A DNA stretch of 64,000 bases from Gemmatimonadaceae bacterium (GTDB lineage: Bacteria; Gemmatimonadota; Gemmatimonadetes; Gemmatimonadales; Gemmatimonadaceae), in assembly GCA_020853635.1 (NCBI GenBank), contig JADYYN010000135.1:1-64000 (forward strand). The letters run 5' to 3'. Below are positions 1 to 64,000 of the stretch, in pieces (within the stretch, counting starts at the first letter, position 1; every line of letters begins with the position of its first letter). Under the pieces are notes generated by a model. The model was not told where the DNA came from, did not search any database, and worked only from the letters and a program-made list of their open reading frames with translations. The position numbers were made by a program, and so were the translations under genes.

Positions 1-7
1 AGTTCGC

Positions 8-1291
8 GTGGATGGGGTCGCTGACGCCGGCGCAGTGGGCGGCGCTGGAAGCGTCGGCGCGAAAGGCGAAGTGAGCAGCCACGCCGGTGCGACTCCTGCG
101 GGGGTGACCGCGACGGATGTCTCGGCTTTTCGCGACTTTCTCGAGGAACACGCGTTCCCGATCGAGCCGGCGTTCCTCGCGCAGCCGTTCCGCGAGCTGT
201 TGCCCGTACTCCGCGCCATGCGCGAAGAGGTGAAGCGGCGGGGGCTCTGGGCGCCGCACTTGCCCAAGGCACACGGCGGCATGGGTCTCTCGCTCGTGGA
301 GTTCGCACACGTGAGCGCCGTGCTCGGCGAGAGTCCGATCGGGCACTATCTGTTCAACTGCAACGCGCCCGATATCGGCAACCAGGAGCTGCTGCTCTCA
401 CACGGCTCCGATGCGCAGCGTGCGCGTTGGTTCGTTCCGCTCTCGCGCGGTGAGATCCGCAGCTGCTTCGCGATGACCGAACCGGAGTTTGCAGGCTCCA
501 ACCCGGTGTGGATGAACACCACGGCTCGACGTGATGGCGACGAGTATGTGATCACGGGGCACAAGTGGTTCACGTCGTCGGCCGATGGAGCGGCGTTCAC
601 CATCGTGATGGCCGTAACCGCGCCCGATGCGCCGATGCACAAACGCGCGAGTCAGATCATCGTGCCGATCGACGCGGCGGGCATCACGTTCGTCCGCAAC
701 ATCCCGGTGATGGGGGAAGCGGGCAGCGACTACGTGAGTCACGCCGAACTGCGCTTCGACGACGTGCGAGTGCCGGTGAGCAATCGCATCGGCGACGAAG
801 GGGCGGGCTTCGCGCTCGCGCAGGAGCGTCTGGGGCCGGGGCGCATCCATCATTGTATGCGCTGGCTCGGCATCGCGGAGCGTGCGTTCCGCTTGATGGT
901 CGCTCGCGCCGCGACCCGCGAACTCGCGCCGGGTGAACCGTTGGGCCGGCAACAGGCCGTGCAGCATTGGATCGCGGAGTGTCGAGCCGAGATGGATGCC
1001 TCGCGACTGCTGGTGTTGGACGTGGCGGCACGAATCGAGCGAGAGGGCGCGCACGCCGCGCGCGACGGGATCTCGTTGATCAAGTTCCACGTCGCGGGTG
1101 TACTGCAGCGTGTGCTCGACCGCGCGATCCAGGTGCATGGCGCGCTCGGCATGACGGACGACACACCGCTCGCGTACTGGTACCGACACGAGCGCGGCGC
1201 GCGGATCTACGACGGACCCGATGAAGTGCACAAGAGCGCGGTGGCGAAGCGCATCCTCGAAGCGGCGGGTATGCCGAAGGCGGCGCGGTGA
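8..1291 (+). CDS. acyl-CoA dehydrogenase family protein
   Basis: Full ORF with acyl-CoA dehydrogenase motifs (CFAMTEPEFAGSNP, QVHGALGMTDDTPLAYWYRHERGARIYDGPDEVH). True start may lie further upstream or downstream of 8. Confidence 0.92.
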   Translation: MDGVADAGAVGGAGSVGAKGEVSSHAGATPAGVTATDVSAFRDFLEEHAFPIEPAFLAQPFRELLPVLRAMREEVKRRGLWAPHLPKAHGGMGLSLVEFAHVSAVLGESPIGHYLFNCNAPDIGNQELLLSHGSDAQRARWFVPLSRGEIRSCFAMTEPEFAGSNPVWMNTTARRDGDEYVITGHKWFTSSADGAAFTIVMAVTAPDAPMHKRASQIIVPIDAAGITFVRNIPVMGEAGSDYVSHAELRFDDVRVPVSNRIGDEGAGFALAQERLGPGRIHHCMRWLGIAERAFRLMVARAATRELAPGEPLGRQQAVQHWIAECRAEMDASRLLVLDVAARIEREGAHAARDGISLIKFHVAGVLQRVLDRAIQVHGALGMTDDTPLAYWYRHERGARIYDGPDEVHKSAVAKRILEAAGMPKAAR

Positions 1292-2328
1292 GCGCGAATA
1301 TGAAGGTGAGCACTGAGCAGGTCCCGCTGGACGCGCTCAATGCCTGGCTCGCGACCGAAGCCCCGATGCTCGGCACCGTGAAGTCCATCACGCAGTTCCC
1401 CGGCGGTTTCTCCAACCTTACGTACCTGCTCACCACCACCACGGGTGAGGCGGTGCTGCGTCGCCCACCCGTGGGTGTGTCAGCCGGCCGCGCGCACGAC
1501 ATGCCGCGCGAGGCGCGCATCCTCTCGGTGCTCGAGCTGCGCGGCGTCCCGGCGCCGCGCGCGTTCGCGACCTGTGAGGACGCGTCGGTGATCGGTGCGC
1601 CGTTCTATGTGATGGAGCGGAAGGACGGCCTGATCCTTCGCGGTGCCACTGCGCCCGCCGGGTGGGGCCCGAAGGAGTTCGCGGCGCTGAGCGAATCGTT
1701 CGTCGACACACTCGTCGCCATCCACGGTGCGACGCCGTCCGATCCGGTGATCGGCGGACTCGGTCGGCCGATGGGATATGTGGGCCGTCAGGTGGACGGC
1801 TGGACCGAGCGTTGGCAGCATGCGCGCACCGACGACGTGCCGGCGATGGAATCGCTCGCGGCCTGGCTCAACGAGAAGCAGCCGAGTGAGTCGGGGGCAT
1901 GTCTGGTGCACAACGACTACAAGTACGACAACCTCGTGCTCGATCCGGCGAAGCCCGGTCGCATCGTCGCGGTACTCGACTGGGAGATGGCGACGCTCGG
2001 TGATCCGCTGCTCGATGTGGGCACATCGCTCGGCTACTGGGTGGAGGCGGGTGACCATCCCGCGTTCAAGGCGTTGGGGCTGGGCATGACCGCACTGCCG
2101 GGCAACTTCACGCGCGGGCAACTCTGGGCGCGGTACCTCGAGAAGTCCGGGCGATCGATGCGGAGCGCGAGCTGGTATCACGCGTTCGGCTTGTTCAAGA
2201 TCGCGGTGATCGCGCAGCAGATCTACGCGCGATACAAGAAGGGACTCACCACGGATGAGCGCTTCGCGCGGCTGGGTGATGCGGTGCGATTGCTGGCGGA
2301 GATGGGCCAACAGGAGGCGACACGATGA
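1288..2328 (+). CDS. phosphotransferase family protein (APH-like, acyl-CoA dehydrogenase-associated type)
   Basis: Motifs LVHNDYKYDNLVLDP and VLDWEMATLGDPLLDVG; 4-bp overlap with upstream gene. Confidence 0.9.
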   Translation: MSANMKVSTEQVPLDALNAWLATEAPMLGTVKSITQFPGGFSNLTYLLTTTTGEAVLRRPPVGVSAGRAHDMPREARILSVLELRGVPAPRAFATCEDASVIGAPFYVMERKDGLILRGATAPAGWGPKEFAALSESFVDTLVAIHGATPSDPVIGGLGRPMGYVGRQVDGWTERWQHARTDDVPAMESLAAWLNEKQPSESGACLVHNDYKYDNLVLDPAKPGRIVAVLDWEMATLGDPLLDVGTSLGYWVEAGDHPAFKALGLGMTALPGNFTRGQLWARYLEKSGRSMRSASWYHAFGLFKIAVIAQQIYARYKKGLTTDERFARLGDAVRLLAEMGQQEATR

Positions 2329-2705
2329 CCGGCATTCGACTCGGCAAGTTGCAGCAGATCGCGCTCGTGCAGCACGATGTGGAACAGGCCGTCCCGTTCT
2401 ATCGGGACGGCCTGGGGTTGCCGCTGCAGTTCGCGATGGCGGGGATGGCGTTCTTCGACGCGGGCGGTGTGCGCTTGATGCTCACCAAGCCAAGCTCAGC
2501 CGAGGTCGATCATCCCAACTCGATCCTGTACTTCGATGTGTCGGATTGCCGCGCGGCCTATGCCGACTTGAAGGCGCGGGGGGTGCCGTTCGACGACGAA
2601 CCGCATCTCGTGGGGAAGACGGCGACGCACGAGATCTGGATGTGTTTCTGCCGCGATCCCGAGCGCAACCTCATCGGGATCGCGGAGCAGAAGCCGATCG
2701 CTTAA
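2325..2705 (+). CDS. VOC/glyoxalase family protein
   Basis: 126 aa with VOC pattern (VQHDVEQAVPFYRDGLGLPLQF, FFDAGGVRLML, DPERNLIGI); 4-bp overlap with upstream gene. Confidence 0.85.
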   Translation: MTGIRLGKLQQIALVQHDVEQAVPFYRDGLGLPLQFAMAGMAFFDAGGVRLMLTKPSSAEVDHPNSILYFDVSDCRAAYADLKARGVPFDDEPHLVGKTATHEIWMCFCRDPERNLIGIAEQKPIA

Positions 2706-3064
2706 GCCTCGTAGAGGTCGCGCACGAGGAGGAGCTGGATGTGCTCGCTGGACTCGCTCTCGATGGCCTGCACGGTGAGCGGGAGCGTGCCGTCCGGCCG
2801 GACCATGCCCTTCACTTCGTCGTAGAGCGCGGCGCCGAAGTCGAGCACGTCATCGCGCTTGCCCGCGATGCGCATCTGCGCCTGATAGACGGTGCGGATG
2901 GGCGGGTTGGAGAGCGAGATGTGGAGTCGGGCCGAGGGGCGCGGGGCGCGGGCGCGGATCTCGGCTTCGATGGCGTCGAGGCGTTCGGCGCGGGCCATGG
3001 CGTTCGCGCGGTCGTTTGCCATTACGGTGACTCGGGCAGGGGAGGCGATCGTGGCGGTGCTCAT
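2702..3064 (-). CDS. conserved hypothetical protein, paralog of the 3233..3574 product
   Basis: Start trimmed to MSTATIASP; C-terminus DEVKGMVRPDGTLPLTVQAIESESSEHIQ nearly identical to the neighbouring gene. Confidence 0.75.
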   Translation of the reverse strand: MSTATIASPARVTVMANDRANAMARAERLDAIEAEIRARAPRPSARLHISLSNPPIRTVYQAQMRIAGKRDDVLDFGAALYDEVKGMVRPDGTLPLTVQAIESESSEHIQLLLVRDLYEA

Positions 3065-3095
3065 GTGCTGGGCTCCAGAGAGGGGGGTGGATCGA

Positions 3096-3115
3096 CTTGT
3101 GAAATGTTTCACAAG
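3096..3115. promoter_or_regulatory. Perfect 20-bp dyad containing a Rex-type operator TTGTGAAATGTTTCACAA
   Basis: CTTGTGAAA-TG-TTTCACAAG read directly; matches the published Rex consensus TTGTGAAnnnnTTCACAA; 31 nt upstream of the minus-strand start at 3064. Confidence 0.7.
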
Positions 3116-3140
3116 CGCCCCTGGCATACAAGCGAGCCAC

Positions 3141-3161
3141 TCAGGTAGGCCTCCTACCTGA
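3141..3161. repeat. Perfect inverted repeat TCAGGTAGG-CCT-CCTACCTGA
   Basis: 9-bp arms, 3-nt spacer, read directly. Confidence 0.7.
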
Positions 3162-3203
3162 ACGGGTGGGGCGGCGTCGAAACAGCACGCGGCCCCACCC
3201 GTT
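3161..3203 (-). terminator. Hairpin AACGGGTGGGGC ... GCCCCACCCGTT downstream of 3233..3574; possible terminator
   Basis: 12-bp perfect arms just downstream of the minus-strand stop; no clear T-tract. Confidence 0.45.
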
Positions 3204-3232
3204 TCACCGGCGAATCAGAAAGCTGGACAGCG

Positions 3233-3574
3233 TTAGCCCTCGTACATCTCCCGGGCGATGACGATCTGGATGTGCTCGGAACTCTCGCTCTCAATCGCGC
3301 TGAGCGTCAACGGAAGCGTCCCGTCAGGCCGCACCATGCCCTTCACTTCATCGAAGAGGACGGCGGCGAAGTCGAGCACGTCTTCCTTGGGGCCGGAGAG
3401 ACGCACATAGGAGAGGAACTCGCTGCGGCTCTCGACCGGCGAGAGCGAGACGTGCACGCGCGCGGCGGGCCGGGGTGCGCGGGCGAGGATCTCCTGCTCG
3501 AGCGCATCGATCTTCGCGGCGCGCGTCATGGCGGTGACGCGGGCGAGGTGGTCGGGGCTGGCGATCTGGATCAT
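3233..3574 (-). CDS. conserved hypothetical protein, paralog of the 2702..3064 product
   Basis: Start trimmed to MIQIASPDHLARV; strong similarity to the neighbouring protein. Confidence 0.75.
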   Translation of the reverse strand: MIQIASPDHLARVTAMTRAAKIDALEQEILARAPRPAARVHVSLSPVESRSEFLSYVRLSGPKEDVLDFAAVLFDEVKGMVRPDGTLPLTLSAIESESSEHIQIVIAREMYEG

Positions 3575-3689
3575 GATGTTGGACGGCGGAAGGCGGATGG
3601 GAGACGGCGGACCGATGCGGAATGCCGAGGCATGGGGCAAGAAGTGCGCCTGACGCCATCTGCGAAATCTACCGAACGCGAGCGGCGGC

Positions 3690-5786
3690 ATGTTGCGCGC
3701 GAGGGGACTCATTGCGCCCGATGGCCGCGCCGTGACGTTCGCCTACGACTCGTCCGGCAACCTCACGAGTGTGACCCCACCGGGCAAACCGGCGCACACG
3801 TTCGTGTACGCGCCGGCCGATCGCCTGGCGCAGTACAATCCGCCCACCAACGGCCTGCCGGTGAGTGCGACGGGCTACGTGTACAACACCGCCGGCCAGG
3901 TGACCGTGTTGCGGCGCGCGGTGGGGGACTCCATCCGCTTCGTGTATGACGGGGCCGGCCGTCCGTCGAGCGTGGTGTTCGACCGCGGGACGCTGGGCTT
4001 CAGTTACAACGGCACGACCGGCAACCTCACGTCGATGAGTGCGCCGGGTGGTCAGGGGCTGGCGTTCACGTACGACGGCGCGCTGCCGACGAGTGTGACG
4101 TGGAGCGGGACCGTGAGTGGCAGCACGGCGGTCGCGTACAACAGCGACTTCCGCGTGACGAGCCAGACCGTGAACGGCGCCAACGCGGTGAGCTTCGGTT
4201 ATGACGCCGACGGGCTGCTGACGCAGGCGGGTGGCTTGGGGCTCCGGCGTGCGACCAACAACGGTCGCCTGGACGCCGACTCCATCACGGTGGGCGGCGC
4301 GACGCAGCGGAGCACGTACGGGTACGACAATCACGGTGCCCTCAACCAGCTGACCGCGCGCCGCGGCACCGACACACTGTTCGCGACGAGCTACGTGCGC
4401 GACTCGTTGAGTCGCATCACCCAGCTCACCGAGCGCGTGAACGGCACCACGCAGGTGGTGGCGTTCACGTACGACTCGGTGGGCCGGTTGAGCAGCGTGA
4501 CGCGGAACGGCACGCCGACGGCGAGCTACACGTATGACCTGAATGGCAACCGCGCGACCAAGACCACGAGCGGCGGGACGCAGACGGCCGTGGTGGACGA
4601 CCAGGATCGCCTGACGAGCTACGGCGGGGCGACCTACCAGTACACGGCCCACGGCGACCTGCGGCGGAAGATCGTGGGCACGGACACCACCGAGTACACC
4701 TACGACGCGCTCGGAAACCTGACGCGGGTGGAGCTCCCGAACGGGACCGCGATCGGGTACCTGCTCGACGCCATGAACCGGCGGATCGGCAAGACCGTGA
4801 ACGACACGCTGGTCCGGGCGTGGCTCTACCAGGGGCAGCTGACGCCGGTGGCGGAGCTCGACGGCTCGGGCACCGTGGTGAGCCGGTTCGTGTACGCGAC
4901 GGGCGTGAACGTGCCGGACTACCTGGTGCGCGGGGACTCGACGTATCGGATCATTCGCGACCACTTGGGCAGCGTGCGGCTTGTGGTGAACGTGGCGAGC
5001 GGCACGGTCGCGCAGCGCGTGAGCTATGATGAGTTCGGGATCGAGACGGAGAACACGAATCCGGGGTGGCAGCCGTTTGGGTATGCGGGCGGGCTCACCG
5101 ATAGCCAGACGGGGCTCGTGCGGTTCGGGGCGCGGGACTATGATCCGGTGGCGGTGCGATGGACGGCCAAGGATCCGATTGGGTTTGCGGGGGGGCCCAC
5201 TGGACTCTATGAGTACGCCGACTCTGACCCGGTGAACGTTGTTGACCCTTTCGGCTTGTTCGGATTGAGAGATGCCGCGAGCTTCCTGCCTGTTGTCGGA
5301 TCAGCTCTCGATGCACTAGACGCGGTGCGCTGCGGTAACTACGGCATGGCTGCACTCAATCTGGGGCTCGCCGCGATGGATGCTACGGGAATGGGTGCGA
5401 TTGCGAAAGGACTTGCCGTAGGAACGATGAAGTGGTCTGCGCGGCAATCGATCAAACAAGTGCGAGGTAGTTCATCAAGCTGGGCCCAACTTCGCCGAGG
5501 CCTCCAGAAGATCGGAGAGGTTGTTCGAAACTCCGGTGCAACACCCCGCCGCGACTGGCTGACTACCGACCACATCTTCTTCAAGCAGAAAGACAACTGG
5601 CCGAATGAGCTGCTCAATCATCCTGCGAATCTGCAGACGGGAGTACCGCAGTGGCTCAATAGCGCCTTCGAACACATGACTCCGCTCGAGCGTGCCGCCC
5701 ACTTGCCAACCTGGATGAAGATCGGTGCAGGCGGCGTCGCGTCGACTGCCGCTGGCGCGACTGTGGTCGGCTGCGGCTGCAACTAG
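3690..5786 (+). CDS. RHS/YD-repeat protein with variable C-terminal tip (toxin candidate); N-terminally truncated
   Basis: Many YD repeats (FAYDSSGNLTSV, YTYDALGNLTRVELPNG), RHS core end (DHLGSVRLVVN, FGARDYDPVAVRWTAKDPIGFAGG), then DPFGL and a non-RHS tail. Confidence 0.9.
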   Translation: MLRARGLIAPDGRAVTFAYDSSGNLTSVTPPGKPAHTFVYAPADRLAQYNPPTNGLPVSATGYVYNTAGQVTVLRRAVGDSIRFVYDGAGRPSSVVFDRGTLGFSYNGTTGNLTSMSAPGGQGLAFTYDGALPTSVTWSGTVSGSTAVAYNSDFRVTSQTVNGANAVSFGYDADGLLTQAGGLGLRRATNNGRLDADSITVGGATQRSTYGYDNHGALNQLTARRGTDTLFATSYVRDSLSRITQLTERVNGTTQVVAFTYDSVGRLSSVTRNGTPTASYTYDLNGNRATKTTSGGTQTAVVDDQDRLTSYGGATYQYTAHGDLRRKIVGTDTTEYTYDALGNLTRVELPNGTAIGYLLDAMNRRIGKTVNDTLVRAWLYQGQLTPVAELDGSGTVVSRFVYATGVNVPDYLVRGDSTYRIIRDHLGSVRLVVNVASGTVAQRVSYDEFGIETENTNPGWQPFGYAGGLTDSQTGLVRFGARDYDPVAVRWTAKDPIGFAGGPTGLYEYADSDPVNVVDPFGLFGLRDAASFLPVVGSALDALDAVRCGNYGMAALNLGLAAMDATGMGAIAKGLAVGTMKWSARQSIKQVRGSSSSWAQLRRGLQKIGEVVRNSGATPRRDWLTTDHIFFKQKDNWPNELLNHPANLQTGVPQWLNSAFEHMTPLERAAHLPTWMKIGAGGVASTAAGATVVGCGCN
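4301..5220 (+). repeat. Direct repeat copy 1: RHS core segment
   Basis: Aligns to 6495..7414 at a constant +2194 offset without indels at the two ends checked. Confidence 0.88.
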
Positions 5787-5805
5787 TTCTGCAGGAGACA
5801 CGCTT

Positions 5806-6228
5806 ATGCAATGGCCCATCACGCTACGATCCGACAAGCGGCTGACGGTCTTTCCGAACCTGGGAGGTGGGCGTTGGATCACAGGTCGGGTGTTGGAGAG
5901 AGAGGGTCTGCTTGAGAGTAAGGTCCAGAGTGACGGAAGCGCGAAGTTGCGATGGTTGCTGGATGCGGATGGACTGTATTGCGAACTGACACCTATCGGG
6001 CTCGCGCCCAGAACACTAGCACAAGCTCTCGGCTTGACTCGACGCGTAGAGCGGTACAAGCTGGGGCCGCTCCTTCGCCTCACTGCGAAGGAGTTGATGC
6101 TGCATCTAGCGGGACTAGAGGACGGGGATCTGCCGATGGCGCGAGACCTCCGACGTCAACTCAAGAAGTTGCCGGCAGATGTTGAGTGGAGTCGTGATGA
6201 CATGAAAGCCTATCTCGGCGAGTCATAA
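5806..6228 (+). CDS. hypothetical protein, candidate immunity protein for the first RHS tip
   Basis: ATG preceded by GCAGGAG; immediately downstream of the RHS tip; 140 aa, no recognised family. Confidence 0.6.
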   Translation: MQWPITLRSDKRLTVFPNLGGGRWITGRVLEREGLLESKVQSDGSAKLRWLLDADGLYCELTPIGLAPRTLAQALGLTRRVERYKLGPLLRLTAKELMLHLAGLEDGDLPMARDLRRQLKKLPADVEWSRDDMKAYLGES

Positions 6229-6447
6229 CGACCGACTTGCGGTGAGGGCCTCCGCGCCGCTTCTCCAGTCTTAAGCTGACAACTCGGCCGGTGATGCCGT
6301 GAGGATCTGTGCTAGCTCGTGTGGCGTCAACTTCTGGCAGGTTTAGTCACCGCGACCGCGCGCCACCCGTCGAACGCATCAGGCATGCACCACAGCGCAG
6401 CTCCCGCTTCGACGAATCGCACAATGTAGCAACCGAAAGAAGACCGA

Positions 6448-7965
6448 GTGCCGATTCTACTCCGCTGCGACGTTGTCATCGCCGCAGCGGTTCAGACGCA
6501 GCGGAGCACGTTCGAGCACGACAGCCACGGCGCGCTCACCCAGCTGACCGCGCGCCGCGGCACCGACACGCTGTTCGCGACGAGCTACGTGCGTGACTCG
6601 TTAAGCCGCATCACGCAGCTCACCGAGCGCGTGAACGGCACCACGCAGGTGGTGGCGTTCGCGTACGACTCGGTGGGCCGGTTGAGCAGCGTGACGCGGA
6701 ACGGCACGCCGACGGCGAGCTACACGTATGACCTGAACGGCAACCGCGCGACCAAGACCACGAGCGGCGGCACCCAGACGGCCGTGGTGGACGATCAGGA
6801 TCGCCTGACGAGTTATGGTGGGGCGACGTACCAGTACACGGCGCACGGCGACCTGCGGCGGAAGATCGCCGGCACGGACACCACCGAGTACACCTACGAC
6901 GCCCTGGGGAACCTGACACGCGTGGAGCTCCCGACCGGGACGGTGATCGGGTACCTGCTCGACGCGATGAACCGGCGGATCGGGAAGACGGTGAACGACA
7001 CGCTGGTGAAGGCGTGGTTGTACCAGGGGCAGCTGACGCCGGTGGCGGAGCTGGACGGCTCGGGCAGCGTGGTGAGCCGGTTCGTGTACGCGACGGGCGT
7101 GAATGTGCCGGACTACCTGGTGCGCGGCGATTCGACGTATCGGATCATTCGCGATCACTTGGGCAGCGTGCGGCTCGTGGTGAACGTGGCGAGCGGCACG
7201 ATCGCGCAGCGCGTGAGCTATGATGAGTTCGGGATCGAGACGGAGAACACGAATCCCGGGTGGCAGCCGTTTGGGTATGCGGGCGGGCTCGCCGATAGCC
7301 AGACGGGGCTCGTGCGGTTCGGGGCGCGGGACTATGATCCGGTGGCGGGGCGGTGGACGGCGAAGGATCCGATTGGGTTTGCGGGGGGCACTACTAGCCT
7401 CTATTCCTACGCGGCGAATGACGCAATCAACGCAATCGATCCTATCGGTACTTGGTACTGGTTGGCGATCGGTGCCGTCGCCGGCGCCAGCTCAGCCGCG
7501 TTCGAGGCATGGGGGAATGGAGGAAGCGGTTGGTCGATCTTGGGTTCTGCTGCGGTTGGTCTCATCGTCGGTGGTGCCACGAGTGTGATCCCGCCGCTCA
7601 AGATGCTCGGTCCCGGAGCCAGCGCCGTGATCCAGGGAGCGACTGGTGGGGCGCTCGGAAACTTCTCAAGTCAGGTGATCGAACGGATTCGAAGTGGAAG
7701 GGAGATTTGTGCCTTGAACGTTGTGACCTCCGGTCTCTATGGCGCAATCGGCGGCAGACTCTTCCAACCAATTAGCAAGGTTTTCGGGAACGTGTCGTGG
7801 CTCTCGCCTGCGGAGCGCAGATTCGACGATCTCTCGAGTGAGTTGTCGGCAGGGCTCGTCGGATCACTCCTTGAACTCGGAGAAAGGGCTTTCCGCGATC
7901 TCGTGCGTCCCACGCGCCCCGAACCGGGGCCCGTACTCCCACCGAACTATCCGAGCAACCGATGA
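6448..7965 (+). CDS. orphan RHS core fragment with a different C-terminal tip
   Basis: Repeats the RHS core then diverges at DPIGTWYWLAIGAVAG..., a Gly-rich hydrophobic tip. Expression start uncertain. Confidence 0.8.
   Translation: MPILLRCDVVIAAAVQTQRSTFEHDSHGALTQLTARRGTDTLFATSYVRDSLSRITQLTERVNGTTQVVAFAYDSVGRLSSVTRNGTPTASYTYDLNGNRATKTTSGGTQTAVVDDQDRLTSYGGATYQYTAHGDLRRKIAGTDTTEYTYDALGNLTRVELPTGTVIGYLLDAMNRRIGKTVNDTLVKAWLYQGQLTPVAELDGSGSVVSRFVYATGVNVPDYLVRGDSTYRIIRDHLGSVRLVVNVASGTIAQRVSYDEFGIETENTNPGWQPFGYAGGLADSQTGLVRFGARDYDPVAGRWTAKDPIGFAGGTTSLYSYAANDAINAIDPIGTWYWLAIGAVAGASSAAFEAWGNGGSGWSILGSAAVGLIVGGATSVIPPLKMLGPGASAVIQGATGGALGNFSSQVIERIRSGREICALNVVTSGLYGAIGGRLFQPISKVFGNVSWLSPAERRFDDLSSELSAGLVGSLLELGERAFRDLVRPTRPEPGPVLPPNYPSNR
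6495..7414 (+). repeat. Direct repeat copy 2: RHS core segment
   Basis: Same segment as 4301..5220. Confidence 0.88.
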
Positions 7966-8201
7966 ATCGCATCCTGCTCTCGGTGATACTACCGCTCGTC
8001 GCCGCAGAGGGCGTGCGTAGGATGTGGTTCGGATTCCGCTACGGAGTCCAGCGCCGGCGAATGCGTCGATCCGACTTCAATCTCGAACCGGATGGAGATA
8101 TCGTCGGATGGCGTGCAGTGGCCATCGGTCTCACGCTGTTGATCGTAGGGGGATTCCTTCTCGTAAGTGCTAGCGTCGTTCTCTACGACCAATGGAGCTG
8201 A
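7962..8201 (+). CDS. 79-aa membrane protein, candidate immunity protein for the second RHS tip
   Basis: ATGA overlap with the RHS tip stop; hydrophobic segments at both ends. Confidence 0.6.
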   Translation: MNRILLSVILPLVAAEGVRRMWFGFRYGVQRRRMRRSDFNLEPDGDIVGWRAVAIGLTLLIVGGFLLVSASVVLYDQWS

Positions 8202-8300
8202 CATCTGTGTGTGATCACCGGGCCGGAACCTCTCGGGGTCCAGCACCATCAGACTCCTTGTGGAGCTGCCAGGGCTCGCTACCGTAGGTAGGGGAGTTCG

Positions 8301-8540
8301 ATGTCAGTTCTTACTGTGATAATCCTGCTCCTCTTTGCAGCAGAGCGAGCGCGGCGCGTCTACTATGGCGTTCGTATCGTCCGAACCAACTCACTAGCCG
8401 ATCTCGGGCTTCATGAGTCGGTCGCCGATGGGGTGAGTTCGGCGAAGAGAGCAAGACTAGTTGCTGCAGTCTACATCTGTGTCGGTTCGTTCATGGTCGT
8501 CTTGAGTGCGTTGGTCTTCAATATTCAGTTCTTGCGATAG
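8301..8540 (+). CDS. 79-aa membrane protein, paralog of the 7962..8201 product
   Basis: Shared N-terminal pattern (LPLVAAEGVRRMWFGFR versus LLLFAAERARRVYYGVR) and similar C-terminal hydrophobic segment. Confidence 0.55.
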   Translation: MSVLTVIILLLFAAERARRVYYGVRIVRTNSLADLGLHESVADGVSSAKRARLVAAVYICVGSFMVVLSALVFNIQFLR

Positions 8541-8616
8541 CGTTAGTCTCTTCTGCCTCGACCGCTGTGCGCGAAGCGCGCCAGCGCCCCCCGCGATCGC
8601 ATCAACGATCGGCTGA

Positions 8617-8690
8617 ACCTCGAGTACGACGCGGGGGCACTTTGAGCAGCGTGACCCGGACTGGCATACCAACGGCAAGCTGCACGGCGG
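8617..8690 (+). pseudogene. Vestigial RHS core fragment
   Basis: Frameshifted LEYDAGG/TLSSVTRTGIPTASCTAA matches YDSVGRLSSVTRNGTPTASYT of both RHS copies. Confidence 0.65.
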
Positions 8691-8692
8691 CC

Positions 8693-9997
8693 CTAGAGCA
8701 GCCCCCGCACCCGCATCACCCGATCCGCGACGAGCTCGCCCAGCCGCGTCAGCACATCTTGCGGATCCCGCGTGAGCGCAACCGTGCCGTGCAGCGTCGC
8801 CTCCAGTTCCGACAGCATCCGGTCGCAGACGTCCTCCACCATCTGCCGCACCAACGCTGGCGTCACGCCGAAGTCCTTCGCGAGCCGCACGACGTCAGCC
8901 GCAGTGAGTGCGTTGGCGCGCTCCGCGTGCCCGAATCGCATCGCGAACGTCGGGCTCAGCAACGGATACAGCTCGGTCGAGACGACGTCATAGAACGGCG
9001 CCAACCGCCGACCGGCCGGTGTGGAGAGCAACGCGAAGTTCTTCGCATGCGCATCACCGTTGCCGAGCAGGACGTTGGCGATCGATGCGCGCAGCAGCAG
9101 CGTGAGGTCCTCTGCCGGTCGCACACTCCATCGCCGCAATACCGCAGCCAACTCAGCGAAGCCCGGCCCTCCACCAGCCTGATACTTCGCGGACGGCCGA
9201 CGGCCGGTGAGCTGACAGAAGTCTTCTTGATGCAGCCGCTCGATCCGATTCGCATGCTCGACGCGGTCGAACCGGCGCACGGCGAGCAGCAGCGACTCGC
9301 TCTCCGCTTCCGTGCCGGTGTCCGCGTCGTCCTCCACCACAACGGGCGCGACGTCCGGCACGGGCAAACCGACCGCTGTGAAGAGTCCGAGACAGGCGAT
9401 CTCGTTCGCCACGAGCCCCGGATAGCGCCCACTCGAGCGCTTGATGATGTGCGTGCTCGGCGCACCCGCCAACGGCAGGAGCCAGTCCGCGCCTTGTCGC
9501 CGAAACACGAGTTTGCGCTGTACACCGCTGAGGACCTGCTGACTCTCCAGCTGCGCCTGCAAGAGTCGCTCGCCGTGCCGTTCATCGAACAGCGAGAGCA
9601 GATCGGCGGTGGAGTAGCGGCGATACTGCGGCGGTTCAGCCGGCGCTGACCCCGTGAGCCATACCGACACCGCGCCCACACTCTCTGCACCGATGCGACC
9701 GAGAAGTCCGACGACATCGCTCGGATCGAAACGGGAGAGTTGCGCCAACTCCGCACGGGTGTCCGACTCGACCAGCAGATTGTCGAAGAAGACCAACGTC
9801 TCCCGATGTCCGTACGGAGCCGCTGTGATCGGCATGCGGACTGAGATCGGTGGATCTGCGACGGCACCGACGTCGTCGCGATAGCGGAACCAGACATCCG
9901 TATCCGTCTCTCCGATGCTACCGACGAGTCGGCCATCCATGCGCACGTCGAGCTTCGCAGCGCCGAGCTCGGTCGATCGGACGCGACGGTGATTCAC
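8693..9997 (-). CDS. hipA: HipA family serine/threonine kinase toxin
   Basis: SGVQRKLVFR, HIIKRSSGRYPGLVANEIACL, ANVLLGNGDAHAKNFAL, FYDVVSTELY. Start trimmed to GTG overlapping the upstream XRE gene. Confidence 0.9.
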   Translation of the reverse strand: MNHRRVRSTELGAAKLDVRMDGRLVGSIGETDTDVWFRYRDDVGAVADPPISVRMPITAAPYGHRETLVFFDNLLVESDTRAELAQLSRFDPSDVVGLLGRIGAESVGAVSVWLTGSAPAEPPQYRRYSTADLLSLFDERHGERLLQAQLESQQVLSGVQRKLVFRRQGADWLLPLAGAPSTHIIKRSSGRYPGLVANEIACLGLFTAVGLPVPDVAPVVVEDDADTGTEAESESLLLAVRRFDRVEHANRIERLHQEDFCQLTGRRPSAKYQAGGGPGFAELAAVLRRWSVRPAEDLTLLLRASIANVLLGNGDAHAKNFALLSTPAGRRLAPFYDVVSTELYPLLSPTFAMRFGHAERANALTAADVVRLAKDFGVTPALVRQMVEDVCDRMLSELEATLHGTVALTRDPQDVLTRLGELVADRVMRVRGLL

Positions 9998-10278
9998 GGT
10001 CGCGAACCGCCGTCGATGAGATCGCGCGCACTGCGCAGGACGAGATGCAGGTCGAGCGCGACGGTCTGGATCATCCGAAGAGCTGTGTCGAGCGCGAGCC
10101 CTGGTCGCTTGCCAAGTTCCGCCTCGTTCCACAGTCGCGTGCTGACGCCGGAGAGTTCGGCAGCCTGACGCTGGGTGAGCCCCTGCTGGCGCCGCGCCGA
10201 TCTGAGCGCATCGCCGAAGGCGAGCGCGTCGTGGATTGGCTCCGCGATCGGTGAGCTCTGACGACATGCAGCAGGCAT
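9994..10278 (-). CDS. hipB: HipB-like XRE family antitoxin
   Basis: HTH LRSARRQQGLTQRQAAELSGVSTRLWNEAELGKRPGLALDTALRM; overlaps hipA by 4 bp. Confidence 0.88.
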   Translation of the reverse strand: MPAACRQSSPIAEPIHDALAFGDALRSARRQQGLTQRQAAELSGVSTRLWNEAELGKRPGLALDTALRMIQTVALDLHLVLRSARDLIDGGSRP

Positions 10279-10329
10279 TACGTAAGCGTATCTAACGCGC
10301 AAAAATCCGCAATAGATACGTTTACGTAA
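10278..10329. promoter_or_regulatory. Inverted repeat at the hipBA start, candidate HipB operator
   Basis: TTACGTAAGCGTATCTA (10278-10294) and TAGATACGTTTACGTAA (10313-10329): 16/17 complementary, 18-nt spacer. Confidence 0.7.
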
Positions 10330-10380
10330 CTTAAGAAAAAAAAGCGCAAAAAGTTACGTATAAGGAAAAATCGCATTGGC

Positions 10381-10423
10381 AACGTGCACGGATTGTCAGT
10401 TGCATTAACAATCCGTGCATGTT
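10381..10423. repeat. Inverted repeat AACGTGCACGGATTGT ... ACAATCCGTGCATGTT
   Basis: 16-bp arms, 15/16 complementary, 11-nt loop; between hipB and the thiolase stop. Confidence 0.65.
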
Positions 10424-10472
10424 GGAGGTAAATCCTTCAATTTGAATGGTTTAACTTGCCACCAGCTCTCCG

Positions 10473-11636
10473 TTACACCTCAAACACCCCCGCCGCCCCC
10501 ATCCCCCCACCGATACACATCGTCACCATCCCCAGCCCACCCCCCCGCCGCTGCAGCTCATGAATCAGCTGCACGGTGAGCTTCGCCCCACTCGCCCCCA
10601 ACGGATGCCCCAGCGCGATCGCCCCACCGTTCACATTCACGCGCGAGGTATCCATCTCGAGATCCTTGATCACCGCGAGCGCCTGCGCGGCGAACGCTTC
10701 ATTGAACTCGATCACCTTCATATCACTGAGCTTCATCCCCGCACGCGCGAGCGCCTTGGGCACAGCCTTCATCGGCCCGATGCCCATCACGTCAGGCTCC
10801 ACACCCGCCGTCGCGAACGTGACAAAACGCGCCATCGGCTTGAGCCCGAGTGACTCAGCCTTCGCACGCGTCATCATCAACACGCCCGCCGCACCATCCG
10901 ACAATGGCGATGCGTTGCCCGCGGTCACACTGCCACCAGGCTTGAACGCCGGCGGCAACTTCGCGAGCCCTTCGATGGTCGTGCCCGCGCGCACCATCTC
11001 ATCGGTCGCGAACGCGACCTTCTCCACGGTCTTCTTCGCGCCGCTCCACTTCACCTTCTCCACGGTGATCGGCACGATCTGCTCGTTGAACACACCCGCC
11101 GCCTGCGCCGCCGCGGCCTTCTGCTGCGAGCCAAGTGCGAACTCGTCCTGCATCTGCCGTGTGATGCCCCAGCGCTTGGCCACACGCTCAGCGGTGAAGC
11201 CCATGCCGATGTTCGCTTCGGTCATCTCGGGGTGCAGTCGGGTGTGATAGCCCGACATGGGCACGGCGCTCATCATCTCGACGCCGCCCGCGAGGATCAC
11301 ATCGTTCATCCCGCTCAGGATCGCCTGCGCGCCGAGTGCGATGGTCTGCAGGCCGCTCGAGCAGAAACGATTGACGGTCATCGCGGAGACTTCGACCGGA
11401 AGTCCAGCGCGCAGCGCGGCGAGCCGCGCATGATTCAAGCCTTGACCCGCCTCGGGCATCGCGCAGCCCCAGATCACATCATCGATCTGGCTCGCGTCGA
11501 ACTTCACGCGGCCCACCACGGCCTTCATCACCTCGGCGGAGAGATCGACGGGGTGCGTGGACGCGAGTGAACCATCCTTCTTGCCGCGAGCGACTGCGCT
11601 GCGAGCGGCCGATACGATCACGACTTCGTTGGTCAT
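10473..11636 (-). CDS. acetyl-CoA C-acyltransferase (thiolase)
   Basis: Thiolase motifs (NRFCSSGLQTIALGAQAI, NVNGGAIALGHPLGASGA, MCIGGGMGAAGVFE). Confidence 0.95.
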   Translation of the reverse strand: MTNEVVIVSAARSAVARGKKDGSLASTHPVDLSAEVMKAVVGRVKFDASQIDDVIWGCAMPEAGQGLNHARLAALRAGLPVEVSAMTVNRFCSSGLQTIALGAQAILSGMNDVILAGGVEMMSAVPMSGYHTRLHPEMTEANIGMGFTAERVAKRWGITRQMQDEFALGSQQKAAAAQAAGVFNEQIVPITVEKVKWSGAKKTVEKVAFATDEMVRAGTTIEGLAKLPPAFKPGGSVTAGNASPLSDGAAGVLMMTRAKAESLGLKPMARFVTFATAGVEPDVMGIGPMKAVPKALARAGMKLSDMKVIEFNEAFAAQALAVIKDLEMDTSRVNVNGGAIALGHPLGASGAKLTVQLIHELQRRGGGLGMVTMCIGGGMGAAGVFEV

Positions 11637-11638
11637 GG

Positions 11639-13975
11639 TCAGTTCCTCAGGGGCTTGCCGGTGGTCAGCATGTGCATGATCCGCTCCTGCGTCTCCTTGG
11701 TGCCGAGGAGTCGCAGGAAGGCGTCACGCTCGAGATCGAGCAGGTCCTGCTCCGTGACGTCGCGGGCGGGTCCGTCTCCGCCACACAGCACCACGGCGAT
11801 CTCGTGCCCCAGTCGTACATCGTGCGCCGACGCCTGCCCTGCTTCCTGGAACGACCACAGCGCATAGTCGAGGTTACCCACACCTGCCTTGCCCAGCGCC
11901 GTCATGGTGCGCGGCAGCGGTGCGACGTAGTCCGCGGCGAGGTCGATCACGCGCGCCTTCGCGTCCGCCAACAGCGTGTCGCGATTCATCGAGATGCGAT
12001 CGGCGTGGGGACGCAGGAAGCCCATCGCGCGTGCTTCGTGCGCTGAGGTGCTGGTCTGTGCGAGTGCGATCAACTTGAACGCACGCTTGATGCCCTCGAA
12101 CGGATCGGCTTCTTCGTACGCCTCGAGTGCCTTGGTGAAGCGGAATGCGAGTTCCTTGGTGCCGCAGCCGCCAGGGATCAGCCCCACACCGACTTCCACG
12201 AGTCCCATATACAACTCGGCGTGCGCCTGGATGCGATCGCAATGCAGCGAGATCTCCGTGCCGCCGCCGAGTGTGAGACCGAACGGCGCGGCGACCACGG
12301 GGAAGGGCGCGAAGCGGAAGGACATCACGGTGTCCTGGAACCGCTTCACCATCGCCTCGACGGTCTTCCAGTCGCCGGCCTGCACCACCTGACCGACACC
12401 GGCGAGGTTCGCACCGGCGGTGAAGGTGCGCGGATCGTCATTGCCGATCACGAGGCCGTGGTACTTGCCCTTGCCCACCGTGTCGAGCGCGATGGCAGCC
12501 ATGTCCATCACGCCGGCGCCCAAGGTGTTCATCTTGCCGCAGAACTCGAGGCAGAGCACACCGTCGCCGAGGTCGACGAGGCGCGCCTCGGGATTCTCCT
12601 TCACGACCTTGTTCGCCTGACGCAGCAGCGCGAGCGAGATCTGTCCGGGGATGGGCGGCACGGCGATGCGTGCGTCCTTGTCGAGCGCGGGGATCATCTC
12701 CACCGGCGTCGCACCCGTGGTGTCGACGGAGTAGAACGACGCGCCGGCCTTGGCGAGCATCGGCGGCACGGTCTTGCCGCGCTTGGTCATCTCACCGCGC
12801 AGCCAGTCGAGGCCCATCGCATCCATGGTGCGGAAGGGGCCCATTTCCCACCCGTAGCCCCACTCCATCGCGCGATCGATCGCGGCCACGTCGTGCGCGA
12901 GCTGCGGTGCGAGTGTGCACGCATAGGCGAACTGCTCAACAAGAAGGTCACGCAGGAACTCGCCGTGCTTGCCGCCGATGTCCTTGGCCTTCGCCACACG
13001 CGCGGTGGGCGGGAGCTTGGAGATCTTGTCGATCTCTTCGGTGGAGAAGCGACCCTGATCCTTGTACTCGAGTGTCTTCCAATCGAGCGCGAGGATCTCC
13101 TTGCCGTCCTTCTTGTAGAAGCCGGCCTTGGTCTTGTCACCCAAGCGACCGGTCTTCACGAGTTCGTGCACGAAGGGCACGAGGGCGAGGTCTTCGCCCG
13201 TGGTCTGCGAGAGCCCGGCAGTCACATGCACGAGGACGTCGAGCCCGGAGAGATCGCCGGTGCGAAACGTCGCGGTCTTGGCGCGTGCGATGAACGCGCC
13301 GGTGAGTGTGTCGACCTCGGGGATGCTGAGATCGTGCTGCACCATCAAGCGGCCAGCGACGACCATGCCGTGCACGCCCAAACGATTCGCGACGAACCCC
13401 GGCACATCCTTCGCGAGCACGATGCCCTTACCGAGGATGCGCTCCTGGAAGTGCCGCATGCTCTCGAGCACGTCGTTCGACGTCTCACCCGTGGGGATGA
13501 GCTCGAGCAGGTGCATGTAGCGCGGCGGATTGAAGTAGTGCGTGCCGAGGAAGCGTTCGCGGAACTTCGCGTTGCGACCCTTGAGAAGGATAGCCATCGG
13601 GATGCCCGAGGTGTTGGACGTGACGATGGCGTCGGGCGCGATGCGTTCGAGCTTGGCGAAGAGTTCCTGCTTGGGCTCGGGCTTCTCGATGATCGCTTCG
13701 CAGATCCAGCTGCAGTCGGCGAGTAGTTCGAGATGGTCGGCGGTGTTGCCGACGGTGATGCGCGCGTGAGCGGCGGCATCGAGGAAGGCGGCGGGCTTGG
13801 CCTTCCGTGTGCGCTCGAGCCCATCGCGTGCGGGCTTGGAGCGGTCGGGGGATTTGGGATCGTCGCTGCCGGGGATATCGAGCAGGACAACGGGCACACC
13901 TGCACTCGCGGCGAGGGCGGCGATGCCGGCCCCCATCGCGCCGGCGCCTATGACGCCGACTTTCGTGATCCGCAT
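11639..13975 (-). CDS. 3-hydroxyacyl-CoA dehydrogenase / enoyl-CoA hydratase (FadB-like)
   Basis: MRITKVGVIGAGAMGAGIAALAASAGVPVVLLDI Rossmann start and crotonase-like C-terminal region; adjacent to thiolase. Confidence 0.93.
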   Translation of the reverse strand: MRITKVGVIGAGAMGAGIAALAASAGVPVVLLDIPGSDDPKSPDRSKPARDGLERTRKAKPAAFLDAAAHARITVGNTADHLELLADCSWICEAIIEKPEPKQELFAKLERIAPDAIVTSNTSGIPMAILLKGRNAKFRERFLGTHYFNPPRYMHLLELIPTGETSNDVLESMRHFQERILGKGIVLAKDVPGFVANRLGVHGMVVAGRLMVQHDLSIPEVDTLTGAFIARAKTATFRTGDLSGLDVLVHVTAGLSQTTGEDLALVPFVHELVKTGRLGDKTKAGFYKKDGKEILALDWKTLEYKDQGRFSTEEIDKISKLPPTARVAKAKDIGGKHGEFLRDLLVEQFAYACTLAPQLAHDVAAIDRAMEWGYGWEMGPFRTMDAMGLDWLRGEMTKRGKTVPPMLAKAGASFYSVDTTGATPVEMIPALDKDARIAVPPIPGQISLALLRQANKVVKENPEARLVDLGDGVLCLEFCGKMNTLGAGVMDMAAIALDTVGKGKYHGLVIGNDDPRTFTAGANLAGVGQVVQAGDWKTVEAMVKRFQDTVMSFRFAPFPVVAAPFGLTLGGGTEISLHCDRIQAHAELYMGLVEVGVGLIPGGCGTKELAFRFTKALEAYEEADPFEGIKRAFKLIALAQTSTSAHEARAMGFLRPHADRISMNRDTLLADAKARVIDLAADYVAPLPRTMTALGKAGVGNLDYALWSFQEAGQASAHDVRLGHEIAVVLCGGDGPARDVTEQDLLDLERDAFLRLLGTKETQERIMHMLTTGKPLRN

Positions 13976-14138
13976 GACGGACTCCGAGATGGTGGTGATG
14001 CGGGAGAAGCGGCCCCAAGGCCGCTGGGCCATCGCAGGGCTCTGGCCGGGTACTATAGAAGCTAGTGAGAGTGCGGCTAGTCGGCGCCTGCCCCCGGGAC
14101 TACCTTGGGCAAAGGCTCCTGCCTCCCGACCCCACGTC

Positions 14139-15098
14139 ATGCTCCGTCAACCTGCTGTTCACCCTGCCCTGATGGACCGCGCCAAGGGGAGCCTGCTCGG
14201 GCTCGCCGTGGGGGACGCACTCGGCGCGGCGGTGGAGTTCCAGGCGCCGGGAAGCTTCGAGCCGGTGACGGGGATGCGTGGCGGCGGCTTCCATGGATTG
14301 GGGCCGGGCGAGTGGACCGACGACACCTCGATGGCGCTCTGTCTCGCCGAGTCGCTGGTGACCTGCGGGCGCTTTGATGCGCGCGACCAGATGGAGCGGT
14401 ACCTGCGCTGGTATCGCCAGGGCCACTTGAGCAGCACGGGCAAGTGCGTCGACATCGGCGACACGGTGCGACAGGCCTTGGAGCGCTATGAGCGCACGGG
14501 TGAGCCGTATGCTGGTCTCACCGATCCGCGCACGGCCGGCAACGGTTCGCTGATGCGCATCGCGCCGGTGGTGATCTGGCATGCGAACAATCCCTCATCG
14601 GCGATGGCTGCGGCGGCGGCGAGTTCGCGGACCACGCATGGCACCGCCGCGGCGATCGACGCGTGTCGATACCTTGCCGGTCTTATCTCGGGCGCACTCA
14701 ACGACGTGCCCAAGGCCACGTTGCTCACCCCGCAGTTCTCGCCGGTGCCGAATGCGTTCGCCGATGAACCGCTCACCGACGTGATCGCCGAGGTGGCGGC
14801 GGGGTCGTTCATGCGACGCACGCCGCCGGAGGTGCGCGGAACCGGCTATGTCGTGGAGTCACTCGAAGCGGCGCTCTGGGCCTTCGCCGTGACCGACACC
14901 TTCGCCGACGGAGTGCTGGCCGCCGCGAACCTCGGTGAAGACGCCGATACCACTGCGGCGATCTACGGCCAGCTCGCAGGGGCGTACTACGGAGCGGCCG
15001 CGATCCCCGCCGAGTGGCGACTGCAGTTGGTGAAGCGGTCGCTGGTCGAGGAATACGCGGAGCGGCTCGTGTTCGAGCGTCCGCGGCACGATCGCTGA
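14139..15098 (+). CDS. ADP-ribosylglycohydrolase family protein (DraG-like)
   Basis: MDRAKGSLLGLAVGDALGAAVEF, EWTDDTSMALCLAESL, NLGEDADTTAAIYGQLAGAYYG. Start could be 14172. Confidence 0.92.
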   Translation: MLRQPAVHPALMDRAKGSLLGLAVGDALGAAVEFQAPGSFEPVTGMRGGGFHGLGPGEWTDDTSMALCLAESLVTCGRFDARDQMERYLRWYRQGHLSSTGKCVDIGDTVRQALERYERTGEPYAGLTDPRTAGNGSLMRIAPVVIWHANNPSSAMAAAAASSRTTHGTAAAIDACRYLAGLISGALNDVPKATLLTPQFSPVPNAFADEPLTDVIAEVAAGSFMRRTPPEVRGTGYVVESLEAALWAFAVTDTFADGVLAAANLGEDADTTAAIYGQLAGAYYGAAAIPAEWRLQLVKRSLVEEYAERLVFERPRHDR

Positions 15099-15105
15099 GC
15101 GCGTC

Positions 15106-16200
15106 GTGATCAAGTACCTCGGCTCCAAACGTCGGTTGGTTCCGCAGATCGTCGCGCTCGCGCAGGCGATCCCCGAGGCGCGCACCGCGCTGGATCTGTT
15201 CACGGGCACGACGCGGGTGGCGCAGGGTCTCAAGGCGGCCGGCTTCACGGTGACTGCGAACGACTGCGCGTCGTACAGCGGTGTGCTCGCTGAGGCGTAC
15301 ATCGCCACGGATGCGGCGGCGGTGGATTCCACCCGCATGATGGCACTGCTCGCCGAACTTGATGCGCTGCCCGGTGAGCGCGGGTACGTGACGCGCACGT
15401 TCTGTGAGGATGCGCGCTACTTCCAGCCGGCGAACGGTGAACGTATTGACGCGATCCGCGCGGGCATCGACCGGCTGGCGCGCACGCCGACCGAACGGGC
15501 GATCGCGCTGACGTCGTTGCTGGAGGCAGCGGACCGCGTGGATTCCACGACGGGCCAGCAGATGGCCTATCTGAAGCAGTGGTCGACGCGCAGCCATCGC
15601 ACGTTGTCGCTGCGGATGCCCACGCTTCTCGCCGGCGCAGGGCGTGCGCTGTGCGAGGATGCACGCGTGTGTGCGGCGCGGGACGACGTGTACGACGTGG
15701 TGTACCTCGATCCGCCGTACAACCAGCACTCGTACTACGGGAACTACCATATCTGGGAGACGCTGGTGCGTGGTGACGCGCCGGAGAGTTACGGCGTCGC
15801 GCGCAAACGCACCGACGTGCGCACGACGAAGAGTGTGTTCAACCTGCGCGGCGCGGCGTGGAACGCGCTGCGCGATGTGGTGCTGACGCTGCGTGCGCGG
15901 CACGTGATCCTCTCGTTCAGCAATGAGGGATTCCTCAGCAACGCGGCGTTGCGTGCGTTGCTGGTGGAGCGCTTCGGTGAGGTGGCGATGGTGCCGGTGG
16001 ACTCGCCTCGGTATGTGGGGGCGCGGATCGGCATTCATAACCTTCGTGGCGAGCGAGTGGGTGAGGTGAGCCATCTGCGGAACACGGAGTGGCTGTTCGT
16101 CGCCGGCCCCGACGCTGCGGGCGTCGTCGCCCGCGCGGGCATGGAGGCTGCGGTGCTGCCGGCGGACCCCGACGCGTCGCCGTTCCAGGAAGCGAGCTGA
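15106..16200 (+). CDS. DNA adenine methylase (D12-class)
   Basis: IKYLGSKRRLVPQI, ALDLFTGTTRVAQGLKAAG, VVYLDPPYNQHSYYGNYHIWETL; GTG start. Confidence 0.88.
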   Translation: MIKYLGSKRRLVPQIVALAQAIPEARTALDLFTGTTRVAQGLKAAGFTVTANDCASYSGVLAEAYIATDAAAVDSTRMMALLAELDALPGERGYVTRTFCEDARYFQPANGERIDAIRAGIDRLARTPTERAIALTSLLEAADRVDSTTGQQMAYLKQWSTRSHRTLSLRMPTLLAGAGRALCEDARVCAARDDVYDVVYLDPPYNQHSYYGNYHIWETLVRGDAPESYGVARKRTDVRTTKSVFNLRGAAWNALRDVVLTLRARHVILSFSNEGFLSNAALRALLVERFGEVAMVPVDSPRYVGARIGIHNLRGERVGEVSHLRNTEWLFVAGPDAAGVVARAGMEAAVLPADPDASPFQEAS

Positions 16201-16202
16201 GC

Positions 16203-16595
16203 ATGGCGACGGCGGATGGGGTGCCGTTGCCCACGGTGCTCGTCGTCGATGACGATGCGACGGTGCGGCGCGTGTTGACGCTCACCCTGGAGTCGGCGGG
16301 GTTCCGTGTGCTCACCGCGGACGATGGTCGCCACGCACTCACTGTGCTCGCATCAGCGCGCGACGTGGTGGACCTCATCCTCACCGACGTGGTGATGCCT
16401 GAGATGAGTGGTGTCACGCTGGCGCAGCAGGTGTTCGCGCAGGATGCCGCCGCGCGCATCTGTCTCATGAGTGGCTACCTCGACGACCGCGCGAAGATGC
16501 GGCGCGAGATCGGGCACCCGGTGACGTTCGTGCAGAAGCCGTTCGATGTGGATGAACTCGTGGCGCATCTGCGCAGCGAGTTGGGCGCGGAGTGA
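16203..16595 (+). CDS. response regulator receiver protein
   Basis: VLVVDDDATVRRVL, DLILTDVVMPEMSG, VQKPFDVDEL; receiver domain only. Confidence 0.93.
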   Translation: MATADGVPLPTVLVVDDDATVRRVLTLTLESAGFRVLTADDGRHALTVLASARDVVDLILTDVVMPEMSGVTLAQQVFAQDAAARICLMSGYLDDRAKMRREIGHPVTFVQKPFDVDELVAHLRSELGAE

Positions 16596-17215
16596 TGCCG
16601 CCGCGCCACGCGAAAGCCATCGCCCATTTGAGTCAGGCGGATCCGGTGCTCGGCCGATGGATCGCCGAGGCGGGGCCCTGCACGTTACGTCGTGATAGCG
16701 CCGGGACCCATTTCGACCATATCGCGCGTTCCATCGTGTATCAGCAGTTGTCGGGCGCAGCGGCGTCCACCATCTGGGACCGCGTGCTCGGGTTATACGG
16801 TGGTGCGTTGCCGGAGCCGGCACGTGTGCTCCGGACGCCGGACGCGAAGTTGCGTGCGCTGGGGCTGTCGGGTCGGAAAGTCGAGTACATCAAGGATCTC
16901 GCGCGGCATACGCACTCGGGCGCGTTGCCCCAGGACACGCTGCACACGATGGACGACGACGCGGTGATCGCGGCGTTGACGCAGGTGCGCGGGATCGGTG
17001 AGTGGACCGCGCAGATGTTCCTGATGTTCCGTCTGGGTCGGCCCGATGTGTTGCCGGTGCTGGACCTCGCGGTGAAGAAGGCAGTGCAGTCGTTGTACGG
17101 AATGCGGAAGCTCCCGAGTGAGGAGCGTCTCGCGAAGATCGGTCGGGTGTGGGCTCCTCATCGCACGGTGGCGTCGTGGTATCTCTGGAGACGAGTGGAC
17201 AATCCACCGCAGTGA
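16592..17215 (+). CDS. DNA-3-methyladenine glycosylase II-like HhH-GPD protein
   Basis: ARSIVYQQLSGAAASTIWDRV and LTQVRGIGEWTAQMFLMFRLGRPDVLPVLDLAVKKA. Confidence 0.9.
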   Translation: MMPPRHAKAIAHLSQADPVLGRWIAEAGPCTLRRDSAGTHFDHIARSIVYQQLSGAAASTIWDRVLGLYGGALPEPARVLRTPDAKLRALGLSGRKVEYIKDLARHTHSGALPQDTLHTMDDDAVIAALTQVRGIGEWTAQMFLMFRLGRPDVLPVLDLAVKKAVQSLYGMRKLPSEERLAKIGRVWAPHRTVASWYLWRRVDNPPQ

Positions 17216-18561
17216 GTCTGCGTTCGCCGATGCCGGTGTCGGCCTTGGAGTTGTTCGCGTGGCATGAACGGCCGGGGGCGTTCGAGCGACTATCGCCGGG
17301 CTTCATGCCGGCCCGGGTGGTCTCGCGGTCGGGTGGTATCAAGGACGGCGCGCGGGTCTCGCTCGCGGTGCCGGTGGGTCCGGTGAGCACGCGCTGGGAC
17401 CTCGAACATGTGGGCTACATCGAGGGACAGGAGTTCCGCGATGTGCAGCGCAACGGCCCGTTCGCGTCGTGGGAGCACGTGCATCGCATGGAGCCGGACG
17501 GTGCGCTCAGTGTGCTCGACGATACGATCACGTATCGTCTGCCCGCGCCGCCGTTCGGCGCCCTCGTCGCCGATGCATTCACCCGCGGGCGACTGGAGCG
17601 CCTGCTCGCCTGGCGCCACGCGATGACGCGACTCGACCTGGAACGCCATGCCCGATATGCCGCGCAGGGCGCGCGCAGTGTCGCGATCACCGGGGCGAGC
17701 GGATTCCTCGGTGGCGCGCTCGTGCCGTTCCTGACCACGGGAGGCCATCGTGTGCGCACGATCGGTCGTGGGCAAGGCAGCGATGCGTCGTGGGACCCCG
17801 CACGCGGTGTCCTCGACCCGCATGCGCTCGATGGTGTGGACAGCGTGATCCATCTCGCGGGCAGCTCGGTAGCCGAGCGGTGGACCGACGCCAACAAGCG
17901 CGAGATCCGCGAGAGCCGTCTCAAGGGCACGCGGTTGATCGCGGAAGCTGTGGCGCGGGCGCCCAAGCGCCCACGCGTGCTGGTGAGCGCGTCGGCGATC
18001 GGGATCTACGGTAGCCGCGGCGACGAATGGCTCGATGAGACGAGCGCGCCGGGCGACGATTTCCTCGCGGAGATCGGGCGCGAGTGGGAGGCGGCGACGG
18101 CCCCCGCGCGCGACGCAGGCGTGCGTGTGGTGCATCTGCGCACGGGGATCGTGCTGAGTCCGAGCGGCGGCGCGCTCAAGAAGATGTTGTTGCCGTTCCA
18201 GCTCGGGGCCGGCGGACGTCTCGGGCCGGGGACGCAGTGGATGAGCTGGATCTCGCGCGAGGATTGGGTGGGCGCCGTGTACCATGCGCTGCAGAACGAG
18301 TCGGTGGTGGGTGCGGTGAACCTCGTCGCCCCCGAGCCGGTGACGAATGCGACATTCACCGAGACGCTCGGCCGGCTGCTGCACCGTCCGACCTTGGCGG
18401 CGGTGCCAGCGTTCGCGTTGCGCGCGATCTTCGGGGAGATGGCCAGCGGGACCATCCTCGCGAGTCAGCGCGTGCGACCAGCCGCGCTGGAGCGCACCGG
18501 GTTCACCTTCGCACATCCGAGCCTGAGCTCGGCCCTGCGGTTCGAGCTCGGTCTGCTCTGA
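17212..18561 (+). CDS. TIGR01777-type epimerase fused to N-terminal SRPBCC/cyclase-like domain
   Basis: GASGFLGGALVPFLTTGGHRVRTIGR, SASAIGIYGSRGDEWLDE; N-terminal polyketide-cyclase-like region. GTG start overlaps upstream stop. Confidence 0.85.
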   Translation: MSLRSPMPVSALELFAWHERPGAFERLSPGFMPARVVSRSGGIKDGARVSLAVPVGPVSTRWDLEHVGYIEGQEFRDVQRNGPFASWEHVHRMEPDGALSVLDDTITYRLPAPPFGALVADAFTRGRLERLLAWRHAMTRLDLERHARYAAQGARSVAITGASGFLGGALVPFLTTGGHRVRTIGRGQGSDASWDPARGVLDPHALDGVDSVIHLAGSSVAERWTDANKREIRESRLKGTRLIAEAVARAPKRPRVLVSASAIGIYGSRGDEWLDETSAPGDDFLAEIGREWEAATAPARDAGVRVVHLRTGIVLSPSGGALKKMLLPFQLGAGGRLGPGTQWMSWISREDWVGAVYHALQNESVVGAVNLVAPEPVTNATFTETLGRLLHRPTLAAVPAFALRAIFGEMASGTILASQRVRPAALERTGFTFAHPSLSSALRFELGLL

Positions 18562-18608
18562 GGCCGCGCCCTGTGGTGAGGGCGCGTCGCGCTCCGTAGA
18601 TTCCGCGA

Positions 18609-19574
18609 ATGGACCTGCGAGGCACACGCGTGGTGGTGACGGGGGGCTCCGGCTTCCTTGGACGCAAAGTGGTGGCCGCACTGCGCGCGCGCGGTTGCGC
18701 GGAGGTGTTCGCGCCCCGTTCCAAGGAGTTCGACCTGCGCGAGAAGTCACAGGTGATCGCGCTCTATAAGGAGCTGCGCCCTCAGATCGTCGTGCATCTC
18801 GCTGCGGTGGTTGGCGGCATCGGTGCGAACCGCGCGCACCCGGGGCGCTTCTTCTTCGACAATCTCGTGATGGGTGTTGAGACGCTGGAGCAGGCGCGGC
18901 TGCACGGCGTGGAGAAGTTCGTGGGCATCGGGACCATCTGTGCGTACCCGAAGTTCACCCCGGTGCCGTTCAAGGAAGACGATCTGTGGATCGGCTATCC
19001 TGAGGAGACCAACGCACCGTACGGACTCGCGAAGAAGATGCTGCTGGTGCAGTCGCAGGCGTACCGGCAGGAGTACGGGATGAACGCGATCCACTTGTTG
19101 CCGGTGAACCTCTACGGGCCCGGCGACAACTTCGATCCGGAGTCGTCGCACGTGATCCCGGCGATGATCAAGAAGATGGAAGAGGCGCGGTTGGCTGGGC
19201 GCGATGAGGTCGTGCTGTGGGGCGACGGCTCGGCGACGCGCGAGTTCCTCTACGTCGACGATGCCGCCGAGGGTATCGTGCGCGCGACGGAGTCGTACGA
19301 CGGCGTGGAGCCGGTGAACCTCGGCAGTGGTCGCGAGATCGCGATCCGTGATCTCGCGCCGATGATCGCGCAGGCGACCGGCTTCACCGGACGCATCACG
19401 TGGGATACGAGCAAGCCCAACGGCCAACCGCGTCGCGGGCTCGATGTGTCGAGAGCGGAGCGGGAGTTCGGCTTCCGCGCGTCGACGCGGTTCGAGGACG
19501 GGCTCGCAACGACGGTGCAGTGGTATCGCGCGCATCTCGCCGAGCGCGCCCAGGAGTCGCGCGCGCACGGATGA
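18609..19574 (+). CDS. fcl: GDP-L-fucose synthase-like NAD-dependent epimerase
   Basis: [64 protein letters not shown]. Confidence 0.85.
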
Positions 19575-20410
19575 CGAACCCGGCGGCCGGCTTCATCGAC
19601 TTCCATAGTCATCTGATCCCTGGCGTGGACGACGGGTCCGCCACGCCGGAACAGTCGGTGGAGTCGTTGCGTGCGTTCGCGGCGCAGAGTGCGTCGACGG
19701 TACTGACCACGCCGCACTTCGATGCCTCGCTCACGAAGATGCCGGTCGCGCTCGCGGCGCGGTTGGGGGTGTTCGATGCCGGCTGGGCGCAGCTCGTGGC
19801 GGCACGCAACGCGGCACTCGCAGCGGAGCCGGGGTTGGTGCTGCCGGAGATCAAGCGTGGTGTAGAGCTCATGCTCGACGATCCCGATCCGGACCTCTCG
19901 GACGAGCGGATCCGGCTCGACGGCGGCGAGTTCGTTCTCTGCGAGTTCCCTGGAATGCAGCTGCCGCCCAACGCCGAGTGGGCGATGCACAACCTACGGC
20001 AGAAGGGCTGGCGTCCGGTGATCGCGCATCCGGAGCGGTATCGCAATCACGACACGCGGCTCTCGGTGCTCTCGCGCTGTCGGTCGGCGGGTGCACACCT
20101 GCAGGTGAACGCCGGGTCGTTGATCGGGCAGCACGGGAGTCGTGCGCAGCTGGTGGCGTTCGCGCTGCTGCAGGCGGGGTGGGTGGACTATCTCTCCAGC
20201 GACTATCACGCGCGCGGCACGCCGGCGACGGCGCGAGCGGTGGAGGCCTTGGTGGAGCGCGGGGCCGCCGCACAGGCCACGCGACTCACGGTGGAGAATC
20301 CGGCGCGATTGCTCGCCGGCGAGGGACCGTTGCCGGTGCAGCCCCTGGATGCACAAGAGGCGCAGTCCTGGTGGACGCGCCTCTTGAGGAAAGTCGCGGG
20401 GAACGACTGA
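19571..20410 (+). CDS. CpsB/YwqE-like PHP-type protein-tyrosine phosphatase
   Basis: [49 protein letters not shown]. Confidence 0.88.
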
Positions 20411-20437
20411 GTCGCGCGCCGTCCGTGCGTCGCGCGC

Positions 20438-21613
20438 TTAGCGCTTGAGTCCGCGCAGCTGCAACTCGAAGTCGAGCGAGTTGGTCGCCAGCGTGACCGC
20501 CACCTCGAACGACACCTGTCCCGAGATCACGCGGTCCGCGAGATGCTGGTCGAAGGTCTGTGTCCCGTACTGCGCGCGGCCTTCGCTGAGCGTCTGACGC
20601 AGCTCCGAGAGGCGGCCTGCATCGGCGAGCACATCGCGCACGGCGGGCGTCATCACGAGCACCTCGGCGGCGACCACGCGACCGCGGCTGTCGGCGCGAG
20701 GCAACAGGCGCTGGGCGATCACGCCTCGCAGCAACTCGGTGAGCTGCAAGCGAGCGGAGTCCTGCCGATCAGGCGAGAAGTTCGCGAGCAACGTGCGCAG
20801 CGCGGTGGTGGTGTCGTTGGCGCGGACCTTCGCGATGACCAGGCGGCCCTGTTCGGCGGCGCGCACCGCGAGCTCGACGAGCTCCGGGGTGGCCAGATCG
20901 CCGATCACGATCACGTCGGCGTCCTGATCCATCGCGGCGCGCACCCCGGTGAGATACGAGTCCGTGTCGATCCCGATCTCACGCTGTGTGACCGCGCAGC
21001 CGTTGTTCTTGTGCAGATAGCGGATGGCCTGCTCCACCGAGACGATATGGCGGCGGCGCGGGCTCTTGGTGTTGAGATGATTGACCAGCGCCGCGACGGT
21101 GGACGAACGACCCGCGCCCGGCGTGCCGGCGACGAGGATGAGTCCGAACTCTGACAGGCCGATCGAGGCCAGGACGTTGGGCAGCGAGAGCGATTCGAAG
21201 GTCGGCAGCGTGTCAGGGATGACGCGCAGCACGATCATGAAGCTCGAGCGCTGCTTGAGCAGACTCAACCGGAAGCGACCGATGCCCGGCGCGCTCCACG
21301 GGCCAGAGTAGTCGTGCACTTCGTCGATGTCGGGCGTGTTGGCCGACGTCGCGAGGATGTGCATCGTCATCTCGTACGTGTTGAGCGCCGAGAGGACGGA
21401 GGTGTCGAGCGGGACGAGGTCACCATCGACGCGCGCGTAGACGACATCGCCGGCGCGGATGTGGATGTCCGTCGCGTTCCGCGACACCGCTTCCATGAGG
21501 ATCTTGCGGAGGCGTTCGACCTCGGCGGGCGAGGCGGTCAGGCGGATGCGCGGGTCGACCGCTGCCGGCTGGTCGGCGCGGCCCGGCTCGTTCCCCTTCT
21601 GCGAGTTGAGCAC
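20438..21613 (-). CDS. PilT-like type IV pilus ATPase homolog with degenerate catalytic motifs
   Basis: PilT-wide similarity (ILVAGTPGAGRSSTVAALVNHLNTK, CAVTQREIG, LRGVIAQRLLPR, TQTFDQHLADRV) but Walker A Lys, Asp-box, Walker B Glu and His-box residues substituted. Confidence 0.8.
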   Translation of the reverse strand: MLNSQKGNEPGRADQPAAVDPRIRLTASPAEVERLRKILMEAVSRNATDIHIRAGDVVYARVDGDLVPLDTSVLSALNTYEMTMHILATSANTPDIDEVHDYSGPWSAPGIGRFRLSLLKQRSSFMIVLRVIPDTLPTFESLSLPNVLASIGLSEFGLILVAGTPGAGRSSTVAALVNHLNTKSPRRRHIVSVEQAIRYLHKNNGCAVTQREIGIDTDSYLTGVRAAMDQDADVIVIGDLATPELVELAVRAAEQGRLVIAKVRANDTTTALRTLLANFSPDRQDSARLQLTELLRGVIAQRLLPRADSRGRVVAAEVLVMTPAVRDVLADAGRLSELRQTLSEGRAQYGTQTFDQHLADRVISGQVSFEVAVTLATNSLDFELQLRGLKR

Positions 21614-21765
21614 GATCGAGGTCGCGGGTTGGGTCGGTCGTTCGTCAGTCGTGGACGGTCGGAACGCCGCTTTGTGGCGCTCGTAGCACGGACGAGTCTA
21701 TCGAGAGAAGGTAAACACTGGCCGACAATTAGTCGGTGACCTACCTTGCCCCTCCACACCCGCTC

Positions 21766-23268
21766 ATGGCCATCGAGACTCCACGCGACGGAAGCGCGCA
21801 CATCGCACGGCTCGGCGCACGCCACAGGGCGGTGCGTCTGCAGCGGCGTCGCTTCTGGCGCGAGGTGTGGTACGGCGTGGTGATGATCGCGTCGGATTTT
21901 GTGACCCTCGCGGGGGCGTTCGTGGTCCTCTCGATGTTGCCGTTGTCCTCCGTTGGGCCGATGCTCGGGCCCGACGGTGATGCCTTCCTGGGGTTCCTGC
22001 TGCCGAGCGAGCCGGTTCCGCTGGCGCGTCGTCTCACCGCTTTGGTGTTCTGTCTGGTGGCGACCCGTTCGTACTCGTACACGGAGCGCGAGGCGCATTC
22101 CGGGCGCATCCTTGCCGCCCTCTTGCTCGGTCTGGCCTTGCCGCGTTGGACGGAGATCTGGACGGCGTTCCTCGTTCCTCGCGCGACGGCGCTGGGGCTC
22201 GTGCTGGGCGTGCTGGTGGTCGCATTGATCATCCAGCGGCGGATCCTCGCGCACGCCCTGCGCGCGGTGGATCCACGTGCGCTCGAACCGCATCGCACGT
22301 TGATCGTCGGGCCCGCGGAGGTGATCGACGGCGTCCGAGGCGACTGGAGCAAGCGCGCGGCGGAGTCCGGTGACGGTCAGGGGTCACCGTCGTTCTTCGC
22401 ATTGTCGCCCGAGTGGCCGAGCGATCGTCCGCACGGGCCTGGCGAGTTGTATGAGGCGCTCTCGTCGTCGGGGGCGGATGCGATCGTGCTTGTTGGACCG
22501 CTGGAGGACGCGGCGCTGCAGAGTCTCATGATCGCGGCGTCGAGTGCGGGCTGCCGCGTATTCGCGACCCGGCGTCGTGCGTTCCAGCGACTGGACGAGC
22601 CGAGTTTCCTGCTGCGGCGTGCCGAACCGTTGGCGCTGCTGAGCCGTCCGGCGCTGGTGGGCGTGCAGCTGGTGCTCAAGCGGGTCGTCGATTCCGTGGG
22701 CGCGACTGTCGGCCTCGTGGTGGGCGCGCCGCTGGTGCTATTGATCGCGTTGGCGATCCGACTGACGTCGCGCGGGCCGGTGTTCTTCCTGCAGACGCGG
22801 GTGGGGCTGGGCGGGGACCCGTTCACCCTCTTCAAGTTCCGGACGATGGTGGCCGACGCTGAAGAGCAGCAGGCCAAGCTCACCGCGGCCAATCAGTACG
22901 CGGCGGACCCGTTGTTCAAGATCAAGGGCGATCCACGGCTCACCGCGGTGGGGCGCTTCCTGCGTCGATCGAGTCTGGACGAGCTGCCTCAGTTATGGAA
23001 CGTGCTCCGCGGCGAGATGTCGCTGGTGGGGCCACGTCCGGCGTTGCCGTCGGAAGTGGCACGGTACCAGCCGCATCATTTCGTGCGGTTCGAGGTGTTG
23101 CCGGGGATCACGGGGCCGTGGCAGGTGAGCGGTCGCAACGCGATCACCGACTTCGAGGCGGTGGTGCGGCTCGACGCGGCGTACATCCGCGGATGGACCG
23201 TGTGGCGTGACCTGTGGATCCTCGTCCGCACCATTCCCGCAGTGATCTCGATGAAGGGTGCGTATTGA
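21766..23268 (+). CDS. exopolysaccharide polyprenyl glycosylphosphotransferase (initiating sugar transferase)
   Basis: C-terminal KRVVDSVGATVGLVVGAPL ... FKFRTMVADAEEQQ ... LRRSSLDELPQLWNVLRGEMSLVGPRPALPSEV. Confidence 0.93.
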   Translation: MAIETPRDGSAHIARLGARHRAVRLQRRRFWREVWYGVVMIASDFVTLAGAFVVLSMLPLSSVGPMLGPDGDAFLGFLLPSEPVPLARRLTALVFCLVATRSYSYTEREAHSGRILAALLLGLALPRWTEIWTAFLVPRATALGLVLGVLVVALIIQRRILAHALRAVDPRALEPHRTLIVGPAEVIDGVRGDWSKRAAESGDGQGSPSFFALSPEWPSDRPHGPGELYEALSSSGADAIVLVGPLEDAALQSLMIAASSAGCRVFATRRRAFQRLDEPSFLLRRAEPLALLSRPALVGVQLVLKRVVDSVGATVGLVVGAPLVLLIALAIRLTSRGPVFFLQTRVGLGGDPFTLFKFRTMVADAEEQQAKLTAANQYAADPLFKIKGDPRLTAVGRFLRRSSLDELPQLWNVLRGEMSLVGPRPALPSEVARYQPHHFVRFEVLPGITGPWQVSGRNAITDFEAVVRLDAAYIRGWTVWRDLWILVRTIPAVISMKGAY

Positions 23269-23353
23269 ATCTGGACGGTGTTTCGTCCTGTTCCGCTCAA
23301 TCGTATCTACCGTGACGCCGAAGCACGTCCGATCCCTCGTGACCAGACCTGTC

Positions 23354-24007
23354 ATGTCGTACCAGATCCGGCGCAGCGCGATGCTCGCGTGTGCCCTGCT
23401 CATCGCTTGTGGTCCCAATCGTCCGCGCACCATCGCGCCGCTGCCTGAGGCGATGATGGAGCCGTGGACGACGCAACCTGGCGACCAGATCCGCATCAAC
23501 GTGTGGCGCGAGCCGGAGCTCACGGGCGAAGTGTTCGTGCAGAACGACGGCACCGCGATCGTCCCGGCGCTGGGGCGACTGAAGGTGGCGGGCCTCACGG
23601 CGGACTCACTCAACGGCCTGTTGGTCGCGATGTATCGCACCCGCATCGTGGGCACGCCCGTGGACGCACGGTTGATCCGTCCGCTCCCGGTGTTTGGTTC
23701 CGTCCGCTCCCCCGGTGTGTATCCGGTGGATCCGACGTCGACGACGATCCAGCTCATCGCGCGCGCGGGTGGCACCGTGGGCGCGGAAGGTGTGCCGCGC
23801 GTGAAGCTGCTCCGCTATGACGGCACCGAAGTGGAACTCACCGTCGAGCAGTCGCTCGGCGCGCTCAATATCCGCAGTGGCGACGCCATCTTCGTGCAGG
23901 ACCAGTCGTGGTGGATCCGCAATCAGCGTCAGGTGACGACGGTCGCGGCGGTGTCGACGATCATCGCATCGGTGGTGTCGATCATCTTCCTCATCGGTCA
24001 GCAGTGA
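23354..24007 (+). CDS. polysaccharide export lipoprotein (Wza-like)
   Basis: Lipobox ALLIACG; QPGDQIRINVWREPELTGEVFVQNDGTAIVPALGRLKVAGLT. Confidence 0.9.
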   Translation: MSYQIRRSAMLACALLIACGPNRPRTIAPLPEAMMEPWTTQPGDQIRINVWREPELTGEVFVQNDGTAIVPALGRLKVAGLTADSLNGLLVAMYRTRIVGTPVDARLIRPLPVFGSVRSPGVYPVDPTSTTIQLIARAGGTVGAEGVPRVKLLRYDGTEVELTVEQSLGALNIRSGDAIFVQDQSWWIRNQRQVTTVAAVSTIIASVVSIIFLIGQQ

Positions 24008-24014
24008 GCGCGCG

Positions 24015-26378
24015 ATGACGAACCTGCCGATGCCGGTGCCGGTGGAACCGAACACTCCGCTCGACCTCCGTCGTGGCTGGCAGACGATCGCGCGCAGCGC
24101 GTGGATCATCGTCGTCTGCGTGGGCCTCGCGGTGGCGGCTGGCGTGGTGGCGGCACGGCGCGTGGAGCCACTGTACCTCGCCGAAGTCACCGTCCGGATC
24201 GACGAGCCCAACGCGGGCGCGATGTCCGGCCAGATGTTCTTCGGCACCGACTATCAGCAGCTGCTCGCGACGTCCACGGAGATCATCACGAGCCGAAATC
24301 TCGCGCTCGAGGTGGTGGACTCGCTCGGACTCCGGCTCGCGGTCGTGCAGCCGCAACGGACGCCGCGTAGCGGTGTGGTGGCTTGGGCGGTGATCGATGA
24401 TTCGGTGCCCGACGTCGAGTACCGCTTCCAGCGCGTGCGCGGCGGCTACGAAGTGCGGCAGTTCCCGCGCGACACGCTGCTCGGCGTGTTCTCCGACACG
24501 CTGCCGATCGCGCTTCCGGGCCTGCGCATGCAGCTCTCCGCCGGTGGACGCTTGCAGGAGCGTATGTCGTTCCTGCTCGTCGATCGGCTGTCGATCGCGA
24601 ACGGACTGCGTGGCGCGCTGGACGTGACTCAGACGAATCGCGATGCGAACGTGCTCCGCATCTCGTTCCGCGGGACGGATCCGGAACTCACCCGTGAGAT
24701 CCCGAACGTCGTCGCGCATCGGTTCGTGCGGCGCAAGATGGACCTGGAGCGCGTCAGTGCGCGCTCCACAGTCACCTACCTGCAGGCGCAGTTGAGTTCG
24801 CTCAACGACCAGCTCTACGACGCCGAAGGACAGGTCCGCAACTATCTCCTCACCGAAGGCATCACCACGCCGACGGATCAGGCGCAGTACTTCTTCACCG
24901 AGATCAACGACCTCAAGAGTGCGGCGGCCACGTTGCGTGGCATCCGTGAACAGCTGTCGCTCGCGCTGGCAGGGCCCACGAGTGTGGACTCGCTCACGCG
25001 TCGACGGGAACTGCTCGAACGCATCCTCTCCACCGATGCGTTCAGCGATGCCCGCATCGCGGAGTCCGAGGTCGACCGGCTCGGGCTCTTGGTGGACGAG
25101 CGCAACATCCTGCTCGCCCGCCGCATGCCGACCGATCCGGACGTGCAGGCGCTGGATCGTCGCATCGACGCGGTGCAGGACGTTATCGAAGATCGCGCGC
25201 GCCGTTTCCTCGGCAGCGTGAACGCGCAGATCGCGGTGCTCAACGACCGCGTGACCAATCTCGAAGAAGCCCGCAAGAAGATCCCGGAGCAGCAACTGAC
25301 GTTCGAGCGCCTCGAGCGCGGGCGTCGGGTGCTCGAGGATCTCTCGATGATGGTGCAGTCGCGCTTGAAGGAAGCGGAGATCACCGCGGCGGTGCAGGAC
25401 TCGTCGGCGCAGGTGCTCGATGAGGCCGCTGGTGCGCCGGCGATGATCTCGCAGTCCAAGTCGATCATCTTCGCCATCGCGGTGCTGGCGGGCCTCGTGG
25501 TGGGCGTGAGCATCGCGTTCCTGCGTGAATGGCTCGACACCACCATCCGCACGGAACAGGACCTCGCAGCGATCGCAGGCGTGGCGGTGGTGGGCATCAT
25601 CCCCAACCTGCAGCAGCAGATGAAAACGGGGATGTATCGATTGGGCCCACCGACGGCCGTCGGCACCGGTCGCGACGCGCCCCGGGAGAACGGTCCGGCT
25701 GCCGGCCGCGACTACCACACGCCGGCGGCCGAAGCGTATCGCTCGCTGCGTACGAACCTCAACTACCTCACGCCGCCCAAGGCGCCGCGGGTCATTGTTG
25801 TCACCAGCGCACTGCCTGGCGACGGCAAGACGACCACGGCCGTGAATCTCGCGGTCACCCTCGCGCATCAGGGCCAGCGCGTGATCCTGATCGACGCCGA
25901 GACGCGTCGCGGAACCGTGCACGATGTGTTCGGCATCCCACCCGCTCCGGGCTTCTTCGACCTCATGTACGGCCAGGCGTCGCCCGGCGAGTGCATCCGT
26001 CGCGTCGCGATGGAAGGTGGTGGAACCATCGACGTGCTGCCGTTGGGCTCGGCGCCGAGTGTGAACCCAGCCGACTTGCTTGTCGCGCAACGTCTGCAGC
26101 CGTTGTTCGAGCGTCTGCGCCAGCAGTACGACTACGTGTTGATCGACACGCCGCCGTTGAACCTCTTTACTGACGGTGCACTGATCGGGTCGCAGGCGGA
26201 CGCGTTGTTGCTCGTGGCCCGCTCGGACCGCACGGAGCGCGAAGAACTGCGCTTCGCGGTCGCGCAGCTACGGAACGTGCAGGTGAATCTGGCGGGTGCG
26301 GTGCTCAACGACGTGGAGTTCCGTCGGAGCTCGCGGTACCGCGCCGGCTACGGTTACTACTATGACTATGGTCGCTGA
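24015..26378 (+). CDS. polysaccharide co-polymerase / tyrosine autokinase (Wzc-like BY-kinase)
   Basis: Wzz-like N-terminus, SALPGDGKTTTAVNLAVTLAHQGQRVILIDAE, Tyr-rich C-terminus YRAGYGYYYDYGR. Confidence 0.93.
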   Translation: MTNLPMPVPVEPNTPLDLRRGWQTIARSAWIIVVCVGLAVAAGVVAARRVEPLYLAEVTVRIDEPNAGAMSGQMFFGTDYQQLLATSTEIITSRNLALEVVDSLGLRLAVVQPQRTPRSGVVAWAVIDDSVPDVEYRFQRVRGGYEVRQFPRDTLLGVFSDTLPIALPGLRMQLSAGGRLQERMSFLLVDRLSIANGLRGALDVTQTNRDANVLRISFRGTDPELTREIPNVVAHRFVRRKMDLERVSARSTVTYLQAQLSSLNDQLYDAEGQVRNYLLTEGITTPTDQAQYFFTEINDLKSAAATLRGIREQLSLALAGPTSVDSLTRRRELLERILSTDAFSDARIAESEVDRLGLLVDERNILLARRMPTDPDVQALDRRIDAVQDVIEDRARRFLGSVNAQIAVLNDRVTNLEEARKKIPEQQLTFERLERGRRVLEDLSMMVQSRLKEAEITAAVQDSSAQVLDEAAGAPAMISQSKSIIFAIAVLAGLVVGVSIAFLREWLDTTIRTEQDLAAIAGVAVVGIIPNLQQQMKTGMYRLGPPTAVGTGRDAPRENGPAAGRDYHTPAAEAYRSLRTNLNYLTPPKAPRVIVVTSALPGDGKTTTAVNLAVTLAHQGQRVILIDAETRRGTVHDVFGIPPAPGFFDLMYGQASPGECIRRVAMEGGGTIDVLPLGSAPSVNPADLLVAQRLQPLFERLRQQYDYVLIDTPPLNLFTDGALIGSQADALLLVARSDRTEREELRFAVAQLRNVQVNLAGAVLNDVEFRRSSRYRAGYGYYYDYGR

Positions 26379-27057
26379 TCGCACGCCGGGACGGCCAGCG
26401 CGCAAGTCGCGCGGCGGTACGCCTGTCATTGAGGAGGCGGAGCCGGAGCTCGTGCCCGACATCTTCGATGCGGGGGCGGACCGTCCGCCGTCGTCCGGTC
26501 AGGTCGGTGCGGCGACGCTCGTGGGCTTGGTGTTGCTGGCCGTCGAACTGCTCGCGGCGCCGCTGGTGCTCGGGATCAGTCTCGTGGTCTCGTTCGCGAC
26601 GTGGTGGCTGCTCGACACCTCATGGTCGGGGCGTCGCCGCTCGGGTCGTCGGCGCGGACTCAGCTCGCGGTTGCTCTACCTCAGCACGTTGATGCTCGTC
26701 GGGCTGTGGCTCGGCGTGATGTTCATCTTCCGGGCGAGCGATCCGGCGTTGTCGTCCGGGTTCACGACGACGTTGCCGGTGATGATCTGGGGCGTGGATG
26801 TGACGCTACTCGAGCGGTTGAACGGCATGGCGCAGCCGGCGTCCCCGTCGGGGTCGTTGCCGGTATCGATCGGCGCCGGTGGCTTCGCGCCGTTCTCGCT
26901 GTTCGTGCACGGTACGGCGTCGACGGTCGCGATCAGCCTGTTGGGCTACGCGGTGTCGTCGGCACGGCGTCGGTTGCGCCGTCGTCTGCGCGAGAAGGGC
27001 TTGATGCCGATGACGCGCGAGTCGCGCCCGTCGAAGGTCCCGCAGACGGGTCGCTGA
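26362..27057 (+). CDS. hypothetical membrane protein in the EPS operon
   Basis: Overlaps the wzc-like stop; several hydrophobic segments; family unknown. Confidence 0.65.
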   Translation: MTMVADRTPGRPARKSRGGTPVIEEAEPELVPDIFDAGADRPPSSGQVGAATLVGLVLLAVELLAAPLVLGISLVVSFATWWLLDTSWSGRRRSGRRRGLSSRLLYLSTLMLVGLWLGVMFIFRASDPALSSGFTTTLPVMIWGVDVTLLERLNGMAQPASPSGSLPVSIGAGGFAPFSLFVHGTASTVAISLLGYAVSSARRRLRRRLREKGLMPMTRESRPSKVPQTGR

Positions 27058-27064
27058 GGCGCGG

Positions 27065-28519
27065 GTGACGACGCACCCGCCGATCCCCATCGCGGCACCG
27101 CGCGAGACCGCTTCGGCGGTCCCGTCGCTCACGACCATCGCGCTGACCGGATTCATCGCGCTCACGCTCGCGGGGCTCGCGGGCGCTGGTGGACGCGCGT
27201 TCGCACCCGTCTGGGCCGTCGCTGCCGCTGTGACGGCGCTGGCGCTGGTGACGCGGATGCCCGGTGGCTACCTCGCGTTCATCGTCACGCTGTGGTTCTA
27301 CACGCCGCTGGTGCGTCGCATCCTCGACATGCACCACGGCTACATCCCGCAGAGTCTCGCACTGGCTGCCCCCGTGCTCGCGAGCTCGGTCGCAGTCTGG
27401 ACGGTGATCCGGTTCGCGCGTGAACTGCGCGGCACGTTGTTCGCGCCGGCGCTGCTGGTGATCGGTGCGATCACGTACGGATTCCTCGTCGGCGCACTTC
27501 GCAACGGTGTGGTGCCGGCGTTTTATGCATATCTCGCCTGGCTCTCGCCGGCGCTCGTGGGACTCCACACCGCACTGCACTGGCGCCGCTACCCCGAGAT
27601 GAAACAGGTGCTGCTGAGGACGCTCGCATGGACGGTCGGCCCGGCGGCGCTGTACGGCATCTATCAGTTCGCCGTGCTGCCGATCTGGGACCGCATCTGG
27701 ATGATCGGTACCAACCTGCAGTCGATCGGCGCGCCGGAACCGTTCGCGTTGCGTGTGTTCGGCTCGATGACCATGCCCGGCACGTTCGCGGTGGTGATGC
27801 AGGTGACGCTCCTGCTGCTGCTCTCGGCCGAAGTGCGCGGCCGCTTGCCGACGCTCGTGCTGAGCTTCATCGGGCTGCTGCTTTCGCGCATCCGAACGGC
27901 GTGGCTGGGGTTCATCCTCGGGCTCGTGTTGCAGTTCATCACACAGCCCGTGCGCAAGCTGCCGCGCAACTGGATCACCATCGCGGTCGTCGCGGTGTTG
28001 TCGTTGCCGGTGATCACCATCCCGCGGTTCCGCGAGGGCATCGCGCAGCGCATCTCGTCGCTCACCACGGGCGGTGGTGACTCGTCGGTGAAGCAGCGTA
28101 TGCTCGTCGCGCGCGCCGGCTACGCGCTGGTGCTCGACTACGCCGAGGGCGCGGGCCTGGGGTCCACCGGCAGTGCGGTCACGCAGAACGCGCGCGGCGG
28201 CATCCGCAACTTCGAGAACGGTTTGCTCGAGGTGTTCTATCTCTTCGGTTGGCCTGGCGGGTTGATGTTCTTCCTCGGTCTCTTCGGCATCGTCGTGCAA
28301 GGCATGCGACTCGCGGACGCGCAGTTCGACCCGTTCGCCAACGCGGTGCGCAGTGGTGCGGCGGCACTCCTGGCGAGTCTGCTCATCTCCGAGATCTTCA
28401 CCGGTGCGGCGGGCACGCTGTTCTGGGTGCTGATCGGCTTCGGCGTGTCCGCGCACGCCTACAACCTCGCCTCGGGCGCGACGATGGCGTACCGCCAGTC
28501 GCAGATGCGCTTCCGATGA
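27065..28519 (+). CDS. O-antigen ligase/polymerase-like membrane protein
   Basis: Polytopic with Wzy/WaaL-like layout and late motif ARAGYALVLDYAEGAGLGSTG...FENGLLEVFYLFGWPG. Confidence 0.78.
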   Translation: MTTHPPIPIAAPRETASAVPSLTTIALTGFIALTLAGLAGAGGRAFAPVWAVAAAVTALALVTRMPGGYLAFIVTLWFYTPLVRRILDMHHGYIPQSLALAAPVLASSVAVWTVIRFARELRGTLFAPALLVIGAITYGFLVGALRNGVVPAFYAYLAWLSPALVGLHTALHWRRYPEMKQVLLRTLAWTVGPAALYGIYQFAVLPIWDRIWMIGTNLQSIGAPEPFALRVFGSMTMPGTFAVVMQVTLLLLLSAEVRGRLPTLVLSFIGLLLSRIRTAWLGFILGLVLQFITQPVRKLPRNWITIAVVAVLSLPVITIPRFREGIAQRISSLTTGGGDSSVKQRMLVARAGYALVLDYAEGAGLGSTGSAVTQNARGGIRNFENGLLEVFYLFGWPGGLMFFLGLFGIVVQGMRLADAQFDPFANAVRSGAAALLASLLISEIFTGAAGTLFWVLIGFGVSAHAYNLASGATMAYRQSQMRFR

Positions 28520-29361
28520 CGACCGCCGCGCGGCGCATCGCCGAGAACCGCGCGGCGCACGACCGGATCACTGGTGCGACGTACGCGGCGCGCCATCCGG
28601 AGATCTACAACGACGTGGAGCAGGCGCGACTCGTCGAGGCGGTCGCGCGTGCGGTGGGATGCATCGCGACGACGACCGCTCCTGCCGAGCGCGTGATGCT
28701 CGAACTCGGTGCGGGGCCGGGGAATCTCACGGAGAAGCTCCTCGCGCATCCTGGCACCGTGCTCGCGACCGATCTGTCGACCGGCATGCTCCAGGCGCTG
28801 CAACAACGCTTGGGGAGCAGCGGGCGACTTCGCACACAATCGCTCAACGGTGCGGATCTCCGCGAGTTCGCGACCGCGAGTGTGGATATGGTCGCGGCGT
28901 ACTCCGTGCTGCATCACGTGCCCGACTATCTCGCGCTGGTCGCCGAGTGCGGACGCGTGGTGCGGCCTGGCGGCGTGGTGTACTTCGAACACGAGAAGGC
29001 TCCCGGGTATTGGGCCCCGACGCCAGCGCTGCAACGTTTCCTCGAGGCTGCCGTGGTGTGGCCCGAGAAGTCGTGGACCCGCTTCGTCGACCCTCGGCGC
29101 TATTGGGCGCGTGTACGTCCTTGGCTGATCTGGCAGCGCTGGGGTGACCCGCGCTGGATGCCGGAGGGCGATCTGCACATCTGGCCCGACGATCACATCG
29201 AGTGGGCCGACGTCGAGCAGCGCCTGCGTGCGCAGGGCTGTGCGCCGGTGATCGTGGAAGACCATCTCGCCTACGAACCGCGGTTCGACCGCGCGCGCTG
29301 GGACGAAGCGCGCCACGCCGCCGCCGATACCCGCATGTTCATCGCAAGGAAAGCCGCATGA
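28516..29361 (+). CDS. class I SAM-dependent methyltransferase
   Basis: VMLELGAGPGNLTEKLL, VDMVAAYSVLHHVPDYLALVAECGRVVRPGGVVYFEHE. Confidence 0.88.
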   Translation: MTTAARRIAENRAAHDRITGATYAARHPEIYNDVEQARLVEAVARAVGCIATTTAPAERVMLELGAGPGNLTEKLLAHPGTVLATDLSTGMLQALQQRLGSSGRLRTQSLNGADLREFATASVDMVAAYSVLHHVPDYLALVAECGRVVRPGGVVYFEHEKAPGYWAPTPALQRFLEAAVVWPEKSWTRFVDPRRYWARVRPWLIWQRWGDPRWMPEGDLHIWPDDHIEWADVEQRLRAQGCAPVIVEDHLAYEPRFDRARWDEARHAAADTRMFIARKAA

Positions 29362-30251
29362 CACCCACGCTCACGGTCATCACGCCGTCGTACAACCAAG
29401 GTCGCTTCCTCGCGGAGACCATGGACTCGGTGCTCTCACAGGGCATCCCCGACCTCGAGTACATCGTGGTCGATGGAGGCAGCACGGATGAGAGCGTCGA
29501 AGTCATCAAGCGGTACGAGGAACACCTGACGTACTGGGTATCCGAGAAGGATCGCGGGCAGTCGCATGCGATCAACAAGGGGCTCGCGCTCGCGACCGGA
29601 ACGTGGGTCGCGTACCTCAACAGCGATGACGTGTATCTCCCCGGCGCGCTGCAGTCCTTGCTCGCCGCGCTGGAGAAGCGCCCTGGCGCGCGGTGGATCG
29701 CCGGCGGTGTCGTCGGTTTCGGCACGGCCGAGGCGCCAGTGGATGAATGGCATCTGCCCGTCGTGCCGGACTCCATGCTCGATCTCCTGTCGTCGCGGTT
29801 CCAGATGGCGCAACCGGGCCACGTGTGGTCGCGTGAGCTCCTCACCTCGGTTGGAGGGTTCGACGAATCGCTGCGCTATCTGTTCGACATCAACCTCTAT
29901 GCGGCGTTCATGGCGCGCGGTGAGCGCTGCCACGCGCTGCAGCGTCCCGTCGCGGGCTATCGATTCCATGCGGCGAGCAAGACCGTCGCGGAGGGGAACC
30001 TCTTTGAAGCGGAATGGGACATCATTCGCGCACGCTACATGAACAAGCTGTCCGCGGTCGATCGCTGGCGGCTCGAACAGCGCATCGGGATGCTCAAGGC
30101 CCAAGCCATGATGGTGGAAGCCGCCATCGCGGCGGAACAAGGCAAGAAGCAGGACGCGAGCGCCGGCATCTCGGCAGCCGTGCGGCGGTACCCTGGCGTC
30201 CTGTTCACGCGTGCGGCCGGCGGTGCCCTGCGTCGTTGGCTCGGTGCCTGA
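29358..30251 (+). CDS. glycosyltransferase family 2
   Basis: LTVITPSYNQGRFLAETMDSVLSQG, VDGGSTDESVEVIKRY, YLNSDD. Confidence 0.93.
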   Translation: MTPTLTVITPSYNQGRFLAETMDSVLSQGIPDLEYIVVDGGSTDESVEVIKRYEEHLTYWVSEKDRGQSHAINKGLALATGTWVAYLNSDDVYLPGALQSLLAALEKRPGARWIAGGVVGFGTAEAPVDEWHLPVVPDSMLDLLSSRFQMAQPGHVWSRELLTSVGGFDESLRYLFDINLYAAFMARGERCHALQRPVAGYRFHAASKTVAEGNLFEAEWDIIRARYMNKLSAVDRWRLEQRIGMLKAQAMMVEAAIAAEQGKKQDASAGISAAVRRYPGVLFTRAAGGALRRWLGA

Positions 30252-30254
30252 GCG

Positions 30255-31379
30255 ATGGCGCCGCTCCGCGTCCACTTCGTCTGCACCGGACTCGGCCGCG
30301 AGGCGCGCGGGTTCGAGACGTTCACGCGGAGTTGTGCGGCGGCGCTGCGCGGGGAATCGGCGATCGATCTGACCGTGTTCGCCGGTGGGCGCATGGGGCA
30401 TGTCACCGGTGAACGCGTCATGCCCAATCTGCCGCGCAGTTCGCGCCTGGCGCGCGTCGCTGGCGCCGTGCTCCGTCGTGATCCCTACTTCATCGAGCAA
30501 GGTACGTTCTTCCTCGGGTATCTCGGAACGCTCAAGCGAGAGCAGCCTGACTTGCTGTATTTCGCCGATCTGAACTTCGGCAACGCCGTGTGGCATTGGC
30601 GCGAGCGCAGTGGCGCCAAGGTCCGCCTGTTGTTCTACAACGGCGGCAACACCACCATGCCGTTCACGCGCTGCGACCACGTGCAGGTGCTCACTCCCGC
30701 GGCGCGCGATGGTGCCTTGTCGCGCGGTGAGTTGCCGAGCCGGCTCACGGCGTTGCCGCACGGCGTGGACTTCGATGCGTCGTGGCGCCCACCGACCGCC
30801 GACGCGCGCGCGGCCGCGCGTCGTGCGCTCCGGCTTCCGGCGGACGGCGAGGTGTTGCTCAGCGTGGGGCAGCTCGACCGGTCGATCAAGCGCACACATC
30901 TGTTGATCGAAGCGGTGGCCGCGCTGGAGGGGCCGAAGCCGTTCCTTCATCTCGTGGGAGCGGACGGACCGGAGCGCACCGACCTCTGCGCGCTCGCCAC
31001 CGCACGACTCGGCGACCACTGGCGTTGGGAGATTCTGTCGCGCGAGCAGATGACCCTTGCGTACGCCGCCGCAGACCGCTCTGCGTTGCTCTCGCATGGC
31101 GAGGGGTTCGGCCTCGCATACGTGGAGTCGCTCGGAGCCGGCCTGCCGTTGCTGGTGCATGACGATCCGACGACCCGCTATGTGGTCGCGGACGCGGGGA
31201 TCCGTCGTCCGATCTCCGACGCGCACACCGCGCACATGGGCCTTCGCGTCCTGATGACGGCACCGACCGATGCGGCGAGCAAGCAGGCGCGGCACGACGA
31301 TGTGCACGCGCGTTTCGCCTGGGACGCGTTGCGTGCGCAGTACGTCGCGATGTTCCAGCGCGCGGCCGTCACGCCATGA
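30255..31379 (+). CDS. glycosyltransferase family 4
   Basis: GT-B C-terminal pattern DRSALLSHGEGFGLAYVESLGAGLPLLVHDD. Confidence 0.85.
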   Translation: MAPLRVHFVCTGLGREARGFETFTRSCAAALRGESAIDLTVFAGGRMGHVTGERVMPNLPRSSRLARVAGAVLRRDPYFIEQGTFFLGYLGTLKREQPDLLYFADLNFGNAVWHWRERSGAKVRLLFYNGGNTTMPFTRCDHVQVLTPAARDGALSRGELPSRLTALPHGVDFDASWRPPTADARAAARRALRLPADGEVLLSVGQLDRSIKRTHLLIEAVAALEGPKPFLHLVGADGPERTDLCALATARLGDHWRWEILSREQMTLAYAAADRSALLSHGEGFGLAYVESLGAGLPLLVHDDPTTRYVVADAGIRRPISDAHTAHMGLRVLMTAPTDAASKQARHDDVHARFAWDALRAQYVAMFQRAAVTP

Positions 31380-32302
31380 GCGCCCCGCGGTGGTCGGTGG
31401 TGATCCCCACCTTCGATCGTGTCGAGACGCTGGGCGTATGTCTCGCGCGTCTGGCGCCGGGCGCGCAGACGCTCGCGCCTGAGGAATACGAGGTCATCGT
31501 GACCGATGACGGACGCCGCGATGCGACGCGTACGTTGCTGGCGCTCAAGTTCCCCTGGGCGCGCTGGCTCGCGGGGCCGGCACGCGGACCGGCGGCGAAC
31601 CGGAACAACGGCGCGGCCGCGGCGAGGGGCGAATGGCTGGTCTTCACCGACGACGACACGGTCCCGTCGCGCGGCTGGCTCTCGGCGTACGCTGCGGCGA
31701 ACGCATCGCATCCCGAAGTCGACGCGCTCGAAGGACGCACCACCTGCGCCGCGGGCTTCGGCACGCCGATGTACTACGCTCCCGTGAACGAGACCGGAGG
31801 ACTCTTCTGGTCGTGCAACATCGCCGTGCGGGCGTCGCGGTTCCGAGCGATCGGTGGGTTCGACGAAGGCTTCACGCTCGCGCACATGGAGGATCAAGAT
31901 CTGCGCGAGCGATTGCTCGCGGCCGGCGTGCGATTCCCCTGGGTGCCTGAGGCAGTGGTCGACCACCCGCCACGTCGACAGCCATCGGGTGCGCGCCTGG
32001 GTGCGCTTCGCGCAGCCGAGGTCCGCTACCTCGTGAAGCGTGGCGCGCCAGAGCCGCTCAAGTGGCGATTGATGCGAAGCATCGCGTCGCTGCGGATCGG
32101 CGTCGTGCGTGCACTGCCGCTGGGGATCGACTCGGGGCGCGCGTTGGTGTCGTTGGCGCAAGAGCTCTGGACGGTGCAGCGACACTTCGGCGCGTGGGAG
32201 CGCGCGGCACGTGCGGAGTTCCCCGTGCCAGATCCCTTGCGCGTGGCGCAGATGAAGTCGCACGCATCGAGCCCGACGGCCCGGTCAGAGGGGACGAGAT
32301 GA
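31376..32302 (+). CDS. glycosyltransferase family 2
   Basis: WSVVIPTFDRVETLGVCLARL, VTDDGRRDATRTL, FTDDDTVPSRGWL. Confidence 0.9.
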   Translation: MSAPRWSVVIPTFDRVETLGVCLARLAPGAQTLAPEEYEVIVTDDGRRDATRTLLALKFPWARWLAGPARGPAANRNNGAAAARGEWLVFTDDDTVPSRGWLSAYAAANASHPEVDALEGRTTCAAGFGTPMYYAPVNETGGLFWSCNIAVRASRFRAIGGFDEGFTLAHMEDQDLRERLLAAGVRFPWVPEAVVDHPPRRQPSGARLGALRAAEVRYLVKRGAPEPLKWRLMRSIASLRIGVVRALPLGIDSGRALVSLAQELWTVQRHFGAWERAARAEFPVPDPLRVAQMKSHASSPTARSEGTR

Positions 32303-33240
32303 GCGACCGCCCCATCGTCGTCTCGGTGATCGTCCCGGCGTATCAGCGCCCGGAGGCGCTCGTGCGGTGCCTGACGGCGATCGCGCGGCAGACCCGACGC
32401 GCGGACGAGGTGATCGTCGTGCTGCGCGCGGGGGACGAGGCGACGATCGCGGCGGCGCGGAGCGTCACGTTCCCGTCCGCGACCGACGTCAAACTGGAGA
32501 TGGTCACCACGCCCGGTGTGGTCGCCGCGATGCAACGCGGACTCGACGCCGCGCGTGGCGCGATCGTCGCGCTCACCGATGATGACGCCGAGCCTCGCGC
32601 CGACTGGTTGGAGCGGCTCGTCCGCACGATCGAGCAGGACGCACGCATCGCCGGTGCGGGTGGTCGTGATTGGCAACCGCTGGAGCGCGGGGACGCGCAC
32701 GACGTGGGTCGAGTGCAGTGGTTCGGACGTGTGGTCGGCAACCATCACCTGGGCGCTGGTTCGGCTCGGGATGTCGACCTGCTCAAAGGCGTGAACTGTG
32801 CCTTCCGCGCCGCGCCGCTGCGTGCGGTGGGATTCGATGCCCGTCTGCTCGGTGGCGGCGCGCAGCTACATTGGGAGCTCGCCTTGTGCTTGCCACTTCG
32901 GCGCGCCGGCTGGCGGCTCGTATACGATCCCGCCATCGCGGTCGACCACCATGTGGCGGTGCGGACCGGCGAGGATCAGTTCCACCGCGGACGATTCGCG
33001 GCTGAGCCGTTCCTGCATGCGGTGCACAACGAAACGCTGGTGTTGCTGTCGCATCAACAGGGAATGGCGCATCTGGCGTATCGTCTGTGGTCGATGTGGG
33101 TCGGAACGACGGCGAATCCGGGCGTCCTCGCGGCGCTGCGGTTGCGCCTGCAAGGGCACACCTGGGCGGCCGACGCATGGCGCGCGGCGCGCGAGGGTCG
33201 CGCACGCGCGCGTGCCACCTGGCGAGGGAACGTCCGGTGA
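32299..33240 (+). CDS. glycosyltransferase family 2
   Basis: VSVIVPAYQRPEALVRCLTAIARQ, ALTDDDAEPRADWLERL; start trimmed to the ATG overlapping the upstream stop. Confidence 0.9.
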   Translation: MSDRPIVVSVIVPAYQRPEALVRCLTAIARQTRRADEVIVVLRAGDEATIAAARSVTFPSATDVKLEMVTTPGVVAAMQRGLDAARGAIVALTDDDAEPRADWLERLVRTIEQDARIAGAGGRDWQPLERGDAHDVGRVQWFGRVVGNHHLGAGSARDVDLLKGVNCAFRAAPLRAVGFDARLLGGGAQLHWELALCLPLRRAGWRLVYDPAIAVDHHVAVRTGEDQFHRGRFAAEPFLHAVHNETLVLLSHQQGMAHLAYRLWSMWVGTTANPGVLAALRLRLQGHTWAADAWRAAREGRARARATWRGNVR

Positions 33241-34367
33241 CCGATCTGCGCGTGATGATCGTGATGCCGCTCGGCGAACAACTCGGGGGCGGTGAGGTGA
33301 TGTTCCAGCAGCTCATGCGGCATGGGCGCGGGCAGGGCATCGAATGGATCGCCGTGTTCACGAAGGACGGTCCGATGGTCGCCGAGACCCGGGCACTCGG
33401 CGTGGAGACGCATCTCATCGAAGCGGGCCGCATCCGCGAGTTGTGGCATCGGTGGCAGACGATCCGTCGCATCGCCGCGCTCGCGCAGGACCGTCAGGTG
33501 TCGCTGGTGTTCGGCTGGATGGCGGCGGCACAGTTGTTGGCAGGCCCTGCGGCGTGGATCGCCGACATCCCGGCGGCGTGGTACCAGATCGGGCTGCCGA
33601 CGCCGGATTGGATCGATCGCTTCGCGACGTTCTGTCGCGCCCGCGGAGTGCTCGTGCTCTCCAAGGACGTCGCGGCGGCACAAGCACGTGTGACGCCGCA
33701 TCGTGAACAACGGCTCGTGTACCCGGGTTCATCGCTGGAGCGCTTCGATGCGGTACGCGGTGAGTCACCGCGTGCGCTGCGTGCGCAGCTCGGACTTCCC
33801 GTCGACGGACCGCTCATCGGCATCGTCGGACGGCTGCAGCGCTGGAAAGGCATGCACACGGTGATCTCGGCCCTGCCAGCGGTGCACTACACGCATCCGG
33901 ATGCGAAGGTCGTGATCGTCGGGGGACTGCACGACACCGAACCCACGTACGGCGAAGAACTCCGTGCGCTCGCCGACGTTCGTGGCGTCGGCGATGCGGT
34001 GCACTTCGCCGGTTTCCAGGCGGATGTGCCGCGCTGGATGCAAGCGATGGACATTGTCGTGCACGCGTCCGATCGCGAACCGTTCGGCATCGTGGTGGTC
34101 GAAGCGATGGCGCTGGGCAAGCCGGTCATCGCGGGTGCGCTCGGCGGGCCTGCCGAAGTCATCGTCGATGGCGAGCACGGCCAGCTGGTGCCGTTCGAGG
34201 CCGACGCGGCGATGTCGCGCGCGATCCTGCGGTATCTCGACGATCCAGCGTTCGCGCAACGGTGCGGCGCAGCGGCAGCCGTCCGTGCCCGCGACTTCAC
34301 GGCGGAGCGCTACGCGCAACAGGCTACGGCGGCGATCCTCGAGTTCGCGCTCGGGGAGCATCCGTGA
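33237..34367 (+). CDS. glycosyltransferase family 4
   Basis: IGIVGRLQRWKGMHTVISAL, SDREPFGIVVVEAMALGKPVIAGALGGPAEVI; GTG start. Confidence 0.92.
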   Translation: MTDLRVMIVMPLGEQLGGGEVMFQQLMRHGRGQGIEWIAVFTKDGPMVAETRALGVETHLIEAGRIRELWHRWQTIRRIAALAQDRQVSLVFGWMAAAQLLAGPAAWIADIPAAWYQIGLPTPDWIDRFATFCRARGVLVLSKDVAAAQARVTPHREQRLVYPGSSLERFDAVRGESPRALRAQLGLPVDGPLIGIVGRLQRWKGMHTVISALPAVHYTHPDAKVVIVGGLHDTEPTYGEELRALADVRGVGDAVHFAGFQADVPRWMQAMDIVVHASDREPFGIVVVEAMALGKPVIAGALGGPAEVIVDGEHGQLVPFEADAAMSRAILRYLDDPAFAQRCGAAAAVRARDFTAERYAQQATAAILEFALGEHP

Positions 34368-35437
34368 GCGAGCGTCCGCTGCGCATCCTCCACGTGCTGA
34401 ACACCGTGCGCGAAACCGGGAACGGGATCATCAACACGGCGATGGATCTGGCGTGGGGGCAGGCGCAACGCGGGCATCACGTGGCGGTGGCGTCGCAGGG
34501 CGGCGAGTTCGAATCGGCGCTGGCCACGTGGGGCGTCGCACACCACCGGATCGATCAGACGCGCCGCGTCGGTACGCTGTGGCGGGCGGCGTGGACTCTG
34601 CGTGCGCTCCTGCGCGAGACCGCGCCCGATGTTGTGCATGCGCACATGGTCACCGGCACCTTGCTCACTTCAATGGTGCGCGGTGGGCGTCCGCCGCTGC
34701 TCGTTGCACACGTGCACAACGTGTATCAACGCAGCGCGCGCTGGATGCGCGGCGCCGATGTGGTGTTGTGCTGCGGCACATCGGTGCGGGCGACCATGCA
34801 GGCGCAGGGCGTGCCGCATGCCAAGCTGCAGGTGGTGCTCAATGGCACCGTCGGGTCACCACGACTCCGCAATGCGGATGACGTGGCGCCGGCGGCTATC
34901 GCGAAGCCCGCGATCGTGACCGTCGCAGGGATGAATGCCCGAAAGGGCATCGACGAACTCATCGCGGCGTTCGTGCGTCTCGCGGATCGCCATCCTGACG
35001 CGCACTTGCACTTGGTGGGCGACGGCCCGGAACGCCCGCGCTTCGCGGCGCTCGCGGCGGCGACACCTGTTGCCTCCCGCATCCACTTCCACGGGTTCCA
35101 GCGCGATCCCATGCCGTTCCTTCGCGCGGCGGACGTCTTTGTGCTCGCATCTCGTCGCGAGTCCTCGCCCATCGTCATCGGTGAGGCGCGGGCCGCCGGG
35201 TGTGCGATCATCGCGACTGCGGTGGATGGGGTGCCTGAGACCCTCGACGACGGTCGGGCGGGTCTACTCGTTCCAGCGCAGGATGCGCCCGCGCTCGCCG
35301 AGGCGCTGCATGGACTGCTGTCGGACCCGGCGCGGCGTGCTGCACTGTCGGCGGCTGCGCGCGAAGGACTCGACCGATTCCATGTGACACGGATGGTGGA
35401 CGAGACCCTCGCTCTCTACCGAACTTTCCTCACATGA
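34364..35437 (+). CDS. glycosyltransferase family 4
   Basis: VAGMNARKGIDELIAAFVRL, SRRESSPIVIGEARAAGCAIIATAVDGVPETL. Confidence 0.9.
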   Translation: MSERPLRILHVLNTVRETGNGIINTAMDLAWGQAQRGHHVAVASQGGEFESALATWGVAHHRIDQTRRVGTLWRAAWTLRALLRETAPDVVHAHMVTGTLLTSMVRGGRPPLLVAHVHNVYQRSARWMRGADVVLCCGTSVRATMQAQGVPHAKLQVVLNGTVGSPRLRNADDVAPAAIAKPAIVTVAGMNARKGIDELIAAFVRLADRHPDAHLHLVGDGPERPRFAALAAATPVASRIHFHGFQRDPMPFLRAADVFVLASRRESSPIVIGEARAAGCAIIATAVDGVPETLDDGRAGLLVPAQDAPALAEALHGLLSDPARRAALSAAAREGLDRFHVTRMVDETLALYRTFLT

Positions 35438-36549
35438 TGTCGCTCGCATTCATCGCGCTGGAGGTGCACCGACGCGGCGGCCAAGAACGTGCCGCGGCGG
35501 AAGTGCTCAGTCGTCTCGCGTCCGATGTCGAGTTGAGTGTGGTGGCGAACGTCTGCGAGCTGCCGGGCGTCGCGCATCGGTTCGTGCGAGTTGGACTACC
35601 GACCGGCCCCACGGTCGTCCGCACCATGCGCTTCGCGAGCGCTGCCACGCGGGCCGCACGCGATGTGGGCGCCACGCTCACGCAGAGCATCGGGGCGGCC
35701 GCGCGCGAAGCCGACGTGATCACGGCCCAGTTCTGCCAAGCGGCATTCACCAAGCGCTTCGGTGGACTCCGCGGCGGGAGTGCGCTCCGGCGCGTCTGGC
35801 AGCGGGCCGCCCAGCTCCAGTTCGTCGCCTCCGAGGCCCACGCGTACCGCTCCGGGCGACTGCGCCGTGTGATCGCGGTGTCCACCGGCGTCGGTCGTGA
35901 GCTGCACGAAGAGTATGGCGTGCCGATGGAGCGCATCACGGTCATCCCCAACGGCGTGGACCACGCGGTGTTCCGTCCGCTCGACGGGACCTCCAAGCGC
36001 CTCATGCGCATGCAGCTCGCATTGCCGAGTGACCAGTGCATCGCGCTGTTCATCGGCGGCGATTGGGAGCGGAAGGGCTTGCGCGATGCGATCACCGCCG
36101 TCGCCGGCATCCCCGACACGATGCTCGTCATCGTGGGCGCGGGTGATCAGGAACCGATGCGACAACATGCGGCGCGCGTCGGTGCGACCGCGCAGGTGCG
36201 TTTCGCCGGTATGTCGACGGAGCCGGAGAAGTGGTACCAGGCTGCGGACTTCCTGCTCTTCCCGTCGCGCTACGAAGCGTTCTCACTCGTGACCCTCGAA
36301 GCCGCGGCCTGTGGTCTCCCGATCATCGCGCACCGCATCAACGGCACGGAGGATCTCATCCGCGACGGCGAGAACGGGTATCTCAGCGAACTCGGTCCCG
36401 AGGCGTTGCGTGTCCACGTGCAGCGATTCCGCGACGATCAGATCCGGCGTCGGCAGATGAGTGAACAAGCGGTGGTCATCTCCAAGCGATACGCCTGGGA
36501 TCGCATCGCGGCCGAGCATCTGGCCGTGCTGCACGAGGTCCAGGCGTGA
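35434..36549 (+). CDS. glycosyltransferase family 4
   Basis: LFIGGDWERKGLRDAITAV, PSRYEAFSLVTLEAAACGLPIIAHRINGTEDLI. Confidence 0.9.
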   Translation: MMSLAFIALEVHRRGGQERAAAEVLSRLASDVELSVVANVCELPGVAHRFVRVGLPTGPTVVRTMRFASAATRAARDVGATLTQSIGAAAREADVITAQFCQAAFTKRFGGLRGGSALRRVWQRAAQLQFVASEAHAYRSGRLRRVIAVSTGVGRELHEEYGVPMERITVIPNGVDHAVFRPLDGTSKRLMRMQLALPSDQCIALFIGGDWERKGLRDAITAVAGIPDTMLVIVGAGDQEPMRQHAARVGATAQVRFAGMSTEPEKWYQAADFLLFPSRYEAFSLVTLEAAACGLPIIAHRINGTEDLIRDGENGYLSELGPEALRVHVQRFRDDQIRRRQMSEQAVVISKRYAWDRIAAEHLAVLHEVQA

Positions 36550-37745
36550 GTCCGCTCGCGGCGACGCGACTGCACTCGTTGCAGGTCGGGCTCGGCTGGC
36601 AGGGCGAGACTGCGGGTGGACTGAATCGCCTCTTCGCCGCACTCGCCGAGCGACTGCCCGACGCGGGCGTCACGGTGACCGGGCTCGTCGCGGCGGACCA
36701 CGCGCCAGGGATCATCGCGCGGGACGCCGGCGCGGTGACGGCGCGTATCGATGCGTTCGCCGCGCCGAGCGCGTCGAGCACGGCCCGGATGCTCGCGGCA
36801 CGACGCGCGGTGCGGCGCGCCGTCGCCGCGCAGCCGCCCGATGTTCTCGTCTCGCACTTCGCGCCGTACGGGGCCGCATTGCTTCCCTTTGCCGAACGCA
36901 TCCCGCTCGTCGTGCACTTTCACGGCCCGTGGGCCGAGGAATCGCGCACCGAGGGTCGCGGCTCGGTGTCGACGTGGTGGCGCGCACGCCTCGAGCGCCG
37001 CGTGTATCGACGTGCGACCCGGTGCATCGTGCTCTCCGAAGCGTTCGGCGAACTGCTCCACAGGCAGTACGGCGTCTCACGCAGCCGCATCGTGGTGATC
37101 CCCGGCGGCGTTGATGTGGCGGCGAGCACCGCGTTGCCGAGTCGCGCCGACGCGCGCGTGCGACTCGGGTGGGACGCAGAAGCGCCCACCGTGCTCGCGG
37201 TGCGACGACTGGTGAAACGCACGGGCATCGATCGTCTCATCGCCGCGGCGGATGCGGTGCGTACGGCGGTGCCCGGCGTTCGCATTCTGATCGCCGGCGA
37301 TGGGCCTGAGCGCGCCGCGTACGAGGCGCAGATCGCATCCGCCGGGTTGGGAGACACCGTGCGTCTGCTCGGCTTCGTGTCGGAGGAGACGTTGCGACTC
37401 GCGTACCGCGCAGCGACCGTGACCGTCGTGCCGACCATCGCGCTCGAAGGCTTCGGGCTCATCGTTCCGGAGTCGCTTGCGGCGGGCACACCGGTCCTCG
37501 TGACGCCGGTGGGTGGGTTGCCCGAGACCGTGCGCGCCCTCGACGCATCACTGGTGCTGCGCGACAGCTCGAGCGAGGCGATCGCAGAGGGACTCATCGC
37601 GGTGCTGAGCGGACGCCAGGCGATGCCGGACTCCGCGCGCTGCACCGCGTTCGCGCGCGAGCACTACGACTGGCCGCAGGTGACCGCGCACATGGCCGAC
37701 CTGTTCCGTGGGATCGTCGCGGCCCGCAGCGTCGGGGCCGCGTGA
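36546..37745 (+). CDS. glycosyltransferase family 4
   Basis: LAVRRLVKRTGIDRLIAAADAV, EGFGLIVPESLAAGTPVLVTPVGGLPETV. Confidence 0.92.
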   Translation: MSPLAATRLHSLQVGLGWQGETAGGLNRLFAALAERLPDAGVTVTGLVAADHAPGIIARDAGAVTARIDAFAAPSASSTARMLAARRAVRRAVAAQPPDVLVSHFAPYGAALLPFAERIPLVVHFHGPWAEESRTEGRGSVSTWWRARLERRVYRRATRCIVLSEAFGELLHRQYGVSRSRIVVIPGGVDVAASTALPSRADARVRLGWDAEAPTVLAVRRLVKRTGIDRLIAAADAVRTAVPGVRILIAGDGPERAAYEAQIASAGLGDTVRLLGFVSEETLRLAYRAATVTVVPTIALEGFGLIVPESLAAGTPVLVTPVGGLPETVRALDASLVLRDSSSEAIAEGLIAVLSGRQAMPDSARCTAFAREHYDWPQVTAHMADLFRGIVAARSVGAA

Positions 37746-38914
37746 GCGCGCCAAGGGTCCTCTTCCTCACTCAGAGCGGCGAGCTCGGCGGCGGCGAGCG
37801 GTCATTGCTCGACCTCGCCGCGCAGTGGCCCAGCGAACGTGAAGTGATGGTGCTCGCGGATGGCCCGTTCGTCGAGGCGCTGCGGGCGCGCGATGTGCCG
37901 ACGTCGATCGAACCGCTCGGCGCGCTGGCGTCGGTGAAGCGCGAGTCGGGAGCACCGGGGCTCGGCGCGCTCACGGATGTCGCGCGACTCGCGACGCGCG
38001 TGGCGAAGGCGGCCAAGCCGATGGACGTGATCCACGCCAACTCGCAGAAAGCGTTCGTGGTGGCGGCCGCGGCCGGACTCCTCGCGCGCCGCCCCGTCGT
38101 CTGGCATCTGCGCGACATCCTCACGACCGCGCATTTCTCCGCCGCGAACATCCGGGCGGCCGTCATGCTCGCCAACGCGCGTGCAGCGGCGGTGATCGCG
38201 AACTCCGAAGCGACTGCGGAGGCCTTCCGCGCAGCGGGCGGGAACGCGGATCTCGTGCAGGTCGTGCACAACGGGATCCCCGCCGGTCGGTTCGATGCGG
38301 TGACCGTCGCCGACGCGGCGAACGCGCGCCGTGCACTGGCTCCTGGCGCCGGATGCGTCGTCGCGGCGGTGTCGCGACTCGCGCCGTGGAAGGGACAGCA
38401 CGTGGTGATCGCCGCAACGCAGACACTCCCGGACGTGCACGCGTGGATCATCGGCGCACCGTTGTTCGGTGAGGACGACTACGCGGCGAAGCTCCGCGCG
38501 CAGGTGAAGGGACTCGAGGTCAGCGACCGCGTGCAACTCCTCGGCGAGCGGCACGACGTGCCGACGCTGCTGCGCGCGGCGGACATCGTGGTGCACAGCG
38601 CAGTCGATGCGGAGCCGTTCGGGCGCGTGGTGGTCGAGGGTATGCTCTCTCGTCGCCCCGTCATCGCGACCTCGGCGGGTGGCGTGCGCGAGATCATCCG
38701 CGACGGCGACACGGGAGTCCTCGTACCGCCCGGTGATCCGGTGGCGCTGGCCGAGGCGATCCGCCGCGTCCGCGCGATGCCGGCCGCGCTTCGGGAGGTG
38801 ATGGTGCAGCGCGCCTATGACGACGCGGTCTCGCGCTTCTCCGTCGAGGCGATGGTTTCGAACGTCGCGCGTGTGCTGAGCGAGGCCGTCAGCGGCCGCC
38901 CACGCCGAACGTGA
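37742..38914 (+). CDS. glycosyltransferase family 4
   Basis: AAVSRLAPWKGQHVVIAA, AEPFGRVVVEGMLSRRPVIATSAGGVREII. Confidence 0.92.
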   Translation: MSAPRVLFLTQSGELGGGERSLLDLAAQWPSEREVMVLADGPFVEALRARDVPTSIEPLGALASVKRESGAPGLGALTDVARLATRVAKAAKPMDVIHANSQKAFVVAAAAGLLARRPVVWHLRDILTTAHFSAANIRAAVMLANARAAAVIANSEATAEAFRAAGGNADLVQVVHNGIPAGRFDAVTVADAANARRALAPGAGCVVAAVSRLAPWKGQHVVIAATQTLPDVHAWIIGAPLFGEDDYAAKLRAQVKGLEVSDRVQLLGERHDVPTLLRAADIVVHSAVDAEPFGRVVVEGMLSRRPVIATSAGGVREIIRDGDTGVLVPPGDPVALAEAIRRVRAMPAALREVMVQRAYDDAVSRFSVEAMVSNVARVLSEAVSGRPRRT

Positions 38915-39641
38915 GGCGCACGATCGGTCCGGTGGCTTGATCGATCGGACCGCCGCTCACCGCGACGCCACGGTACGTCCAGTCGGGACGGTTCGGCGCC
39001 ACACGATAGCCGGCGCGCACGCCGAGCGTGATGCCCCGTCGCTGTGCTCGCTGCCGCACGACCAGCAGCTCCGCGGCGAGCATCGGCTCGTAGACCCAAT
39101 GCGCGCCGCGAATGCGGCTCTCGGTTCCGGGGCTCGTGAGCACCTCGGCAAAGGTCGGAGCGGGCGACACCGGCGCGGACGCACCGCCCGCGCGATCGCC
39201 CACAGTCAGGTCGAAGCTGCCGCGTCCCACGCCGAGTGACGGCGCGATGCTGAGTCGCCCGCGCGGTCGCAGGTCCCAGCCCACGACGACGGTGGTGTAC
39301 TGCGACTCCAGGCGCGCGGAGCGGCCGCCCGGTGTGCTCTCGCTACCGGCATCGAGCCGCACATGCTCGGCGCCGAGCCGCAGGGGTCCCCACGACGTGA
39401 AGGCTCCACCACCGAACCCGATCGCATCGTCAGAGACGGCGAAGTAGGATGCCGCGCCGAGCAGGGTGTTGATGCCGTCGGTCTGCACGAGTGCGCCACC
39501 CGTGCTCACGAACACCGACCCTCGTACCGGATACAACGGCGCGCCGCACGCACAGTCCTGCGCACGCAGCGCGGCGGGCGCGACGACGCTCTCGAGCGAG
39601 GCAACGACGGCAGTGAGGAGGAACGCGCGGAGACGAAGCAT
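38889..39641 (-). CDS. hypothetical secreted/outer-membrane protein
   Basis: Signal peptide MLRLRAFLLTAVVASLESVVAPAALRAQ; beta-rich tail; convergent 26-bp overlap with upstream GT. Confidence 0.65.
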   Translation of the reverse strand: MLRLRAFLLTAVVASLESVVAPAALRAQDCACGAPLYPVRGSVFVSTGGALVQTDGINTLLGAASYFAVSDDAIGFGGGAFTSWGPLRLGAEHVRLDAGSESTPGGRSARLESQYTTVVVGWDLRPRGRLSIAPSLGVGRGSFDLTVGDRAGGASAPVSPAPTFAEVLTSPGTESRIRGAHWVYEPMLAAELLVVRQRAQRRGITLGVRAGYRVAPNRPDWTYRGVAVSGGPIDQATGPIVRLTFGVGGR

Positions 39642-39754
39642 GGCGTGGGCGGAAGTGTCTTGATGAGTATCGGCACCCGCCAGCGACACATGAGCCGATG
39701 CGGTGGCTCCCGACTGAAGCATCCCGCACCACTCCGCCATCCACCATCCGCCAC

Positions 39755-41452
39755 CTACAATCCAGGCTTCCTCAAATGATGCGGCGTCGCCTTCTGCCAC
39801 GCCTTCGCCACCGTCAGGAGCGCTTCTTCCCCGAACAACCGTCCCACGAACGTCAGCGACACCGGCGTGCCGTCCTCCCGGAACCCGCTCGGCGCGATCA
39901 ACGCGGGATGCCCCGTGAGGTTCGTCGCCAACAGTTGCCCGGAGTTCGTCGGCGCGACGATGACGTCGACGCGCTGCATGAGCGCGTCCCACTGCTCGAT
40001 GGCGAGCGTGCGCACACGGTTCGCGTTGATATAGTCGACCGCGGGGATGAACCGTGCGGTACGGAACGTGTTGGGCCAGGCGCCCGCACCCTGCTGCGCG
40101 AGTTCCTTCACGCGCCCGCTCCGCGTGAGGTCATCGAACGCAGCGCCGGCCTCCGCCGTGAGGATGATACGCATGGCGTCATAGGCGGCGACCGGGATCT
40201 CCACCGGGATGAGGTCGATGCCGAGCGTCCGAAGTACCTCGAGTGCTGCGTCGTCGAACGGCTTGGTCGCATGCCCGCGCTCCGCCGGGAGATCGAACGC
40301 ACTCTGCACGTAGCCCACGCGGATCCCGCGCAGCGGCGCATCGCCATCCCAGTTGAATGGCGCGGCGTGCACGGATTGATCGTGCCCGTCGGGGCCGTGC
40401 AGTGCGGCGAAGATCAGCGCGCAGTCCTCCACCGAGCGCGCCATCGGCCCGAGCTTGTCCATCGACCAGCTCAGCGCCATCGCGCCGGTGCGCGGTACGC
40501 GACCGAACGTCGGTCGGAGGCCCGTGACGCCGCAGCGTGTGCTCGGCGACGAGATCGACCCCAGCGTCTCCGAGCCGATCGCGAAGCCCACACAACCGGC
40601 CGCCGTCGCGGACGCCGGTCCGGCCGAGGATCCACTGGAGCCCTGGTCGAGCTTCCACGGATTGCGCGTCATGCCGCCGTACCAGCGGTCGCCCTGCGCG
40701 AGCTCGCCCAGCGTGAGCTTGGCGATGAGCACCGCGCCCGCGGTGTCGAGGCGCTGCACGACGGTCGCGTCGGTGTCGAGCATCTGCTGGCGGTACGGCG
40801 CGGTGCCCCACGTGGTCGGATAACCCTTCACCGCGAGGAGATCCTTCGCACCCCACGGGATGCCGTGCAGCGGTCCGCGATATCGGCCCTTCGCGATCTC
40901 CGCGTCGGCAGCGCGCGCCTGCGTGAGTGCGCGCTCGCGCGTGATCGTGGTGACGCACAGCAGTTGCGGATCAAGCCGCGTGAGGCGGTCGAGATACATC
41001 GTGGTCAACTGCTCGCTCGTCACCTGCCGCCGCCGCACGCGCTCGGCGAGCTCGGTAAGTGGCGCGAACGCGAGATCCTCGAGTGACGACGGCGCGGCGC
41101 CGAGCGTGGGGCGCGAGGGGCGGATCGGGCGCTGCGGTCCGGTCGGTACAGCGCCGGCGCGCGGCAGCGGCGTGAAGACGATCGCCGGTGCGACACTGTT
41201 GTCGAGCGGCACCTGATGGAGCGCGTTGAGCTGTGCGGTCTGTCGTTTGAGCCCCGCGAGCATGAGCGTGCGTTCCTCGTCGCTGAAGCTCACGCCCGCG
41301 ATCTCGGCGGCAGCGATGATCGACGCGTCGGTGATCTCCACGCCGGCGGCGACTTTCGCCCAGAGGACGCCGGGAAACAGCGTCGCGCCTACTCCAAGGG
41401 CGCTGCAACGCGCGAGGAACTCGCGACGGGCTTCTGCGAGCACAGCGGACAT
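39755..41452 (-). CDS. amidase (amidase signature family), probably exported
   Basis: GPLHGIPWGAKDLLAVKGYPTTWGT, LDQGSSGSSAGPASATAAGCVGFAIGSETLGSISSPS. Confidence 0.92.
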   Translation of the reverse strand: MSAVLAEARREFLARCSALGVGATLFPGVLWAKVAAGVEITDASIIAAAEIAGVSFSDEERTLMLAGLKRQTAQLNALHQVPLDNSVAPAIVFTPLPRAGAVPTGPQRPIRPSRPTLGAAPSSLEDLAFAPLTELAERVRRRQVTSEQLTTMYLDRLTRLDPQLLCVTTITRERALTQARAADAEIAKGRYRGPLHGIPWGAKDLLAVKGYPTTWGTAPYRQQMLDTDATVVQRLDTAGAVLIAKLTLGELAQGDRWYGGMTRNPWKLDQGSSGSSAGPASATAAGCVGFAIGSETLGSISSPSTRCGVTGLRPTFGRVPRTGAMALSWSMDKLGPMARSVEDCALIFAALHGPDGHDQSVHAAPFNWDGDAPLRGIRVGYVQSAFDLPAERGHATKPFDDAALEVLRTLGIDLIPVEIPVAAYDAMRIILTAEAGAAFDDLTRSGRVKELAQQGAGAWPNTFRTARFIPAVDYINANRVRTLAIEQWDALMQRVDVIVAPTNSGQLLATNLTGHPALIAPSGFREDGTPVSLTFVGRLFGEEALLTVAKAWQKATPHHLRKPGL

Positions 41453-41532
41453 CGGGACTCCGAGTGAGATGGTCCGAGACGAATCTGCATCGCGGGGTGT
41501 CCGCGAGCGAGTCGGCGGTCGATATTGCCCGG

Positions 41533-43011
41533 ATGAGTGAACCCACGTCGACCGCGGCACTGCTCGTGCTGTTCGGCTTGCTGCTCGCGGGGGGCGTGCT
41601 CTCCACGCGCGCGTCCGAGCGTAGTGGTGTGCCGGCCGTCCTCGTGTTCCTCGGCGTCGGCATGCTCGCGGGGAGCGATGGCCTCCTCGGCATCGCGTTC
41701 GAGGACTACGGGTACGCGTTCCGCGTGGGAACCATCGCACTCGTGCTGATCCTATTCGACGGTGGGCTCAACACGCCGCTCGCACGCGTGCGGCCGTACT
41801 GGAAGCCCGCGGTCTCGCTCGCGACGCTGGGCGTGCTGATCACCGGTGCGGTCGTCGGGCTCGGTGCGCGCGCCCTAGGCCTCTCGTGGGAGCTGGCGCT
41901 GTTGTTGGGAGCGATCGTGTCGTCGACCGATGCGGCCGCGATCTTCAGCACCCTGCGCGGAAGCGGGATCACCGTGCAGAAGCGTGTGGCGTCCATCCTC
42001 GAGTTGGAATCGGGACTGAACGACCCGCTCGCGGTGCTGCTCACCATCGTCCTCACTGAGGCCGTCTCCAGCGGGCTCGGGGGTGTGTCGTGGGGCTGGG
42101 TCGCGCTCGACGTGGTCCGTGAGCTCGTGGTCGGCGGGCTCGTCGGCTGGGGCATGGGGCGCGTGGGTGTGCTTGTCCTCACGCGGGTGCGACTGCGTGC
42201 GACCGGACTGTATCCCGCACTGACGTTGGCGCTCGCGCTCACCACGTACGGTGTGGCGACGCTCGTCGGCGGTAGTGGATTCCTCGCGGCCTATGGCGCC
42301 GCGTTGCTGGTGGGCAACGCGCAACTTCCCTATCGCGCGAGTCTGGAGCGCGTCCACGACGCGCTCGCGTGGTTGAGCCAGATCGGCATGTTCCTCTTGC
42401 TCGGTCTGCTGGTGTATCCGGCGCGGTTGGGCGAAGTGGCAGGGCAGGGCATCGCGCTGGCGCTGCTGCTGGTGTTCGTCGCGCGCCCGCTGGCGGTGGG
42501 CGTGCTGCTCGCGCCGTTCGGGTACCCGCGCACGGAGCGGGTGGCGATCGCGTGGGCCGGCCTGAAGGGCGCGGTGCCGATCATTCTCGCGACCTTCCCG
42601 GTGTTGCGTGGTGTGCCAGGGGCGGAGCGCTTGTTCGATCTCGCGTTCTTCATCGTGGTGGTGAGCGTGCTGCTCTCCGGTGGCACGATGCCGTGGCTGC
42701 TCAAGCGGCTCGGGCTCGAGAGCGACGAGCCACCACCGCCACCCGCCGTGCTCGAGATCGTCTCCACCCAGCCGCTCAAGGGCCTGCTGCTCTCGTTCCA
42801 TGTCGAGGAGGAGCTCGACATCACCGGCGTGCCGCTGAGTGAGATCCCGTTCCCGGAGACCACGGCGATCTCACTGATCCTGCGCGACGGGGCGATCCTC
42901 GTGCCGAAGGGGAACACGGTGCTGCAGGCCGGCGACCATGTGTACGTGGCGACGGAGCCGGCCGATCTCCCGTTCGTACAACTGTTGTTCGGGCGGCCAG
43001 AAGCGAGTTAG
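41533..43011 (+). CDS. potassium/proton or cation/proton antiporter (NhaP2-like) with TrkA-C-like domain
   Basis: LILFDGGLNTPLARVRPYWKPAVSLATLGVLIT, GAIVSSTDAAAIFSTLRGSG, ELESGLNDPLAVLLT; C-terminal TrkA_C-like region. Confidence 0.9.
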   Translation: MSEPTSTAALLVLFGLLLAGGVLSTRASERSGVPAVLVFLGVGMLAGSDGLLGIAFEDYGYAFRVGTIALVLILFDGGLNTPLARVRPYWKPAVSLATLGVLITGAVVGLGARALGLSWELALLLGAIVSSTDAAAIFSTLRGSGITVQKRVASILELESGLNDPLAVLLTIVLTEAVSSGLGGVSWGWVALDVVRELVVGGLVGWGMGRVGVLVLTRVRLRATGLYPALTLALALTTYGVATLVGGSGFLAAYGAALLVGNAQLPYRASLERVHDALAWLSQIGMFLLLGLLVYPARLGEVAGQGIALALLLVFVARPLAVGVLLAPFGYPRTERVAIAWAGLKGAVPIILATFPVLRGVPGAERLFDLAFFIVVVSVLLSGGTMPWLLKRLGLESDEPPPPPAVLEIVSTQPLKGLLLSFHVEEELDITGVPLSEIPFPETTAISLILRDGAILVPKGNTVLQAGDHVYVATEPADLPFVQLLFGRPEAS

Positions 43012-43125
43012 GCGTCGTGCGTGCCGGGTGCGCACGATGTCCTGCTGCACCCGATTAACTTCCCGGAGCCTCGTCGACGTGCCGGCGATCGACGGGGTCC
43101 GTCCGCCTCTCGACTAGGAGACTCC

Positions 43126-43629
43126 GTGCCGCTCATCCCGTTCGACACCCTTCCCGACGACGCGCGCCTCTGGGTGTTCGCCGCCCGTGCTCCGCTCGAT
43201 GAGGTCGATGAGAAGCGTCTGCTGACCGCCGTCGACAGCTTTCTGCTCACGTGGAAGGCGCACGATCGTCCGCTCACCTGTGCGCGCGAGTTCCGCGACG
43301 AACACTTCCTCGCGATCGCGGTGGACGAGCGGGCCAGCGATGCGTCCGGTTGCTCGATCGACGGCCTGTTCCGCGTGCTCAAGGGCATCGAGGAAGGCAT
43401 CGGCACCACGATGATCGGCGGCGGCATGGTGTACTTCCGCGCCGGCGGCGGGATGGTGCTCACCTGCACGCAGCATCAGTTCGAGCTGATGTCACTCGAG
43501 GGCGCGGTGAACGGGGACACCATCGTCTTCGACACGACACTCACGACACTCGGCGAGTACCGCACGCGCTTCGAACCGCGCGCGCGGGACTCCTGGGCCG
43601 CATCGCTCCTGGTTCAGGCGCGCAAGTAG
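43126..43629 (+). CDS. conserved hypothetical protein
   Basis: GTG start with upstream CTAGGAG; 167 aa. Confidence 0.7.
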   Translation: MPLIPFDTLPDDARLWVFAARAPLDEVDEKRLLTAVDSFLLTWKAHDRPLTCAREFRDEHFLAIAVDERASDASGCSIDGLFRVLKGIEEGIGTTMIGGGMVYFRAGGGMVLTCTQHQFELMSLEGAVNGDTIVFDTTLTTLGEYRTRFEPRARDSWAASLLVQARK

Positions 43630-44042
43630 TCGGGCTGCCAGTCGGTGATCGCCTGCTTGATGGCCTTCGCCGACTCGAACTCGCCCTTGAGCGTGCGCTC
43701 GACCAACGACTGCAGTTCGGCGTCGCCAGCGAAACGCAGGGCGACGAGCTGACGCACCGTCAGCTCGCGGATGCGCGGGTGCATGGCGGCCGGTAACACT
43801 TCCTTCAGGCGCAGGCGCATCTCGAGGCGGATCACGCGGTTCTGTACGGTGAGCGCCATGATTCGGGAGGCGAAGACCGCGGCCGCTAGCGCGAGCGCCA
43901 GCAACGCCTCCCCTGCATGCACGAGGCTCGGATTGCGGATCGCGTGCCAGATCATGTGCAGCGCATACAGCATCGTCACCGGTGACGCGAAGAAATGGAA
44001 CAGTGGAAAGAACCGCGCGTGGTTCTTGTAGGTCTGGCTCAT
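43614..44042 (-). CDS. small membrane protein (DUF6526-like)
   Basis: MSQTYKNHARFFPLFHFFASPVTMLYALHMIW with two N-terminal hydrophobic segments; family name from memory. Confidence 0.65.
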   Translation of the reverse strand: MSQTYKNHARFFPLFHFFASPVTMLYALHMIWHAIRNPSLVHAGEALLALALAAAVFASRIMALTVQNRVIRLEMRLRLKEVLPAAMHPRIRELTVRQLVALRFAGDAELQSLVERTLKGEFESAKAIKQAITDWQPDYLRA

Positions 44043-44102
44043 GGGGTAATCGGAGGAAAGAGGTCTGATTCGATACGGTCGAACGGTCGTGCAGAATCGG
44101 CG

Positions 44103-44540
44103 TCACGCACCAGCCGCGTCACGCGCATGCCGCTTGAGGCGCGCGACCATCGCCGTGAGTCCGGTCTCGCGCGCACTGAGTCCAAGCCCCTGCATCATAC
44201 GTGAGACGAAATCGTCGGGGATCGCCAGCGTGGTCGACGGCGGCTGCTCGTTCACCGCGGAGAACACGATCGCGAGGAACGCCGCGATGGTCGGGGACTG
44301 ACGCACGTTTACGTCGGCATAGAAGTGCAACTTGCCCTCATGCACCTCGGGGAACAGGTCCACGCGCGTCTGGCACTCGGGCACCGTGAACGCCGCGCGG
44401 TCGAGCGCCGCGAGCCGCTCGGGGAGCGGCTCCAACTTCTTCGCGTAACTCACCAGCGACTGCATCTTCTCTTCACGGCTCATCGCCGTGAAGCGATCCA
44501 GCACCTTCGCGATCGACGGCGGCAGTGCGGCGTCGCTCAT
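44103..44540 (-). CDS. sufE: SufE family cysteine desulfurase accessory protein
   Basis: LVSYAKKLEPLPERL, VPECQTRVDLFPEVHEGKLHFYADV, with conserved Cys. Confidence 0.85.
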   Translation of the reverse strand: MSDAALPPSIAKVLDRFTAMSREEKMQSLVSYAKKLEPLPERLAALDRAAFTVPECQTRVDLFPEVHEGKLHFYADVNVRQSPTIAAFLAIVFSAVNEQPPSTTLAIPDDFVSRMMQGLGLSARETGLTAMVARLKRHARDAAGA

Positions 44541-45772
44541 CGTCCCTCCACGAGCAACTCGCCGCCGATGTCGGCGCGCAAGGCGGAGAGCAGTCGCTGA
44601 TGCGGTGCGCCGAGTGCGTACTGCGAGGCGATACGCTCGCGCGCGGCATAACCCGCGGCCGGCCACGCGGCGCGCGCCACCCAAGCGCGTGAAAGTGCCG
44701 CGCGGATGGCTTCCACGGTGACCGCGGCCGCCACCCAACCCGTCTTGCCCTCTTCCACCACTTCGTCGTTCCCTCCCACCGGGGTCACCACGGCCGGACG
44801 GCCGTGCGCCATCCCTTCGACCAACGCGAAGGGCGTCCCCTCTGAACGCGACGGGAACACCAAAAGGTCCGCCGCGCCGAACGCCGCGCTCACATCGGCA
44901 CTGTGCGGCAACAGCCGCACGCGCGCCTCATCGAACCCATGGTTGGTCGCGAGCCGGCGCAACAAGCGCTCGTGTGAACCGCCGCCCTGCAGCGTCAGCA
45001 CCCAGTCGCGCGTGCGCCACTCGGCGCTCGCCAGTGCGTCCAGCAGGAGGTCCTGGCCCTTGAACGTGGGATCGAAGCGCGCCAAGGTGAGCATGCGCAC
45101 CGGGCCCTTCACCTGCGGCGGTTGGGCGGTGGCGACTCGCTCGCCCGCTGCCAGTGTCGCCGCGGTCACTCCGTTCACGGCCGACTCCGCGTTGGGGAGC
45201 GGCGCGCCCAAGGCGCGCTCCAGCGCGCGGCGGTTCCGCATCGATACGGTGAAGAGACGCTTCGCACCGCGCGCCAACGCCAGCGCCGCGTCGGTGCGGT
45301 CGTCGTCGACGAAGTGGTACTCCTCCTGCGCGTGCTGCAGCACGAGCCAGTAGGGGATACCACGCGCGGCGCAGGCCTCGCCGGCCGGCACACACCAGTT
45401 CATGTCGCCGAGGCCCGCGAGATTGAACCACACCATATCCGGCGCGATCGCAGCGAGACGTGTCTCCCACCGCGTCCGTTCGGGGACGACGGACCCGGTG
45501 AGGCGGCTCAGCATCCGCGTGCGCAGCGGCTGTGGCATCAACTCGGTCATCGCGTGGAACTGCACCGCGCCCGAGCGGAACGGCTCGGGGTCGGCCTCGC
45601 GGTAGTCGGACGGCGCCAGTAGATGCAGTTCCAACGCCGGCGCCACTGCGGGATCCTGCACGAAATGCCGCCACAGGTTGTGCGCGCCGCCGGGGATGTC
45701 GATGAAGCTCACGATCAATACCCGCGGCTTCCGCGCGCCGAGTGGTGGCACGCTGTTCTGCAGTTGACTCAT
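44537..45772 (-). CDS. glycosyltransferase family 4
   Basis: LTLARFDPTFKGQDLLLDAL, SRSEGTPFALVEGMAHGRPAVVTPVGGNDEVV. Confidence 0.9.
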   Translation of the reverse strand: MSQLQNSVPPLGARKPRVLIVSFIDIPGGAHNLWRHFVQDPAVAPALELHLLAPSDYREADPEPFRSGAVQFHAMTELMPQPLRTRMLSRLTGSVVPERTRWETRLAAIAPDMVWFNLAGLGDMNWCVPAGEACAARGIPYWLVLQHAQEEYHFVDDDRTDAALALARGAKRLFTVSMRNRRALERALGAPLPNAESAVNGVTAATLAAGERVATAQPPQVKGPVRMLTLARFDPTFKGQDLLLDALASAEWRTRDWVLTLQGGGSHERLLRRLATNHGFDEARVRLLPHSADVSAAFGAADLLVFPSRSEGTPFALVEGMAHGRPAVVTPVGGNDEVVEEGKTGWVAAAVTVEAIRAALSRAWVARAAWPAAGYAARERIASQYALGAPHQRLLSALRADIGGELLVEGR

Positions 45773-47043
45773 GGGGCCACCGTGCCGCGCTGCGGTGCGT
45801 CGCCCTCGCGCGCCAACTCCCACTGCGCACTCTCCAGGTACGTGCAGTCCCCTGCGGTCCACGCGTAGTCATCGCGGTGCACGCCGTCCATCGTCACCTC
45901 GAAGGGGCAGATGCCGTGCAGTTCGTCGAACATCGTGTTGGTGCGTCGGTCAGATAGGAACGCGCGCAGTGAGTAGGCGCCTTGGAAGAGTCGTGCACGC
46001 GGCACGGTGAAACGCAGCGTGTACTTGCCGGCCTCGCGACGGAAACGTGCGTCGGGCTCGAAGCACCAGAGGTGCACGATGTTCCGGTCGCTGTCATCCG
46101 CGAGCTTGCAGGAGAAACACAGCGTGCTCGTCGGCTCGGGCACATCGAGGTCGAACTCGAGCGTGAGCGCCTCGCCGTGCCGATGCACACCGCTGGCATC
46201 CGAAGTGCGCACGCGCGCATGACGCACGTGGTTGCCGCTGCGCCCCGTCGCGACGTACTGCGCGGGTGTCGCCTCGCCGCCGCCCTGCAGCGCGCGGTAC
46301 TGCGCGATCCCGGCCGCCGTCGGGCCGTCGAAGCGGCATTCGCCGCGGTCCAGCAGCAGCACACGCTGCGTCAGCGCAGAGACCGCCGCCATCGAGTGAC
46401 TCACGAAGATCACCGTGCGCCCTTCGCCCGCCACTTCGCCCATCTTGCCCAAGCACTTCCGCTGGAACTCCGCGTCGCCCACCGCGAGCACTTCGTCGAC
46501 CACCAGCACTTCGGGCTCGAGATGCGCTGCCACCGCGAACGCGAGGCGCACGTACATGCCGCTCGAGTAGCGCTTCACCGGCGTGTCGAGGAACCGCTCC
46601 ACCTCGGCGAACGCGACGATGGCGTCGAAGCGCTGCGTGATCTCGCGTCGCTTCATGCCGAGGATCGCGCCGTTCAGGAAGATGTTCTCGCGGCCGGTGA
46701 GTTCCGGATGGAAGCCGGTGCCGACCTCGAGCAGACTGCCCACGCGCCCGCGTAGCCGCACCTCACCCGTGGTGGGTGGCGTGATGCGCGACAGGATCTT
46801 GAGCAACGTGCTCTTGCCCGCGCCGTTGCGTCCGATGATGCCCACAGCACTGCCGGTGGGAATACTGAAGTCGACGTTGCGCAGCGCCCAGAGTTCTTCG
46901 TCGCCGGCGCCACCGAGCGGCGCGCGCACGAGTTGTCCGAGCCGCTCCACCAGCGTGGTGGCCTGCGGACGGTGCGAGAGCACGTAGCGCTTGCCGAGGC
47001 CGTGTGCTTCGACGGCGGCGGTGGTCGCGCGGTCAGATGACAT
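45769..47043 (-). CDS. wzt: polysaccharide ABC transporter ATP-binding protein with Wzt C-terminal domain
   Basis: VGIIGRNGAGKSTLLKILSRITPPTTGEV, YSSGMYVRLAFAVAAHLEPEVLVVDEVLAVGD, then carbohydrate-binding-like C-terminus. Confidence 0.93.
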   Translation of the reverse strand: MSSDRATTAAVEAHGLGKRYVLSHRPQATTLVERLGQLVRAPLGGAGDEELWALRNVDFSIPTGSAVGIIGRNGAGKSTLLKILSRITPPTTGEVRLRGRVGSLLEVGTGFHPELTGRENIFLNGAILGMKRREITQRFDAIVAFAEVERFLDTPVKRYSSGMYVRLAFAVAAHLEPEVLVVDEVLAVGDAEFQRKCLGKMGEVAGEGRTVIFVSHSMAAVSALTQRVLLLDRGECRFDGPTAAGIAQYRALQGGGEATPAQYVATGRSGNHVRHARVRTSDASGVHRHGEALTLEFDLDVPEPTSTLCFSCKLADDSDRNIVHLWCFEPDARFRREAGKYTLRFTVPRARLFQGAYSLRAFLSDRRTNTMFDELHGICPFEVTMDGVHRDDYAWTAGDCTYLESAQWELAREGDAPQRGTVAP

Positions 47044-47881
47044 CCGCGAACCTCCGCTCCAGTCGCCGGAACACCGTGGCCCCGAGCGCGAGCATCACCA
47101 GCGTCGTGATCACCGACGACGTCACACTCCACGTCGGCGGCATCGCCGTGCCGAGCAACGAGGCACGCAGACCCTCGAGTAACGGTGCGACGGGGTTGAT
47201 CCAGTAGATGTCGCGATACCGCTCCGGCACGACACCCGCGGCGTAGGCCACCGGGCTGGCGTAGAGCAGCAGTTGCATCGCCACCGGCAGGATATGCTGC
47301 ACGTCGCGATAACTCACCATGAGCGCGGCGCCGATGAGCCCGAGACCGAACGCCAGCGCCACAAGTGCGAGCGCCCAGAGTGGTGCCAGCAGCATCGACG
47401 GCGAGAGTGCTACGCCGAGCCAGAGCATGAGCACCACGAGCACGGCGAGCGCGACGGCCAAGTCGAGCAGCGCAGCCGGCACCACCGAGCCGGGAATCAC
47501 CACCCGCGGGAACCAGACTTTGGCGATGAGCCCGCTATTCTGCACCAACGACCCGCTCGCGCGTGTCACGATGCCGCTGAACAGTCCCCAACCCGCCAGC
47601 GAGGCGAACGTGAACACGAGGTACGGGACGCCGTCGCTGGGGAGCCCGGCGATGGTGCCGAACACGAACGTGAAGATGAGCGCGCCGAGCAGCGGCTGCA
47701 GCGCCACCCAGGCCACACCGAGCACGGTCTGGCGGTAACGGAGGGTGAGATCGCGGCCCGCGAGGGTCCACAGCAGGTCGCGGAACTCCCACAACTCGCC
47801 CACCAGACCGAGCGATCGGGCGCTGTCCGGCCGGATGATGAGGGTCGGGGGGGCAACGGGCCCGGGGCCAGAGGCGTTCAT
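47033..47881 (-). CDS. wzm: polysaccharide ABC transporter permease
   Basis: ABC-2 signature RDLTLRYRQTVLGVAWVALQPLLGALIFTFVFG; start trimmed to MNASGPGPV. Confidence 0.92.
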   Translation of the reverse strand: MNASGPGPVAPPTLIIRPDSARSLGLVGELWEFRDLLWTLAGRDLTLRYRQTVLGVAWVALQPLLGALIFTFVFGTIAGLPSDGVPYLVFTFASLAGWGLFSGIVTRASGSLVQNSGLIAKVWFPRVVIPGSVVPAALLDLAVALAVLVVLMLWLGVALSPSMLLAPLWALALVALAFGLGLIGAALMVSYRDVQHILPVAMQLLLYASPVAYAAGVVPERYRDIYWINPVAPLLEGLRASLLGTAMPPTWSVTSSVITTLVMLALGATVFRRLERRFADVI

Positions 47882-47944
47882 TAATAGTGAAATAGGCCAC
47901 TCGCCTTCCGGGAACCCAATCCCGGTCTCAACAATAGATACCGT

Positions 47945-48892
47945 ATGACACGCCACGACCTTCCGTCCAGCGAGATCACGCCCGAGTCGGCGTACCTCGA
48001 TCGCCGCCGTTTCATCGCCGCTGCCGGCCTTGCCGGCGCGGGCCTGCTCGCCGCGGGTTCGCTCGCGCGCGGCGCCTTCGCGTCGGGACCGACGCCGCAG
48101 CAGAAGTCGCTCGGCACGCCGTACGGGCTGCAGCCCGGCGACGACCCTACGGCCGAAGAGGACGTGACGAGCTACAACAACTTCTACGAGTTCGGCACGG
48201 GGAAGGGTGACCCGGTGGAGAACGCGCAGGGGTTCGTGACGAAGCCGTGGACCGTGAAGGTCGAAGGTCTGGTGAAGAAGCCCGGCAACTACCAGCTCGA
48301 GGACTTCCTCAAGCCGTCCAAGGTCGAAGACCGCATCTATCGCATGCGCTGCGTCGAGGCCTGGTCGATGGTGATCCCGTGGCGTGGGATCATGCTGGCC
48401 GACGTGCTCAAGCGCGCGGAGCCCACGGCGGGCGCCAAGTTCGTGGAGTTCACGACGCTCATGGACCCCAAGCGCATGCCGGGACAGCGGTATCCGGCAC
48501 TCGACTGGCCGTACAACGAGGGACTGCGTCTCGATGAGGCCATGCATCCGCTGACGTTGCTGGCGACCGGCGTGTACGGGAAGGAACTCCCGCCGCAGAA
48601 CGGCGCGCCGCTGCGATTGGTGGTGCCGTGGAAGTACGGGTTCAAGGGAATCAAGAGCATCGTGCGGATCCGGCTCACGGAGAAGATGCCGAGCACGTCG
48701 TGGAGCATCGCGAACCCGGGCGAGTACGGCTTCTACGCGAACGTGAACCCGCAGGTGGATCATCCGCGGTGGAGTCAGGCGACGGAACAACGAATCGGTC
48801 GCTTCCGCCGCATCCCGACGCTGATGTTCAACGGCTACGCCGATCAGGTCGGCTCGCTGTACTCGGGGATGGACCTCCGCCGGAACTACTGA
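47945..48892 (+). CDS. msrP: MsrP periplasmic methionine-sulfoxide reductase, molybdopterin subunit (YedY)
   Basis: Tat signal [42 protein letters not shown]. Confidence 0.93.
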
Positions 48893-49561
48893 GTGGCTCC
48901 GCTCGGCGGCGTCGCGCGTGAACCGCGCGGCTTCAGTGCGCTCTTGATCGTCCTCGCGGCGGTGCCGGCGGTTTACTACGTCGGCGCGATGATCGGCGAT
49001 CTCTTCTTCGAGACGCGATTCCTCGGCACGCGACCCATCGAAGCCGGCGAGCACAATCTCGGCAAGTGGACGCTGCGCATCCTCTTCGCCTCGCTCGCCA
49101 TCACCCCGCTGCGTCGCATCACCGGCTGGAATTGGCTCGCGAAACACCGTCGTACACTCGGACTCTACGCGTTCGGCTATCTCGCGCTGCACCTACTCAC
49201 CTGGACGCTGCTCGACGTGCAGCTGTTCATCAGCGAGTATGTGAGCTGGGCAGACGTGCAGAAGGACCTCCTCGAACGCCCCTACATCACCATCGGCATG
49301 CTCGCCTTCCTGCTGATGATCCCGCTCGCCGTCACCTCCACTAAGGCGATGATCGCGCGACTCGGCAAACGCTGGCGGGTACTGCATCGACTCGTCTATG
49401 TCATCGCGATCCTCGGCGTGGCCCACTTCTTCATGGCCGTGAAGAAGGACATCCGCGAGCCGCTCATCTACGCCGCCGTGCTCGCGCTGTTGCTCGGTTG
49501 GCGGGTCTGGGAGGCGCGACGCAGTAGATTGCAGAGTGCCTCCACGCCCGCTCCCGCCTGA
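48893..49561 (+). CDS. msrQ: MsrQ heme-binding membrane subunit (YedZ)
   Basis: Directly downstream of msrP; LGKWTLRILFASLAITPLRRITGW, polytopic. Confidence 0.9.
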   Translation: MAPLGGVAREPRGFSALLIVLAAVPAVYYVGAMIGDLFFETRFLGTRPIEAGEHNLGKWTLRILFASLAITPLRRITGWNWLAKHRRTLGLYAFGYLALHLLTWTLLDVQLFISEYVSWADVQKDLLERPYITIGMLAFLLMIPLAVTSTKAMIARLGKRWRVLHRLVYVIAILGVAHFFMAVKKDIREPLIYAAVLALLLGWRVWEARRSRLQSASTPAPA

Positions 49562-50786
49562 GTACGACGCCTTCGCCATCGCGGCGCCGGGGCTCGAACC
49601 GCTCGTCGCCGCCGAACTCGCTGCACTCGACATCCGCGCCGAGGCCGTCCCCGGTGGCGTGATGTTCCGCGCCAACGTCGGCATCCTCGCCCGCGCGCAG
49701 ATCGGGCTTCGCACCGCCAGCCGTGTGGTCGTTCGCGTGGCCGAGTTCCGTGCGACGGCGTTCAGTGAGTTGGAGCGCGAGGCGCGGCAACTGCCGTGGG
49801 CGCGGTTCGTGGGCGAGCGCACGCGCTTCCGACTCCGCGTCACCTGCAAGAAGTCCAAGCTCTATCACTCGGACGCGGTCGCTGAGCGTGTCGCCGCCGC
49901 GCTGATCCGTGCGGTGCCGAGTGCGGTGTGGGACGAATCGACCGGCGCACCGGACGACGTGGAGCACATCGCCGAGGGCAGCGCCGAGGGCAGCTCTGAA
50001 CTCCATGCGGGCACCGAGTCGCAGTCGAGTTCGCCGAGTGAGGGTGACGTGCAGCTGTTCGTCGTGCGCCTCGACCACGACCGCTGCACCATCAGCGCGG
50101 ATGCGTCCGGTGAGCTGTTGCATCGTCGTGGCTACCGACTCGCCGTGGCACGTGCACCGCTGCGCGAGACGTTGGCGGCTGCCATGCTGCTCGGGGCGCG
50201 CTGGGATCCATCGCAGCCGCTCGTTGACCCACTCTGTGGATCGGGCACGATCCCCATCGAGGCCGCCATGCTCGCGCGCGGCATCGCACCGGGACTCATG
50301 CGGAAGTTCGCGGCGGAGCACTGGCCTGAAGCGCACGCGCCGGCGTGGACCAAGGCGCGGGAGCGCGCGCGCGATGCCGTGCGTCCCACCGCGAGTGCCC
50401 CGATCATCGGTGCCGACCGCGACGACGGGGCGATCGCCGCGGCGCAGTCGAACGCGGCGCGCGCGGGTGTCGCCGCCGACATCGAATGGCGCGTAGCGGC
50501 GCTCTCGGCGCTCGAACTGCCGCCGGGACCTGGGCTCATCATCGCCAACCCGCCGTACGGCGTGCGTGTGGGCGAGAAGGGACCGCTGCGCGATCTCTTC
50601 GCCCGCTTCGGTCAACTCGTCGCGGTGCGTGCGGTCGGTTGGCAGGTCGCCCTGCTCAGTGCCGACCGCACACTCGACGATCAGATGCGATTGGACTTCG
50701 AGGAGCGATTCAAGACGAGCAACGGCGGCATCCCCGTGCGGCTCGCGGTCGCGACGGTCAGAACTCGAAGCCGAACGCGAGATTGA
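49536..50786 (+). CDS. THUMP-domain class I RNA methyltransferase (RlmL/Trm14-like)
   Basis: LVDPLCGSGTIPIEAAMLARGIAPG, LIIANPPYGVRVGEKGPL, N-terminal THUMP-like region. Confidence 0.9.
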   Translation: MPPRPLPPEYDAFAIAAPGLEPLVAAELAALDIRAEAVPGGVMFRANVGILARAQIGLRTASRVVVRVAEFRATAFSELEREARQLPWARFVGERTRFRLRVTCKKSKLYHSDAVAERVAAALIRAVPSAVWDESTGAPDDVEHIAEGSAEGSSELHAGTESQSSSPSEGDVQLFVVRLDHDRCTISADASGELLHRRGYRLAVARAPLRETLAAAMLLGARWDPSQPLVDPLCGSGTIPIEAAMLARGIAPGLMRKFAAEHWPEAHAPAWTKARERARDAVRPTASAPIIGADRDDGAIAAAQSNAARAGVAADIEWRVAALSALELPPGPGLIIANPPYGVRVGEKGPLRDLFARFGQLVAVRAVGWQVALLSADRTLDDQMRLDFEERFKTSNGGIPVRLAVATVRTRSRTRD

Positions 50787-52041
50787 GGTGGTGGTTGGTG
50801 CGCTTCTTCGCCGTGAACTCCGTCGCGAGATGCCGCCACTCCAGCCCGAACAGTACCGGACCCACCGGACGCAGGTGCAGATGCGTCTCCATCACACGAT
50901 TGTTGATGCGGCCGCCCGGCAGCACGTGGGCGTCGCGCGGGTCATCCATGCCGAAGCCCACGCCCCAGAGCACACGCGGCGAGACCTGCATGTTGACCTG
51001 GCCCCAGCCACCGCGCGTGCGCACCGCCTCACCGTTCACGCCGATGCCCTGGGAGACGCCACCACCGCCCAAGCCGCGGAGCGCTTCGCCCTGGAACGCC
51101 TCGCCGCGGAGTTCGAGCCGCGTGCCGATCGGCAGGCGCAGCGTGGCGGCGAACGCCTCGGACTTCTGCGTCTCGTCGAGCGCGTTGTCGATCCAGCCGC
51201 GATGGGCGCCGACCGTGAACACGCCGGGGCGCTCCGCCTCACCCCACGAGACGCGCACCGCGCTCTGGAAGAACGGTCGTTTGGTGCGTTCGGCGGGGTC
51301 GAACTGGGTGTCGAAGAGGCCGTTGGGGTCGCCGCTCGTGGGCGCGAGGATCGCGCCCTCGAGCCCGATGCGCACTTTGCCCGCGGTGTGGACACCGGCA
51401 CGCAACTGGGGCAGCCAGAGCCACAGGTTGCCTGCGGCCGTGAATCCTGGCACGCCCACCGAGGCGAGCGACACCGGGTCGACGCCGGTGATGAGCGGTT
51501 GTTCCTGCCCGGCCATCAGCATGCCGTGTTTCCACGCGAGCGATGCACGCGCGGTCCGCAGGCGCATGAGCGGGAAGGTCCGCCCGCCGCTCGACGGGAG
51601 TTGTCCGCCGAAGAAGTCCACGTCGATGTCGCCGACGAAGTCGCCACCGGCGACGTCGCTGGCCGTCACCGCCATGCCGATCGTGGTCTGACGGATACCC
51701 ATGGCGAAGCCGCCCGAGGGCCCGGCGGAGTCCGGCCGCGTGAAGACGGGGACATCCACGTTGTTCGTTCGCGACGTATTCATGAACGCGTTCATCAACA
51801 CGCGTCCGGAGAACTCCAGCGACATCCGCGACCGCGTCCGCACACCGCTCGAGGATTCGGTGGCGAGCTGGTCGCGGAGTAACTGCAGCGCCGCTTCTGC
51901 GTCTTCCATGCGTTGGGCGAGCGAGTCCAGTCGCGCCCGGGTGGAGTCCGGGGTCTGGGCGCAGAGCGTGACGGGCGTCACGCTCAACAGGCAGAGCATC
52001 GCGGCGAGCGCGGTCCCGCACAGGACTTGCAGGGGATTCAT
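50758..52041 (-). CDS. porin-like outer membrane protein
   Basis: Signal peptide ending TLCAQ, short coiled-coil, beta-rich body ending HHLNLAFGFEF. Confidence 0.7.
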   Translation of the reverse strand: MNPLQVLCGTALAAMLCLLSVTPVTLCAQTPDSTRARLDSLAQRMEDAEAALQLLRDQLATESSSGVRTRSRMSLEFSGRVLMNAFMNTSRTNNVDVPVFTRPDSAGPSGGFAMGIRQTTIGMAVTASDVAGGDFVGDIDVDFFGGQLPSSGGRTFPLMRLRTARASLAWKHGMLMAGQEQPLITGVDPVSLASVGVPGFTAAGNLWLWLPQLRAGVHTAGKVRIGLEGAILAPTSGDPNGLFDTQFDPAERTKRPFFQSAVRVSWGEAERPGVFTVGAHRGWIDNALDETQKSEAFAATLRLPIGTRLELRGEAFQGEALRGLGGGGVSQGIGVNGEAVRTRGGWGQVNMQVSPRVLWGVGFGMDDPRDAHVLPGGRINNRVMETHLHLRPVGPVLFGLEWRHLATEFTAKKRTNHHLNLAFGFEF

Positions 52042-52080
52042 GCTTGACCGAGGCGAACGCCGAGGGGTAGCGTTCTCATC

Positions 52081-52836
52081 ATGACTGAGAGGGAAATGAG
52101 CGGGCATCGAAGCACTCGTCGCAGATGGTCACAAAGCACGGCCGCCACCCTGGCGGCGGTGCTGCTTGCCGTGGTCCTGGCACCGGCGCCGGTTGCGGCG
52201 CAGGGCTCCGTCAATGGACGCGTAGCCATCACCGAACGTCCCGGCGAGGCGACCACCGATTTCAATGCGACGGTCGTCTATCTCGTGCCGGTGGACTCCG
52301 CCCCGCGGCCACCCGTCGCAAAGGCGAAGGGCGAGAAGGTGCCGTCGGCGTCGATCGCCATGAACGGCCGTGCCTTCGTGCCCCACGTGCGCGTCATCAC
52401 GCCGGGGATGAAGGTCGAGTTCCCCAATCAGGACCCGTTCAGCCATAACATCTTCTCCACCGCGACCGGCGCGGCGTTCGACCTCGGCCTCTACGGTGCA
52501 GGCAAGTCGAAGGACGCGACGTTCAAGCGCGCGGGGGCGTTCCCGATCTACTGCAACATCCATCCGCGCATGACGGCGTTCGTGGTCGTCGCGCCCACGT
52601 CATGGTACGCGCAGGCGGGGAATGACGGGCGCTGGACGATCGAGGGCGTGCCGGCAGGCCGCTACACGCTGCACGTCTGGCACGAACGTGCGACCGAAGT
52701 GAAGCAGTCGATCACCGTGCTCGCGACCGGTCTGAGCGATGTGAGCAGCTCCCTCGATGCACGCGGTTTCAAGTTCTCGCCGCACAAGAACAAGTTCGGC
52801 AAGGAATACGATAAGAACAGCGCGGTCCGGTACTGA
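52081..52836 (+). CDS. secreted cupredoxin-like protein
   Basis: Signal peptide; Cu ligand pattern FPNQDPFSHNIFS ... FPIYCNIHPRMTAFVVV; C-terminal carboxypeptidase-regulatory-like segment. Confidence 0.82.
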   Translation: MTEREMSGHRSTRRRWSQSTAATLAAVLLAVVLAPAPVAAQGSVNGRVAITERPGEATTDFNATVVYLVPVDSAPRPPVAKAKGEKVPSASIAMNGRAFVPHVRVITPGMKVEFPNQDPFSHNIFSTATGAAFDLGLYGAGKSKDATFKRAGAFPIYCNIHPRMTAFVVVAPTSWYAQAGNDGRWTIEGVPAGRYTLHVWHERATEVKQSITVLATGLSDVSSSLDARGFKFSPHKNKFGKEYDKNSAVRY

Positions 52837-52859
52837 CGCGTCCCCTCCGCCCCGGTCTC

Positions 52860-54857
52860 GTGAAGCCTCGCGGTCTCAGTCTCACTCTCAAAATCTTCCT
52901 CGGCACGGCGCTCGTCGTGGTGGCCATCGTCGGCGCGACGCTCGCCATCACCGCGCGGCAGGCCAGCCGCACAGTCGATGACTCCGTCACGCGCGTGCTC
53001 GCCTCGGCGCGCGAGGCCGTCAGTGCCCAGCTCACGGGTGGAGGCAAAGGATTGCTCGAATCCGCGACCACCTTCGCCGAGAATCCGCAGTTCCGCTCCA
53101 TCGTCGAAGAGCGCGTCGGGACCGACGTACTCGACCAAGCACAAGAAGCCGCGACGTCACTCAACGCCATCTGGGTGCAGATCACCGACGCAAAGGGCCT
53201 GCGCATCGCGAAGAGCGACGAGCCGGGCGCACCCGAAGTCGACATGCTCGGGTCCGCGGAGATCCGCTCCGCGTTGGAGGACGACGGCACGACCGGATTC
53301 GGTGTCACAAAAGACAGTGTGGTCATCCAGGTCGCCGCAGTGCCGGTCTACGGCGCCGGCAAGATCGTCGGGGCTCTTCTCGTCGCCCGCGCGATCGACG
53401 ATGCCTTCGCCGCCGAGCTCAAGCAGCGCTCAGCCAGCGACGTGGAGATCATCTTCCACACGACCAACGCCACTGGTGCCACGGTCATCTCGGCCTCGAC
53501 ACTCGGGCGGACCCCGGAGGTGCTTGCGGCCATCGAAGCACTGCCCGAAACCAACGACGCTTCCGCCGAGATGCGCGTGGAGCGCGACTTCGCTGAGGTG
53601 CACTACGTTGGCCTCGCCGCAGTGCTGAACAACTCCGCGGGCGATCTCGCCGGCGGGTTCGTCATGCTCAAGAACCGCGACGCCGAGTTCGCCGGCTTCA
53701 AGCGACTGCAGCAGTCGCTGCTGCTCTCCGGCGGCCTGGGCATCCTCGTCGCCGGCCTGCTGTCGTTGTTGCTCGCCCGCGGCATCACGCGGCCCGTCAG
53801 CAAGCTCGCCGAAGCCGCCCGACGCGCCGCCGATGGCGATTACGGCACCACCATCCCGCAGACCAGCCGTGACGAGATCGGTGTGCTCGCCGGCGCGTTC
53901 CGCAACCTGCTCGGCGACCTCAAGGAGAAGCAGGCGCTCGTGGACTTCCTCTCCTCCGGCGACACGGCGAAGACCGTGCAGTTGCAGATCATGTCGGCGA
54001 CGGCCGAGCAGCGCATCGAGCAAGGTGGCCTGGTGCCCGGCAATCGTTTCGCCGGCCGCTATGAGGTGAAGGAGATCCTCGGCGAGGGTGGCATGGGCAC
54101 CGTATTCAAGGCGGTGGACGGCGAACTCGGTGAGGTCATCGCCATCAAGACGCTGCGCACGCAGTTCCTCGCGCAGGATCCGACCGCGCTCGACCGGTTC
54201 CGCTCCGAGATCCGTCTCGCGCGCAAGATCTCGCATCGCAACGTCGTGCGCACGCACGACATCGGTGAGAACTCCGGCGTGTATTACATCACGATGGAGT
54301 TCGTCGACGGCAAGTCGCTCAAGGACCTCATCAAGGCCCGCCGGCGCCTGCCGCTCGGCGTCACACTCTCGGTGGGCAAGCAGTTGGCGCGCGCGCTCGA
54401 GGTCGCCCACGACATGGGCGTGATACATCGTGACATCAAGCCGCAGAACATGGTCGTCGAGCCCGACGGCGTGCTCAAGGTCATGGACTTCGGCATCGCC
54501 CGCATGGCGTCGCGGAAGCCGGAGAGCGGTGTCACGCAGCAGGGGATGATCGTCGGGACGCCCGAGTACATGGCGCCGGAGCAGGTCACCGGAGGCGAAG
54601 TCGACCATCGCGTCGACATCTACGCGGCCGGCTGCGTCCTCTACGAGTGTCTCACCGGGCGTCCGCCCTTTCAGGCCGAGACCGCGTACCAGCTCATCGC
54701 CAAGTTGCTTGAGGAGGTGCCCGAGCACCCGGCGAAGCTGAACCCGGACGTCCCGGGCGCGTTGGACGCACTGGTCATGGCGATGCTGTCCAAGGACCCG
54801 GCCGGACGTCCCCAGACGGCCCTGGCCCTCCACGACCGCTTGGCCCAGATCGGCTGA
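52860..54857 (+). CDS. Ser/Thr protein kinase with N-terminal periplasmic sensor and HAMP domain
   Basis: TM1 / extracytoplasmic region / TM2 / HAMP (ARGITRPVSKLAEAARRAADGDYG) / kinase (ILGEGGMGTVFKAVD, VIHRDIKPQNMVV, DFGIARMA). Confidence 0.92.
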   Translation: MKPRGLSLTLKIFLGTALVVVAIVGATLAITARQASRTVDDSVTRVLASAREAVSAQLTGGGKGLLESATTFAENPQFRSIVEERVGTDVLDQAQEAATSLNAIWVQITDAKGLRIAKSDEPGAPEVDMLGSAEIRSALEDDGTTGFGVTKDSVVIQVAAVPVYGAGKIVGALLVARAIDDAFAAELKQRSASDVEIIFHTTNATGATVISASTLGRTPEVLAAIEALPETNDASAEMRVERDFAEVHYVGLAAVLNNSAGDLAGGFVMLKNRDAEFAGFKRLQQSLLLSGGLGILVAGLLSLLLARGITRPVSKLAEAARRAADGDYGTTIPQTSRDEIGVLAGAFRNLLGDLKEKQALVDFLSSGDTAKTVQLQIMSATAEQRIEQGGLVPGNRFAGRYEVKEILGEGGMGTVFKAVDGELGEVIAIKTLRTQFLAQDPTALDRFRSEIRLARKISHRNVVRTHDIGENSGVYYITMEFVDGKSLKDLIKARRRLPLGVTLSVGKQLARALEVAHDMGVIHRDIKPQNMVVEPDGVLKVMDFGIARMASRKPESGVTQQGMIVGTPEYMAPEQVTGGEVDHRVDIYAAGCVLYECLTGRPPFQAETAYQLIAKLLEEVPEHPAKLNPDVPGALDALVMAMLSKDPAGRPQTALALHDRLAQIG

Positions 54858-54877
54858 CCCCCGATTAGATTGGGGGC

Positions 54878-56812
54878 ATGTCGACCGAGCCCATCGCGAG
54901 CGTCTTCAACGACGCCTACGCAGCCGAGCAGTTCGAGGCATATCGCCGAGATCCGCAGTCCGTTGAAGAGTCCTGGCGCCAGTTCTTCCGATTCGCCGAG
55001 CAGGCCGCCGGGCTCGCGCCGGCGAGCAGCACCTCCGGCGCGGTCGGCATGCGCCCGAACGACTCCGACTTCGCCGCGAAGGTCGCCGGGATCGCGCGCT
55101 ACACCAACGCGATCCGTGCCTACGGCCACATGGCCGTGCAGCTCGATCCGCTGGGCGAACCGCCGCCCGGCGCGCCGGAGCTGACGCTAGAGTTCTACGG
55201 GCTCGTCGATGCCGACCTCGATCTCGTCAGCGGCGCCTCGCTGGGTTTTCCGCATCTGGCCACCGGGCGCGATGTCGCTGAACGACTCAAGAAGCGCTAC
55301 TGCAACAATCTCGCGGTCGAAGTCGGACATCTCGCGTCGGAAGAGGAGCGCGCGTGGTTCCGCCAGCTCTTCACCGAGGAGAAACTCACGGCGCCGCTGA
55401 CGCCCGACGAGAAGAAGGCCGTGCTCCGTCGGCTCACGGAGGTCGACGGTTTCGAGCGGTTCCTCGGGCGTGCGTTCGTGGGCTACAAGCGGTTCTCCAT
55501 CGAGGGCACCGACGCGTTGGTGCCGTTGCTCGACACGGCGATCGAACGCGCGGCCACGAGCGGCGCGAAGCACGTCGCGCTCGCGATGGCGCATCGCGGA
55601 CGTGTGAGCGTGCTCAATCACGTGCTCGGCAAGCCGACCGCGCTGATCTTCGCCGAGTTCCAGGGCCGGCACGATCACCTGACCGGTTCATCGACGGGCG
55701 ACGTGAAGTACCACCTCGGCTACGAGGGTTCGTCGCGAACCGCGCAGGGCGAGATCGCGGTCTCGCTGGTGCCGAACCCGAGCCACCTCGAGGTCGTGAA
55801 TCCTGTCCTCCAGGGTCGTGCCCGCGCGTTGCAACGCACCACGGACCGTCGCGTGCGACGCGAGCAGGATGTGGTGCCGGTCGTCATCCACGGCGACGCT
55901 GCGTTCCCGGGAGAGGGGGTCGTGCCCGAGACGATGAATCTCTCGCGCCTCAAGGCGTACCGCGTGGGTGGCACGATCCACATCATCGTCAATAATCAGA
56001 TCGGCTTCACCACCGACTCCATCGACGCGCGCTCCACGAAGTACGCGAGCGATGTGGCGAAGGGCTTCGAGGTGCCGATCATCCATGTGAACGCAGACGA
56101 CGCCGAAGCGGCGATCATCGCGATGCGCATCGCGATGGCCTACCGCGAGCGCTTCGGAAAGGACTTCCTCGTCGATCTCGTCGGGTACCGCCGCTGGGGT
56201 CACAACGAGGGCGACGAGCCGAACTTCACGCAGCCGCTTCTGTACGAGAAGGTCCGCGCCCATCCCACGCCGCGTCAGGTCTGGGGCGCGCGCCTCGTCG
56301 CCGAAGGCCTCGTCACGCAGGCCGAGGTCGATGCGCTCGACGCGGAGATCGCCGCCGGTTATCAGGCGATCCTCGATCAGACCAAGGTCGTGACGGAGAC
56401 ACCGCATCATGAAGAGCACGGGTCGGCGCCCGACCCGCTCGTGCTCACGGCGGTGCCGGAGTCCGAACTCGTGAAGCTCAACGAGGCGATGCTGAAGTAT
56501 CCGAGCGACTTCACGCCGCATCCGCGTCTGGCGAAGCAGTTGGAACGTCGGCGTGACGCGATGGGTGACGCCGGGGGCATCGACTGGGGCCACGCCGAAG
56601 CGTTGGCGTTCGCGTCCATCCTCACCGACGGCATCCACATCCGCATCTCGGGACAGGACGTCGAACGCGGGACGTTCTCGCATCGGCATGCCGTGCTGAA
56701 CGACGTGCAGACCGCGAAGAAATACGCACCGCTCGCCAACCTGCCCGGCGTGGACGCGTCGTTCGAGGCGTACAACTCCGCGCTCTCCGAGACGGCGGTG
56801 ATGGGCTTCTAG
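54878..56812 (+). CDS. sucA: 2-oxoglutarate dehydrogenase E1, N-terminal portion ending at an in-frame TAG
   Basis: Typical SucA N-terminus and core (HRGRVSVLNHVLGKP, DVKYHLGY, NPSHLEVVNPVLQG, GHNEGDEPNFTQP); terminates within LSETAVMGF. Confidence 0.93.
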   Translation: MSTEPIASVFNDAYAAEQFEAYRRDPQSVEESWRQFFRFAEQAAGLAPASSTSGAVGMRPNDSDFAAKVAGIARYTNAIRAYGHMAVQLDPLGEPPPGAPELTLEFYGLVDADLDLVSGASLGFPHLATGRDVAERLKKRYCNNLAVEVGHLASEEERAWFRQLFTEEKLTAPLTPDEKKAVLRRLTEVDGFERFLGRAFVGYKRFSIEGTDALVPLLDTAIERAATSGAKHVALAMAHRGRVSVLNHVLGKPTALIFAEFQGRHDHLTGSSTGDVKYHLGYEGSSRTAQGEIAVSLVPNPSHLEVVNPVLQGRARALQRTTDRRVRREQDVVPVVIHGDAAFPGEGVVPETMNLSRLKAYRVGGTIHIIVNNQIGFTTDSIDARSTKYASDVAKGFEVPIIHVNADDAEAAIIAMRIAMAYRERFGKDFLVDLVGYRRWGHNEGDEPNFTQPLLYEKVRAHPTPRQVWGARLVAEGLVTQAEVDALDAEIAAGYQAILDQTKVVTETPHHEEHGSAPDPLVLTAVPESELVKLNEAMLKYPSDFTPHPRLAKQLERRRDAMGDAGGIDWGHAEALAFASILTDGIHIRISGQDVERGTFSHRHAVLNDVQTAKKYAPLANLPGVDASFEAYNSALSETAVMGF

Positions 56813-56824
56813 TACGGCTACAGC

Positions 56825-57661
56825 GTGGCGGAACCCGACACGCTGACGCTCTGGGAAGGCCAGTTCGGCGACTTCGCGAACGTCGCGCAGCCGATCATCG
56901 ATCAGTTCCTCGCTGCCGACCACGCGAAGTGGGCGCAGAGCTCCGGACTCGTGCTGCTGCTGCCGCACGGATACGAGGGGCAAGGCCCTGAGCACTCGAG
57001 CGCGCGTCTCGAGCGGTTCCTACAGCTCTGCGCGGAAGGCAACATGCGTGTCGCCTATCCGAGCTCACCGGCGCAGTACTTCCACATCCTGCGGCGCCAA
57101 GCGTTCCACAAGCGTCGGCGACCGCTGGTGTTGATGCAGCCCAAGTCGCTGCTGCGCCTCGCGCAGGCGGCGTCGAACGTGAAGGATCTCGCGGATGGCA
57201 CGGTCTTCCAGCCCGTCATCGACGATCCGCAGGGCACGAGCAAGCGGGCCAAGGTGCGTCGACTGATCTTCTGCACGGGCAAGGTCTACTATGACTTGCT
57301 CGCGAAGGGGATCCCGAAGTCAGTGGCAGTGGTGCGCGTCGAGGAACTGTATCCCTGGCCGCATGAGATGATCGCGAAGGTCGTCGACAGCTATCCGGAC
57401 ATCGACGAAGTCGCGTGGGTCCAGGAGGAGCCCAAGAATCAGGGTGCGTGGAGCTTCGTGGCGCCGCGCTTGCGGGTCTCCACCGGCAACGCGCTCGTGA
57501 TCAAGTACTACGGCCGCCCGGAGCGGGCGAGCCCCGCCGAGGGCTATCCCGCCGACCATGCTGCGGAGCAGGCCCGAATCGTCGGAGAAGCGCTGCAGGA
57601 ACCCACCAAGCCCGGCAGTGGACGGCGCAACACGGGTTCGATGGCGCGCGTGACCCCTTAG
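56825..57661 (+). CDS. sucA: 2-oxoglutarate dehydrogenase E1, C-terminal portion in the same frame after the TAG
   Basis: Continues in frame: YGYSVAEPDTLTLWEGQFGDFANVAQPIIDQFL ... VRVEELYPWPH ... VQEEPKNQGAWSFV. Confidence 0.93.
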   Translation: MAEPDTLTLWEGQFGDFANVAQPIIDQFLAADHAKWAQSSGLVLLLPHGYEGQGPEHSSARLERFLQLCAEGNMRVAYPSSPAQYFHILRRQAFHKRRRPLVLMQPKSLLRLAQAASNVKDLADGTVFQPVIDDPQGTSKRAKVRRLIFCTGKVYYDLLAKGIPKSVAVVRVEELYPWPHEMIAKVVDSYPDIDEVAWVQEEPKNQGAWSFVAPRLRVSTGNALVIKYYGRPERASPAEGYPADHAAEQARIVGEALQEPTKPGSGRRNTGSMARVTP

Positions 57662-57671
57662 TGAAGGAGCT

Positions 57672-60332
57672 GTGATGCATCGGCGTCTCTTCTCGACGCT
57701 CCTCGCGATCCTTGCCGTCCTCGCCGCGCCGCGCACTGCCCACGGGCAGGAGCGCGGCGCGGCCGCGTTGGAGCAACTGGTACGAGGGCTCCCCGTCAAC
57801 GCACGTGTGCTCATCATCGGCGCGCATCCGGATGACGAGGACACGCAACTCATCGCCTGGCTCGCACGCGGGCATCAGGTCCACACGGCGTATCTTTCGC
57901 TCACGCGAGGCGATGGCGGTCAGAACATCATCGGCACGGAACTCGGGGAGTCGCTCGGCGCCATCCGGAGCGCGGAGCTGCTTGCGGCCCGCGCGATCGA
58001 CGGCGGTGAGCAGTTCTTCTCACGCGCGTATGACTTCGGCTTCTCGAAGAACGCCACCGAGACGTTCCAGCAGTGGGATCGCGAAGCGCTCACCACCGAC
58101 GTGGTGCGCGTGATCCGTGCGTATCGCCCTCACGTCATCGTGTCGGTATGGTCCGGTACCCGCGCCGACGGCCATGGGCACCACGAAGCCGCCGGACTGC
58201 TCGCGCGCGACGGCTACGACCATTCGGCCGACACCGTGCGCTTCCCGACACAGTTGCACGGACATCCGTGGGCGGCGAGCAAGTTCTATCGCGGCGCGTG
58301 GGCGCGCGCGCTGCCGGCGACGTTGACGTTCAATGTGGGCGCGTTCGATCCCGTGCTCGGGCGCAGTCCCGCCGAGCTCGCTGCGGTCAGCCGCTCGGCG
58401 CATCGGTCCCAAGGGCAGGGCGGCCTCGAGCGGCGCGGCGTGGTGATGTCGCGTCTCTCGCGTGAGGCCACGCGCGTCAACGAGGCGACCGCAGCCGACC
58501 AGGAGACGTCGCTGTTCGATGGGATCGACACCAGTCTCGCGCGTGTGGCAGCGGTGGTGCCGGCCAACCGCGCCGTGTTGGAGCGCGCGACCGCGCGCAT
58601 GGCTTGGGTGCAGCGCGCGCTCGATCTGCGGCGCCCCGCGGGGGTCGTCGATTCGCTGGCCCATCTTGTGACCTCGCTCGAGTTCGCGCGCAGCACGGCG
58701 ACGCGTTGCGGTTGGGGTGTGGTGCGTCGCGCACTCACCGGGGGCGCGAGCATGGTCGAGTGCTCCCATGAGCAACTCGACCTCGATGCCACGCTTGATC
58801 GCATGATCGGGCGCACGAAACAGGCACTCATCGTCGCCGCAGGGATCGCCGTGGAGGTGACGGCCGCCAAGGAACTCCTCGCGTTCGGTGACTCGATGGA
58901 CGCGCAGGTCACGATCCACAATCGTGGCACGCATCCCGTCCGCTGGGACGACCTGCAGCTGACCAACGCGCCGCGCCGCCCGTTCGATGCGGTGGAGATC
59001 CGGCCCGACTCGAGTGCCACCGTCACGCGTCAGGTGATGGGGTTGGTCGATCATCGTCCGTGGTGGACCGGCGGTCGCAACGGACGTCCGCTGTTCGTCG
59101 ACACGCGCTCGCCGGTCAGTGGGATCGCGCAGGTCAGCTACGGTGCGACCGCGCTGCTCGCGCCCAGTGTGTCGATCGCCGAGGGATCACGCCGGCTCTC
59201 CGACGCCACGGTCTGGCTGAGCATCGGCGAGATCCCGGTGTCGTTCTCGGTCGGGGAACTGCAGTTCCGCTACGCCGACCCGGTGCTCGGCGAGCAGCGG
59301 CGGCAGGTGGGCGGTGTGCCACCGCTGACACTCGCACTCGACCGCGGCTTGCAGTGGCGGCGCGCGAACACGCCGATCGACCAGCGCATCCGGATGAGCG
59401 TGCAGTCCCATACCACGAGCGATCGCGCGTTGTCGTTCCGGTATCTGCTACCGACGGGCGCGAAGATCGATGGCGTGCCGGACACGATGACCCTCAAGGC
59501 GGGTGAGTCGCGCGAGGTGTTCATCAACCTCAAGGGTGCGTTGCCGGCCGGGCGACATGAGTTCGGGATCGGTGCCGAGTCCGACGGGGCGGTGTTCACG
59601 GAAGGCTTCCGCGAGATCAGCTATCCGCATATCCCACCGCTGCGACTGTATCGCTCGTCCGCGAGTTACGTGCACGCCGTGCAGCTCCAAGTCCCCAAGG
59701 CGCTCTCGGTGGCGTACGTGGCCACGCAGCCGGACGGCACGGCACAGGCGCTGCGGGAGATCGGCATTCCGACCACCTACCTCACGCCGGATGAGCTGCC
59801 ACTGATGGACCTCGCGCGATTCACGGCGATCGTGATCGGGCCGCGCGAATATGAACGGGCCCCGGAACTCGCTACGATGAACCCGCGTTTGCTGGAGTGG
59901 GTCCGCGCCGGCGGTACGATGGTCGTTCAATACGGACAGTATGAGATGACTCAGCCCGGCATGATGCCGTTCCCGATCGGACTCACACGGCCGGCTGCGC
60001 GCGTGACCATCGAGTCGGCGCCGGTGAAGGTGCTCGATCCCACGTCGAAGCTCCTCACGTGGCCCAACAGGATCGGACCGAAGGACTGGGCCGACTGGGT
60101 GCAGGAGCGGGCGCTGTACATGCCGACGACCATCGACCCGCGGTATCGCACGCCGATCGCGCTCAACGATCCCGACGAGCCCGAGAATCGTGGCGCGATC
60201 CTCGAGGCGACCATCGGCAAAGGGCGCTATGTGTACACCTCGCTCTCGCTGTTCCGTCAGATTCCGGCGGGCATCGAGGGCGGGTTGCGGTTGTTCGTCA
60301 ATCTTCTCTCCGCGGGTTTGCCCCCGCAGTAA
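57672..60332 (+). CDS. secreted PIG-L (LmbE-like) family deacetylase with large C-terminal region
   Basis: Signal peptide; VLIIGAHPDDEDTQLIAWLARGH, GHGHHEAAG. Start GTG 57672 or ATG 57675. Confidence 0.88.
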   Translation: MMHRRLFSTLLAILAVLAAPRTAHGQERGAAALEQLVRGLPVNARVLIIGAHPDDEDTQLIAWLARGHQVHTAYLSLTRGDGGQNIIGTELGESLGAIRSAELLAARAIDGGEQFFSRAYDFGFSKNATETFQQWDREALTTDVVRVIRAYRPHVIVSVWSGTRADGHGHHEAAGLLARDGYDHSADTVRFPTQLHGHPWAASKFYRGAWARALPATLTFNVGAFDPVLGRSPAELAAVSRSAHRSQGQGGLERRGVVMSRLSREATRVNEATAADQETSLFDGIDTSLARVAAVVPANRAVLERATARMAWVQRALDLRRPAGVVDSLAHLVTSLEFARSTATRCGWGVVRRALTGGASMVECSHEQLDLDATLDRMIGRTKQALIVAAGIAVEVTAAKELLAFGDSMDAQVTIHNRGTHPVRWDDLQLTNAPRRPFDAVEIRPDSSATVTRQVMGLVDHRPWWTGGRNGRPLFVDTRSPVSGIAQVSYGATALLAPSVSIAEGSRRLSDATVWLSIGEIPVSFSVGELQFRYADPVLGEQRRQVGGVPPLTLALDRGLQWRRANTPIDQRIRMSVQSHTTSDRALSFRYLLPTGAKIDGVPDTMTLKAGESREVFINLKGALPAGRHEFGIGAESDGAVFTEGFREISYPHIPPLRLYRSSASYVHAVQLQVPKALSVAYVATQPDGTAQALREIGIPTTYLTPDELPLMDLARFTAIVIGPREYERAPELATMNPRLLEWVRAGGTMVVQYGQYEMTQPGMMPFPIGLTRPAARVTIESAPVKVLDPTSKLLTWPNRIGPKDWADWVQERALYMPTTIDPRYRTPIALNDPDEPENRGAILEATIGKGRYVYTSLSLFRQIPAGIEGGLRLFVNLLSAGLPPQ

Positions 60333-60338
60333 GGTCTC

Positions 60339-61673
60339 GTGGCACGTACGCGCGTCGTCATCATCGGTGGTGGGTTCGGCGGTCTGAACGCAGCTCGCAC
60401 GCTCGGGAAGTCCGACGTCGAGGTGATCCTCATCGACCGCACCAACCATCACCTCTTCCAGCCGCTGCTCTACCAGGTGGCGACGACGTCGCTCGCGCCG
60501 AGCGAGATCACGGCGCCCATCCGGTGGGTGCTGCGGCAGCAGAAGAACGTCACCACCTTGCTCGGCACGGTGGAGAAGATCGACCGCGCGTCACGCGCGA
60601 TCCGAGTGGTCGGAGAGCCGGACCCGATCCACTACGACTATCTCATCGTCGCGACGGGGACGCGCCACTCGTACTTCTCGCACCCGGAGTGGGAGAAGTG
60701 GGCGCCGGGATTGAAGAGCATCGAGGACGCGCGTCGCATCCGGAAGCGCTTCCTGCTCGCGTTCGAACGCGCGGAGTGGGAGGAGGATCCGGTCGCACGC
60801 GCTGCACTGCTCACGTTCATCATCGTGGGCGGTGGCCCCACGGGCGTGGAACTCGCCGGCGTGTTGCCTGAGATGTGCAAGCGCGCGTTCCGCCCGGACT
60901 TCCGCCGCATCGACACCTCGAAGGTGCGCGTGATCCTGCTCGAAGGGGGCCCACGCATCCTGCCGAGTTTCCCGGAGTCGCTGTCGGAGCGCGCGAAGCG
61001 GGATCTCGAGCGGCTGGGTGTGGAGGTCCGGCTCAACACGATCGTCACAGGGATCGATGAAGAGGGCGTGACGATCGGTGCCGATCGTATCCGGTCGCAG
61101 TCGGTGTTCTGGGCGGCGGGCAACGCCGCGTCGCCACTCGGCAAGGCGCTTGAGACGCCGCTCGAGCGCACGGGCCGTGTGTTGTTGGAGCCCGACCTCT
61201 CAGTGCCCGGTGATGCGCGCGTGTACGTGGTCGGTGACCTCGCCGCGGTGCCGTGGCAGGGCGACGTGCTCGTGCCTGCCGTGGCGCCGGCGGCGAACCA
61301 GATGGGGCAGCATGCCGCACGGAACATCCTGCGGCATCTGCGCGGTGAGAAGGGCGAGCCGTTCCGCTACACGAACAAGGGTGAACTCGCGACCATCGGG
61401 CGTCACCACGCGGTCGCGTCGCTCGGGGGAGGCAAGTTGAAGATCACGGGCTCCATCGCGTGGATCTTCTGGCTCTTCATCCACATCATGTACCTCGTCG
61501 GCTTCCGCAACCGGCTCAGCGTGCTCCTGCAGTGGGCGTACAACTATCTGTTCTGGGAGCGTGGCGTGCGGTTGATCACGGAGACCGAGGACGCGAGCAT
61601 GTCGCGGCATCCGGCGATGACGGGGCGGACGGGGGAGTTCGAGCGGCGGCAGGTGGGTGCGTCGGGTCCCTGA
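60339..61673 (+). CDS. NAD(P)/FAD-dependent oxidoreductase, type II NADH dehydrogenase-like
   Basis: VVIIGGGFGGLNAARTLGKSDVEVILIDRTNHHLFQPLLYQVAT, VVGDLAAV, C-terminal membrane-association segment. Confidence 0.9.
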   Translation: MARTRVVIIGGGFGGLNAARTLGKSDVEVILIDRTNHHLFQPLLYQVATTSLAPSEITAPIRWVLRQQKNVTTLLGTVEKIDRASRAIRVVGEPDPIHYDYLIVATGTRHSYFSHPEWEKWAPGLKSIEDARRIRKRFLLAFERAEWEEDPVARAALLTFIIVGGGPTGVELAGVLPEMCKRAFRPDFRRIDTSKVRVILLEGGPRILPSFPESLSERAKRDLERLGVEVRLNTIVTGIDEEGVTIGADRIRSQSVFWAAGNAASPLGKALETPLERTGRVLLEPDLSVPGDARVYVVGDLAAVPWQGDVLVPAVAPAANQMGQHAARNILRHLRGEKGEPFRYTNKGELATIGRHHAVASLGGGKLKITGSIAWIFWLFIHIMYLVGFRNRLSVLLQWAYNYLFWERGVRLITETEDASMSRHPAMTGRTGEFERRQVGASGP

Positions 61674-61861
61674 CCTGTGATGCACATTGTGACAGGAGCG
61701 TTGCTCGCACAATGTGATGCGCTGGTTGTTGCAGCAGAGAGAGGTCTCTACTCTTCCCCCTCGAAGCGCCGATGGGTGGTGTGGGAACGGCACACACCAA
61801 GGCATGACATCCATCGTGCGCTTCAGTTCTCGGCCCTCCTGCCGAGACTCAGCAATACGAA

Positions 61862-61955
61862 CAGCTGCTCAGAGCAAACTCATCGAAAGATGAGGACGCA
61901 GAGCCACGGGGCTACAGCGGATCCGTCCGCCATGCTCGCCGAGCCGCCAGCCATG
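61862..61955 (+). promoter_or_regulatory. c-di-GMP-I (GEMM) riboswitch aptamer candidate
   Basis: AGAGCAAACTCATCGAAAGATGAGGACGCAGAGCCACGGGGCTAC...CCGCCATGCTCGCCGAGCCGCC: CTCAT/ATGAG stem with GAAA-type loop followed by GACGCA-AGCC core, as in GEMM-I RNAs; upstream of the surface lipoprotein gene. Confidence 0.85.
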
Positions 61956-62038
61956 TGGACTGAACTCTTGGTCCTCGGTCGGCGGCTCTTTCGCGTGCCG
62001 GTCCGAGAGCCATCCATCTCCTCTCGGAGTCCCTGGCT

Positions 62039-64000
62039 ATGCCGTATCTCTCGAAGCTCATCAAGCGTATCACGCTCGCGTGGTCCGTCACCGCGCTCGC
62101 CGCCATGGCAGCGTGCACTCCTGTGGACAATGTGACCGATCCGGACGGCGGCGAGGCGACTCTCGTCGCCGTCCTTGTCGCGCCGGACTCGGCGGATGTG
62201 CGGGTCGGTGCGCGGTACCGGCTCGTCGCTGAGGCGCGCGATGACCGTGGCCGCTCTATGGTGGGCGCACCGGTCTCGTGGACGAGCACCGACACCTCCG
62301 TGGTGGTTGTCGACACATCGGGTCTCGTGACAGCGGTGGGCGATGGCGTCGCGGAAGTGCGCGCCCCGGCCCGCGGCGTGTCGGGGAAGGCCAAGCTGCG
62401 CGTCCTGGCCGAGCCGGTCGCCGCCGTGGATGTGAACCCATCGAGCGGGACTGTGACGCGCGGTCAGACGGTGACGCTGACGGCACGAGTGCTCAGCGCC
62501 TCGGATTCGGTGATGACCGATCGCCGAGTGACGTGGAGCAGCAACGCGCCTGCGGTGGCGACGGTCGACACCACCGGTCGCGTGTCTGCGGTGGCGAGCG
62601 GATCGGTCGTCATCACGGCTGCGAGCGAAGGGCAATCGGATGTCGCTGCGCTGGTCGTGGTCGACCAAGCGCCTGCGACGGTCAACAATCTCACCGTGAC
62701 CGCGTTCAGTGACACCAGTGTCACACTACGTTTCACGGAAGTGTCCGATGGTGTGAGCGGCGCGGCGAACTACGAGGTGCGTTACGCGTTGCCGCCGCTG
62801 GCCTGGGACAACGCGACCACGGTGGCTCGTGGGTCGTGCGCGACCCCCATCACAGGCACCAGCGTGGGCGCGTCGCGCACCTGCGAAGTGCGTGGCCTCA
62901 CACCCGGCACCAACTACCGGTTCATCGTCCGCGCCTTCCGGGGTGCGTTCGGGAGCGGCGCCGTGTACGGCGCGCTCTCCAATCTGGTCGCGGCGACCAC
63001 GGACCCGGCCGTCATCGCGAGCATCACGCTCACACCCGCCAACTCCGCACTCGTCATCGGCCAGACGGCGACCTTCGTCCCCACCGTCCGCGATGCGAGC
63101 GGGAACGTGTTGACCGGACGCAGCGTCACGTGGAGCTCGACGAACAACGCGGTCGCGACCGTCACGAGCGGCGGTATCGCGACTGCGCTGTCTGCCGGTA
63201 CGGCATCGATCCGCGCGACCTCTGGGTCGGTCGTTGGGAGCGCGGCGATGACGGTGTCAGCGCCGTCGCCGGCGCCGGTGGCGAGTGTCACCGTCGGACC
63301 GGCGAGTGACACCCTAGTCACGGGTGCCACCGTCACGTTCGTGGCGACGCTGCGCGACTCGACGGGCGCCGCGTTGAGCGGACGTCCGATCACCTGGAGT
63401 TCGACCAACACCGCGATCGCGACGGTCAGTGCCTCAGGCGTGGTCACCGGTGTGTCGACAGGCACGACGACGATCCGCGCGACCAGTGAAGGGATCAGCG
63501 GCAACGCGGCCTTGCTCGTCACATTGCCGCCGGTCGCCTCCGTGCTCGTCGGTCCGTCGAGTGACACCGTCGTCACGGGTGCGACCGTGACGTACACCGC
63601 GACGCCCCGCAGTGCCGCTGGCGCGACGCTCATCGGTCGCAGCATCACCTGGAGTTCCGCCAACACCGCGATCGCTACCGTGAATGCGTCAGGCGTTGTG
63701 ACCGGCGTGGCTGCCGGCACGACGACAATTCGGGCCACGAGCGAAGGCGTGCAAGGCGCTGCGGCGCTTTTGGTGACCGTGCCCCCGGTGGCGACCGTGA
63801 CGGTCGGGCCGTCGGTTGATACGGTCAATGTCGGGGCGAGCGCTCCGTTCACCGTCACGCTGCGTGATGCGAGCGGTGCCACGTTGACGGGCCGTGCTGT
63901 GACGTGGAGCTCCACGAACACCGCCGTAGCGACGGTGAATGCGTCCGGTGTCGTCACGGGCGTCGCCGCAGGAACGGCCACCATCCGCGCGACGAGTGAG
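62039..64000 (+). CDS. multi-domain BIG2/FN3 surface lipoprotein (adhesin-like), 3' end outside window
   Basis: Translated by eye from ATG 62039: MPYLSKLIKRITLAWSVTALAAMAACTPVDN..., continuous Ig-like repeats to 64000. Not in the track because no stop falls inside the window. Confidence 0.88.
   Translation, partial: MPYLSKLIKRITLAWSVTALAAMAACTPVDNVTDPDGGEATLVAVLVAPDSADVRVGARYRLVAEARDDRGRSMVGAPVSWTSTDTSVVVVDTSGLVTAVGDGVAEVRAPARGVSGKAKLRVLAEPVAAVDVNPSSGTVTRGQTVTLTARVLSASDSVMTDRRVTWSSNAPAVATVDTTGRVSAVASGSVVITAASEGQSDVAALVVVDQAPATVNNLTVTAFSDTSVTLRFTEVSDGVSGAANYEVRYALPPLAWDNATTVARGSCATPITGTSVGASRTCEVRGLTPGTNYRFIVRAFRGAFGSGAVYGALSNLVAATTDPAVIASITLTPANSALVIGQTATFVPTVRDASGNVLTGRSVTWSSTNNAVATVTSGGIATALSAGTASIRATSGSVVGSAAMTVSAPSPAPVASVTVGPASDTLVTGATVTFVATLRDSTGAALSGRPITWSSTNTAIATVSASGVVTGVSTGTTTIRATSEGISGNAALLVTLPPVASVLVGPSSDTVVTGATVTYTATPRSAAGATLIGRSITWSSANTAIATVNASGVVTGVAAGTTTIRATSEGVQGAAALLVTVPPVATVTVGPSVDTVNVGASAPFTVTLRDASGATLTGRAVTWSSTNTAVATVNASGVVTGVAAGTATIRATSE
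63278..64000 (+). repeat. Tandem BIG2-like coding repeats, period 255 bp (85 aa)
   Basis: Unit starts V-A-[ST]-V-x-V-G-P at 63278, 63533 and 63788. Confidence 0.85.

Follow-up and report, generated by a model that had tools for sequence, protein, structure and literature searches.

In Geobacter, the targets of GEMM-Ib riboswitches are surface and pilus genes (PMC6456294), and the riboswitch upstream of pilM in G. metallireducens is an ON switch in which the terminator sequesters the cytosine that pairs with the ligand (PMC9262584). A G-to-A change at the position that contacts the alpha purine of the ligand is common among c-AMP-GMP-responsive variants, and an aptamer of this A type gained affinity for c-AMP-GMP while losing little of its c-di-GMP binding (PMC9481103). 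The same position has been described as contributing to selectivity without acting as a strict filter, and aptamers of the cGAMP type are able to bind c-di-GMP (PMC9262584). In simulations of the Geobacter cGAMP aptamer, the position following the intercalated A (A42) is among the ligand contacts (PMC6274999).

The aptamer and its gene context

The window, i.e. the whole 64,000-nt stretch of Gemmatimonadaceae DNA that was analysed, has one Rfam match above cut-off, and this is to the GEMM-I family (RF01051). The match extends over the full model (positions 1–87) at nt 61863–61951 (+) and scores 60.5 bits, the gathering cut-off being 35 bits (cmscan; E = 2.4e-9 when both strands of the whole window are searched, and 2.1e-11 when the search is confined to the leader). 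A preliminary description of this DNA had proposed a GEMM-I element at nt 61862–61955; the sequence it quoted is present, its borders are correct to a few bases, and the significant match to RF01051 bears out the identity. When the leader was scanned more permissively, no family besides RF01051 rose above chance level; other Rfam families were ruled out for the leader, the lncRNA matches among them being at chance level. Judged by sequence, the element is almost certainly a GEMM-I riboswitch. The features referred to below are as follows (Vc2 numbering for pocket positions).

60339–61673: NDH-2 gene, the upstream neighbour (Pfam Pyr_redox_2 and NDH2_C)
61863–61951 (+): GEMM-I (RF01051) aptamer (cmscan)
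61864–61867 (+): 5' strand of P1, GCUG, with partner CAGC at 61948–61951 (complementarity; covariation in 50 relatives)
61873 (+): A at the Vc2 G20 position (model position 11), which recognises the ligand's alpha purine (cmscan alignment)
61901 (+): G at the Vc2 A48 position (sequence GCAGAGC)
61941–61988 (+): terminator-like hairpin, arms 61941–61948 and 61981–61988, 8 bp, perfect (inverted repeat; fold energies)
61947 (+): equivalent of C92, the expected partner of the beta guanine of the ligand (alignment; pairing role from the literature)
61989–61991 (+): short U tract after the hairpin, TTTCGCG (sequence)
62039–64000, continuing on the contig to 65146 (+): Big_2/fn3 protein gene, putative lipoprotein, predicted to be the controlled gene (ORF; Pfam)

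Among 50 relatives with the same A20/G48 pocket, P1 covaries (e.g. GCUG/CAGC, CUUUG/CAAAG, UUCUG/CAGAA) and two-sided changes are numerous in P2, the paired fractions of P1 and P2 being 0.95 and 0.94 against shuffled means of 0.78 and 0.68.

The leader is flanked by the NDH-2 gene and an Ig-like ORF, as had been described. On the full contig this ORF (nt 62039–65146) encodes a 1,035-aa protein in which Pfam recognises seven Big_2 stretches and one fn3 domain. A lipobox-like motif, LAAMAAC, was recognised by eye near its N terminus and makes a plausible lipoprotein signal. The surface-protein target put forward earlier is supported, and it is plausible that the protein is a lipoprotein. A scan of the leader for sigma-70 promoters found nothing. 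The stretch that separates the riboswitch from the NDH-2 gene contains a perfect 9-bp inverted repeat, CACATTGTG/CACAATGTG (nt 61683–61691 and 61708–61716), a candidate operator or a candidate terminator of the upstream gene. A second hairpin of 8 bp, TCCGAGAG/CTCTCGGA (nt 62002–62028), overlaps the likely Shine-Dalgarno sequence of the lipoprotein gene. Elsewhere in the window, a sucA-like gene (2-oxoglutarate dehydrogenase E1 component; nt 54878–57661, +) has one in-frame TAG at nt 56810–56812 (GF*YGYS), which may be a true nonsense codon or may come from misassembly.

A terminator-like hairpin that overlaps the aptamer

The segment GAGCCGCC (nt 61941–61948) belongs to the 3' strand of the aptamer, including C92 and C93, and is the perfect complement of GGCGGCTC (nt 61981–61988). 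Neither the resulting hairpin nor a direction of control formed part of the preliminary description. Computed folds favour the hairpin state when ligand is absent, at -59.8 kcal/mol compared with -43.9 kcal/mol when P1 is enforced, these energies leaving out tertiary contacts and the ligand. The arrangement is conserved. Of 53 A20/G48 leaders taken from Gemmatimonadota, Nitrospirota and Deltaproteobacteria, 46 have a stem of 7 bp or more downstream in which C92 is engaged, and in 42 of those the next 10 nt include four or more U, whereas among 31 control leaders with G20 a stem of that length occurs in 12, and stem and U-run together in two. Within the genus, the 8-bp overlap is kept along with the pocket in six of seven A20/G48 leaders (L001, L002, L042, L043, L044 and L046), those scored for the overlap; L045 has a divergent core. 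Since the 3' strand of the aptamer, with C92, is also the 5' arm of the hairpin, and this overlap is so widely kept, the riboswitch is predicted to be a transcriptional ON switch, and very probably is one.

The mechanism proposed is that of a cis-acting GEMM-I riboswitch of the A20/G48 subclass. In the ligand-free RNA, nt 61941–61948, with the ligand-pairing C92, would pair with nt 61981–61988 to give the terminator-like hairpin. Binding of a cyclic dinucleotide with G at the beta site would close P1 (nt 61864–61867 with 61948–61951), the hairpin would be blocked, and the gene of the Ig-like lipoprotein would be transcribed. Family membership, A20 and G48, and the overlapping hairpin with its conservation are observed, while ligand binding, the direction of control, termination and lipidation are inferred; the aptamer and the ON mechanism are well supported, and the riboswitch probably turns on a surface-lipoprotein gene. 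The explanation as a whole, an A20/G48 GEMM-I ON switch in front of a lipoprotein gene, is considered likely, with slightly less assurance than the ON mechanism by itself.

The ligand pocket and the distribution of cGAMP synthases

Model position 11 of RF01051 is taken to be Vc2 G20, a mapping that also relies on how P2 aligns at its GC..GC base. In this alignment the window aptamer has A at the G20 position and G at the A48 position. The change at position 48 falls within the pocket, because the equivalent A42 is counted as a ligand contact (PMC6274999). By its sequence the pocket is of the adenine-20 type, which is associated with c-AMP-GMP, the rarer messenger. All three RF01051 matches of the window's own genome have A20, as do all 16 RF01051 aptamers found in the genus, which come from nine of 17 genus genomes. 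These fall into two kinds by loop, position 48 and target. The first has a GAAA loop, G48 and the overlapping terminator-like hairpin, and lies mostly upstream of Ig-like lipoproteins. The second (L003/L210 at G000:C53, and L034–L041) has A48 and a loop of GCGA or GUGA; in those genomes that were read, it is followed by a STAS-domain gene (checked in Pfam) and then a CcmA-like gene, to which the own genome adds genes resembling CcmB and CcmC (cytochrome c maturation; the Ccm names were assigned from the sequence). A pattern search of 251 Gemmatimonadota genomes, in which only aptamers with a well-formed P2 were counted, gave G48 in 17 of 27 A20 aptamers and in none of 95 G20 aptamers (Fisher 3e-14, kinship ignored). 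The commonest form of the J1/2 core of A20/G48 aptamers, CUCAG-A, is the same in Gemmatimonadota and Nitrospirota.

GGDEF enzymes of the Hypr type make cGAMP. Across 198 Nitrospirota genomes, the Hypr GGDEF pattern was present in all 23 with an A20/G48 aptamer compared with 63 of the 175 others (Fisher 7e-10, kinship ignored); the aptamers counted were those with A20/G48, and two of 25 pattern matches had been discarded as non-aptamers by their sequence. All 35 Hypr candidates that were translated have the Ser, 33 with GGDEF and two with GGEEF. The A20/G48 subclass thus appears, at the level of genome sequence, to track cGAMP synthases in Nitrospirota, where some of the targets are pilM and multiheme cytochromes; the genes downstream include those for PilM-like proteins (L280, L281), CxxCH proteins (L272, L293) and an Ig-like-repeat protein (L288). 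A search of the open-access literature found nothing on Hypr cGAMP signalling in which Nitrospirota are mentioned and, judged by title, no paper on this riboswitch in Gemmatimonadota.

A20 alone was ruled out as a marker for cGAMP. Among the matches listed, at least 80 loci have A20 and most are from Firmicutes, where A20/A48 aptamers are common, and of the 34 genomes with an A20/A48 aptamer that were checked, none had a Hypr match. In Gemmatimonadota, the Hypr pattern occurs in three of the 251 genomes, in none of the 11 genus genomes of that draw, and in none of those with a pattern-matched A20/G48 aptamer; L205, L206 and L207, all of them GGDEF proteins of Gemmatimonadota, combine the Hypr Ser with a GGDEF motif and come from genomes without such an aptamer. 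The genus genomes yielded no Hypr GGDEF, the own genome being 84% complete, and every readable GGDEF pocket in the genomes examined (the own genome, G126, G184, G087, G253, G207, G004 and G130; a few degenerate domains were unreadable and are excluded) has the canonical Asp. The own genome encodes a SMODS nucleotidyltransferase, L218 (G000:C275), possibly a CBASS cyclase, which within the genus occurs in that genome only; a CD-NTase was for this reason ruled out as a genus-wide source of cGAMP.

Several leaders carry more than one aptamer. In Gemmatimonadota, L025, L249 and L251 each have a G20/A48 aptamer downstream of an A20/G48 one, an arrangement suggestive of two inputs or ligands. L220 has three A20/G48 aptamers in a row (nt 1186–1540), and double aptamers are also found in Nitrospirota (L274, L291 and L292).

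Rival readings and comparison with known systems

The preliminary description was right in calling the element a riboswitch of the RF01051 family with a surface-protein target, while its choice of c-di-GMP as ligand is not supported: an A at the contact with the alpha purine makes the pocket one of the type linked to cyclic AMP-GMP. Going by pocket sequence and its distribution, there is about an even chance that the ligand in vivo is cGAMP. An ordinary c-di-GMP riboswitch, with the same RNA and ON mechanism, c-di-GMP supplied by the canonical GGDEF enzymes of the genus, and A20 tuning affinity only, has a chance that falls somewhat short of even. It keeps this standing because the genus has no recognisable cGAMP synthase and A20 alone is not diagnostic, as the canonical Asp pockets, the rarity of Hypr in Gemmatimonadota and the Firmicutes aptamers illustrate; cGAMP-type aptamers can also bind c-di-GMP (PMC9262584). 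The association of A20/G48 with Hypr in Nitrospirota, the J1/2 core shared by the two phyla and the paired A20/G48 and G20/A48 leaders of Gemmatimonadota argue against c-di-GMP. A ligand other than these two is very improbable. That Gemmatimonadota A20/G48 riboswitches sense cGAMP from a non-Hypr enzyme, and so reveal another route to signalling cGAMP, is a doubtful proposition, to which perhaps one chance in several may be given; if true, the paired leaders would be two-messenger gates.

The expression platform is open to a different objection, namely that the aptamer is real and the switch weak or placed at another step, termination being poor and control, if any, exerted through translation or mRNA stability. 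With its short U-run, in a TTTCGCG tail, the window hairpin was not called by the terminator scan, and termination efficiency is therefore uncertain; the tail of the genus member L042 is poorer still, and the second hairpin at nt 62002–62028 overlaps the likely Shine-Dalgarno sequence. Against this, the genus retains pocket and overlap together in the six of its seven A20/G48 leaders that were scored, and in other genomes the overlap is followed by a clear U-run. This objection is unlikely to hold, and a transcriptional ON switch is the preferred reading.

A match to RF01051 should not automatically be read as a c-di-GMP sensor. In Nitrospirota the signature of J1/2 CUCAG, A20, G48 and an overlapping terminator goes with cGAMP synthases, and it widens the likely cGAMP regulon to bacteria other than Geobacter. 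In Gemmatimonadota it poses a puzzle, as the sensor is present and the genomes searched yielded no known synthase, whereas Geobacter encodes the Hypr enzyme GacA. No novelty is claimed for the A20/G48 subclass; the riboswitch is a member of RF01051 with an unusual ligand question.

Compared with the Vc2-like c-di-GMP-I riboswitches, the window aptamer shares the consensus, the GAAA loop of P2, P3 and C92, and scores far above the family cut-off. It differs from Vc2 in having A20 and G48 in place of G20 and A48, and in its predicted transcriptional ON platform, Vc2 being a translational OFF switch (PMC9262584). With the Geobacter GEMM-Ib riboswitches it has in common the A at the alpha-purine contact, while the A42 that follows the intercalated A in the structurally studied Geobacter cGAMP aptamer (PMC6274999) is a G in the window. 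The A-type aptamer of Desulfobacca acetoxidans (PMC9481103) has the G-to-A change at the same contact and is likewise a predicted ON switch, but it stands in tandem with an AdoCbl riboswitch and was probed in vitro, where it bound c-AMP-GMP better and kept its c-di-GMP binding. The Geobacter GEMM-Ib (c-AMP-GMP) riboswitches of pgcA and of G. metallireducens pilM resemble the locus in their surface-type target genes (PMC6456294), and the pilM ON switch does so also in its platform, in which a stem exclusive with P1 takes up the ligand-pairing C, as the window hairpin does with C92 and C93.

Follow-up and report, generated by a model that had tools for sequence, protein, structure and literature searches.

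A conserved anti-aptamer hairpin behind a GEMM-I aptamer points to a probable transcriptional ON riboswitch ahead of an Ig-like lipoprotein gene in Gemmatimonadaceae

A GEMM-I aptamer precedes a lipoprotein gene at the end of a 64,000-nucleotide stretch of DNA from a Gemmatimonadaceae bacterium (GCA_020853635.1, contig JADYYN010000135.1, positions 1 to 64,000; hereafter the window), which raises the question of how ligand binding is passed on to the gene. The original prediction had been a relay of three helices, a, b and c, in which the ligand would ultimately free the ribosome-binding site. The c-di-GMP-I-type aptamer on which this relay depends was borne out, as positions 61863-61951 of the forward strand matched RF01051 over its full length (cmscan, 60.5 bits, gathering threshold 35, model positions 1-87 of 87), and this was the only Rfam match in the whole window. 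Consistently with the RF01051 model, the aptamer carries a P2 hairpin with a GAAA loop, the P2 and P3 pairs (with two mismatches in P3) and the GC(A) and CC bases of the ligand site, and the 5' strand of P1, GCUG (61864-61867), pairs with CAGC (61948-61951). P2 and the P3 hairpin covary among relatives of the window aptamer. RNAfold, which models neither the ligand nor tertiary contacts, preferred other structures to the aptamer fold, even when given the aptamer sequence by itself. By its fold, the window aptamer is genuinely a c-di-GMP-I (GEMM-I) riboswitch, and the assembly to which it belongs (4.17 Mb, 295 contigs) holds three GEMM-I copies.

We then considered the pairing that could link this aptamer to expression. 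Helix a, proposed between 61941-61948 and 61981-61988, reads as 8 bp, all Watson-Crick. Its 5' arm lies in a conserved switching strand on the forward strand, GAGCCGCCAGCC (61941-61952), which contains the 3' side of P3, a CC and the 3' side of P1 and doubles as the 5' arm of a putative terminator, whose 3' arm is GGCGGCUC (61981-61988). In the computed fold, helix a forms the outer part of a long hairpin of -29.3 kcal/mol, with inner stems 61950-61952/61977-61979 and 61957-61963/61968-61974, the latter closing the inner stem-loop (61957-61974) of the minimum-energy structure. Hairpin 61941-61995 had a z-score of -4.4, with none of 200 shuffles equally stable, and the chance expectation for an exact complement of the helix a 8-mer nearby is about 0.005. 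Because the 5' arm includes the outer strand of P3 and a conserved CC, which we take to be a ligand contact as the GEMM-I literature assigns it, and adjoins P1, the aptamer and the helix a hairpin cannot coexist: positions 61941-61951 are used in both, once as the aptamer 3' strand with its ligand-contacting C and once as the terminator 5' arm. The proposed exclusivity of helix a and aptamer is thus upheld, and with it the ON direction of the switch, which we infer from this exclusivity. When RNAfold was run on growing transcripts, helix a jumped from a probability of 0 at 61984 to 0.99 at 61986, and the energy by which the imposed aptamer trails the best fold grew from roughly 10 to roughly 21 kcal/mol; in these predictions, the late emergence of helix a fits a decision taken during transcription.

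Natural copies of the same arrangement allowed this pairing to be examined on a larger scale. Nine subclass aptamers, collected with the aptamer-only model RF01051 alone (the window and eight others, including the own-genome paralogue L001), all had a perfect 8-bp helix a, its complement lying 18-31 nt downstream, against an expectation of 0.24 when the downstream sequence is shuffled; among the other GEMM-I aptamers of the same relatives, a perfect helix a was found in 1 of 53, with 2.6 expected. A covariance model built from these nine and run on family, order and phylum samples set the subclass clearly apart (mostly above 85 bits, versus about 73 and below for ordinary aptamers) and brought the group to at least 130 copies, from the own genome and relatives in several families of the phylum. 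Among the 130 copies read, helix a pairs at 8 of 8 positions in 93 and retains a five-pair core in 123. Computed conservation and covariation extend to both states: in a 109-row alignment, which was fitted to the subclass model and leans towards it, 95.7% of the cells pair and 19 of 27 pairs change on both sides, values that none of 500 shuffles reached, while slid partners pair at only 34-63%. P1 (NGCUG/CAGCN) covaries across copies (CGCUG/CAGCG in 87, UGCUG/CAGCA in 11, CACUG/CAGUG in 4 and AGCUG/CAGCU in 2). Because the aptamer constrains the 5' arm of helix a, little variation is seen in this outer stem; the inner stem, free of that constraint, shows double changes in all four of its pairs.

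What follows helix a suggests how the hairpin acts. At least 5 T in 8 directly after it were present in 71.5% of the subclass copies against a background of 1.5%, and four or more consecutive T in 56.9% against 1.3%; the tails of relatives contain up to nine T in a row, and L160 (GGCGGTTTTTTTTTAT) and L118 (GGCGGTCTTTTTTTTT) have the form of textbook intrinsic terminators. Judged by these computed T-rich tracts, this subclass uses helix a as the stem of an intrinsic terminator. The window copy has a short, interrupted tail, UCUUUCG (61987-61993), whose best 8-nt stretch contains 4 T, and helix a escaped a simple terminator scan whose thresholds are 5 or more T in the 8 bases after the stem and a loop no longer than 8. 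Same-genus tails are likewise interrupted, with 3-5 T in 8, whereas copies of other families reach 8 of 8. As the window tail is weak, like most in its genus, termination may be leaky here, and for the same reason we infer termination in the window copy from its kin. Such tails could also be read as decay, helix a being a relic in this genus that has lost its U-tract and left a weak or dead switch. We hold this to be extremely improbable, because the stem is perfect in every same-genus copy even though its 3' arm lies outside the aptamer, and because five of the seven same-genus copies keep at least 4 T in 8, for which the background is 6.2%.

Beyond the terminator, the relay requires two further helices, and their letters are as proposed: helix b (61984-61989 with 62006-62011) and helix c (62003-62009 with 62021-62027) comprise 6 and 7 Watson-Crick base pairs, respectively, and the hairpin of helix c (62003-62027) covers the Shine-Dalgarno GGAG (62026-62029), 9 nt before ATG 62039. 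The choice of this start codon is supported by the paralogue L001 and the relative L050, which share both GGAG-N9-ATG and the beginning of a lipoprotein. A translational ON switch would use these elements as follows: the ligand frees 61981-61988, helix b then forms and breaks helix c, and the Shine-Dalgarno is released. All three helices can indeed be written at these positions, helix c lies in the minimum-energy free fold and, when the bound state was imitated by forcing P1, P2 and P3 in RNAfold, it fell to P = 0.009 with the AUG less paired. Helix b itself, however, had a probability of 0.000 with and without the aptamer constraint, becoming non-zero only when forced, and combining it with the aptamer cost 6.6 kcal/mol relative to the best bound structure, in which another helix forms at about 61976-61987 with 61994-62005 and GGAG is paired through other partners. 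The unpaired probability of GGAG was about 0.0 in the free and the aptamer-bound state alike, contrary to the proposed release, and predicted accessibility showed no consistent rise in the ON state across eight related leaders. Conservation also argues against the relay. The complement needed for helix b occurs in 3 of 130 relatives, with 1.6 expected, and we rejected helix b, including its 3' arm at 62006-62011, as a functional element. Helix c was rejected as a conserved sequesterer, since its position and sequence are not kept in L001, which has no equivalent arm, and the Shine-Dalgarno is paired in both states; its predicted stability is near chance (62000-62050, z = -1.1, 21 of 200 shuffles equally stable; 61984-62050, z = -2.1, 8 of 200). 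We therefore consider a purely translational ON switch very unlikely. The original interpretation stands for the aptamer, its exclusivity with helix a and the ON direction, and falls for the a-b-c relay and purely translational control; of the three helices, helix a alone is supported as a functional element.

A combination of both layers was also weighed, in which helix a would stop transcription and the following leader of 45-50 nt would act as a brake on ribosome access through a hairpin over the Shine-Dalgarno or start codon, either constitutive or linked to the ligand. In the window, the OFF-state fold contains an extended hairpin over both elements, with an AUG unpaired probability of 0.02 that rises to 0.69 when only the aptamer is removed, and leaders are longer in same-genus copies than in other families; against this, the pattern varies between relatives, and GC-rich leaders fold anyway (segment z-scores of -1.1 to -2.1). 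Two-layer control is thus unlikely, and a secondary effect on the window start codon is possible as far as folding predictions go. Other candidates in the region were set aside or stand as isolated observations. A small upstream ORF from ATG 61953 was rejected as a coding sequence, since the window and L001 place it in different frames with respect to the main gene. A CCGAGAC box (61837-61843), about 15-25 nt upstream of the aptamer, recurs in L001, L059 and L060, and in the window and L001 a complementary arm precedes it; being present in just 7 of 130 copies, it was rejected as a conserved element. A sigma-70-type promoter scan of 61600-62200 found none.

Our preferred reading, which we regard as probable, is that a riboswitch with the GEMM-I/c-di-GMP-I fold turns transcription on at this locus by antitermination. 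RNA polymerase would transcribe the aptamer first, and binding of a cyclic dinucleotide (c-di-GMP or 3',3'-cGAMP) would keep 61941-61951 within aptamer P3 and P1, so that the terminator is blocked and transcription runs into the Ig-like lipoprotein gene. With no ligand, 61941-61948 would pair with 61981-61988 as the latter emerges, and the hairpin 61941-61988 with its U-rich tail would end or attenuate transcription ahead of the gene.

The closest known counterpart is the GEMM-Ib riboswitch of pilM in Geobacter metallireducens, an ON switch for transcription that responds to cGAMP and whose terminator sequesters the ligand-binding C75 (PMC9262584). Both have the GEMM-I fold, an A at the selectivity position and, most likely in the window, an ON direction; in both, the terminator (putative in the window) draws its 5' arm from the 3' strand of the aptamer together with the ligand-binding C, which makes bound and terminated states exclude each other. 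Moreover, pilM transcripts stop binding once the terminator strand takes C75 (PMC9262584), which the predicted co-transcriptional appearance of helix a matches. The window and its subclass differ from pilM in belonging to another phylum, in having a canonical, covarying P1 (NGCUG/CAGCN) and a GAAA loop, and in preceding Ig-like lipoproteins rather than pili or cytochromes; in addition, the window has a weak U-tract and no Hypr GGDEF was seen in its genome. Cd1, the c-di-GMP-I riboswitch of Clostridioides difficile, is also transcriptional, with an intrinsic terminator after the GEMM-I aptamer, but unlike the window it is an OFF switch with a separate antiterminator, and its terminator can coexist with the aptamer (PMC9262584). 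The antitermination design is hence already known from Geobacter, and the novelty here lies in how large the group is, in an A20 pocket combined with a canonical P1, and in the phylum; our literature search found no paper joining Gemmatimonadota with such riboswitches.

The ligand had been taken to be c-di-GMP, but the key selectivity base is that of the cGAMP-sensing class. Position 61873, model position 11, is presumably equivalent to G20 of Vc2, a correspondence that we derived through the G21-C46 closing pair. In the RF01051 alignment this base is A in the window, as in GEMM-Ib, and not the consensus G of RF01051 expected for c-di-GMP-I, and A occupies position 20 in 129 of 130 subclass copies. 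An A at this position is a feature of the cGAMP-sensing GEMM-Ib riboswitches of Geobacter, and an A20G change in Gmet_0970 shifts selectivity to c-di-GMP (PMC6456294). Since position 20 is a selectivity factor and not a hard filter (PMC9262584), the A at 61873 matters for the choice of ligand and leaves the fold assignment untouched. Known cGAMP switches occur alongside a Hypr GGDEF protein that synthesises cGAMP, a companion in the genome and not part of the RNA. No Hypr GGDEF, with Ser in place of Asp, was found among the readable GGDEF sites of the own genome and three relatives, where one site had Asn and the rest Asp; in the own genome, 84% complete, 9 of 10 sites were readable, all of them Asp, some weak domains being unreadable. 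With an A20 as in GEMM-Ib yet no Hypr GGDEF, the ligand would be either c-di-GMP or 3',3'-cGAMP.

The phylum holds other GEMM-I designs. G20-type aptamers (among them L004, L007, L010, L012, L015 and L018) share the fold, and several precede lipoprotein-like genes, but they lack the anti-aptamer hairpin and terminator. Their Shine-Dalgarno mostly follows the aptamer by 11-18 nt and the ATG by 20-30 nt, and this closeness, with no terminator, marks a different platform that probably exerts direct translational control. A third type, with A20 and a GCGA/GUGA loop, has no hairpin resembling helix a (L021 excepted) and looks closer to Geobacter GEMM-Ib; its members are L003 (own genome, C53), L014, L017, L019, L021, L024, L026, L027 and L032. 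Same-type A20 pairs or triplets in tandem were seen in L119 (1344-1777), L151 (201-636), L116, L186 and L183, with a triplet spacing of about 157 nt. In mixed tandems (L155, L162, L165, L167, L168, L172, L173, L175 and L177), a second GEMM-I aptamer lies about 30-60 nt beyond an A20 aptamer and its terminator, directly ahead of the Shine-Dalgarno and ATG; the second aptamers were of the G20 type where the sequence was printed, and two score best as RF03167 (c-di-GMP-I-GGC). Such mixed tandems are possibly two-level, perhaps two-ligand, gates. A bolder proposal, which we offer tentatively and think rather unlikely to be right, is that the ligand of the phylum-wide A20 subclass is 3',3'-cGAMP or a different hybrid dinucleotide, the product of some synthase outside the Hypr GGDEF type, and that tandems of an A20 terminator aptamer and a G20 ribosome-site aptamer form a two-signal AND gate acting at two levels of expression.

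The gene behind the window riboswitch (62039-64000, forward strand, continuing past the window) encodes a lipoprotein with Big_2 (1.2e-63) and fibronectin type III (fn3, 7e-10) Pfam domains. It lies downstream of two genes on the same strand, one at 57672-60332 whose product resembles PIG-L deacetylases at its N terminus (Mca/MshB/BshB1 matches under the cut-off) and one at 60339-61673 for an FAD-dependent NADH-dehydrogenase-like oxidoreductase. A search of genome contigs with the lipoprotein returned just one distant relative, and the comparison was therefore made on the RNA. Among 58 proteins downstream of subclass copies, Big_2 was found in 43 and Big_1 in 34 (E <= 0.001), and many begin with M..xxKLxxRLA and have a lipobox-like cysteine, although start codons were chosen by a simple score and single cases may be wrong. 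Most likely, a high signal turns on surface or secreted Ig-like lipoproteins in this group and, in the window, the adhesin-like lipoprotein gene behind the riboswitch. Attachment is a role commonly given to c-di-GMP, and a switch-on of lipoproteins at high signal agrees with it.

With so many natural replicates, what began as a guess at a three-helix relay becomes an antitermination switch open to experiment, and an A20 pocket beside no recognised cGAMP synthase gives a tangible starting point for finding out which dinucleotide is used by these bacteria. One phylum places two GEMM-I designs before surface-lipoprotein-like genes, an A20 aptamer with a terminator and a G20 aptamer beside the ribosome site.
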